From: Kiritimatiellia bacterium
GTDB taxonomy: Bacteria > Verrucomicrobiota > Kiritimatiellia > RFP12 > UBA1067
DNA: 31,320 bases
NCBI GenBank assembly: GCA_024405255.1
Contig: JAKSOY010000020.1
Coordinates: 1-31,320 of the forward strand
Direction of reading: 5' to 3'
The notes under the pieces were generated by a model that did no database searches, was not told where the DNA came from, and worked only from the letters and a program-made list of their open reading frames with translations. The translations under genes and the position numbers were made by a program. Of this stretch, positions 1 through 31,320 are shown one piece after another. Each line of letters begins with the position of its first letter. The first letter of the stretch is position 1.

Positions 1-212
1 CATGTCGACTCCTCAAACCCCGGATTGACAAGCAGATTCTCACCCGCCGCCATCACTGCACCCGCCGCCATCGCCGTACCCGCCGCCATCGCCGTACCCG
101 CCGCCATCACTGCACCCGCCGCCATCACTGCACCCGCCGCCATCACTGCACCCGCCGCCCAAACGCTTACGCCCACCCAGGTGGCAGAAAGAAGAATGCT
201 CAATCTTTTCAT
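1..212 (-). CDS. Secreted protein, N-terminal part only, with repeat-expanded signal peptide
   Basis: The gene runs off the left edge; 70 codons are visible. A GGAGG ribosome binding site lies at 219-223, six bases before the ATG at 212, and a good promoter lies at 290-318. The protein starts MKRLSILLSATWVGVSVWAAG, a basic n-region and hydrophobic core. It is followed by six hexapeptide units (AAGAVM or AAGTAM, residues 19-54) and a final AAG. The next residues, ENLLVNPGFEES, are typical of the start of secreted carbohydrate-binding (CBM4/9-like) or discoidin-like domains, so the mature protein is probably exported and may bind glycans. The repeat makes the apparent signal peptide about 57 residues, more than twice the usual length. 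Function beyond export cannot be told from this fragment. Confidence 0.7.
   Translation of the reverse strand, partial: MKRLSILLSATWVGVSVWAAGAVMAAGAVMAAGAVMAAGTAMAAGTAMAAGAVMAAGENLLVNPGFEEST
42..158 (-). repeat. 18-base tandem repeat inside a signal peptide
   Basis: Six complete 18-base units plus a 9-base partial unit. Two unit types occur: four encode AAGAVM and two adjacent ones (units 4 and 5) encode AAGTAM. The unit length is a multiple of three, so copy-number change keeps the reading frame of the secreted protein. Each unit contains an in-frame ATG. Confidence 0.9.
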
Positions 213-289
213 TTGAATCCTCCAGCTTTTTTGCGTGAATCTCACCAACACTCCAACTCCACGAAACAAACGCCCGTTTCCATTTTCAA

Positions 290-318
290 ATTATACTATG
301 AACGGCAGTTCACATCAA
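290..318 (-). promoter_or_regulatory. Sigma-70-type promoter of the repeat-signal-peptide gene
   Basis: On the minus strand, -35 TTGATG (313-318) and a consensus -10 TATAAT (290-295) are separated by 17 bases. The predicted transcript starts near 283, leaving about 70 bases of leader before the ATG at 212. Confidence 0.6.
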
Positions 319-326
319 GGCATTTC

Positions 327-344
327 CCCGAACCGTAGTCTGGC
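327..344 (+). repeat. Single half-unit of the palindromic repeat family
   Basis: The 18-mer CCCGAACCGTAGTCTGGC. Identical copies lie at 483-500, 538-555 and 593-610, a diverged copy at 427-444, and an inverted copy at 403-420. Immediately after it, 352-387 holds two copies of an 18-base unit beginning CCAACTCTAGAC. No gene overlaps it. Confidence 0.8.
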
Positions 345-402
345 CAGCACACCAACTCTAGACAGCCCGCCAACTCTAGACGGCAACAGCCCGCCTCGTC
401 AC

Positions 403-444
403 GCCAGACTACGGTTCGGGACCGCCCCCTAACCGAAGTCTGGC
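403..444. repeat. Palindromic repeat element, copy 1 (hairpin)
   Basis: The left arm at 403-420 (GCCAGACTACGGTTCGGG) pairs with the right arm at 427-444 with two mismatches across a 6-base loop. The same core GGTTCGGG/CCCGAACC forms the hairpins at 2081-2124 and 2167-2190, on the other side of the orphan gene at 801-2009. Confidence 0.75.
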
Positions 445-463
445 CGGCAAACAAAACGTCTAT

Positions 464-610
464 CCACCGGCGGGAGAGAAATCCCGAACCGTAGTCTGGC
501 GGTGAGCGAAGCGACTAGCCTCCGGCGGGTGTGAAATCCCGAACCGTAGTCTGGCGGCGAGCGAAGCGACTAGCCTCCGGCGGGTGTGAAATCCCGAACC
601 GTAGTCTGGC
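464..610 (+). repeat. 55-base tandem repeat containing the palindrome half-unit
   Basis: Two full 55-base units (483-537 and 538-592) differ at about one position. They are preceded by a diverged partial unit (464-482) and followed by the first 18 bases of another (593-610). Each unit starts with CCCGAACCGTAGTCTGGC and continues through GAGCGAAGCGACTAGC to CTCCGGCGGGTGTGAAAT. The 55-base period is not a multiple of three and no frame is open through it, so it is non-coding. Confidence 0.85.
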
Positions 611-800
611 AGAAAACATCGATGAAGAGCGAAAATGTGCCAGTACGGGAATCAGAATCAATGAGACGAGGTAGAGCCTACGAAGACTTCAGCACACCAG
701 CCTTGACACGGATGGTGAAGTCTACACGAATTCATAACGCGTTGTCAAAATGAACAACAATTATTCCTGTCGATAAAAACTCTCTCGGTAAAAGTTCCCG
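611..800. other. Gene-free interval, AT-rich towards 800
   Basis: This lies between the tandem repeat and the stop codon of the orphan gene at 801. I see no credible open frame with a ribosome binding site, no strong hairpin followed by a T run, and no RNA gene. A TTGACA-like hexamer lies on the minus strand at 743-748 with a poor -10 partner 18 bases on, so any promoter here is weakly supported. Confidence 0.5.
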
Positions 801-2009
801 TCACGCGGCGGGTATGTCGTTTCGGAACCGCTTCAACCAAGCCATCACGCGACGAGAAGCATACAAGATCCGTTTCTTCGCAGAATTCGTTTTTTTGAAG
901 TCTTCGGAAGACAGTCCGTATGTCAAAACCTTAACGCGGTTGTCAGGTTCGACGTCCTCACGGACGAGGCGCGGGTCGATCTTCAGTGCGATGGCCGCAT
1001 CCAGGGAAATCAACGTCCCTCTACAAGAGGACAATATTTCCGCCGCGAGGTCCTGCGAGTCGTCACGCAAGACGCTGTCCTCGCTGTACCAGCAGACCGG
1101 GGCGCGTACCCAGTCTTGGGTCTTTAAGTATGCGGTATTACCGTTCGACGCCATCCAGTGGGTGAGCGTGCTGGCAGTACGTAGATCTGGTCGCTCGGGG
1201 AATTCCATACCTCGGAAAACCCGTTTCTGAACCGCTGGCGACAGCCGATGAATCGGCAGGAGTGCGTCAATGGGGATCGGGTCAATGGCATCGCAGGCCT
1301 GTCGAAACCGTTTCGCACGGGCTTTGTGCGACATTGCCGTCTTATAATGTTTAAAGATTTCAGGGGCCTCCCGCTGAAGGAATCGCTTGATGCCACCGCG
1401 ACGTCCGCGAATCGTACCAGAGGCGGAGTCGATGACTACGCGGCTGTCCACATAGCACTCCAAATCCTGCAACATCGACCCGAATCGAAGTGAGGCCTCA
1501 GGGGATTCGGCCGCATGAGCGAAGGCCTCGCGCAGCTCCTCCGCCGTCGGGCACGGATTGGACGTGCGCCGCACAGCGATTGCGCGACGCGCCTTGGCGA
1601 GTTCGCGACGGCGTTCACGCTCTCTCTCGTAGTAGGAACTCCGGCGCATACGGCGGAGGACAAGCGTGAGCTGTCTCCGCGCTACCCAGAACGCGAACGA
1701 GCATCCCATCAGGCACAGGACCATGAATAGTGCACTTGAACGTGCGCTCCCAATGAAACCGTGCTCGTTCATGAAGTCGTTCAGACCACGCGGAACATGT
1801 CCGATGGTATGACCGGTAGTATAGACCTCGCGCCAGAATCGACGGCGGTATTCTTCGGAATCCAGCCCCAGGACGTTTTCCCAAAACCAATCAAAGAACG
1901 GCTTCCCGTTCTCGAATTCGTCGTTTCCGAAGTTATTGGTGTCGATATTGCTTTGGCGGAGGCAGACAAGAATCCTCTCGTCGGCCACGACAGTTTTTTC
2001 TCCTTCCAT
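801..2009 (-). CDS. Orphan single-TM protein with cytoplasmic basic region, function unknown
   Basis: 402 residues; I do not recognise the family. No signal peptide is seen. Residues 1-90 are acidic to mixed and aromatic-rich (FFDWFWENVLGL at 38-49). One membrane segment lies at about 92-110. Residues 111-146 are strongly basic and helical (RRMRRS, RERERRREL), and a soluble domain of about 250 residues follows. By the positive-inside rule the C-terminal part should be cytoplasmic. The ATG at 2009 has only a weak ribosome binding site and lies 13 bases after a good -10 element. A GTG at codon 8, 11 bases after an internal GGAAGGAG, is an alternative start. The gene stands alone between copies of a palindromic repeat, which suggests a movable or recently gained locus. 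Confidence is good that it is a gene and low on any role. Confidence 0.65.
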   Translation of the reverse strand: MEGEKTVVADERILVCLRQSNIDTNNFGNDEFENGKPFFDWFWENVLGLDSEEYRRRFWREVYTTGHTIGHVPRGLNDFMNEHGFIGSARSSALFMVLCLMGCSFAFWVARRQLTLVLRRMRRSSYYERERERRRELAKARRAIAVRRTSNPCPTAEELREAFAHAAESPEASLRFGSMLQDLECYVDSRVVIDSASGTIRGRRGGIKRFLQREAPEIFKHYKTAMSHKARAKRFRQACDAIDPIPIDALLPIHRLSPAVQKRVFRGMEFPERPDLRTASTLTHWMASNGNTAYLKTQDWVRAPVCWYSEDSVLRDDSQDLAAEILSSCRGTLISLDAAIALKIDPRLVREDVEPDNRVKVLTYGLSSEDFKKTNSAKKRILYASRRVMAWLKRFRNDIPAA

Positions 2010-2022
2010 CCTGTCTGCCTGG

Positions 2023-2051
2023 ATGATAGCAAATCAAGTCGGAGAATGCAA
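2023..2051 (-). promoter_or_regulatory. Extended -10 promoter of the orphan one-TM gene
   Basis: On the minus strand, -10 TATCAT (2023-2028) is preceded by TGC, an extended -10, with -35 TTGCAT (2046-2051) and a 17-base spacer. Only 13 bases separate the -10 from the annotated ATG, so the transcript would be almost leaderless or the true start lies a few codons downstream. Confidence 0.5.
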
Positions 2052-2080
2052 GCTCAAACGACTACAAGATCGTCAAAATC

Positions 2081-2124
2081 GGCGAGAATACGGTTCGGGA
2101 TCCGTCCCGAACCGTAATCTCGCC
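2081..2124. repeat. Palindromic repeat element, copy 2 (hairpin)
   Basis: Arms of 20 bases (2081-2100 and 2105-2124) pair with one mismatch around a TCCG loop. The core is the same GGTTCGGGA/TCCCGAACC as in copy 1. The element is upstream of the orphan gene's promoter and downstream of the hydrolase gene, so it could also stabilise or terminate transcripts. Confidence 0.85.
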
Positions 2125-2166
2125 GTCATGAGCCTGCCGGGACGTTTCCGGACGGCGGCCGGACTT

Positions 2167-2190
2167 CGGTTCGGGACCGGTCCCGAACCG
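2167..2190. repeat. Palindromic repeat element, copy 3 (perfect 24-base palindrome)
   Basis: CGGTTCGGGACC followed directly by its exact reverse complement. Pairing extends imperfectly to 2162-2195. It is 42 bases after copy 2 and has the same core. No T run follows, so a rho-independent terminator role is doubtful. Confidence 0.85.
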
Positions 2191-2215
2191 TCGTCTTGCA
2201 CCGGTGGAGGCAGGA

Positions 2216-2280
2216 ATAGGGGAGCGGGGATGAAGGGAGAGAGGGGACGAGGGGAGAGAGGGGACGAGGGGAGGGAGGGA
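2216..2280 (+). repeat. Homopurine G-run tract with 17-base tandem repeat
   Basis: Nine runs of three or four G lie between 2219 and 2279, with only A, G and a few C or T between them. A 17-base unit (GAGAGGGGACGAGGGGA) is repeated exactly at 2239-2255 and 2256-2272. The plus strand could form a G-quadruplex. The minus-strand transcript from the hydrolase gene, whose stop is at 2284, would be C-rich here. Confidence 0.7.
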
Positions 2281-2283
2281 CTG

Positions 2284-3147
2284 TTATTTACCTTCGAAGA
2301 AGTCGACCACGCGGTGCCAATCTTTGCGGTCCACAAAACCGTGCGGATGGTGGTTGCAGCCGGGACGCACGATGACCTCGATCTGTCCGCCGGCTTCCTT
2401 GAAACGCGGAATGAAGAGCAGCGCATTGTCGGCCGGCGGCACAACTGTATCCTTGTCGCCGTACATGAACAAGACGGGGATCTTCGCCTGGGCGATCGGC
2501 TTCGCCCGATTGACCGGCATCGACGGCTTGTCCTTCCAGTTCTCTCCCTTCTTCGTATACTTCCACGCTTCCTTGACACTCTTCCAGCCAAGCGGATTGA
2601 ACGCGCCGAAGTTCAGCACCGGATTGTCGAGATAGACTTTGCCGACACATTCCGGATAGCTCGAGGCGAAGCGCGTACTATAGAAACCGCCCCAGCTCAT
2701 GCCGATGAGATTCGCCTTCGGCTGGAAACCGAGCGGCCCCGTCACGAATTCATAGAAGTCCTTCGCCCGCTTGACGCCCGCATCGTTCATAATGTGCGTC
2801 CAGTCATCGAGATACATATAGTGATAGCCGCGCGCAAGCGCGTCCTTCTGGCCCGTACCGTCGGCAAAGGCACCCGGCCACTTCATCACCCAAATCCACT
2901 TACCGGGCTGGACGGGACCCGTCGGCTCGACGATCCACGCCAATTCACCCTGGAACATAAACTGAACACGACGGCCGCCCAGGAAGCGATCCACCTTCTT
3001 CACCTGATAGCCCGCCTTCGTGACTTTCGCCTCCAGCGTCTCCTTCGCGGCTACTGTCGCCGCAGGCACCGGTGCCGCCGTTTCCGCAGCCGACACGACG
3101 CTCACACCGATCAAACCAATAACCAATCCCAAAAACAGTTTTTTCAT
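2284..3147 (-). CDS. Secreted alpha/beta-hydrolase (esterase or peptidase type)
   Basis: 287 residues from the ATG at 3147, which is preferred over an upstream start because it opens a clean signal peptide (MKKLFLGLVIGLIGVSVVSA, cleavage near residue 20) and has AAGGA upstream. The nucleophile elbow is GMSWGG at 149-154 with Ser151. The acid is probably Asp233 in YGDKDTVVP, and the base is His266 or His267 in NHHPHG, giving a full triad in the order expected for the fold. Such proteins act outside the cytoplasm on acyl esters of sugars or on peptides; the substrate cannot be told. It follows the Pro-rich gene with a hairpin between them, and no promoter was evident in that gap. Confidence 0.8.
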   Translation of the reverse strand: MKKLFLGLVIGLIGVSVVSAAETAAPVPAATVAAKETLEAKVTKAGYQVKKVDRFLGGRRVQFMFQGELAWIVEPTGPVQPGKWIWVMKWPGAFADGTGQKDALARGYHYMYLDDWTHIMNDAGVKRAKDFYEFVTGPLGFQPKANLIGMSWGGFYSTRFASSYPECVGKVYLDNPVLNFGAFNPLGWKSVKEAWKYTKKGENWKDKPSMPVNRAKPIAQAKIPVLFMYGDKDTVVPPADNALLFIPRFKEAGGQIEVIVRPGCNHHPHGFVDRKDWHRVVDFFEGK

Positions 3148-3170
3148 CTCTCGTATTCCTTTATGAGAAC

Positions 3171-3208
3171 AACGGCCGCGAATCCGCCTGAGCGGGTCCA
3201 CGGCCGTT
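3171..3208 (-). terminator. GC-rich hairpin between the Pro-rich and hydrolase genes
   Basis: AACGGCCG (3171-3178) and CGGCCGTT (3201-3208) form an 8-base stem, with a possible inner stem around the CGCCTGAGCG region. It follows the stop of the Pro-rich gene at 3238 in the transcribed direction. The tail is only mildly T-rich, so it may attenuate or stabilise rather than fully terminate. Confidence 0.35.
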
Positions 3209-3237
3209 CATCTTGCCTTAACTTACCTCATTTGCGC

Positions 3238-3939
3238 TTAGTCGCCAAAGAGGATGTTCAGAAGACCGCGGCGACGCGGCGGCGGGGGCGGCGGCGGCAC
3301 AACAACAGGCTGCGCCACGACCGGCTGCGTGACAACCGGCTGCGTGACGACTGGCGTCGTCACAACCGGCGTTGTCACCACAGGCGTCGTCACAACCGGC
3401 GTCGTCACGATCACCGGCGGAGGCGTGAGGTGGTAGCCGCCATTGTAGCAATAGTTGTAGCCGTCGAAGTAGTAGCCTTCGCCGTAGTAGTACGCACCGT
3501 CAATCGTATAGTTCCACGGAGTGGCGATCCACTGCCACGCATAGAGCGCACCCGCCATCAGCGGCGGAATCGCCGGGCGGGTCCAGAAGCGCGCACCGTG
3601 CGGACGATTGGCATGGAAACCCGTATGATGCGGCGGCGGCGACCACACGCCAGCGCCACGCATGCCCATCTTGTGGTGGGACGCCGAAAAACTCTTCGGC
3701 GGCGTGTGATGCACAGGTTTCGGTGCCGGACGGGCCGCAGGACGGGCAATCGGTTTCGGAGCCGGACGGGCTGCCGGACGCGCCACCGGTTTCGGGGCCG
3801 GACGCGCTGCCGGTTTCGGGGCCGGACGCGCCGCCTCCTGACGCGGCGGCGGAGCCTTACGCTGCTGGGGCTTCTGCGGCGGAGCCGCGACAATGCCCAT
3901 CGATGCCACGAGGGCGCAAGTAAATAGCAATTTCTTCAT
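3238..3939 (-). CDS. Secreted Pro- and Tyr-rich low-complexity protein
   Basis: 233 residues with a signal peptide (MKKLLFTCALVASMGIVAA) and a promoter at 3971-3999. Residues 36-76 are an Ala-Arg-Pro-Ala-Pro-Lys-Pro repeat, a basic polyproline stretch like those that span the periplasm or bind peptidoglycan. Residues 80-145 are His/Trp-rich. Residues 146-170 are Tyr/Gly-rich (YYYGEGYYFDGYNYCYNGGY). Residues 177-212 repeat VVTTP or VVTQP, then comes a run of seven prolines and the tail RRRGLLNILFGD. No catalytic motif is seen. It is probably an envelope or surface structural protein. The alternative that it is a shadow frame is unlikely, given the signal peptide, ribosome binding site (AAGGAG) and promoter. 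Confidence 0.75.
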   Translation of the reverse strand: MKKLLFTCALVASMGIVAAPPQKPQQRKAPPPRQEAARPAPKPAARPAPKPVARPAARPAPKPIARPAARPAPKPVHHTPPKSFSASHHKMGMRGAGVWSPPPHHTGFHANRPHGARFWTRPAIPPLMAGALYAWQWIATPWNYTIDGAYYYGEGYYFDGYNYCYNGGYHLTPPPVIVTTPVVTTPVVTTPVVTTPVVTQPVVTQPVVAQPVVVPPPPPPPRRRGLLNILFGD

Positions 3940-3970
3940 TAGTTAGTTCTCCTTAGAATGATTCGCAATA

Positions 3971-3999
3971 ATGTTATCAAAAAAACGGGCAGAACGCAA
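3971..3999 (-). promoter_or_regulatory. Promoter of the Pro-rich protein gene
   Basis: On the minus strand, -35 TTGCGT (3994-3999) and -10 TAACAT (3971-3976) with a 17-base spacer. It lies in the gap between the DUF192 gene and the Pro-rich gene. Just upstream, 4015-4039 holds a nested inverted repeat (GTTGA...TCAAC around TTGATT...AATCAA) that overlaps the DUF192 stop and could be an operator or a weak terminator. Confidence 0.5.
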
Positions 4000-4034
4000 G
4001 TATCTCAAACATCGGTTGACTTTGATTTTGTTAA

Positions 4035-4313
4035 TCAACTCTGTGTCTCGAGAACCTTTTTTGCGCGCCAGCCACCCCAGATGAACGGACGCCACGGTGG
4101 GATGTTCCGTACGATCTTCACCACCTGATCGTTTTTGTCAAGGAAAGTCGCGTCAATCGGGAATCGCATAAAGAACGTGTGGATGGCATTGCAACGCAGG
4201 ATGAGCAAACCCGTGCCGGGCGCAAGAGACTTGCGTCCGATGAGGCCACGCGCACGCTGGAAGAAACTTTTCGCCACTTCCGCCCGCACGCCTTGAATCA
4301 TCACCTGCTCCAT
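4035..4313 (-). CDS. DUF192 family protein
   Basis: 92 residues matching the DUF192 core: an N-terminal ARGLIGRKSL segment (about 21-30), the middle TFFMRFPIDATFLDKNDQVVKI (about 46-67) and a tail with ILRCNAIHTFF-type hydrophobic strands. Members are small beta-rich proteins of unknown function, often secreted. This one is short and lacks a signal peptide, so it probably stays in the cytoplasm. It is the last gene of a run with dnaG and the SNF2 helicase, 44 bases after the helicase stop. A GGAAGGG ribosome binding site precedes the ATG. Confidence 0.85.
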   Translation of the reverse strand: MEQVMIQGVRAEVAKSFFQRARGLIGRKSLAPGTGLLILRCNAIHTFFMRFPIDATFLDKNDQVVKIVRNIPPWRPFIWGGWRAKKVLETQS

Positions 4314-4357
4314 CTCGGATTTCCCTTCCGCATTCTACATTTCCCGTTTTCCGGTTT

Positions 4358-7300
4358 TCATTTGAACAATCCCATCAGCTGTTCGACCGTCAGCGATTCG
4401 CCCTTTGCATTCTCCAGCAGATCGGCGCTGACAGCCCGCTTCGACTCGTGCAGATCGAGGATACGATCTTCCACCGTATCTTCCGCGACCACGCGATAGA
4501 CCGTCACCGGCAATCGCTGGCCGATACGATGCGCCCGGTCCGCCGCCTGGTCTTCAACCGCAGGATTCCACCACGGGTCGAGCAGGACCACATAGTTCGC
4601 CGCCGTGAGATTGAGTCCCGTTCCGCCCGCCTTGAGCGAAATGAGGAAGAAATCCCCGTCTCCTCTCTGGAAGGCATCGACGGCGGCAAGGCGTTCCGCC
4701 GGCGACGTGGATCCGTCGAGATAACGATACGTCCACGAACGATCTTCAATCGCCTCACGCACGATGGCGAGGAAGTCCACGAACTGGCTGAATACGAGCG
4801 CGCGGTGTCCGCCCTCGCGCAGATCGCCCAGCAGTTCCATCACGGCCTCGAGCTTCGCGCCCGTCATCGACTCCGGGAACACGAGCGACGGATGGCAGCA
4901 GAAACGGCGCAGACGCATCAAGGCCGCCAATACGGAGATGCGATTCGTCTCTTCGCCCTTCTCCTTCAAGGACGCCAACGCATCCACACGGCACGCCTCG
5001 TATTGCGCCCGTTCCTCGTCCCCCAGTTTCACGCGCAACGTAACTTCGGTCTTCTCGGGCAGTTCCCGCAGCACATCGCGTTTCAGACGGCGCAGGACGA
5101 ACGGTTCCACCAAACGCTTGAGCGACGCCGTCGCGAACCCGGCCTCGACGAAACGCTTTTCAAATTCCTTCGCCATCCCAAGAAGTCCCGGATTGAGGAA
5201 GGCGAAGATACTCGCGAATTCAGCCAAACGATTCTCGACCGGCGTACCTGTGGCCGCCACGCGGAATTTTGCGGACAACCGGCAGGCGATACGCGCACGC
5301 TGGGTCTCGGCGTTCTTCACGGCCTGCGCCTCGTCCAGGACGACACCATTCCACGCGATGTCCTTGAACGCCTCTTCCCGCGAAACGAGCAATCCGTAGC
5401 TCGCAATCACCACATCGCCCGCACGCAGGTCGGGCAGGTCTTTCACTTCGCCCGACATCACCACGTTCAGCGTAGGCGCAAAACGCGCAAGCTCACGCGC
5501 CCAGTTCGGACAAACCGAAGCCGGCGCCACCACGAGCGAAACCCCTTCTGCCTGTCGCGCCAGCAAGAGCGCAATGATCTGGATGGTCTTACCGAGGCCC
5601 ATGTCATCCGCCAGGCACGCACCGAATCCACAGGCCGCCAAACGCGCGAGCCAACGATAGCCCGTCTCCTGATAACTCCGCAGCTCGCCTTTAAAGTACC
5701 GGGGAATCTCAACCGGCGCCGCAAAGGCCTGTTGAATTCTTTCAACACGCGACGCAACCGAAGTCGGCAGCATCGGCAGATCGTCCGATCCTTCCTCCCC
5801 AACGTCAAACGCCTTCGCAAGCATCGGCAGCGCCGCGGCGGAAAGGCCCGCGTTCGCCTCGTCGTTCGACGCCTTCACATCGGTTGCCACTGCGAGCGCG
5901 TCCAACCGCCGCAGCAATTCGCTGCTCAAGTAGAGGAAGTCGTTCTCGCCAAAACGGACAAAGTTCCCTTCGCGGTTCGCCAGCGCCCGCAACAATTCGA
6001 CGAGTTTCAGCACGCGACCGTCGTCCAGCGTCACATTGCCGCCCACTTCGAACCAGTCCTCGCCACTCGCCTCGATCTGCACGCCACCCGCCTTCGGCGT
6101 TGTCACACGCACCTTCTCGCCTTCCGGCCATTCCAGTCTGATTCCGCCGAGGGCCTTCAGCGTCCGCAACGCCTCAAGCGAAGCTTCGGCATCCGAAATC
6201 AACCATCGGTTCTTTGCGCGGGCCCAGGCATCAAAGGACTCAAGCGTCACGCGCACGGCCGCTGCGGCCGTTTCTTCAGCCGCCAAGTCGCGTACGAGCA
6301 GCACCGTACGTCCTCCCCGCAGCTGGATCAGCCGCTGGGGGCGTCCGATTCCCGGTTCGTATACGGCCACCGAGCGGTTCGCAATGGGCTCCACCACAAT
6401 TGAAATCGACAATGTCTCATTCGCATAGACGAGACGCACGTGCGGCGTCGTATCCCCCACGACCTTCGTCAGCGCCCCTTCCGTGTCGAGTACAATGTCG
6501 CCCCCGACCGTCATTTCGGACGCCAGACGCACCAACACCTTTTTCGCAAGGGACTCTCCTTCCGGCGGAACGACGAGAATCCCCTTTGCCGGCTGGTCGT
6601 CAAAAACCGCCAACACATCGCGCAGACGCTTCGTCAACGCAAAGTAGGAAAAAGTATCTTCGCCATCCTTTCGCAGAATGTAGGCGTCACTCCGCGCGGA
6701 CAGCAACCAAGCTGGCACCGTCAGCATCAAACCGCCGGCGGACAGTTTCGCCGTCGTCACTTCGCACAGGCTGCGCACCAGCTTGATCGGCTGATGCGTG
6801 CCTCCGATTGTCGCCTGCGACACGCGCGGCTGTCCGCAGAGAAGCTCCAACACTTCATTCGGCACTGTGTAGGGCACACGCGGATTATAGCCGCTTTTCA
6901 AAAGGATCTGCAACACTTCCGTATCACAGGATGTGAGGCACGCTCGATATTTCGAACTGGCCAAGGCGTTCAACGTCAGCACCCGGTCATCCTGGCCGTT
7001 CTCCCGGCCGCGCGGACCACGATAGAGCGGCACGAGATTGGAACACGCATAACACGTTTCATTCCCCTGCCCGATGGGGACAAGTCCAAGCGACCATCCG
7101 ATCGTACCATTCAGCACCTGCTCACCCCGCGCCGCCGCACTGCGTTCGGGCAAAGATTCCTCAATGGCCCTGAGCGCACTCTTCCATTTGGGTTCCGCCG
7201 AAATCGTCTTCACCAGCGAAAGCGCACCCGTCGTCCCGAGCATCGCCTCAAACTTTTCCACCTCCGGCAAATTCACCTGCGCACGCCGCAAGGCCGCAAG

Positions 7301-8506
7301 ATACACGGACGCCAAAGTCGGATACCCGGCCCAAAAGACCTCTTTCGCCGGTTGAAGCAGTTCCTCTTCCGCCACCACCAATTTGGGTTTCCACTCAGGC
7401 GCCCCCGCCGTCATCACCCGCTCGACGAGCTGTTTACGCCGATTCTCGACTTCCTGCCAGAAAGACCGTCCCACCGGATGCCAATTGATCGGGTCGGACA
7501 ATTTCGCCTCCAGCTGCTTCGCGTACTTGGAGACTCGTCCAAGCGGAGCCGACTCGTGAAGCGCAAGCGCCATGCCCAATACCCAGACCGGCGTGGAGAC
7601 ATCCGTCGGGAACACCCCGCGGAAGCTGTCCGCGCCGCTGGCGAACGCCTTTTCAGCCACATCGAAACGTCCTTCGAAGATGTCGAGGCAGAGCGCCGCG
7701 AAATGTTCGGCCGGCGATCCCGGCGCGACAAGCGAGGCCGCACTGTTCAGAATCTCGCGCTGACCGGTCCAAACCGCCAACGCGCAGAAGGCGCACAACG
7801 AAAAGGCCGGCGGCGCCGGTCGCGCCGCGGCAAACGCCTTGCGCGCCTGTGCGAGGACCGGGCGGATATCGCGCCCCATCAGAAAACCGAATTCGAACAG
7901 AACCGACAACAAGGGCAACGCCCCCTGTTCCGGCAGATCGTCCGCCGGCAAAGGTTCCCCCGGCGCGAGCACACGGAGCAAATGGGCGACAGCCGTCCAA
8001 TGAACGGACGCCAACGGATAGCGCGCGTTTTTCGGCACGCCGGCAATCGCGCAGGTGCCCCCTACGAGCAGCGCCTTCAACGTTTCGGCCACCTGCCACA
8101 CCTGATGCACGTCCACATAGTTCCGTACCGCCGAGGCGAGTTCCACGCCGAGCCACTCGCCCGCCAGTCCTTGTGCGAGGACCGTTTCCGTGGGCCACCA
8201 ACCCGACTTCTTCGCCTCGCTTGCGAGCAGCAGCAGCGCCTTGCGCGAAAAGGTCACGCCCAATCGGTAGGCGACGCCGAACGTTCCACGCGCCGCCGCA
8301 CCTTTCTCCAGAATCTGATTGGCGACCAGCGGACGGAAGATCTCGGCAGCCACGGTCTCCGTGAAACGCTTTCCGGTCAACGCCGAAACATAGGTTGCGA
8401 AATTCTCCGGCGTATGATTTCCGGGGAAGACGACAAAAAAGAAAAGAACCATCCGTTCTCCGCGAGAAAACGGACGAATATCCTGAGTATGTAAAATCCG
8501 AGACAT
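4358..8506 (-). CDS. SNF2-family DNA-dependent ATPase/helicase with long unknown N-terminus
   Basis: 1382 residues. The C-terminal 450 or so carry the Swi2/Snf2 motifs: Walker A DDMGLGKT near residue 968, motif II DEAQ near 1059, motif III as ATGTPVENR, and motif VI as DRAHRIGQ near 1326. Bacterial members (HepA/RapA-like and related) move along duplex DNA to remodel protein-DNA complexes. The N-terminal 900 residues match no domain I can name; they look mostly helical, then beta-rich around 600-880. The ATG is 4 bases after the dnaG stop, so the two genes are co-transcribed and probably translationally coupled; the ribosome binding site is weak. Family assignment is firm; the biological role is open (transcription recycling, repair or phage defence). 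Confidence 0.92.
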   Translation of the reverse strand: MSRILHTQDIRPFSRGERMVLFFFVVFPGNHTPENFATYVSALTGKRFTETVAAEIFRPLVANQILEKGAAARGTFGVAYRLGVTFSRKALLLLASEAKKSGWWPTETVLAQGLAGEWLGVELASAVRNYVDVHQVWQVAETLKALLVGGTCAIAGVPKNARYPLASVHWTAVAHLLRVLAPGEPLPADDLPEQGALPLLSVLFEFGFLMGRDIRPVLAQARKAFAAARPAPPAFSLCAFCALAVWTGQREILNSAASLVAPGSPAEHFAALCLDIFEGRFDVAEKAFASGADSFRGVFPTDVSTPVWVLGMALALHESAPLGRVSKYAKQLEAKLSDPINWHPVGRSFWQEVENRRKQLVERVMTAGAPEWKPKLVVAEEELLQPAKEVFWAGYPTLASVYLAALRRAQVNLPEVEKFEAMLGTTGALSLVKTISAEPKWKSALRAIEESLPERSAAARGEQVLNGTIGWSLGLVPIGQGNETCYACSNLVPLYRGPRGRENGQDDRVLTLNALASSKYRACLTSCDTEVLQILLKSGYNPRVPYTVPNEVLELLCGQPRVSQATIGGTHQPIKLVRSLCEVTTAKLSAGGLMLTVPAWLLSARSDAYILRKDGEDTFSYFALTKRLRDVLAVFDDQPAKGILVVPPEGESLAKKVLVRLASEMTVGGDIVLDTEGALTKVVGDTTPHVRLVYANETLSISIVVEPIANRSVAVYEPGIGRPQRLIQLRGGRTVLLVRDLAAEETAAAAVRVTLESFDAWARAKNRWLISDAEASLEALRTLKALGGIRLEWPEGEKVRVTTPKAGGVQIEASGEDWFEVGGNVTLDDGRVLKLVELLRALANREGNFVRFGENDFLYLSSELLRRLDALAVATDVKASNDEANAGLSAAALPMLAKAFDVGEEGSDDLPMLPTSVASRVERIQQAFAAPVEIPRYFKGELRSYQETGYRWLARLAACGFGACLADDMGLGKTIQIIALLLARQAEGVSLVVAPASVCPNWARELARFAPTLNVVMSGEVKDLPDLRAGDVVIASYGLLVSREEAFKDIAWNGVVLDEAQAVKNAETQRARIACRLSAKFRVAATGTPVENRLAEFASIFAFLNPGLLGMAKEFEKRFVEAGFATASLKRLVEPFVLRRLKRDVLRELPEKTEVTLRVKLGDEERAQYEACRVDALASLKEKGEETNRISVLAALMRLRRFCCHPSLVFPESMTGAKLEAVMELLGDLREGGHRALVFSQFVDFLAIVREAIEDRSWTYRYLDGSTSPAERLAAVDAFQRGDGDFFLISLKAGGTGLNLTAANYVVLLDPWWNPAVEDQAADRAHRIGQRLPVTVYRVVAEDTVEDRILDLHESKRAVSADLLENAKGESLTVEQLMGLFK

Positions 8507-8510
8507 CCGA

Positions 8511-10481
8511 TTAGGCCAGTAGCGATATGTTCATAAGTTCCAGCGCACGTTCCCACGGCAGCCGCTGCAGCACGCGCGCCTGCTGCGACAATTCCAGTCG
8601 GCGACGATCGTTCTCTGGCGTTGAAAGCGCCGGCAGTTCTCCTTGACGACGACGGATGGCTTCGATCCAGAGCTTGCGGATCAGCGACTGCAAAATGATT
8701 TCGGCAGACATCTCCGAGAGTCCCGAACGGTCCTTTCCAAGCAGGATCCGGTCAAGCCATCCGCAGGCCGTCGGATCGAGCGTGCCGCGCATCTGCGCAA
8801 AGGCATCGACCGACCCCGCCAATTCCGTCCGCCAGGCGGCGACGAACTGCCGCGTGAATTCATGCATAAGAACGGCGTCCGGCACGAACGCCGCGACGAG
8901 TCCCGCCAATGAAGCGTCTCCTTCGTGTTCGAACAGGAATTCGCACAGGGCGAGTTCCAAAGCCGACGGCGGATTGTTGACCGGCGCCGCCGCATCCAGT
9001 TCTTCCGGCGGTTCGACATCGATGTAGAAATCCTCGGGGCGATCGTCGAATCCACTCGGCGCAGATACAGGGGTCGAGGGCGCCGACACAGGAACCGTCG
9101 GTTTCACTGCGGGAGCGGGCTGTGCGGGCACAGGCTTGGCAGGGACGGGCTTGAATCCGCCAGCGGCTTTCTGCGCCTTGACTTTGGCAAAGTCCTCCTC
9201 AAGGGCGGAGAGGGGCACCTCCAGCATTTTCGCGGCCTCGTTCATCAACGACGCCCGCAGGATCGCCGATGGACACGCCACCAACGTTTCGAGCACCGCC
9301 CGACTGACACGCGCCATCGCATCAATCGTTTCGGGATGCTCTTCCTTTGCACGCAGAGTCCGAACCTGAAAATGGGTGATCGACTCGGCATTGTCGAGGC
9401 AGTCCTGAAAAGCCTTCGCGCCCTTGTCGCGCAGCAACGAATCGGGATCTTCCCCCGGCGGCAACGTCGCCACGCGCACGGGCACTTCCGCCGCAAGGAA
9501 TTCGCCTCCCGTGCGAATCGCCGCCTTCTGGCCCGCGCCATCGGCATCGAACACGAGGATGACCGAGTCGGCGCACTTCTTGAGAATCTGCACGTGTTCC
9601 GCCGTGAACGACGTGCCCTGGCTCGCGACCGCCGTGTTGAATCCGTTCGCGTGACAGCGAATGACGTCGATCTGTCCTTCGCAGACGATCGCTTCGCGGC
9701 GCGGGGCCTTCACAATGTTCGGCGCCGCCTGGTCGAGAGCGAAAAGGATATTCGACTTATGGAAGATAAGCGTCTCCGGCGAGTTGACGTATTTGGCAAC
9801 CTTCTTGTCGTTCGTCAGGATGCGCCCTGAAAACGCCACGGGACGTCCCGCCCGATCGCGTATCGTGAACATGAGACGTCCGCCAAAGCGATTGTAGGGA
9901 CGGCCGTTTTCGTACTTGCTCTTGAGCAAGACGCCGGCGGCATCCATTTCGTCTGCCGAGAATTTGTACTTCTTCGCCCAGGTGACCAGCGCCTCGGGAC
10001 TCAACGGCGCATAGCCGATGCAGAAACGCTCGGCAACTTCCGGATTCAACATCCGGCTCATCAGGTATTGGCGTGCGGGCTCGGCCTCCTTCGCCTGCAG
10101 AAGACAACGGCGGAAGAACGCCGCGAGCTCGGCGTGCAAGGCATAAAGACGCGTGCGAAGTCCCGCCTGCGGATCCTCTTTCTCTTCGATCGTCACCCCG
10201 CATTGCTGCGCGAGTTTCTTCGCCGCTTCAATGAACGTGAGGCCTTCCTGCTTCATCACGAACTTGAACACATTGCCCGATTCACCGCAGCCGAAACAGT
10301 GGTAGAAACCCTTGTCGGGATGGATCACGAAGCTCGGCGTCTTTTCATGGTGGAACGGACAGCACGCCTTGTAGTCCGCACCGGCCCGTCGCACGGTAAT
10401 GCCATACGAAGAAATCAAGTCCGCCAAATCAACGCGCGCCTTGATTTCCTCTAGGATATTTTCTGGAATCGAGAATGCCAT
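8511..10481 (-). CDS. dnaG: DNA primase DnaG
   Basis: 656 residues, the usual size. The N-terminal CHC2 zinc ribbon shows Cys41, His44, Cys62 and Cys65 (CPFHHEKTPSF and FHCFGCGESGN-like spacing). The catalytic core and Toprim domain follow, with the EGQIDVI segment and the acidic VFDADGAG motif. A Pro/Ala-rich linker near residues 430-465 leads to the C-terminal DnaB-interacting domain. It makes RNA primers at the replication fork. Unlike the common rpsU-dnaG-rpoD arrangement, it sits between a transporter and an SNF2 helicase, with no sigma factor following. The ATG has no ribosome binding site and lies 10 bases after an extended -10 element. Confidence 0.97.
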   Translation of the reverse strand: MAFSIPENILEEIKARVDLADLISSYGITVRRAGADYKACCPFHHEKTPSFVIHPDKGFYHCFGCGESGNVFKFVMKQEGLTFIEAAKKLAQQCGVTIEEKEDPQAGLRTRLYALHAELAAFFRRCLLQAKEAEPARQYLMSRMLNPEVAERFCIGYAPLSPEALVTWAKKYKFSADEMDAAGVLLKSKYENGRPYNRFGGRLMFTIRDRAGRPVAFSGRILTNDKKVAKYVNSPETLIFHKSNILFALDQAAPNIVKAPRREAIVCEGQIDVIRCHANGFNTAVASQGTSFTAEHVQILKKCADSVILVFDADGAGQKAAIRTGGEFLAAEVPVRVATLPPGEDPDSLLRDKGAKAFQDCLDNAESITHFQVRTLRAKEEHPETIDAMARVSRAVLETLVACPSAILRASLMNEAAKMLEVPLSALEEDFAKVKAQKAAGGFKPVPAKPVPAQPAPAVKPTVPVSAPSTPVSAPSGFDDRPEDFYIDVEPPEELDAAAPVNNPPSALELALCEFLFEHEGDASLAGLVAAFVPDAVLMHEFTRQFVAAWRTELAGSVDAFAQMRGTLDPTACGWLDRILLGKDRSGLSEMSAEIILQSLIRKLWIEAIRRRQGELPALSTPENDRRRLELSQQARVLQRLPWERALELMNISLLA

Positions 10482-10491
10482 AGACCCGTCT

Positions 10492-10500
10492 ATTATATCA
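10492..10500 (-). promoter_or_regulatory. Extended -10 element directly before dnaG
   Basis: TGATATAAT on the minus strand is a perfect TATAAT with the TGn extension, overlapping the stop codon of the upstream transporter gene. No good -35 hexamer lies 16-18 bases further up. With 10 bases to the ATG at 10481, a transcript from here would be nearly leaderless, which fits the lack of a ribosome binding site. Confidence 0.4.
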
Positions 10501-11842
10501 TAATGCGACCATTTTGCAGGGTCAATTCGCGCGAACAGAGGCGGGTGGCAAAATCACGGTCATGCGTGGCGACGAGAATCGCGCAGGGCAAGGTGGCGAG
10601 CAGATCCGCCAGACGGATTTTCTCCGTCTCGTCGAGCGCCGCCGTTGGTTCGTCGAGCAGGAGCAGATCCGGCTCGGCCGCAAGAAGCCCCGCGATCGCC
10701 ACGCGCTGGCGTTGTCCGCGCGAGAGCGTGGCGACAGGACGGTTCCCTGTCGGCAGCCCCAGCGCACTCAAAAGCGCATCGACCCGTTCCGTCATCTCCT
10801 CCGGCTTGAGGCCGCGTCCTTCAAGCGCATGCGCCACATCTTCGCGTACGGTGGGGAAGATGAACTGGTCGTCGGGATTTTCGAAGAGCACACCCAAATG
10901 CCGTCGGACGGCCTTCAACGATTTTCCTTTCGGCGCCGAACCGAAAACCAGAGCCTCGCCTGTATAGGGCACGAATCCGGCAAGCACCGAAAGGAGCGTC
11001 GTCTTGCCGCTGCCGTTCGGTCCCAGAAGCGCGATCTTTTCGCCCGGTGCCACCACGAGCGACGGGATCTCGAGCGACACTTCGCGCGCGAGGTCGTACT
11101 GCACGCGCAGATCCGTCAACCGAACGACCGGTCCCTCCAATGTCTCACCGTCTGGACGCGGCGCGCTCGTACGCCGCAGATCAAGCGCACGCGCCAGCAT
11201 TTCGGCATCACGGCTCAAGGCCTCGAACCAGCGCAGCACCTGGGCACACACCAGAACGACGCCCTCGGGAAGATGCAACCGCCGAAGCGCCTTCAGAAAA
11301 CGGACTTCGCAGACACCGTCCTTGCGCGTCGCCGCTGCCACGAACACGGGAATGAACACGAGCATCACCACCACACCCGGCCATCCCGCGAGGAACGACG
11401 CTCCCGCAAGAATGCCCCCCGGCAGTTTCGGAAACTGCTGCGCAAGCGCCCAGACGAGTCCCGCATGCAGGAAACGTCCGAACACGAGTACGACAGCCAA
11501 CACAAGAAAGGCGCGGCGGAAACCGGTTCGCGCCGCACCCTGTGCCGCCGCCGGGCGACCGAAAAGCCCCAGCAGCAGCACCTGCACGGCAAGTTCCACG
11601 CTCATCACACCCGCCAGCGGCGGCCACACGAGCGGCATGCCTGTCAGCACGGCGCTCGCCCACGGCACGAGCAACGCCACCAGCACCGCCCGACGCGTTG
11701 GCACGAGAAAGGCCAACGCCATCAGGGGCCAGTACATCGGCAAGAACAATGTACCGGCCAGTCCGAATGCGTGGAACAGCGTCGGGAGCGCCAGCGAGAG
11801 CGCCCCGAAGAGGCCGCAAAAGGCGTAATCGCGCGTTTTCAT
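10493..11842 (-). CDS. Single-chain ECF-type transporter: S-like domain, EcfT-like coupling helix and EcfA ATPase
   Basis: 449 residues. Residues 1-172 have five or six membrane segments and the look of ECF substrate-binding S components (HAFGLAGTLFLPMYWPL at 24-40, LLVPWASAVLTGMP at 57-70). Residues 182-224 resemble the conserved coupling end of EcfT: LRRLHLPEGVV, then LRW...LSRDAEMLARALDLRR. Residues 240-449 are a complete ABC ATPase of the EcfA type: Walker A GPNGSGKT (274-281), Q-loop FENPDDQF (320-327), signature LSRGQ (373-377), Walker B LLLLDEPT (393-400) and H-loop His427. ECF systems import vitamins or metals and normally use separate S, T and two A subunits. Here most of EcfT is missing. 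The substrate is unknown and no riboswitch is seen. The ribosome binding site is weak; the gene starts 12 bases after the GH36 stop. Confidence 0.85.
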   Translation of the reverse strand: MKTRDYAFCGLFGALSLALPTLFHAFGLAGTLFLPMYWPLMALAFLVPTRRAVLVALLVPWASAVLTGMPLVWPPLAGVMSVELAVQVLLLGLFGRPAAAQGAARTGFRRAFLVLAVVLVFGRFLHAGLVWALAQQFPKLPGGILAGASFLAGWPGVVVMLVFIPVFVAAATRKDGVCEVRFLKALRRLHLPEGVVLVCAQVLRWFEALSRDAEMLARALDLRRTSAPRPDGETLEGPVVRLTDLRVQYDLAREVSLEIPSLVVAPGEKIALLGPNGSGKTTLLSVLAGFVPYTGEALVFGSAPKGKSLKAVRRHLGVLFENPDDQFIFPTVREDVAHALEGRGLKPEEMTERVDALLSALGLPTGNRPVATLSRGQRQRVAIAGLLAAEPDLLLLDEPTAALDETEKIRLADLLATLPCAILVATHDRDFATRLCSRELTLQNGRIMI

Positions 11843-11854
11843 TCGTCAGTATTC

Positions 11855-13963
11855 TTAACGGGCCTTCAACGTGAACGACGCGGAATCATACTTGCCGTCC
11901 AGCGTGATCGCGAGACCGTTCTTCATCAGTTCCGCGCCCGTGAAGGACTTCCCGTCGACCGTGCTGTGCAGACGCGTGCCGCAGTTGATTTCCGTCACGC
12001 AGTACGTGCGGGCGGCATCGAGTCCGCGCGGACAAAGCTTCGCCGTGCGCTGACCGTCCACATCGAGGCCAAGTGCGAACAGCACCGCCGCATCCTTCTT
12101 TTCATCCACATACATCAACGACGCATAGGAATTCTCGTACGGCGAGGCGAGACGATAGAGGTCGCCCTGCTGCACGATCGGACGGATCTTCTTGTAGTCC
12201 GCCACAGCCGCCTGCGCGAAGGCGATTTCCTCAGGCTTCAGATCCTTCGGATGAAGCTCGAAACCCAGGCGCCCGACCATCGCCACATCGAAACGGTATT
12301 TCAACGGCGTCACACGCCGCGTGTGGTGGTTCGGCACCGCCGTCACATGGCACGCCATGGCGCACGCCGGATAGAACTGCAACGAGCCCCACTGGATGAA
12401 GATGCGGTCCAGCGCATCCGTCCGATCGCTCGCCCAGAACTCGTCCGCATAGCGGAGGAATCCGTAGTCCATGTGGCCACCGCCCGACGCACAGGCCTGC
12501 GTCATGATGTTCGGCCGCTTCGACTCCAGCTTCGCCAGCAGATCGTAGAGGCCCACCGTGTAGTCGTACCAGAGGTTGGGCTGGCGGTCGGCAGGGAGGT
12601 AGGTCGAACCCGGGTTCACGATGTTCTGGTTCGAGTCCCACTTGATGAACGCCAGCGTGGGCATCGACGCATAGACCTTGTCGAGCATGTCGTAGATGCG
12701 CGCGCGCACCGCCGGGTTCGTGTAGTCGAGCACAACCTGGCTGCCGCCGCGGCCGAGGGCGAGCGGACGCCCTTCCTCGCGCAGGATCCACTCGGGATGC
12801 TCCTCGGCCAGCCAGCTCGCCGTGTTGACCATCTCGGGCTCCACCCAGATGCCGAACTGGAGTCCGCGCCGATTCGCTTCATTCGCGAGCCAGCCGAGTC
12901 CATGCGGCAGTTTCTCCGTATTCACATACCAGTCGCCCAGCCCCACCTTGTCGCGATGCACATTGTCGCGCGCGTACTTGCCCTTGCCGAACCAGCCGTC
13001 GTCCAGCACGAACATTTCACCGCCCATCTGCTTGACGCCGTCCATCATGTCCGTCAGCGTCTTCTCCGTGAAGCTGAAGTACGAACCCTCCCAGCTGTTG
13101 AGCAGGATCGGATGCAAGTCACGTCCATGCGGCAGGCAGTGGTTGCGCGCCCAGCGGTGGAGCTGACGCGAGACCTCGCCCTTGCCCTGTTCGCTCCACA
13201 CGAGAATCGCCTTCGGCGTCGTGAAGGTCTTGCCCGCGTCCAACGTGTAGGGTCCCGTCGTCATATCGACGCCGGCGAACACTTCCGTGGTCGAACCATC
13301 CCACGCGCGACGTACGCGCCGGCAGGTGGAGCCGGTCCATTCCAGCGCCACACCCAGGACGCGCCCCTCTTCTTCATTCACCTTTTCGCCGAACGACACC
13401 ATCATCGCCGCATTTGACTCCCAGGCGCTGCGCGTACCGGCCTTCGAGGAGAGTTCCACGATCTGCCCGTTGCCCACAGGAGCCTCGCTGACATTCGCCT
13501 CTTTCGCCCACACGCCCGTCAGGGACATCACCCGTACCGTCTTCGCCGAGGCCTTGACCGGCGCGGCGAAGCTATCCGCGCGCAACAACTTGACCGGACC
13601 CTTCTCGCTGTGCGAGACCTCGACCCACGTTTCAACCGCCCCGCAGTCGGGCCAGCTGAGGATGTGGCGTACCACGCGGAACGGACGCACTTCGTCCTGG
13701 CATGTAATCACCACATGCTTCGCGGCACCTTCCATTTTCTCTTCACGTCCCGTCTCTTTCAGACGCAACGTCACTGCGCCATCCGCATGGATGACCTGCA
13801 GACCCGCATGCTTCACGATCTCGCGCTGGTGGCTCGGAATCACCTGTCCGAACACGAGATAGCCTTCACTCGCCACCTGCGCCGAAGTCAACGGGGCCGC
13901 AGCCACCGACAATGCCATCGACGCGGCCATCATCGCCGTCATCAACACTGTTTTCGAATTCAT
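11855..13963 (-). CDS. Secreted GH36-type alpha-galactosidase
   Basis: 702 residues, a normal length for bacterial GH36, with a signal peptide (cleavage near AAA at 21-23) and a strong AAGGAG six bases before the ATG. An N-terminal beta-sandwich is followed by the TIM barrel with VLDDGWFG (319-326), IWVEPEMVN (372-380), the nucleophile Asp443 in KWDSNQ, CASGGGHMDYG (491-501) and the acid/base Asp513 in SDRTD. A beta C-terminal domain ends the protein. It should release alpha-linked galactose from oligosaccharides outside the cytoplasm. Several consensus positions differ (KWDMNR is KWDSNQ, GGGR is GGGH, NNWEATYF is NSWEGSYF), so the specificity may not be plain galactose. It starts 45 bases after the GH2 stop, probably in one operon. 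Confidence 0.93.
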   Translation of the reverse strand: MNSKTVLMTAMMAASMALSVAAAPLTSAQVASEGYLVFGQVIPSHQREIVKHAGLQVIHADGAVTLRLKETGREEKMEGAAKHVVITCQDEVRPFRVVRHILSWPDCGAVETWVEVSHSEKGPVKLLRADSFAAPVKASAKTVRVMSLTGVWAKEANVSEAPVGNGQIVELSSKAGTRSAWESNAAMMVSFGEKVNEEEGRVLGVALEWTGSTCRRVRRAWDGSTTEVFAGVDMTTGPYTLDAGKTFTTPKAILVWSEQGKGEVSRQLHRWARNHCLPHGRDLHPILLNSWEGSYFSFTEKTLTDMMDGVKQMGGEMFVLDDGWFGKGKYARDNVHRDKVGLGDWYVNTEKLPHGLGWLANEANRRGLQFGIWVEPEMVNTASWLAEEHPEWILREEGRPLALGRGGSQVVLDYTNPAVRARIYDMLDKVYASMPTLAFIKWDSNQNIVNPGSTYLPADRQPNLWYDYTVGLYDLLAKLESKRPNIMTQACASGGGHMDYGFLRYADEFWASDRTDALDRIFIQWGSLQFYPACAMACHVTAVPNHHTRRVTPLKYRFDVAMVGRLGFELHPKDLKPEEIAFAQAAVADYKKIRPIVQQGDLYRLASPYENSYASLMYVDEKKDAAVLFALGLDVDGQRTAKLCPRGLDAARTYCVTEINCGTRLHSTVDGKSFTGAELMKNGLAITLDGKYDSASFTLKAR

Positions 13964-14008
13964 CTTTTTCTCCTTTTGTTAAAATGGATTCCTCGCTTGA
14001 ACAAGCCG

Positions 14009-17000
14009 TCAGGGACGCGCCTGCGTACCGGCCCGCACAGCGGACGACGGATCGTTGGGATTCGTCGCCAGATTGGCGTTCTTCTTGCCTCTCACGGTCG
14101 GCACGTCAAGCAAACGCGCCAAATCGTTGACCGTGATCTTGTCCACGGGATCGAAAGCGTCCGACGCCGCATAGGCGACGAGCCGATTCCGCAGCCACAT
14201 CTGCGCCGGCGTTTTGCCCTGCACATTGAGTCCGCACACGAGCAGACGTCCACCGCCCACGCGATACTCGAAGAGCGCCGCACGCCGAATCGGGAACCGT
14301 GCCGGCGTCACCATCTGCACGATCGGGTCGAACGGTACGGGACCTTCCAGCTGGGCGGCCCGTCCCCCTTCCAGCAACCGGCGGAATTCCCAGCCGCAAT
14401 AGCCTTCACTCGGCAACCCCGCCAACGCGGGATGTCCTTTTTTGACGACGGTCGCCACATGTCCGTTACTGCGGCCGGCAAGCGTCGAACGGAAACTCGT
14501 CCCGGCGCTCCTGAACGGTCCCGCCCCGAAAAGCAGTACGCGCTCGCCCCGCGTCAACGCCGCCAGCAGATCGGCACGCGAAATCTCGCTCACCACACGC
14601 ACGTTCGCCGCCTTCGGCGCCGTCGTCTTCGGGAAACCGTAGAGTTCCCACTCGTTTTCCACCGTCGCTCCGCACGCAGCCGAGAACTGCGCCTTCAGGA
14701 AATACTTGACGGGCACCGTGGAGGCGGGTACGTTCACCTGGCATCCCGCGAGCGCGCTCAAGCACCCGTTCAGCACGGTACCGCAGGGGAACGTACGCGT
14801 CCAGACGGACTGTCCGCCTGCCGCCCGGACGAGCGAGACCGTCAGCTGCGCGTCCGCGAAATCACGCGCGTAGTTTGAGATTGAAAAGGCGATCCGCTTC
14901 TCCGTTCCCGCCTCGACCGTGAAGTCGCTGCCGAGATCCGCCAGCAGCACGGCGGGCGAATTATAACGCCGCACATTCGCCACCGTCTCGCCTGGCTTGA
15001 GGCGGTAGAATTCATCCATCATGCCGACGCTATAGCCGAAGGTGTGTCCATGCGTGTTGATGTCGCCAAGGAAGTCGTAGCCGGCCACGCGATCGGCCGA
15101 ACGCACCTTTTCGAACGTGAACTTGCGGATGCGCCGCATCCATTCGCTCGAGTTGCGGAAGTAGAGATCGGCCTTGGCGTATTCGCCCTTCTCAAGCAAG
15201 TGACGGCGAAGTCCCTGGAACATGCCCGTCGCGAGGATCGGCGAATCGGCGGGATAGAGCTTCTCGGTCGAGAAGTCGACAAAGGTGCCGTCGATTGAAA
15301 TCTCGTGCGAAAGGCGCGGCTTGCCACAGTAGACATCACCCCAGGCATCAAGCGTGGAAGGTCCGGCACTGTTCAGCGAATCGTAGCTTGTGAGACCGAG
15401 CTGATAGGAGTTGAAAAGATCGCTGTATTGGGCGACGCGCGCCATCCGTTTCGGATTGTGGGCAAACGGCGTCTTCACGATCTCGTCCTTCCCCTTCATC
15501 AGCGCGTATTCGATACCGCGCATCGCGCTCATCGGCGAGAAAAGCGCGTCCGTGCCCGTATGCACCATCTCGGCGACATGACGCAGGTAATCTTCGGCCA
15601 CCCGGTCGATACGCGTCTCGTTGCCCGTGCAGTAGATGACGACGGAAGGATGGCGACGCGCGAAGGCGATGATCGCGGCGAACTCCTCCTCACTCACGAA
15701 GTTGGGCGTTTCGACATGCACGAGCATGCCGAGTTCATCTGTCGCTTCAAAATATTCCTCCACGGGAATGAAGGTGTGGAACCGCACGAAGTTGAACCCG
15801 AGTTCCTTGCGTTTCGCGGTGATCTGGCGATAGGTCTCCAAGTCGCGCGGCAGATGGACCGTCTTCGGGAAATAGCAATGCTCCGTCACACCCCGCAGAT
15901 AGACGGGCGCGCCATTGAGACGCATTTTCTCGCCTGCGGCCACGAGCCGACGGATGCCGAAACGCTGGCGATACTCGCCTTGCGGCGTCTTCAGCGTCAA
16001 CGTATAGCGGTGGGGAGATTCTGGCGACCACCAGGCATAGCCTTCCGTCGAAAGCGTGAAATCGCCCTTCGCACGACCATGGGCAACAGCCCGCGCACCA
16101 TCGGAAATCGTCCAGTCGAAACCGTCCGCACCGCCCGTCACATGTACGGTGAAGGACTGCAGATCCGCCGCCGTCGTCACATAGACATCTGAAATCGGGT
16201 TCTTCACGAACCGCAGTTCACACCGCCCGTCGATGCCGCCCGTCGCGCGGAAAAGCGAACGCGTGGTCATGCCGGAGACATCCGCCTCGCAGTAGGCGAA
16301 GTTCGGCGTGTTCGCAACGGCCAGCACGATCTCGTTCGTTCCCTTGTGGAGCACGCCCTCCGGCACGGCGAGTTCGAACGGCGTGGAAAAGCCCTGACGG
16401 AAAGCGATGAAGCGTCCGTTGATCCACGCGCCCACTTCGTTGCGCACGCAATCGAACGCAAGCACGGCCGGTCCCGTATGGTCAAGCGTGAACGAGCGCC
16501 GATAGAAGAACGCACCGTAGATATTGGGACGCGTCATGTCGCAGGCATAGTCGGTGATTGGATAGGTCTGCACCACGTGGAGCGGATTGATCCGGAAGTC
16601 GTCCGTCATTCCCGCCGCACGGAACGTCTTCTCCTGGTCCTCCCAGAAACCCGGCACCGCATTCGTGATCGTCACGCCCTTGAAGACGGGGCACGCACCC
16701 GAACGCCACGGCGTAGGGCGATAGGCCATCTCCCACGTGCCGGCGAGCGAGACGGACTCGGTCATCGCATGTGCGCGCACGCGTTTCGCGAGGCGATCGG
16801 CCGGCTTCGGCAGAAGGTCCACCCAGTCGTACACATCGAGCGCACCAGAGACGGTATTCGCAAACGGGATGCCGTAGCCCTCGCGCACACACATCGTCCA
16901 CGGGGGCGGTGCTTCGATCGTCTCGACATCCGAAACGAGGTCGCGGCGCGCGGCAAAGGCATGTGCGGCGGCGATCGCCGTACGCCCGTAGGAAACGATC

Positions 17001-17758
17001 TGCGGAGCCCTCCCGTAGCGACGCTTCAAGTCGCTCGCAATCTCAAGGAGTTCGCTCGCCTGTTCACCCGCAAGCGTCTTCCCGAGCGTGTAGAGCAGCA
17101 CCGCGACGCTCTTGACCTTTTCAGGGCGCGCATCGTGCTCGAAGCGGCATCCATCGATCTCGCCCGTGCCCAGCAGATCCGCAACAACCACCACGCGTCC
17201 TTCCGCGAGCGCCTTCTCGACGGCGCGCCGCCGCCCCGTGCGGTTCCCATCGCCCACGATGATCGTCGGCGCTCCTGCCGACGTCTTCGGCACAAATGTC
17301 ACCGACGGCACCTTATGGTGCTTTTCAGGCCACTCGTACGATTCGCTCACGACGGTGAGATCGCCTTCGAGCGCGGAACGCGCCTTCTCGACGCGCGTCA
17401 CCTTCTGTACGCCCGGCTGCGTGATGCGCGCGACGCGGCATACGGTCTCAGATGCGGACGAGTCCTTCCTCTTTGCGAGGGCGGCATCGAGTTCGTCACA
17501 GAGGACGCCAAAGACCGTCCGTTCGTCCGGCAGGTCGAAGACGGGGCCCTTGATGTCAGACCGGCTTCCCACATCCAGTACAAGCACCAGGTCCGAAACG
17601 AAGCGGTGGGAATTCATCGCGCCATCCGTTCCCAGCACGCGCTTGCCAAGATGTTCGAACAGTTCGTCCGGAACGACCTGCGGCAGTTCCGCCGCGCCCA
17701 CAGCTGCGACAAGACTCAAACATGCAACAACCACCCCGGCAAACTTCTGGCGCTTCAT
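14009..17758 (-). CDS. Secreted GH2-family glycoside hydrolase with degenerate esterase-like N-terminal domain
   Basis: 1249 residues, longer than most GH2 enzymes, with a signal peptide ending near GAA (21-23). Residues about 50-330 look like the alpha/beta-hydrolase domain of acetylxylan-esterase-like proteins, but the Ser elbow reads SYGRTAIA (256-263) with no nucleophile in the usual place. GH2 domains follow: sugar-binding jelly roll 335-515, immunoglobulin-like 525-605, and TIM barrel 605-900 with the acid/base Glu714 in CTGNET and the probable nucleophile Glu819 in LSHEIS. Residues about 1045-1205 form a further alpha/beta domain that resembles ThuA or class I glutamine-amidotransferase folds. 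The substrate is likely a beta-galactoside or related plant or host glycan. The ATG is 5 bases after the stop of the phosphatase gene. Confidence 0.88.
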   Translation of the reverse strand: MKRQKFAGVVVACLSLVAAVGAAELPQVVPDELFEHLGKRVLGTDGAMNSHRFVSDLVLVLDVGSRSDIKGPVFDLPDERTVFGVLCDELDAALAKRKDSSASETVCRVARITQPGVQKVTRVEKARSALEGDLTVVSESYEWPEKHHKVPSVTFVPKTSAGAPTIIVGDGNRTGRRRAVEKALAEGRVVVVADLLGTGEIDGCRFEHDARPEKVKSVAVLLYTLGKTLAGEQASELLEIASDLKRRYGRAPQIVSYGRTAIAAAHAFAARRDLVSDVETIEAPPPWTMCVREGYGIPFANTVSGALDVYDWVDLLPKPADRLAKRVRAHAMTESVSLAGTWEMAYRPTPWRSGACPVFKGVTITNAVPGFWEDQEKTFRAAGMTDDFRINPLHVVQTYPITDYACDMTRPNIYGAFFYRRSFTLDHTGPAVLAFDCVRNEVGAWINGRFIAFRQGFSTPFELAVPEGVLHKGTNEIVLAVANTPNFAYCEADVSGMTTRSLFRATGGIDGRCELRFVKNPISDVYVTTAADLQSFTVHVTGGADGFDWTISDGARAVAHGRAKGDFTLSTEGYAWWSPESPHRYTLTLKTPQGEYRQRFGIRRLVAAGEKMRLNGAPVYLRGVTEHCYFPKTVHLPRDLETYRQITAKRKELGFNFVRFHTFIPVEEYFEATDELGMLVHVETPNFVSEEEFAAIIAFARRHPSVVIYCTGNETRIDRVAEDYLRHVAEMVHTGTDALFSPMSAMRGIEYALMKGKDEIVKTPFAHNPKRMARVAQYSDLFNSYQLGLTSYDSLNSAGPSTLDAWGDVYCGKPRLSHEISIDGTFVDFSTEKLYPADSPILATGMFQGLRRHLLEKGEYAKADLYFRNSSEWMRRIRKFTFEKVRSADRVAGYDFLGDINTHGHTFGYSVGMMDEFYRLKPGETVANVRRYNSPAVLLADLGSDFTVEAGTEKRIAFSISNYARDFADAQLTVSLVRAAGGQSVWTRTFPCGTVLNGCLSALAGCQVNVPASTVPVKYFLKAQFSAACGATVENEWELYGFPKTTAPKAANVRVVSEISRADLLAALTRGERVLLFGAGPFRSAGTSFRSTLAGRSNGHVATVVKKGHPALAGLPSEGYCGWEFRRLLEGGRAAQLEGPVPFDPIVQMVTPARFPIRRAALFEYRVGGGRLLVCGLNVQGKTPAQMWLRNRLVAYAASDAFDPVDKITVNDLARLLDVPTVRGKKNANLATNPNDPSSAVRAGTQARP

Positions 17759-17763
17759 AGTTT

Positions 17764-19770
17764 TTAGACCTTCATTTCGAGTGAAAAGATGTTCTGTCCA
17801 TCCTCACGGCGATAGTCGACACGCGTCGCAAGCTTCTTCACGATCATGATACCGAGCCCGCCGATGGGACGATCTTCGGCGGCCAGCGTGGTATCGGGAT
17901 CGGCGTGTTCAAGGGGATTCCAGGGTTTGCCATGGTCGATGAACGAAAGGCACATCGACGCGGGGCGTCCCTCGCACGCGAAATCAAGACGAATGTCGGG
18001 GCTCCCGGAGTAGCTGATCACGTTCCCGGCGATTTCGTCGGTCGCCACCATCATCTTCGGAAGGACAGACGCAGGGCACCCGCTGCGCAGAAGGTTCTCT
18101 TCCACGAAGGCGGCAATCTTGGACATGTTCTCCGGCTTGGCCTCCACCACGAGCGAGGACGAAGCATTGAAGTCCAACACCAGCACCGTCTGATCGTCGA
18201 ACTGTTCGGCCGCGCCGGCGAAACCGTCGACCGAAGCAAACAAGTCGGACACGAAATCGCCCGCAGGACTCCCGGCATGTTCACTGCAGAAACGGCACAT
18301 CCGTTCGTTCCCGTACTGCTGGTGGTCTGTCGTCTCCGCCTCGGTGATGCCATCGGAATAGAGGACGAGCCGTTCGCCCGGTTGGAACACGCGCGTTTCC
18401 GCGCGATAGGGGAAGTCTTCCATGGCACCCAGCACGATATTACGCTTCACCTTGAGAAACTCCGCCGTGCCGTCGGCCGCGACCAACACGGGCGGATTGT
18501 GGCCGGCGTTACACCAGTCAAGCGTACCTGTCCGACGATCGAAGACGCCGACGAAGAACGTCATGAACATGCTTTTTTCATTGTGACGCGAAAGTAGGCC
18601 GTTCATGCGCGAAGTCAGCTCGCTGGCGGAAAGTCCCAAGTCGGCCGCAAAACGGAACGCCGAAGACGCGGCGAATGTAATCAAGGCGGAAGGCACGCCC
18701 TTACCCGAAACATCGCCGACGGCAAAATAGAGACGATCCCCCTTCTCGAAGAAATCATAGAAGTCGCCGCCGACCTCGCGAGCCGGTTTCAGCGCGGCGT
18801 GCAGGAACGGCGGGAAGCGACGGTCCAGCATGCCCATCTGGATTTCAGAACCGATGGCAAGTTCGCTGCGAATGCGCGATGTTTCCTGCTCCTGCTTTTC
18901 AAGGCGTTTGGTGAAAAACCAGGCGAGCGCGAAGATGAGTCCCAGGCCGACGGCTGAAAAGATCATAATCCGCGAAACGAGCCGCCGCGAATCGGCGATG
19001 ATGTTGGTCACAGGGCAGTTGAGCGTAATGACCCAGCCGTTGTCAGCCTTGCCGACAATTCCGACCATTGACTCTTTGAGCGAAGTCCCCTTAGGTTTCC
19101 CGTCTGCCAGAGGGCTCCCCTTCGCCGAAACAAGCGTCGCGTATGAATTCGGATACGGATGGATCGTTTCCACATGGCGCGTGAGCCGTTCCAACGAGAC
19201 ATCCGACGTGATGACGGCCTTCATCTTTCCATCGGGACCAATCACCGGCTTGGAATACGTACACATCATCACTTCACCGCCGCCCTTGTCATAGTAGGGT
19301 TCGCTCCAATGGGGTTTCATCGTGTCGGATGCGACCTTATACCATTCCATTTCGTGATAACGGTAATCATCGGTTCCCAGCTGCTTGCTCAAGACCTTGC
19401 CTTCCTGGTTCTGCCAGGAGTAGGGAGAAAAGCGCAAACCCTTCACCGCGAAGAAGTTCTCCGGGAAGGCGATGGCACTGCCCACGATGAAGTGGTTGTT
19501 GAGCACGAGCTGCTGCGTGATGCGATACATGTAGTCGGGATCGCCGATATGCTCGTTGACAATCCACACGGAATTGCCGACGGCGGTTTCGACATCCGAC
19601 ATCATTCCGTCGATACGCTCCACGGTGGCATCGACAATCGTACGCACCGTCTTACGCACTTCGTCCTCCATCATCTGTGCCGTACTACGCGCGACGACCC
19701 AACCGACCAAGAGGAACAAAATGGTCGTGGTGACGATAATACTCAGGTTCAAATACTTTTTCTTCATCAT
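17764..19770 (-). CDS. Cache-sensor PP2C (SpoIIE/RsbU-type) phosphatase fused to an anti-sigma-type HATPase kinase domain
   Basis: 668 residues. TM1 lies at about 10-27, an extracellular double-Cache-like sensor at 30-262 (PENFFAVKGLRFSPYSWQ and GKMKAVITSDVSLERL are typical), and TM2 at 266-286. The PP2C domain spans 305-534, with metal-binding acids in GGDFYDF (Asp336), GDVSGKG (Asp352), SDGITEAE (Asp473) and FDDQT (525-526). The C-terminal HATPase (540-668) has an intact N-box DEIAGN (Glu579, Asn583), G1 IDHGKPW (Asp612) and G2 PIGGLG. It should therefore both phosphorylate and dephosphorylate a STAS protein in response to an external ligand. The STAS gene lies two genes upstream in the same run. 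The start overlaps the MATE stop (ATGA). Whether the first or second ATG is used is unclear. Confidence 0.93.
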   Translation of the reverse strand: MMKKKYLNLSIIVTTTILFLLVGWVVARSTAQMMEDEVRKTVRTIVDATVERIDGMMSDVETAVGNSVWIVNEHIGDPDYMYRITQQLVLNNHFIVGSAIAFPENFFAVKGLRFSPYSWQNQEGKVLSKQLGTDDYRYHEMEWYKVASDTMKPHWSEPYYDKGGGEVMMCTYSKPVIGPDGKMKAVITSDVSLERLTRHVETIHPYPNSYATLVSAKGSPLADGKPKGTSLKESMVGIVGKADNGWVITLNCPVTNIIADSRRLVSRIMIFSAVGLGLIFALAWFFTKRLEKQEQETSRIRSELAIGSEIQMGMLDRRFPPFLHAALKPAREVGGDFYDFFEKGDRLYFAVGDVSGKGVPSALITFAASSAFRFAADLGLSASELTSRMNGLLSRHNEKSMFMTFFVGVFDRRTGTLDWCNAGHNPPVLVAADGTAEFLKVKRNIVLGAMEDFPYRAETRVFQPGERLVLYSDGITEAETTDHQQYGNERMCRFCSEHAGSPAGDFVSDLFASVDGFAGAAEQFDDQTVLVLDFNASSSLVVEAKPENMSKIAAFVEENLLRSGCPASVLPKMMVATDEIAGNVISYSGSPDIRLDFACEGRPASMCLSFIDHGKPWNPLEHADPDTTLAAEDRPIGGLGIMIVKKLATRVDYRREDGQNIFSLEMKV

Positions 19771-21485
19771 CCCTCTGCGCTTTCTACCCTACGATTGAAT
19801 TTAAAGACATTGCGATTATAGCCGGTGGTGGTGAGGTTCATCCGGTTCTTCTGCACATTCATCAGCGACGCCACCAAATAGGATCGGAGCGACGAGATTT
19901 TCGCATCGGCATCGGTAATGTCGAAAACCTCGCCGTCGTCACGCAGCACCAGCGAAGGTTCCTCGTCCAGCATCAGCGTCGCCTCGGCGAGGACGGACCG
20001 ACCGACATTTCGTTCCTTCACGGCCATGAACACTTCCTCAATGAGCAATTCGGCCCGTACAGCCGAGTCCGTCGCACCGTTCGCCCGAAGGAGAGACCCG
20101 ATTTCAGAGGAGACCCGGCAAATCGCCTGGTCCTCAAGTTTCAGATCGAACATCGCAATCGACGACTCCCGCGAACGATCCAGCAACCACGGCATCCGCC
20201 CGCGGCCTTCACGCATCCAAAGCCACACGGCAACCAACACACAAGACAGCACAGGGGCCATACCCAGCGCCAGCCAAACACCCGAGATGCCCCACAGCGT
20301 CCCCATCGGCAGGCAAAGCGAAACAGGCACGAGCAACCCCGACAGCACCGTCAGCATGGCCGACAACAACCCGCGATCAATGAATGCAAAATAGGAATTG
20401 AAGAGCGCCACCAGACCGAGTCCGACCATCCCCGCCGCCGTGAAGCGCACAGCCGTCGCGGCCGAAGCGACCAAGGGCGGATCGGTAATGCCCAACAGAC
20501 GCGTGAGCAGGATCGGACAAAGAACGAGCAAGGCGCCTAGTGCGACAGATGCCGCCAACATCGTTTTCAGCGCCATCGTCATCACCTGTCGGATACCCCG
20601 CAGATTACCTTCTCCATAATAGACGCTGACCAAGGGCTGGGCCGCATTGGCAGGGCCATTGAAAGCTTCGGAGATCCCCAGAACCGTGAGTGCAGCACCT
20701 AAGACCGGCAACATCTTCGAACCGAAATGCGCAACCACATAATGCGTCAACAGGAGGAAGAGCGCGGCATTGCAAAGTCGTGAACCCGCATCGCCAAACG
20801 AGGTCTTGACGATTGCCCCCAAATCGCGGAAACTGAAATGGCGTACAACGCGAAGCGTATTCGCTTTCCGCCGAAAATGAAGCAACAACACGAGAATGGC
20901 CAAGAGATTCCCCAAGGTCGTACCCAACCCGCAGCCGGACATTCCCAGAACAAATGTGAGCGGCACTGAAAACACGCAATTGCCGACGAACTGAACGACA
21001 TAAGACACCACGCAGAGGCGAGAATCACCGTCCGCATAGCAGGCATTGGCCAGTACGACAGCCAGAAGTTCCAACAACGCACACGGCGACCACCACACCC
21101 AATAGGAGGTGGCGAGGCTGCAGGTCTCGGCCGTAGCCCCGAGCAACGCCAGGAACGGACCTCGAACAGCCAGCATCGCCCCCCACAGAAACACGCCAAA
21201 TGCCAATGCGCTCCAGATTCCCACCGAAAACATTTCCACAGCCCGGCGCCGCTGGAAACGTCCCATCTCGACGGAGAAGCAAATCGCCGCCCCCACACCC
21301 AATAACGCGCTGAAAAACGAAATCAGGTTAATCGGCGACTGAAGCAGATTCATGGCTCCCAGCGCCGTCTCGCCAAGGATATTGCCGACGACAACCTCAT
21401 CGGACAGTGACATGAGGAATTCGATCAACGTCGAAAAAGTCGCCGCCAGCAAGAGTCCGCAGTACTTGGAGCCACAAAAGGTCAT
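19767..21485 (-). CDS. MATE-family transporter with C-terminal HATPase-like (anti-sigma-kinase-like) tail
   Basis: 572 residues. Residues 1 to about 428 are a full MATE/MatE transporter with about 12 membrane segments (SDEVVVGNILGETALGAMN at 28-46, FNGPANAAQPLVSVYYGEGN at 275-294), normally a cation-coupled exporter of drugs or metabolites. Residues 440-572 are soluble and follow an RsbW-like HATPase pattern: N-box-like LLIEEVFMAV (480-489), G1-like LRDDGEVFD (514-522) and a last strand TTGYNRNVFKF (553-563). The N-box Asn is replaced (E484 is followed four residues later by Ala), and the glycine-rich G2 loop is absent, so ATP binding is doubtful. The tail may instead dock the STAS protein from the adjacent gene. 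The STAS stop is 14 bases upstream. The start is preceded by a GGGG/CCCC hairpin and a three-codon frame (ATG CCC CCA TGA) ending on the start codon. Confidence 0.88.
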   Translation of the reverse strand: MTFCGSKYCGLLLAATFSTLIEFLMSLSDEVVVGNILGETALGAMNLLQSPINLISFFSALLGVGAAICFSVEMGRFQRRRAVEMFSVGIWSALAFGVFLWGAMLAVRGPFLALLGATAETCSLATSYWVWWSPCALLELLAVVLANACYADGDSRLCVVSYVVQFVGNCVFSVPLTFVLGMSGCGLGTTLGNLLAILVLLLHFRRKANTLRVVRHFSFRDLGAIVKTSFGDAGSRLCNAALFLLLTHYVVAHFGSKMLPVLGAALTVLGISEAFNGPANAAQPLVSVYYGEGNLRGIRQVMTMALKTMLAASVALGALLVLCPILLTRLLGITDPPLVASAATAVRFTAAGMVGLGLVALFNSYFAFIDRGLLSAMLTVLSGLLVPVSLCLPMGTLWGISGVWLALGMAPVLSCVLVAVWLWMREGRGRMPWLLDRSRESSIAMFDLKLEDQAICRVSSEIGSLLRANGATDSAVRAELLIEEVFMAVKERNVGRSVLAEATLMLDEEPSLVLRDDGEVFDITDADAKISSLRSYLVASLMNVQKNRMNLTTTGYNRNVFKFNRRVESAEG

Positions 21486-21499
21486 GGGGGCATCCCCAA

Positions 21500-21799
21500 T
21501 CAGACAACCGTGAAAATGTCGGAGAAGCCCGTCATCTCGAAGACATCCTTCACGGCCGTATTGGCGTGAACCACCTGAATCTCGCCACCGACCGAACTCA
21601 TTTGCTTGTGCATGCTCAACAGCACACGCAGACCGGCCGAGGAAATGTATTCAAGCGCGGAGAAATCGAAAACCAGCCGACGCACGTCGCCTGGATACTC
21701 CGACAAAGCACCTTGGAGCTCCGGCGCGGTCATCGTATCGAGGCGTCCCTCCACGACAACGGTTGCGACCTCGCCCTCAATATTTTTCTTAATCGTCAT
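21500..21799 (-). CDS. STAS-domain protein (anti-sigma factor antagonist type)
   Basis: 99 residues, a single STAS domain of the SpoIIAA/RsbV type. The ATG at 21799 is preferred over a TTG four codons upstream because GAGG lies just before it. The conserved segment FDFSALEYISSAGLRVLL (44-61) contains Ser54, which aligns with the phosphorylated Ser of SpoIIAA and RsbV; the preceding Asp of those proteins is Ser53 here. The GRLDTMTAPELQ segment (18-29) is typical. It should bind a HATPase kinase partner when unphosphorylated and be reset by a PP2C phosphatase. Both kinds of partner are encoded directly downstream. No sigma factor is nearby, so the output is unknown. Confidence 0.92.
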   Translation of the reverse strand: MTIKKNIEGEVATVVVEGRLDTMTAPELQGALSEYPGDVRRLVFDFSALEYISSAGLRVLLSMHKQMSSVGGEIQVVHANTAVKDVFEMTGFSDIFTVV

Positions 21800-21819
21800 T
21801 TCAAGCCTCAAGTGTCAGA

Positions 21820-22086
21820 TTACTTCGCATTGTTGATGGCCTCGCGCATCATGCGCAACACCTGGCCGATCGCATCGATGATAGCCGTCGACTCGTAACG
21901 GTCGATCCAACCGTCGGACAGCTGCTTGTCGAGTTTGGCGATGGCGAAATCGTAGGTGCCATCGTGGTTGTGCTCGGAAAGCCAGCAGCGGATCACCCGC
22001 GCCTCGTCCGTATCGATCTTCGAATCCTGGAGGATTCCCTTAGAGAGCAACCAGAACTCGTCCCTCTCCTGCTGAGGTGTCATCAT
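21820..22086 (-). CDS. Small acidic helical protein, TerB-like, first gene of the signalling module
   Basis: 88 residues from the ATG at 22086, seven bases after AAGGAG; a start two codons earlier lies too close to that site. The protein seems to hold two copies of a helix-turn pattern: ILQDSKIDTDEARVI (18-32) and LSDGWIDRYESTAII (56-70). This resembles the short helical modules of TerB-like and BRCT-associated proteins, where the acidic loop between helices may bind a metal. There is no signal peptide or membrane segment. It is 20 bases upstream of the STAS gene and shares the promoter at 22159-22167, so it is probably part of the same system. Family assignment is tentative. Confidence 0.7.
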   Translation of the reverse strand: MMTPQQERDEFWLLSKGILQDSKIDTDEARVIRCWLSEHNHDGTYDFAIAKLDKQLSDGWIDRYESTAIIDAIGQVLRMMREAINNAK

Positions 22087-22158
22087 TTTCATTCTCCTTT
22101 TTTCTCTTATTGAAATCAACAATCACCATCGAATGCGTTCCATTGCGGTGACTGGTAT

Positions 22159-22167
22159 ATTGTACCA
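22159..22167 (-). promoter_or_regulatory. Extended -10 promoter of the STAS/MATE/PP2C module
   Basis: TGGTACAAT on the minus strand is a TACAAT -10 with the TGn extension; the -35 region is poor. Transcription would start near 22152, about 65 bases before the small-protein start. It lies in the 109-base gap after the DUF1232 gene, the largest gap between 29835 and 4035, so this is the natural start of a new transcription unit. Confidence 0.45.
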
Positions 22168-22195
22168 AAACCAAGGCAAAAGAACGAGCGTAAGT

Positions 22196-23365
22196 TCAGG
22201 TTAAAGACTTGGCACGGAGGGCTTTGAATGTCTGGATGACGCCGCCTCCGCCGAGCGAAACGATGATGAAGTCGTCGAGGGAGCCCAGGAACGGAATCGC
22301 ATCGGGAATCAGATCGATCGGCGTCACCCACCAGAGGAGCGCCAGGACGCCCACGACCACGCAACGCGGCACCAGCGCCACCGCGAGCCAGGGATTGTGC
22401 GGACGGAGCAGCGTCTCCGTCGGACGGATTTCCGTGCGTCCGCGAATCACACGCACATCCACCAGCCCGTGTTCCGCCACCAGCCGATTGAGGATCTGCG
22501 GCGTCACCTGCGTTCGCACAACAGCAGCATCAAGACCGAACTGTTCCGCATAGCAGCGAAAGACGATCTCATAAATCGTCTGCGGTGAAACGGTTCCCTC
22601 TTCGCAGACCTTGCGCAGCACGCGAATCGAACACCGGCGCTCGGCCTCGTCCGTCACCTGTCGCAGGTGGTTCACCATGTTCTCGTTCAGGATCTCCGGG
22701 GTGATGTCGTGGAACTGCAGGGCGAGTCCCGCCACCAGCACCAGGACACCCGCCAGAAACGCCCCCGAGGGCACTTGCGCGGGGTCCGCCAATTTGAACG
22801 CCAGCAGAAACGCAAACGCCGTGAAGACGAGCCCCACCCGCAGGATCTTGTTCTGCGCGGCCGTCAGCGCAAGGCAGATCAGCACGAAGAGTCCCGCCGC
22901 CTGGGGCGATGCGAAAATCTCCTTGATCGGATTCGGAATCAGCGCGAGCAGTCCCACCCAGCTGGCCATGGACTTGATTCCCGTCGCCAGCTGGTGCAGC
23001 AGATTGCCGTCCGTCGCCACGAGATGTTCGGACGGTGCCCCCACCAAACGCGCCAGGAACAACGTCATCGGCAGAATCAGCAACATCTGCAAAACAAGAT
23101 TGCCACCCCGACTGCGACCCAAATACCCCCAGTCGAAGCAGATGGCGCTCACGAGAATCACGCTGATCAGAATCACATAGCCACCCTGGGCGTAGGAGAA
23201 CGTCTCTCGACCGAACCACGGATCCAACGCCATCAAAGCCGATGCCACGAGATAGAGCGCCAATACCACAAACCAGCGAACACTGAAGAACGACTGAACA
23301 CCATGCCGTCCCAGGACCCATGTCGGTGCAAACAGACCGTCGCAGAATCGCGTGTTCCCACTCAT
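22196..23365 (-). CDS. Multi-pass membrane protein with C-terminal DUF1232 (YkvA-like) domain
   Basis: 389 residues from the ATG at 23365, which overlaps the upstream stop (ATGA) and has AAGGG before it; an upstream in-frame ATG would give 408. Membrane segments lie near 29-48, 62-78, 88-107, 135-147, 157-170, 174-190 and 201-216. A soluble region (217-325) follows with KVCEEGTVSPQTIYEIVF and a segment RVIRGRTEIRPTETLL. The C-terminus is DUF1232, with the hallmark WWVTPIDLIPDAIPFLGSLDDF (345-366). DUF1232 proteins are membrane proteins of unknown function, so no reaction can be stated. The preceding gene also encodes a membrane-anchored protein, which suggests a complex. Confidence 0.8.
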   Translation of the reverse strand: MSGNTRFCDGLFAPTWVLGRHGVQSFFSVRWFVVLALYLVASALMALDPWFGRETFSYAQGGYVILISVILVSAICFDWGYLGRSRGGNLVLQMLLILPMTLFLARLVGAPSEHLVATDGNLLHQLATGIKSMASWVGLLALIPNPIKEIFASPQAAGLFVLICLALTAAQNKILRVGLVFTAFAFLLAFKLADPAQVPSGAFLAGVLVLVAGLALQFHDITPEILNENMVNHLRQVTDEAERRCSIRVLRKVCEEGTVSPQTIYEIVFRCYAEQFGLDAAVVRTQVTPQILNRLVAEHGLVDVRVIRGRTEIRPTETLLRPHNPWLAVALVPRCVVVGVLALLWWVTPIDLIPDAIPFLGSLDDFIIVSLGGGGVIQTFKALRAKSLT

Positions 23366-24489
23366 TTCGCACGCCCTTCCGTCAGTTGGCGCCGAAGTTC
23401 GGCAACCCGTTTTTCCACCCATTCCGTCGTAATCGTCTCACTGCCGACCGTTTGGCTGTATGCCTTCATCGAACGCCAGAGGCGAAGACCTTTCCGATAT
23501 TCTTCCCAGACGGCGAGTTCCTGACGCGCCCTGTTCACACCTTCCGGTACGCGCCTCGCCGGTTCAAGGGCATGGACAAAGAGCTGAAGTCCCGCCTCGG
23601 TCATCGGACGTCCCTTCAGCCGCCAACGCATCAGGCAGATGTCACTCAACAGCAGCACAAAATGCTGATCGGACTCGGAGAGCCGTCTCAATTCCGTTTT
23701 CCCGTCCACTACACGGTCCGCCTGACCGTCCGTCCGCAGGCGGCAGCTCTGTTCCGAAGACGCAAGAATATCCAGATAGAGCTGGCACGTCGCCTCGGGA
23801 ATGGGTCCCTGATCCAACTTGTTCTTCATCTCTTCCAACCAGCCCGCTGCACGATAATAGGCCAGCGCATCCGAATCGGGATTGACCTGCGCAAGTGTCT
23901 TGCACGCACGCCGCAGTTCCGTCCACCGCTTCAACTGCCACAACGTTTCGAAATAGACAGCCCACGTCCGTTCCCAGGCGCGATGAACGGCACGTTCGTT
24001 CTCCAACTCGCCAATCGAGCGGCGGCAAAGGTCGACAACCTCGGTAAACCGCCGCTCGGCGGACAGTTCCTTCACCCGCTGCAGAACCTTCTCCTGGTTC
24101 GACGGCGCACGCAACGGTGAAAGATCGGACTTGTTCTCTGCCGTCACGGCCGAGGCGTATGAAGCCGTCCCCTCGGCCAGCTTTGTCGGCAGGAACCGCG
24201 AGATCGGGAAGACGAGCATCAATCCCCCCACGACAATCGCCAACCCCGCCAAGGCCCCCAGAATCTCGGCCGGCGAATGCGGTTTCGCCGCGTCTGGATT
24301 CGCGCGTGCCGTCAAGGTGCTGTCCAAGCCTTCTTCCTCGTCGACTTTCGCCAATTCGGACGGCGTAAGCGCACGTGTCGACGGCAACGGCGTCCACAAC
24401 CCGTCCGTTCCTCCGGCAGACGACGCCAACGCACCTTGTACCGCAACGAGGCTACCCTCCGGCGGCAAGACTGGTTCATTTTCCGTCAT
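23362..24489 (-). CDS. Single-pass membrane protein with TPR-like helical domain
   Basis: 375 residues. Residues 1-75 are a Pro/Ser-rich cytoplasmic tail, one membrane segment lies at about 76-97, and residues 125-370 are helical and rich in Arg, Leu and Trp. The pattern at 130-215 (AERRFTEVVDLCRRSIGELE, YFETLWQLKRWTELRRACKTL) resembles degenerate TPR repeats, suggesting protein binding outside the membrane. I do not recognise the family. It overlaps both neighbours by four bases (ATGA), so the three proteins are probably made together in fixed ratio. Confidence 0.75.
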   Translation of the reverse strand: MTENEPVLPPEGSLVAVQGALASSAGGTDGLWTPLPSTRALTPSELAKVDEEEGLDSTLTARANPDAAKPHSPAEILGALAGLAIVVGGLMLVFPISRFLPTKLAEGTASYASAVTAENKSDLSPLRAPSNQEKVLQRVKELSAERRFTEVVDLCRRSIGELENERAVHRAWERTWAVYFETLWQLKRWTELRRACKTLAQVNPDSDALAYYRAAGWLEEMKNKLDQGPIPEATCQLYLDILASSEQSCRLRTDGQADRVVDGKTELRRLSESDQHFVLLLSDICLMRWRLKGRPMTEAGLQLFVHALEPARRVPEGVNRARQELAVWEEYRKGLRLWRSMKAYSQTVGSETITTEWVEKRVAELRRQLTEGRAK

Positions 24490-26429
24490 TCAGCCCGCCT
24501 TTCGGAAAAATCAAGTTCTTCGGTCTCCGCTCCCCACCGCAAGACGACCTTGTCGTCGTTCCACTTTCCTTCGACGAACGGACTCTTGAAACTCCAGTCG
24601 ATCTTCTTCACGTACGGCACGCCGTCGATCGTGCTCGCCCCGCCCTTCGCGAGCGCCATGTGGAACGCATGGCCGGAAAGGCCCGTATAGTCAAGCGCCT
24701 CGGCCGTGAGATTCGGCTTCAACGCCTTCACGCGCGCACGGAACGCCTGTTCGTCGAGGAAGTCGCACGCACGCGCCACTTCGAGGATGACGGGCGTTTC
24801 AAGATCGGCACACACGAGGAAATGTCCCTCTCGCTCGCACGGCAGAAGGTCCTTCGGCGAATCCGGCTTCTTCGGACCCGCCGCACGAAATTCCGTCTTG
24901 CCGACAACTACGCGCACAGCCGCATACGCCCCTGCCGTCCGCGTAAAGTACCAACCGTCTTCAACGGACACTTTGTCCAGTCCGCCCGCAGCCGAGAACC
25001 ACACGCGCATCGCACCCGTCTTCACCGCATAACGGTTGCGGCGAGTGATGAGCGTACCGCCCTTCTGCATCGACCAGAACGGATTGAACGAAATATCGGG
25101 CTCTTTCTGGTAGAGTCCATTCACACCGCCTGCGGCGGGAATCGGCAGCAGCTGCACATCCGTACCGCCGAACACCGCGCCTTGGAAACGGTTCTGCGAA
25201 CTGATGAGGCACCAGTTCTTCGCGGGCGCCTCGGGGAACATCTGCGTCCCGAGGATGAACTCGGGGGTGCAGTAGCTATAGCGGTAGATACGGCCCCAGG
25301 AAGGATCGGGACGATAGTTCGGATAGCGGTCCGTCGGCAGGGTCCACCCGAGCGGACGCGACTCGATCTCATAGACACCACGCGCGGTTGGCGCCGCCTG
25401 CGCCAGTTTCTGAACGAGCGACGACGGACGATACAAACTGTCGAGGCAGACGTAGTCCATACCGCTCGGCTTCCGCGACCTCAGCTCACGGGACGCCGTA
25501 CCGAAATACCAATACGCCCACGACATCGCTTCGGTCCGCGTTCCCCGCGCGGACGTGGGATAGATTCGCGACATGCCGCCACCCGAAGCGCCCGCGATCT
25601 GCTCCTGCGCCCACAGCGCCCAGAAGAGGTCGATGAAGTTTTTCGCAAGCCGCCGCGTCTCGGCATCCGGCGCGAAATCGTAGAACGGATAGATGTTCTT
25701 GATCGTATGCGTGCCGTAGACACGGCTCTGAACTTCGATGAACATCGACTTGCGCGCCCGCCCGCGCATCCATGTGCGGAAGAACGCGCCCCAGGCCGCA
25801 TAGTGCGCACGCAGCGTCGCGCCGTCGCCCATCACGGCCTCACCATATTTCGGATCGTATTTCAACAGCACGTGCATCAACTGCCACAAAGCGGAATCAC
25901 GCTGCACATGATGGTTCTCGCTCTCGTAGACGCGCCAGGTCGAGGCGGGATCGGCTTTCGCATCTTCAAGTTTCGACATGTCGTGGCAATAGCTCAGCGC
26001 CATCTCGCAAAACGCCGCTTCGGCGTCGGACGAGACGCGTCCAGGCGCACGGTCGCCGACCTTCCCGTAGTGCAGCAGCACACGGCAGAACTCGCCGATG
26101 TTCCAGTAGAACGAATCGCGGTCGTTGCGCACGTCCTTGTTCGCGTGGTAGAAACGGCAGTTCTCCGCAAACTTCTGATTCGCCAAGGCGTAGAAATTCG
26201 TTTCGCCGTTGTGAAAGACGCGCAGCACGAAATGCGCAATGTTTTCCGAATAGGGACGCGCAAAGCGCGGATGCCCGCGGAAGACGGGCGGGCGCACGGG
26301 ACGCTCCCGATAGGCCTCGCCCTTCCGCCGCGCCCATGCCGCATCGAATCGGTTCTCCAGCGCGACATCCGCCCGTACGCAGGGCACCCACGCAAGGATA
26401 CCTAACAGTAGACATGGAATGAACTTCAT
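24486..26429 (-). CDS. Secreted protein, likely alpha-toroid plus beta-sandwich, possible polysaccharide lyase or hydrolase
   Basis: 647 residues with a signal peptide ending at VRA (17-19) and a strong AAGGAGG just before the ATG. The first 350 residues are helical with repeated aromatic motifs (YENIAHFVLRVFHNGETNFYALANQKFAENCRF-like), including HHVQRDSALWQLMHVLLKY and EVQSRVYGTHTIKNIYPFYDF. The second half is beta-rich. This layout recalls alginate- or heparin-lyase-like proteins (alpha/alpha toroid followed by beta-sandwich), with His, Tyr, Arg and Asn candidates in the HVQRDS and SRVYGTHTIKN segments. I cannot place it in a named family. A short perfect hairpin (26441-26455) lies just upstream of the ribosome binding site. 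Confidence 0.7.
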   Translation of the reverse strand: MKFIPCLLLGILAWVPCVRADVALENRFDAAWARRKGEAYRERPVRPPVFRGHPRFARPYSENIAHFVLRVFHNGETNFYALANQKFAENCRFYHANKDVRNDRDSFYWNIGEFCRVLLHYGKVGDRAPGRVSSDAEAAFCEMALSYCHDMSKLEDAKADPASTWRVYESENHHVQRDSALWQLMHVLLKYDPKYGEAVMGDGATLRAHYAAWGAFFRTWMRGRARKSMFIEVQSRVYGTHTIKNIYPFYDFAPDAETRRLAKNFIDLFWALWAQEQIAGASGGGMSRIYPTSARGTRTEAMSWAYWYFGTASRELRSRKPSGMDYVCLDSLYRPSSLVQKLAQAAPTARGVYEIESRPLGWTLPTDRYPNYRPDPSWGRIYRYSYCTPEFILGTQMFPEAPAKNWCLISSQNRFQGAVFGGTDVQLLPIPAAGGVNGLYQKEPDISFNPFWSMQKGGTLITRRNRYAVKTGAMRVWFSAAGGLDKVSVEDGWYFTRTAGAYAAVRVVVGKTEFRAAGPKKPDSPKDLLPCEREGHFLVCADLETPVILEVARACDFLDEQAFRARVKALKPNLTAEALDYTGLSGHAFHMALAKGGASTIDGVPYVKKIDWSFKSPFVEGKWNDDKVVLRWGAETEELDFSERRAE

Positions 26430-26468
26430 GCAACCTCCTTGCGCAGACCCTGCGCGGTTGACAAACGA

Positions 26469-27368
26469 TCAAATGGCGAGCATCGCCTCGATGGCCCGCT
26501 TGGCACGCGCGGCGATCTCAGGCGACACCCGGACAACAGGCGACAGCGTCCGCAACGCATCGCGCACATTTTCCAGGGTCGCCTTCTTCATATCCGCACA
26601 CGTCAACGGGGCCGCCGGCCAGAAGACCTTGTCCGGATTCTCCTTCTGCAGACGGTGCAGAATGCCCGCCTCCGTGCCAACGATGAATTCCTTCGCGGGC
26701 GACGTCTTGACGAAGGCACACATGCCGCCTGTGGAGAGCTGTTCGTCCGCCGCGTCGCGCACGGCCTTCGCGCACTCGGGATGCACCAGCACAGGCGCAC
26801 CCGGATGCGCCGCACGCGCTACGGCAATCGCCTCGACCGTCAGGGCCGCGTGCACCGGACAGTACCCCGGCCAGAGAACGTAGTCTGTCCCGAGCTTGCC
26901 GGCGATGTGTCCGCCCAGATGCTGGTCGGGCACGAACAGAATCTCGCGATCCTTCGGGAATGTCGCCATCACCTTCTCGGCATTGCCGGACGTGACGCAG
27001 ATGTCGCATTCCGCCTTCACTTCGGCGGTGGAGTTCACATAGCAGACCGCCGCCGCGCCCGGATGCTTCGCCTTGAGCGCACGCAGCTGTTCGCCGGTGA
27101 TCATATCCGCCATCGCACAGCCCGCGCTCGCGTCCGGGATGAGGACGGTCTTCGTCGGATTGAGGATGGCGGCTGTCTCAGCCATGAAGTAGACGCCGCA
27201 GAAGACGATGACATCCGCCTCGACCTTCGTCGCGCGCCGCGCGAGTTCGAGCGAATCGCCCGTGTAGTCTGCGATGTCCTGCACGTCGGGACGGCAATAG
27301 TTGTGCGCGAGGATGACGGCGTGCCGTGCACGCTTCAACTCGGCGATCTCTTCCACAATCGTCTTCAT
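26469..27368 (-). CDS. nadA: Quinolinate synthase NadA
   Basis: 299 residues, full length. NadA condenses iminoaspartate with dihydroxyacetone phosphate to quinolinate in NAD synthesis and carries a 4Fe-4S cluster. Seen: ILAHNYCRPDVQDIADYTGDSLELAR (19-44), CGVYFMAETAAILNP (57-71), GCAMADM (83-89), CYVNSTAEVKAECD (109-122), HPEC (196-199) and LTCADM (255-260). Cluster ligands are probably Cys84, Cys199 and Cys257. No nadB or nadC is in the window. It lies 19 bases after the GH127 gene and shares its transcript; the ribosome binding site (GGAAAG) is rather far from the ATG. A housekeeping gene within a glycan-degradation run is odd but common in compact genomes. Confidence 0.96.
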   Translation of the reverse strand: MKTIVEEIAELKRARHAVILAHNYCRPDVQDIADYTGDSLELARRATKVEADVIVFCGVYFMAETAAILNPTKTVLIPDASAGCAMADMITGEQLRALKAKHPGAAAVCYVNSTAEVKAECDICVTSGNAEKVMATFPKDREILFVPDQHLGGHIAGKLGTDYVLWPGYCPVHAALTVEAIAVARAAHPGAPVLVHPECAKAVRDAADEQLSTGGMCAFVKTSPAKEFIVGTEAGILHRLQKENPDKVFWPAAPLTCADMKKATLENVRDALRTLSPVVRVSPEIAARAKRAIEAMLAI

Positions 27369-27387
27369 GGCGTCGACGTCTTTCCGC

Positions 27388-29835
27388 TTACTTCACCTGC
27401 CACTCGAGGATACCGCCCGAGACTTCCTTCTGCAACTGGACGTCGAGACGGATGGCGCTCGCACGAATCGGCTTCGGGAACGTGAAGTCGCAGAACTTGT
27501 CCTTCGCAACCGGGTACGTGCCGTCAATCTTCTTCCACGGCGCATTCGGGGTCTCGCGGTACGAGATCGACCACGAGGCGGGAATGCGGCAGCGGCCCAC
27601 GCCGGTATCGTCGAACCAGTAGACGGACGTGCTCTTGATCTCTTCCGCCTGCGGGAAGTTGTATTCGACCCATTCGGCCGTACCAAGGTGCGACCAGAAC
27701 GTCAGGCGCGGAATCGACTGGTCGCCCGAAGACTTCGGCAGAATGCCGTCGCTGGCCGCCGCCGCGCTGTCGACAGGCCACACATGCGAGGCCTTCGTCG
27801 GATAGCCCTTGATGTCCGTATTCGAAACCGTAGGGAACCACGTCTGCATCTCGCCCGCACCGCGGTGGCACCAGGCGAAATACGGCACAAGCGTCAGCTT
27901 CGACTGCTCGACCTTGATGGAGTTGAGTCCGCGAATCACCGTCTCGGCCTCGGTCACGAGCGCCGGGTAGACGTTGCCGAGAATCGAGCAGGTCGAGAGC
28001 GCGAACGTCGCATTCGGCTTCACCACCTTGTTCAGCACCTTGCCGCCGTCATCCACGCCTTCGGCGCAGTAGACGATCGGACCACGCTCGACCGCGAGAC
28101 GGCCGCGGTCATCCGCAACCGCCGGATGCGCCCACACGCGGCGCACGGGCATGTTCATCGTCACATCGACCGTGTCGCCCGGCTGCCACGCGCGCGAAAT
28201 CACGCAGTAGCCCTTCTCGGGTGTGAAGGTGAAGGGCTTCCCGTTCACCTTCACCGCGAAGTCGGCGAGCGTACCCGGAATCACCTGACGGTAGAGATCG
28301 CTCGGCACGGGTTCGCCCACGCACCAGCCCGGCACACGCACATGCAGCGCAAAGGTCGCACCGGCCTTCGGCGGAGTCACGGTGAGGCGGGTCGCGCCTT
28401 CCCACGGATAAGCCGTCTTCTGTTCAAGCTTCACCTCGCCACAGGCGAGCTTCAGCTTCGCGTCGCTCGCGACGAACAGGTTCGCATAGAGCGCATCGCC
28501 GCGCGTCGCATAGGCGAACTGCGCGATCTGCGGAATGAAGCGCACCACGTTCACGGGGCAGCACGAGCAGCCAAACCACTTCGAGCGCTTGTAGCCGCCG
28601 GCGGACGCGAGCGGATTCGGATAGAAGAACTCGTCGCCGCCGAGCGAGATGCCGCTCAGGAAACCGTTGTAGACGACGCGTTCGAGCACGTCGATGTACT
28701 TCGCCTCGCCGTGCAGGAGGAACATGCGCTGGTTCCAGAGGGCGTTCGCGATGCCCGCGCACGTCTCCAGGTAGGCGCTCTGGTTCGGCAGCTCATAGTT
28801 CTTGCCAAAAGCCTCGCCCGCGTGGCGCGCACCGATCGAACCGTTGAGGTGCAGCTTCTTCTGCACGACGTTCTCCCAGATGGCGTCGATAGCCTTCACG
28901 TAGTCCGTATTACCCGTCAACGCCGCGACATCGGCCATGCCGCAGTAGAGGTAGCCGGCGCGCACGGCGTGGCCGACGGCCTCGCGCTGCGCAACCACCG
29001 GAACGTGGTTCTGGTTGTAGTTGCCGCGTGCCGTCATCGCATCGCCCTGCACGAGCTTGCCCGACTGCGCGAAGATCTGCGACGTCATTCCCGTCATCTC
29101 GGCACCGCGCTGATCGAGGAAGTGCTTCGCGAGCTTGAGGTAGCGCTCTTCGCCCGTCGCCCGGTAGAGCTTGCAGAGCGCGAGTTCGATTTCTTCATGT
29201 CCCGGCACGTGCTTGAGCTGCTTCTCGCCCGGACCGAACGTGCGGTCCACGAGATCGGCGTTCTTGATGGCGACGTCGAGCAACGTACGCTTGCCCGTCA
29301 CTTCCCAATACGCGACGGCCGCCTCGTACATGTGGCCGACGTTATAGAGCTCGTGACTCGACGGACAGTTGCTCCAGCGCGTGGGGCCCATCATGCCATA
29401 CTGCGTCACACCGTTCCTCACGCCATAGTTGAAGCCGAGCGTGCGGGCCGTGTAGAGATAGCCGTCCTCTTCCTGTGCGGACGCCATCTTCGCGATCAGA
29501 TTGTCGATGTAGGCTTCCAGCTTCTTGTCCGGATGCGTGGACAGCGTATAGGCCGCGCCCTCGACGATCTTGAACACGTCAGAGTCGTTGAACGGGATGC
29601 CGACGAACTTGCCCTTGCGCTTGCCCGCATTCTCGAAATTGGAGATGCGCCCCGTCTCCTCGCTCTTCTTGAAGTCGCTCCAGACGGTAACGATCCGGTT
29701 CGTTTCGAAACGCGGCAGCCAGAAGCCCGCGCGAATCGCGACATTCGTCATCTCAGCCGGCTGGAACGGATAGTCGCCCGCCCAGACGGTGCCTACGGCG
29801 ACCATCGCCACCGCGCTCAAAACCACTTTCTTCAT
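27388..29835 (-). CDS. Secreted GH127-type beta-L-arabinofuranosidase with discoidin-like C-terminus
   Basis: 815 residues from the ATG at 29835, chosen for its signal peptide (MKKVVLSAVAMVAVGTVWAG) and GAGGG site six bases away; an upstream start would add 20 unsupported residues. The helical-barrel domain includes ETC (Glu357, Cys359) and CSCCPVNVVR (423-432). In the characterised GH127 enzyme HypBA1 a Glu, a Cys and a CC pair bind zinc and supply the Cys nucleophile, so Cys425 is the likely nucleophile. Beta domains follow (470-680), and residues 690-815 resemble an F5/8-type carbohydrate-binding sandwich. It should remove L-arabinofuranose from plant arabinans or glycoproteins. A promoter precedes it, and it starts a run with nadA. 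Confidence 0.92.
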   Translation of the reverse strand: MKKVVLSAVAMVAVGTVWAGDYPFQPAEMTNVAIRAGFWLPRFETNRIVTVWSDFKKSEETGRISNFENAGKRKGKFVGIPFNDSDVFKIVEGAAYTLSTHPDKKLEAYIDNLIAKMASAQEEDGYLYTARTLGFNYGVRNGVTQYGMMGPTRWSNCPSSHELYNVGHMYEAAVAYWEVTGKRTLLDVAIKNADLVDRTFGPGEKQLKHVPGHEEIELALCKLYRATGEERYLKLAKHFLDQRGAEMTGMTSQIFAQSGKLVQGDAMTARGNYNQNHVPVVAQREAVGHAVRAGYLYCGMADVAALTGNTDYVKAIDAIWENVVQKKLHLNGSIGARHAGEAFGKNYELPNQSAYLETCAGIANALWNQRMFLLHGEAKYIDVLERVVYNGFLSGISLGGDEFFYPNPLASAGGYKRSKWFGCSCCPVNVVRFIPQIAQFAYATRGDALYANLFVASDAKLKLACGEVKLEQKTAYPWEGATRLTVTPPKAGATFALHVRVPGWCVGEPVPSDLYRQVIPGTLADFAVKVNGKPFTFTPEKGYCVISRAWQPGDTVDVTMNMPVRRVWAHPAVADDRGRLAVERGPIVYCAEGVDDGGKVLNKVVKPNATFALSTCSILGNVYPALVTEAETVIRGLNSIKVEQSKLTLVPYFAWCHRGAGEMQTWFPTVSNTDIKGYPTKASHVWPVDSAAAASDGILPKSSGDQSIPRLTFWSHLGTAEWVEYNFPQAEEIKSTSVYWFDDTGVGRCRIPASWSISYRETPNAPWKKIDGTYPVAKDKFCDFTFPKPIRASAIRLDVQLQKEVSGGILEWQVK

Positions 29836-29866
29836 AAGGTTCCCTCTCGAATTTTCAAATGGGGAT

Positions 29867-29895
29867 ATTTTAGCAGAAATTCCCCCAGCGGACAA
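29867..29895 (-). promoter_or_regulatory. Extended -10 promoter of the GH127 gene
   Basis: On the minus strand, -35 TTGTCC (29890-29895) and -10 TAAAAT (29867-29872), preceded by TGC, with a 17-base spacer. The predicted start lies near 29860, about 25 bases before the ATG. The run of genes from here to 22196 has no gap above 40 bases. Confidence 0.55.
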
Positions 29896-29942
29896 GAATT
29901 CAGTGAAAGTGATGGGGGTGCGATTTTTCTTTCAACACTCCC

Positions 29943-30677
29943 TCATTCGCTCACCGGATGTCGGTTGCCGTGGAGCTTGAAACCCACGGGGGCAAGCCCA
30001 AGCTGCCAGACCTTATCATAGGCATTGCGCGATGGATTCCAGACTTGTTCGTACCACAAACCATAGACGTCGCCACGCGAAATGTCGCCCTTGTGGGTCG
30101 AACCCGTATTGTAGCCATACATCAACAACCGTTGAACCAGCTGCGCTTGCGTGACGTTTTCGGGATACCACCCCCAATCATGCGTGAAATAGGCCTTCTG
30201 CGGCATCCCCGTAACAACGAGATCGGTTTCGCGGGAATACGAATCGTAGATGTCGGACAATCCGCAAGCATGGCCAATCTCGTGGGCCAAGGTTGTACCA
30301 TTCACATCGCGACTCACAACAATTCCCGATCGTCCACAAAATGCGGCCGTATTCTCCGTTATTGACTCAACAAAGTACACCTCTAGTCCATCTGCTTGAC
30401 TTGCCAATGCACAGAGTTCCGCCTTTTGAGTCGCATTGGAATAAACGACATTGGCCAACCGCGTGCAGTTAGTCTGGGAGATTGACTCGATGGTGAAACT
30501 CATGGCCACCTGTGAATAGATACGATTAAGAGAAACTACCTGATTCGTAATTGACTCAGGAGAATGATGTGACTCTCCCGTATCATCTGCCACTATCCAA
30601 CAATATAACTTAACCGGCGAAGCCGCAAGGAACAGAGGCAAACACAGTAGTCCCCAAAACGAAAGACCAAATTTCAC
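29943..30677 (-). CDS. Secreted metzincin-type zinc protease
   Basis: 244 residues. It starts at a GTG that overlaps the upstream stop (GTGA), with a signal peptide (FGLSFWGLLCLPLFLAASP). The zinc motif is AHEIGHACGLSDIYD (131-145): His132, Glu133 and His136 with Gly139, and Asp142 in place of the usual third His. That is the pattern of snapalysin-like and some other metzincins. Met186 in LLMYG is a candidate Met-turn. The segment ENTAAFCGRSGIVVSRDVNGTTLAHE is typical of the region before the helix. It should cleave peptides outside the cell. Cysteines at 71, 89 and 114 may form disulfides. Local G+C is lower than in the rest of the window. Confidence 0.85.
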   Translation of the reverse strand: MKFGLSFWGLLCLPLFLAASPVKLYCWIVADDTGESHHSPESITNQVVSLNRIYSQVAMSFTIESISQTNCTRLANVVYSNATQKAELCALASQADGLEVYFVESITENTAAFCGRSGIVVSRDVNGTTLAHEIGHACGLSDIYDSYSRETDLVVTGMPQKAYFTHDWGWYPENVTQAQLVQRLLMYGYNTGSTHKGDISRGDVYGLWYEQVWNPSRNAYDKVWQLGLAPVGFKLHGNRHPVSE

Positions 30678-31320
30678 TTCCCGCTCCCTCTGAGAATGTC
30701 AACATATTCTTTTTCAACACGGTATCTATCAATGTTTCTGTTCCCGTTGAGGGGGCTGTTCACAGGATCCAACATCATTCTGGCAACGCGTTTTCTAAAA
30801 TCGCTATTTCGGTATTGTTTGTCGAATTCCGCGAGGACGCGATCAGCGATCAAAGATCCCCTTCCCTTTACTTCAAGGTGCCGCCGCAGAATCTGGAGGA
30901 TTCGTTGCTTCAAAACTGGATTAGGACCTTCGCCCCGACGGCATATCTCCGAGAGACAAGACATCAACTTTGAACCCGCTCTGACTCCAAGATTGGTAGA
31001 AGTTGCAACCCGCTCGGCAAAACCAGTGAATTTATCGGAGGGTACCTTTGTAGAAAGGACCCAGATTGCGTGTGCACGGACTTCGTCCACAGCCGTGTGC
31101 TCAGCCATAAACAGGAGGTTTGTAAGCTGCATGTCCCCAGTACAAAACTCCGCGATGCCGTCGATTGCCAAATAACATTTGTCATCCATTCCTCGAGGTT
31201 GACCGACAACTCTGCGGGCGATCTTCACATAAGCCTTCCCGAACATTTCATCGGTTACGCCTCTCTTTTTCCAGTAATTCACGGCATCTCTGTAGTCCCA
31301 CCCATGCATGTACTTGAACA
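30674..31320 (-). CDS. C-terminal part of a helical-repeat-like protein
   Basis: The frame is open to the right edge, so the start is probably outside; an internal ATG at 31309 is not preferred over an upstream start. About 215 residues are visible. They are helical, with a HEAT/ARM-like rhythm (YLAIDGIAEFCTGDMQLTNLLFMAEHT, VRAHAIWVLSTKV, KLMSCLSEICRRG, LKQRILQILRRHLE). No catalytic motif is seen. The stop overlaps the protease start (GTGA), so the two proteins are translated together and may act together. Confidence 0.7.
   Translation of the reverse strand, partial: FKYMHGWDYRDAVNYWKKRGVTDEMFGKAYVKIARRVVGQPRGMDDKCYLAIDGIAEFCTGDMQLTNLLFMAEHTAVDEVRAHAIWVLSTKVPSDKFTGFAERVATSTNLGVRAGSKLMSCLSEICRRGEGPNPVLKQRILQILRRHLEVKGRGSLIADRVLAEFDKQYRNSDFRKRVARMMLDPVNSPLNGNRNIDRYRVEKEYVDILRGSGK

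Follow-up and report, generated by a model that had tools for sequence, protein, structure and literature searches.

A MATE exporter with a degenerate HATPase-like tail in a candidate STAS, PP2C and kinase module of a Kiritimatiellia bacterium

Gene content of the locus

We have analysed a window of 31,320 nucleotides, meaning the whole stretch of DNA studied, from a gut-type bacterium of the Kiritimatiellia. Four genes on the minus strand form a module at positions 17764-22092 when ATG is taken as the start of each (Table 1). The sequence-only reading had described these genes as tightly packed, and this was confirmed: 20 nt separate the P0001 and STAS genes, 14 nt separate the STAS and MATE genes, and the sensor gene shares 4 nt with the MATE gene. 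The STAS, MATE and sensor proteins all have Pfam matches. That reading had also assigned the module its own promoter, which was not supported, as the 103-nt gap at 22093-22195 contained nothing resembling a promoter in a scan restricted to the sigma-70 consensus. In the same scan of 17500-22500, three sites were found, all inside genes, compared with an average of 1.9 in shuffled sequences. Downstream, the gene of a GH2 protein (14009-17758) begins 5 nt past the stop codon of the sensor gene, and therefore the boundary of the module is not clear on this side.

Table 1. Features of the module in the window, with protein residues where domains of P0004 are given
Feature	Position	Strand	Evidence
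P0001, 90 aa	21820-22092	-	predicted four helices; two D..D..E-type motifs
P0002, STAS-only protein	21500-21799	-	PF01740 5.6e-17; candidate phosphosite Ser54 (YISSAGLR)
P0003, MATE protein, whole gene	19767-21485	-	PF01554 6.7e-23
P0003, MATE domain, residues about 1-425	20211-21485	-	PF01554; Asp29 alignment
P0003, C-terminal tail, about 426-572 (~147 aa)	19770-20210	-	degenerate RsbW/SpoIIAB-type HATPase
P0004, sensor	17764-19770	-	PF22673 9.5e-24; SpoIIE PF07228 2.9e-51; HATPase_c_2 PF13581 1.9e-17
P0004, PDC/Cache sensor region	residues 82-197		PF22673 9.5e-24
P0004, SpoIIE-type PP2C phosphatase	residues 344-534		PF07228 2.9e-51, profile positions 2-191 of 192
P0004, HATPase_c_2 kinase	residues 543-664		PF13581 1.9e-17; motifs intact

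The first protein, P0001, had been called TerB-like, a name based on motif only that we could not support. P0001 had no Pfam match at E up to 1, and its predicted fold had no clear match in Foldseek (best E 1.0). Among 33 aligned members of its family, TerB was matched by 2 (best E 0.012) and DUF533 by 4 (best E 0.16), both at a limit of E 1. The family profile matched PDB entries weakly, with EF-hand proteins among the matches and E-values of no less than 0.03. Homologues of P0001 numbered 8 among 9 candidates, and frames of the family lie directly upstream of the MATE-tail gene at four loci (L011, L025, L030 and L039).

P0002 and P0004 agree with what had been claimed for them, namely a STAS antagonist with Ser54 and a sensor carrying both phosphatase and kinase domains. 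The TIGR00377 match of P0002 exceeds the family cut-off, and its relatives of solved structure include SpoIIAA and RsbV. Ser54 lies in a loop whose two serines are invariant across 20 aligned STAS proteins in terms of residue presence only, and this position is the usual phosphosite in SpoIIAA and RsbV. A phosphorylatable serine in the conserved STAS loop, a PP2C/SpoIIE phosphatase and a HATPase kinase whose N, G1 and lid motifs are all intact, which together characterise a partner switch, are all encoded here as judged by sequence. For the Cache domain of P0004, amino-acid sensing was considered as a possibility on the basis of a motif.

The module had also been described as having no sigma factor, and this holds for the window: the 18 window ORFs scanned against Pfam gave no match to sigma or anti-sigma families beyond the module's own domains, and so no linked factor of the kind that marks a sigma-controlling partner switch. 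NRPS domains were likewise absent from these 18 ORFs, and the window locus does not belong to the NRPS-linked MATE loci. These two negative results refer to the scanned ORFs of the window only, and unlinked sigma or anti-sigma factors may exist elsewhere in its genome; the genome-wide counts given below refer to the genomes of relatives.

The tail of the MATE protein

In addition to its MatE domain, P0003 has a DinF-type membrane Asp: Asp29 aligns with Asp40 of BH2163, which we take to be the membrane Asp of DinF-type members. The tail that follows had been read as HATPase-like. The window's own tail had no Pfam match at E up to 1, and a sequence-profile search of the PDB gave no relevant match, therefore we turned to a fold search. 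The model of the tail has a middling pLDDT of 73.9, falling below 50 at 100-104, 124-136 and 147-151, and its predicted fold is of the RsbW/SpoIIAB type, with no Foldseek E-value reaching 0.001. Kinship with HATPases is also visible through relatives. The HATPase-like description thus stands in terms of kinship and predicted fold, and fails in terms of a Pfam match of its own and of the catalytic motifs.

The N-box Asn and the GGxG lid, which define the RsbW/SpoIIAB-type serine kinase, are missing in all 120 listed members of the tail family, the window's MATE included, and in 47 of 47 locus tails, a set that shares species with the former. The N-box Glu and the G1 Asp-x-Gly are retained in nearly all tails, including that of P0003. 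On these motifs, the tail is a degenerate HATPase. Of the 27 kinase HATPases encoded at these loci (the window sensor and 26 others), none has lost the N-box Asn or GGxG. Considering that the tail is degenerate, the STAS kinase is likely to be the HATPase of P0004 itself rather than the MATE tail.

The opposite reading, in which the tail has STAS kinase activity and the transporter senses cargo flow and phosphorylates STAS in response, seems to us highly improbable. It draws on tails that keep the N-box Asn, namely 19 of 19 Clostridia-type rows (P0132 and L049 being one protein) and 23 of 31 further tails from two other classes. GGxG was found in none of these 31, where a gap at the lid columns of L191 was scored as not GGxG. 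The 31 tails come from 33 further MATE-HATPase regions, chosen from the stronger matches with MATE-sized frames and in some cases cut by contig ends, after removal of L183 and L195 with a split MATE frame. Against an active kinase stand the loss of both motifs throughout the listed family of the window and the presence, in many loci, of a motif-intact kinase in the sensor or as a stand-alone protein beside it.

Recurrence across genomes and the STAS lineage

The MATE tail, STAS and PP2C/kinase recur as a set across genomes far above chance. Based on MAG assemblies as given, with completeness not stated, a STAS gene was linked to the MATE-tail gene in 13 of the 21 genomes, compared with 0.23 expected, and SpoIIE in 11, compared with 0.26, the expected numbers being calculated from rounded genome sizes. 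A lack of conserved gene order elsewhere had been named as one of two points that would refute the sequence-only reading. In terms of gene content it is not refuted, as the content of MATE-tail loci recurs, though their gene order varies.

Some loci count against reading the transporter as the output. When a cluster is counted if any of its loci qualifies, 12 of 39 clusters include a locus with no STAS, PP2C or kinase gene less than 6 kb away. The same applies to 6 of the 20 clusters whose flanks reach 5 kb in either direction. Among the 33 further regions, 11 had a STAS, PP2C or kinase partner and 22 had none. This last count favours an explanation in which the tail regulates or stabilises the MATE protein alone, for instance as a nucleotide sensor, with no STAS binding, and in which the genes are grouped only since export and other outputs should respond to a single signal. 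The persistence of the N-box Glu and G1 Asp-x-Gly points the same way, as weak nucleotide binding by the tail is therefore possible. We regard this explanation as unlikely.

The tail is sparsely distributed and not universal. Its profile A3 was found in 4 of 240 genomes in the phylum of G001, in 4 of 193 in the class of G001, and in 5 of 196 in the class of G021 (E 1e-4). Also against the transporter as the output, STAS-PP2C-kinase sets with no MATE in view occur in the genomes studied (L077, L082, L089, L095, L096 and L097).

On the one hand, additional genes for STAS, SpoIIE and a stand-alone HATPase occur in several genomes at a distance from MATE. In G012, contig C11 carries a trio of STAS, HATPase and sigma genes of the SpoIIA-SigF type, and the MATE-linked STAS lies apart from it on C20. 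These observations would fit a MATE tail that is a membrane sink for STAS. The transporter would then signal its own state or simply retain STAS, and the real output would be an unlinked HATPase, for example an anti-sigma factor. On the other hand, G004 and G014 each show a single match to STAS, to SpoIIE and to HATPase_c_2, none of them more than 8 kb from MATE, and the HATPase_c_2 match is the sensor's own domain; therefore no candidate anti-sigma partner was seen there. Also, in a tree of Kiritimatiellia proteins built without the divergent unlinked L064, the MATE-linked STAS proteins form a lineage largely separate from unlinked STAS, with unlinked L078 and L080 ungrouped and outside the unlinked clade. 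The best BLAST match of the window STAS is an unlinked paralogue (L084, 53%), and the position of the window STAS in the tree is unsettled. Weighing both sides, we consider the sink rather unlikely.

A proposed switch acting on export

Partner switches are familiar chiefly as regulators of sigma factors. For this module, we lean slightly towards a phosphorylation-driven partner switch whose output is the transporter and not gene expression. The Cache domain of the membrane sensor P0004 would read an extracellular ligand, and the kinase and phosphatase domains of P0004 would set the phosphorylation of STAS at Ser54. Unphosphorylated STAS may then dock on the tail of the MATE exporter and open or close it. 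Since the tail would have retained the RsbW/SpoIIAB STAS-binding fold and lost the catalytic motifs, it could be bound without consuming the signal. The degenerate tail thus predicts binding without phosphorylation. If this is true, the transporter would represent a new type of effector, and an extracellular signal would reach export with no transcriptional step.

The module shares a STAS phosphosite protein, a HATPase kinase and a PP2C phosphatase with the Rsb and SpoIIA switches of Bacillus (RsbW-RsbV-RsbU and SpoIIAB-SpoIIAA-SpoIIE), but differs from them in having no sigma factor, in joining kinase and phosphatase in one sensor, and in a second, degenerate HATPase on the MATE protein. Rv1364c of Mycobacterium tuberculosis (3ke6, RsbU and RsbW domains) also combines a phosphatase and an RsbW-type domain in one protein, whereas P0004 is a Cache membrane protein and its STAS is encoded by a separate gene. 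Unlike SiaABCD of Pseudomonas aeruginosa (PMC7647112), the module would have a transporter as its output, with the docking domain fused to it. MatE and HATPase_c_2 fusion proteins have the same domain architecture as P0003 in 17 of 17 found, but their tails keep the N-box Asn, unlike that of P0003. One of the 17 is named ('ATP-binding protein'), and the entries examined give no function. A literature search, mostly without subscription papers, found no description of a MATE-HATPase protein as a partner-switch effector.

In a broader and more tentative proposal, to which we give slightly less than even chances, an RsbW-type kinase domain was acquired by MATE exporters of a widespread class and its catalysis decayed, leaving a phospho-switchable dock through which STAS gates export directly and fast, not via transcription. 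The class would span Kiritimatiellia, Clostridia, Synergistales, a spirochaete and Fibrobacter, with the archaeon Methanobrevibacter as a possible further member, and part of the class would control nonribosomal peptide export in the gut and rumen. Outside the window, the tailed MATE often adjoins NRPS genes, and a nonribosomal peptide is the probable cargo in several other phyla. Kiritimatiellia are mostly without condensation domains, and a permease family with P1-like domains lies near 13 of 40 clusters there, neighbours that do not settle the cargo. In gut and rumen microbes, the adjoining NRPS genes raise the idea that peptide release may be switched post-translationally, which, if true, would matter for finding conditions that release such peptides.

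The earlier statement that no function is described for this combination was nearly right. Leahy et al. (2010, PMC2812497) noted that in the Methanobrevibacter ruminantium NRPS cluster mru0066-0071 an anti-sigma antagonist, two serine phosphatases and an NRPS are encoded close to a MatE gene (mru0069), and they proposed a role in sensing, regulation of NRPS expression and export. The MatE, the anti-sigma antagonist and the serine phosphatases are common to this cluster and the window module, and NRPS is found only in the mru cluster.

Organization of the module and its accessory protein

The four genes lie on the minus strand, tightly packed as the sequence-only reading had stated, with gaps of 20 and 14 nt followed by a 4-nt overlap between the MATE and sensor genes. 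Its description of a sensor carrying both phosphatase and kinase domains was also borne out, as SpoIIE and HATPase_c_2 were both matched in the sensor. The promoter that it had ascribed to the module gained no support from a scan for the sigma-70 consensus. A DUF1232 protein gene is located 103 nt upstream of the module, and the GH2 gene downstream, which starts 5 nt past the sensor stop, may be co-transcribed with it. Among the matches listed, the few relatives bearing names are Kiritimatiellae.

Genes of the module and surrounding GH genes in the window
Feature	Coordinates	Strand	Domains by Pfam
P0001, 90-aa protein	21820-22092	minus	
P0002, STAS protein	21500-21799	minus	STAS
P0003, MATE-tail protein	19767-21485	minus	MatE
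P0004, sensor	17764-19770	minus	PDC/Cache, SpoIIE, HATPase_c_2
GH2	14009-17758		
GH36 (melibiase)	11855-13963		
GH127	27388-29895		

We treated P0001 as accessory to the module. Eight of nine candidates were P0001 homologues, and frames of this family are located immediately 5' of MATE-tail genes in four loci of other genomes (L011, L025, L030 and L039). The predicted structure showed four helices (pLDDT 90.6) and gave no clear fold match in the structure search. Weaker, iterated-profile matches placed a P0001-like domain on nucleobase-type permeases, a phosphoribosyltransferase, a Na/H antiporter and an ABC ATPase; in L011, L012, L016, L026 and L047, a helical domain of this kind with DGxxDxxE motifs is apparently fused to such proteins, the permeases being Xan_ur_permease proteins. 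This part had no Pfam match in the fusion proteins scanned.

Recurrence of the gene association

Profile searches recorded STAS, PP2C, kinase and P0001-like genes around 49 MATE-tail loci of the genome collection. When the loci were grouped at 85% identity and partners were counted if encoded on the same strand no more than 6 kb away, STAS was found in 25 of 39 clusters, PP2C in 19, a kinase in 18 and all three in 14, while 12 contained a locus having none. In the 20 clusters whose flanking sequence reached 5 kb or more in both directions, the counts were 13 for STAS, 9 for PP2C, 10 for kinase and 6 for none. As a genome-wide control, 54 STAS and 61 SpoIIE matches were located in the 21 genomes obtained for 22 loci, out of the 49, that were selected once neighbourhood contents were known; STAS was linked to the MATE tail (within 8 kb, same strand) in 13 genomes against 0.23 expected, and SpoIIE in 11 against 0.26. 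Of the neighbourhood conservation on which the sequence-only reading depended, gene content held and gene order did not, the order being MATE-STAS-kinase in L002, MATE-PP2C-STAS in L009, STAS-kinase-MATE in L037 and NRPS-MATE-STAS-PP2C in L048. The kinase stands alone in L002, L004, L006 and L037, and additional MATE-HATPase fusions adjoin STAS or PP2C in L071, L088, L098 and L104. Both the parts of the module and their recurrence lend good support to a partner-switch-like mode of action.

The MATE tail and the proposed output of the switch

In SpoIIAB, the N-box Asn and the lid serve Mg-ATP. Aligned with kinases of the same loci, the tails lacked both the Asn and the GGxG lid in 47 of 47 cases, as did 120 of 120 listed family members, the two sets sharing some species; all 27 kinase HATPases of these loci kept both. 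In Clostridia-type tails (19 rows), the Asn and one lid Gly are present. We re-examined this degeneration outside the originating family with a second tail profile, A7, searched against 118 genomes of a class taken as Clostridia and 61 of a class taken as Synergistia. From the stronger matches, 33 regions with MATE-HATPase fusions were chosen, none of them a row of the profile; in 11 of them STAS, PP2C or a separate kinase is encoded, irrespective of strand. Because GGxG occurs in 0 of the 31 full-length further tails and the Asn is kept in 23, lid loss looks general for MATE tails, and Asn loss looks like an additional step in the window's family. Five kinase HATPases aligned from these regions, together with the window's kinase, kept both motifs.

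Because the MATE protein bears the module's one other STAS-kinase-like domain, with the catalytic motifs lost there, we consider it somewhat probable from these sequences that the transporter is the output of the switch. Regarding other partners for STAS, sigma-70 family genes are present in 21 of 21 genomes, and other genomes contain STAS-PP2C-kinase sets without a visible MATE gene (L077, L082, L089, L095, L096 and L097). In each of the genomes with L011 and L038, a single match was found for STAS, SpoIIE and HATPase_c_2, and all three lie no more than 8 kb from the MATE tail; the sole HATPase_c_2 match is the sensor's own, and the absence of others is soft, genome completeness not being given.

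In a STAS tree that omitted one divergent unlinked STAS (L064), a branch (96/90) parts 27 MATE-linked STAS, the window's included, from 7 unlinked Kiritimatiellia STAS; those of L078 and L080, also unlinked, were assigned to no group and did not join the unlinked clade. Placement of the window STAS was not firm, and the top BLAST match of this protein is an unlinked paralogue (L084, 53%). Judged from a larger tree of 60 sequences, the linked STAS are clustered and not of single origin, because the linked label changes 10 times against a shuffled mean of 19.3, with 0 of 500 shuffles as low.

NRPS neighbours, published systems and unusual fusions

A neighbouring gene carries a condensation domain in Synergistales (L040, L041, L043 and L069), Treponema ruminis (L042) and Fibrobacter (L044). 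The Clostridia loci L048 and L049 instead have a reductase gene (NAD_binding_4) ahead of MATE, with STAS and PP2C-HATPase after it; in L048 a carrier domain and an AMP-binding frame come with the reductase. No NRPS domain was seen next to the remaining non-Kiritimatiellia tail genes (L036 with its near-copy L046, L063, L067, L071 and L062, whose region ends at the contig end). An NRPS with condensation domains occurs in 4 of the 33 further regions (L173, L176, L191 and L197), and L176 and L197 combine NRPS, MATE, STAS and PP2C. Condensation domains were found in 7 of the 21 genomes, with G013 the only one among the 14 Kiritimatiellia-type genomes, and in 0 of the 18 window ORFs scanned.

Archaea are not known to have sigma factors; if they lack them, the switch of the archaeon M. 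ruminantium must end elsewhere. Leahy et al. (2010, PMC2812497) described an NRPS of this species around which two serine phosphatases, an anti-sigma factor antagonist and a MatE protein are encoded. The partner switch SiaABCD includes a di-guanylate cyclase (PMC7647112). The words MATE and efflux are absent from the excerpted portion of a review of STAS-only proteins (PMC8256260), and no account of a MATE tail as effector was found in the literature searched.

Several frames showed other arrangements. L064:5581-15315 encodes an NRPS in the order C-A-T-C-A-T-reductase; STAS and PP2C-HATPase come after it, and the 18 kb examined gave no MATE match. At L068:1664-5090, the frames of STAS and of an A-T-C NRPS, each delimited stop to stop, share 29 nt. 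The single open frame L101:5899-7800 has an N-terminal STAS match and then an AMP-binding match, and L076:6597-8909 is a 771-aa MATE-tail frame extending more than 200 residues beyond the tail match. An N-terminal STAS match and a C-terminal HATPase match, thus STAS and kinase in one protein, were found in each of the open frames L099:6758-8311 and L170:11205-12833.
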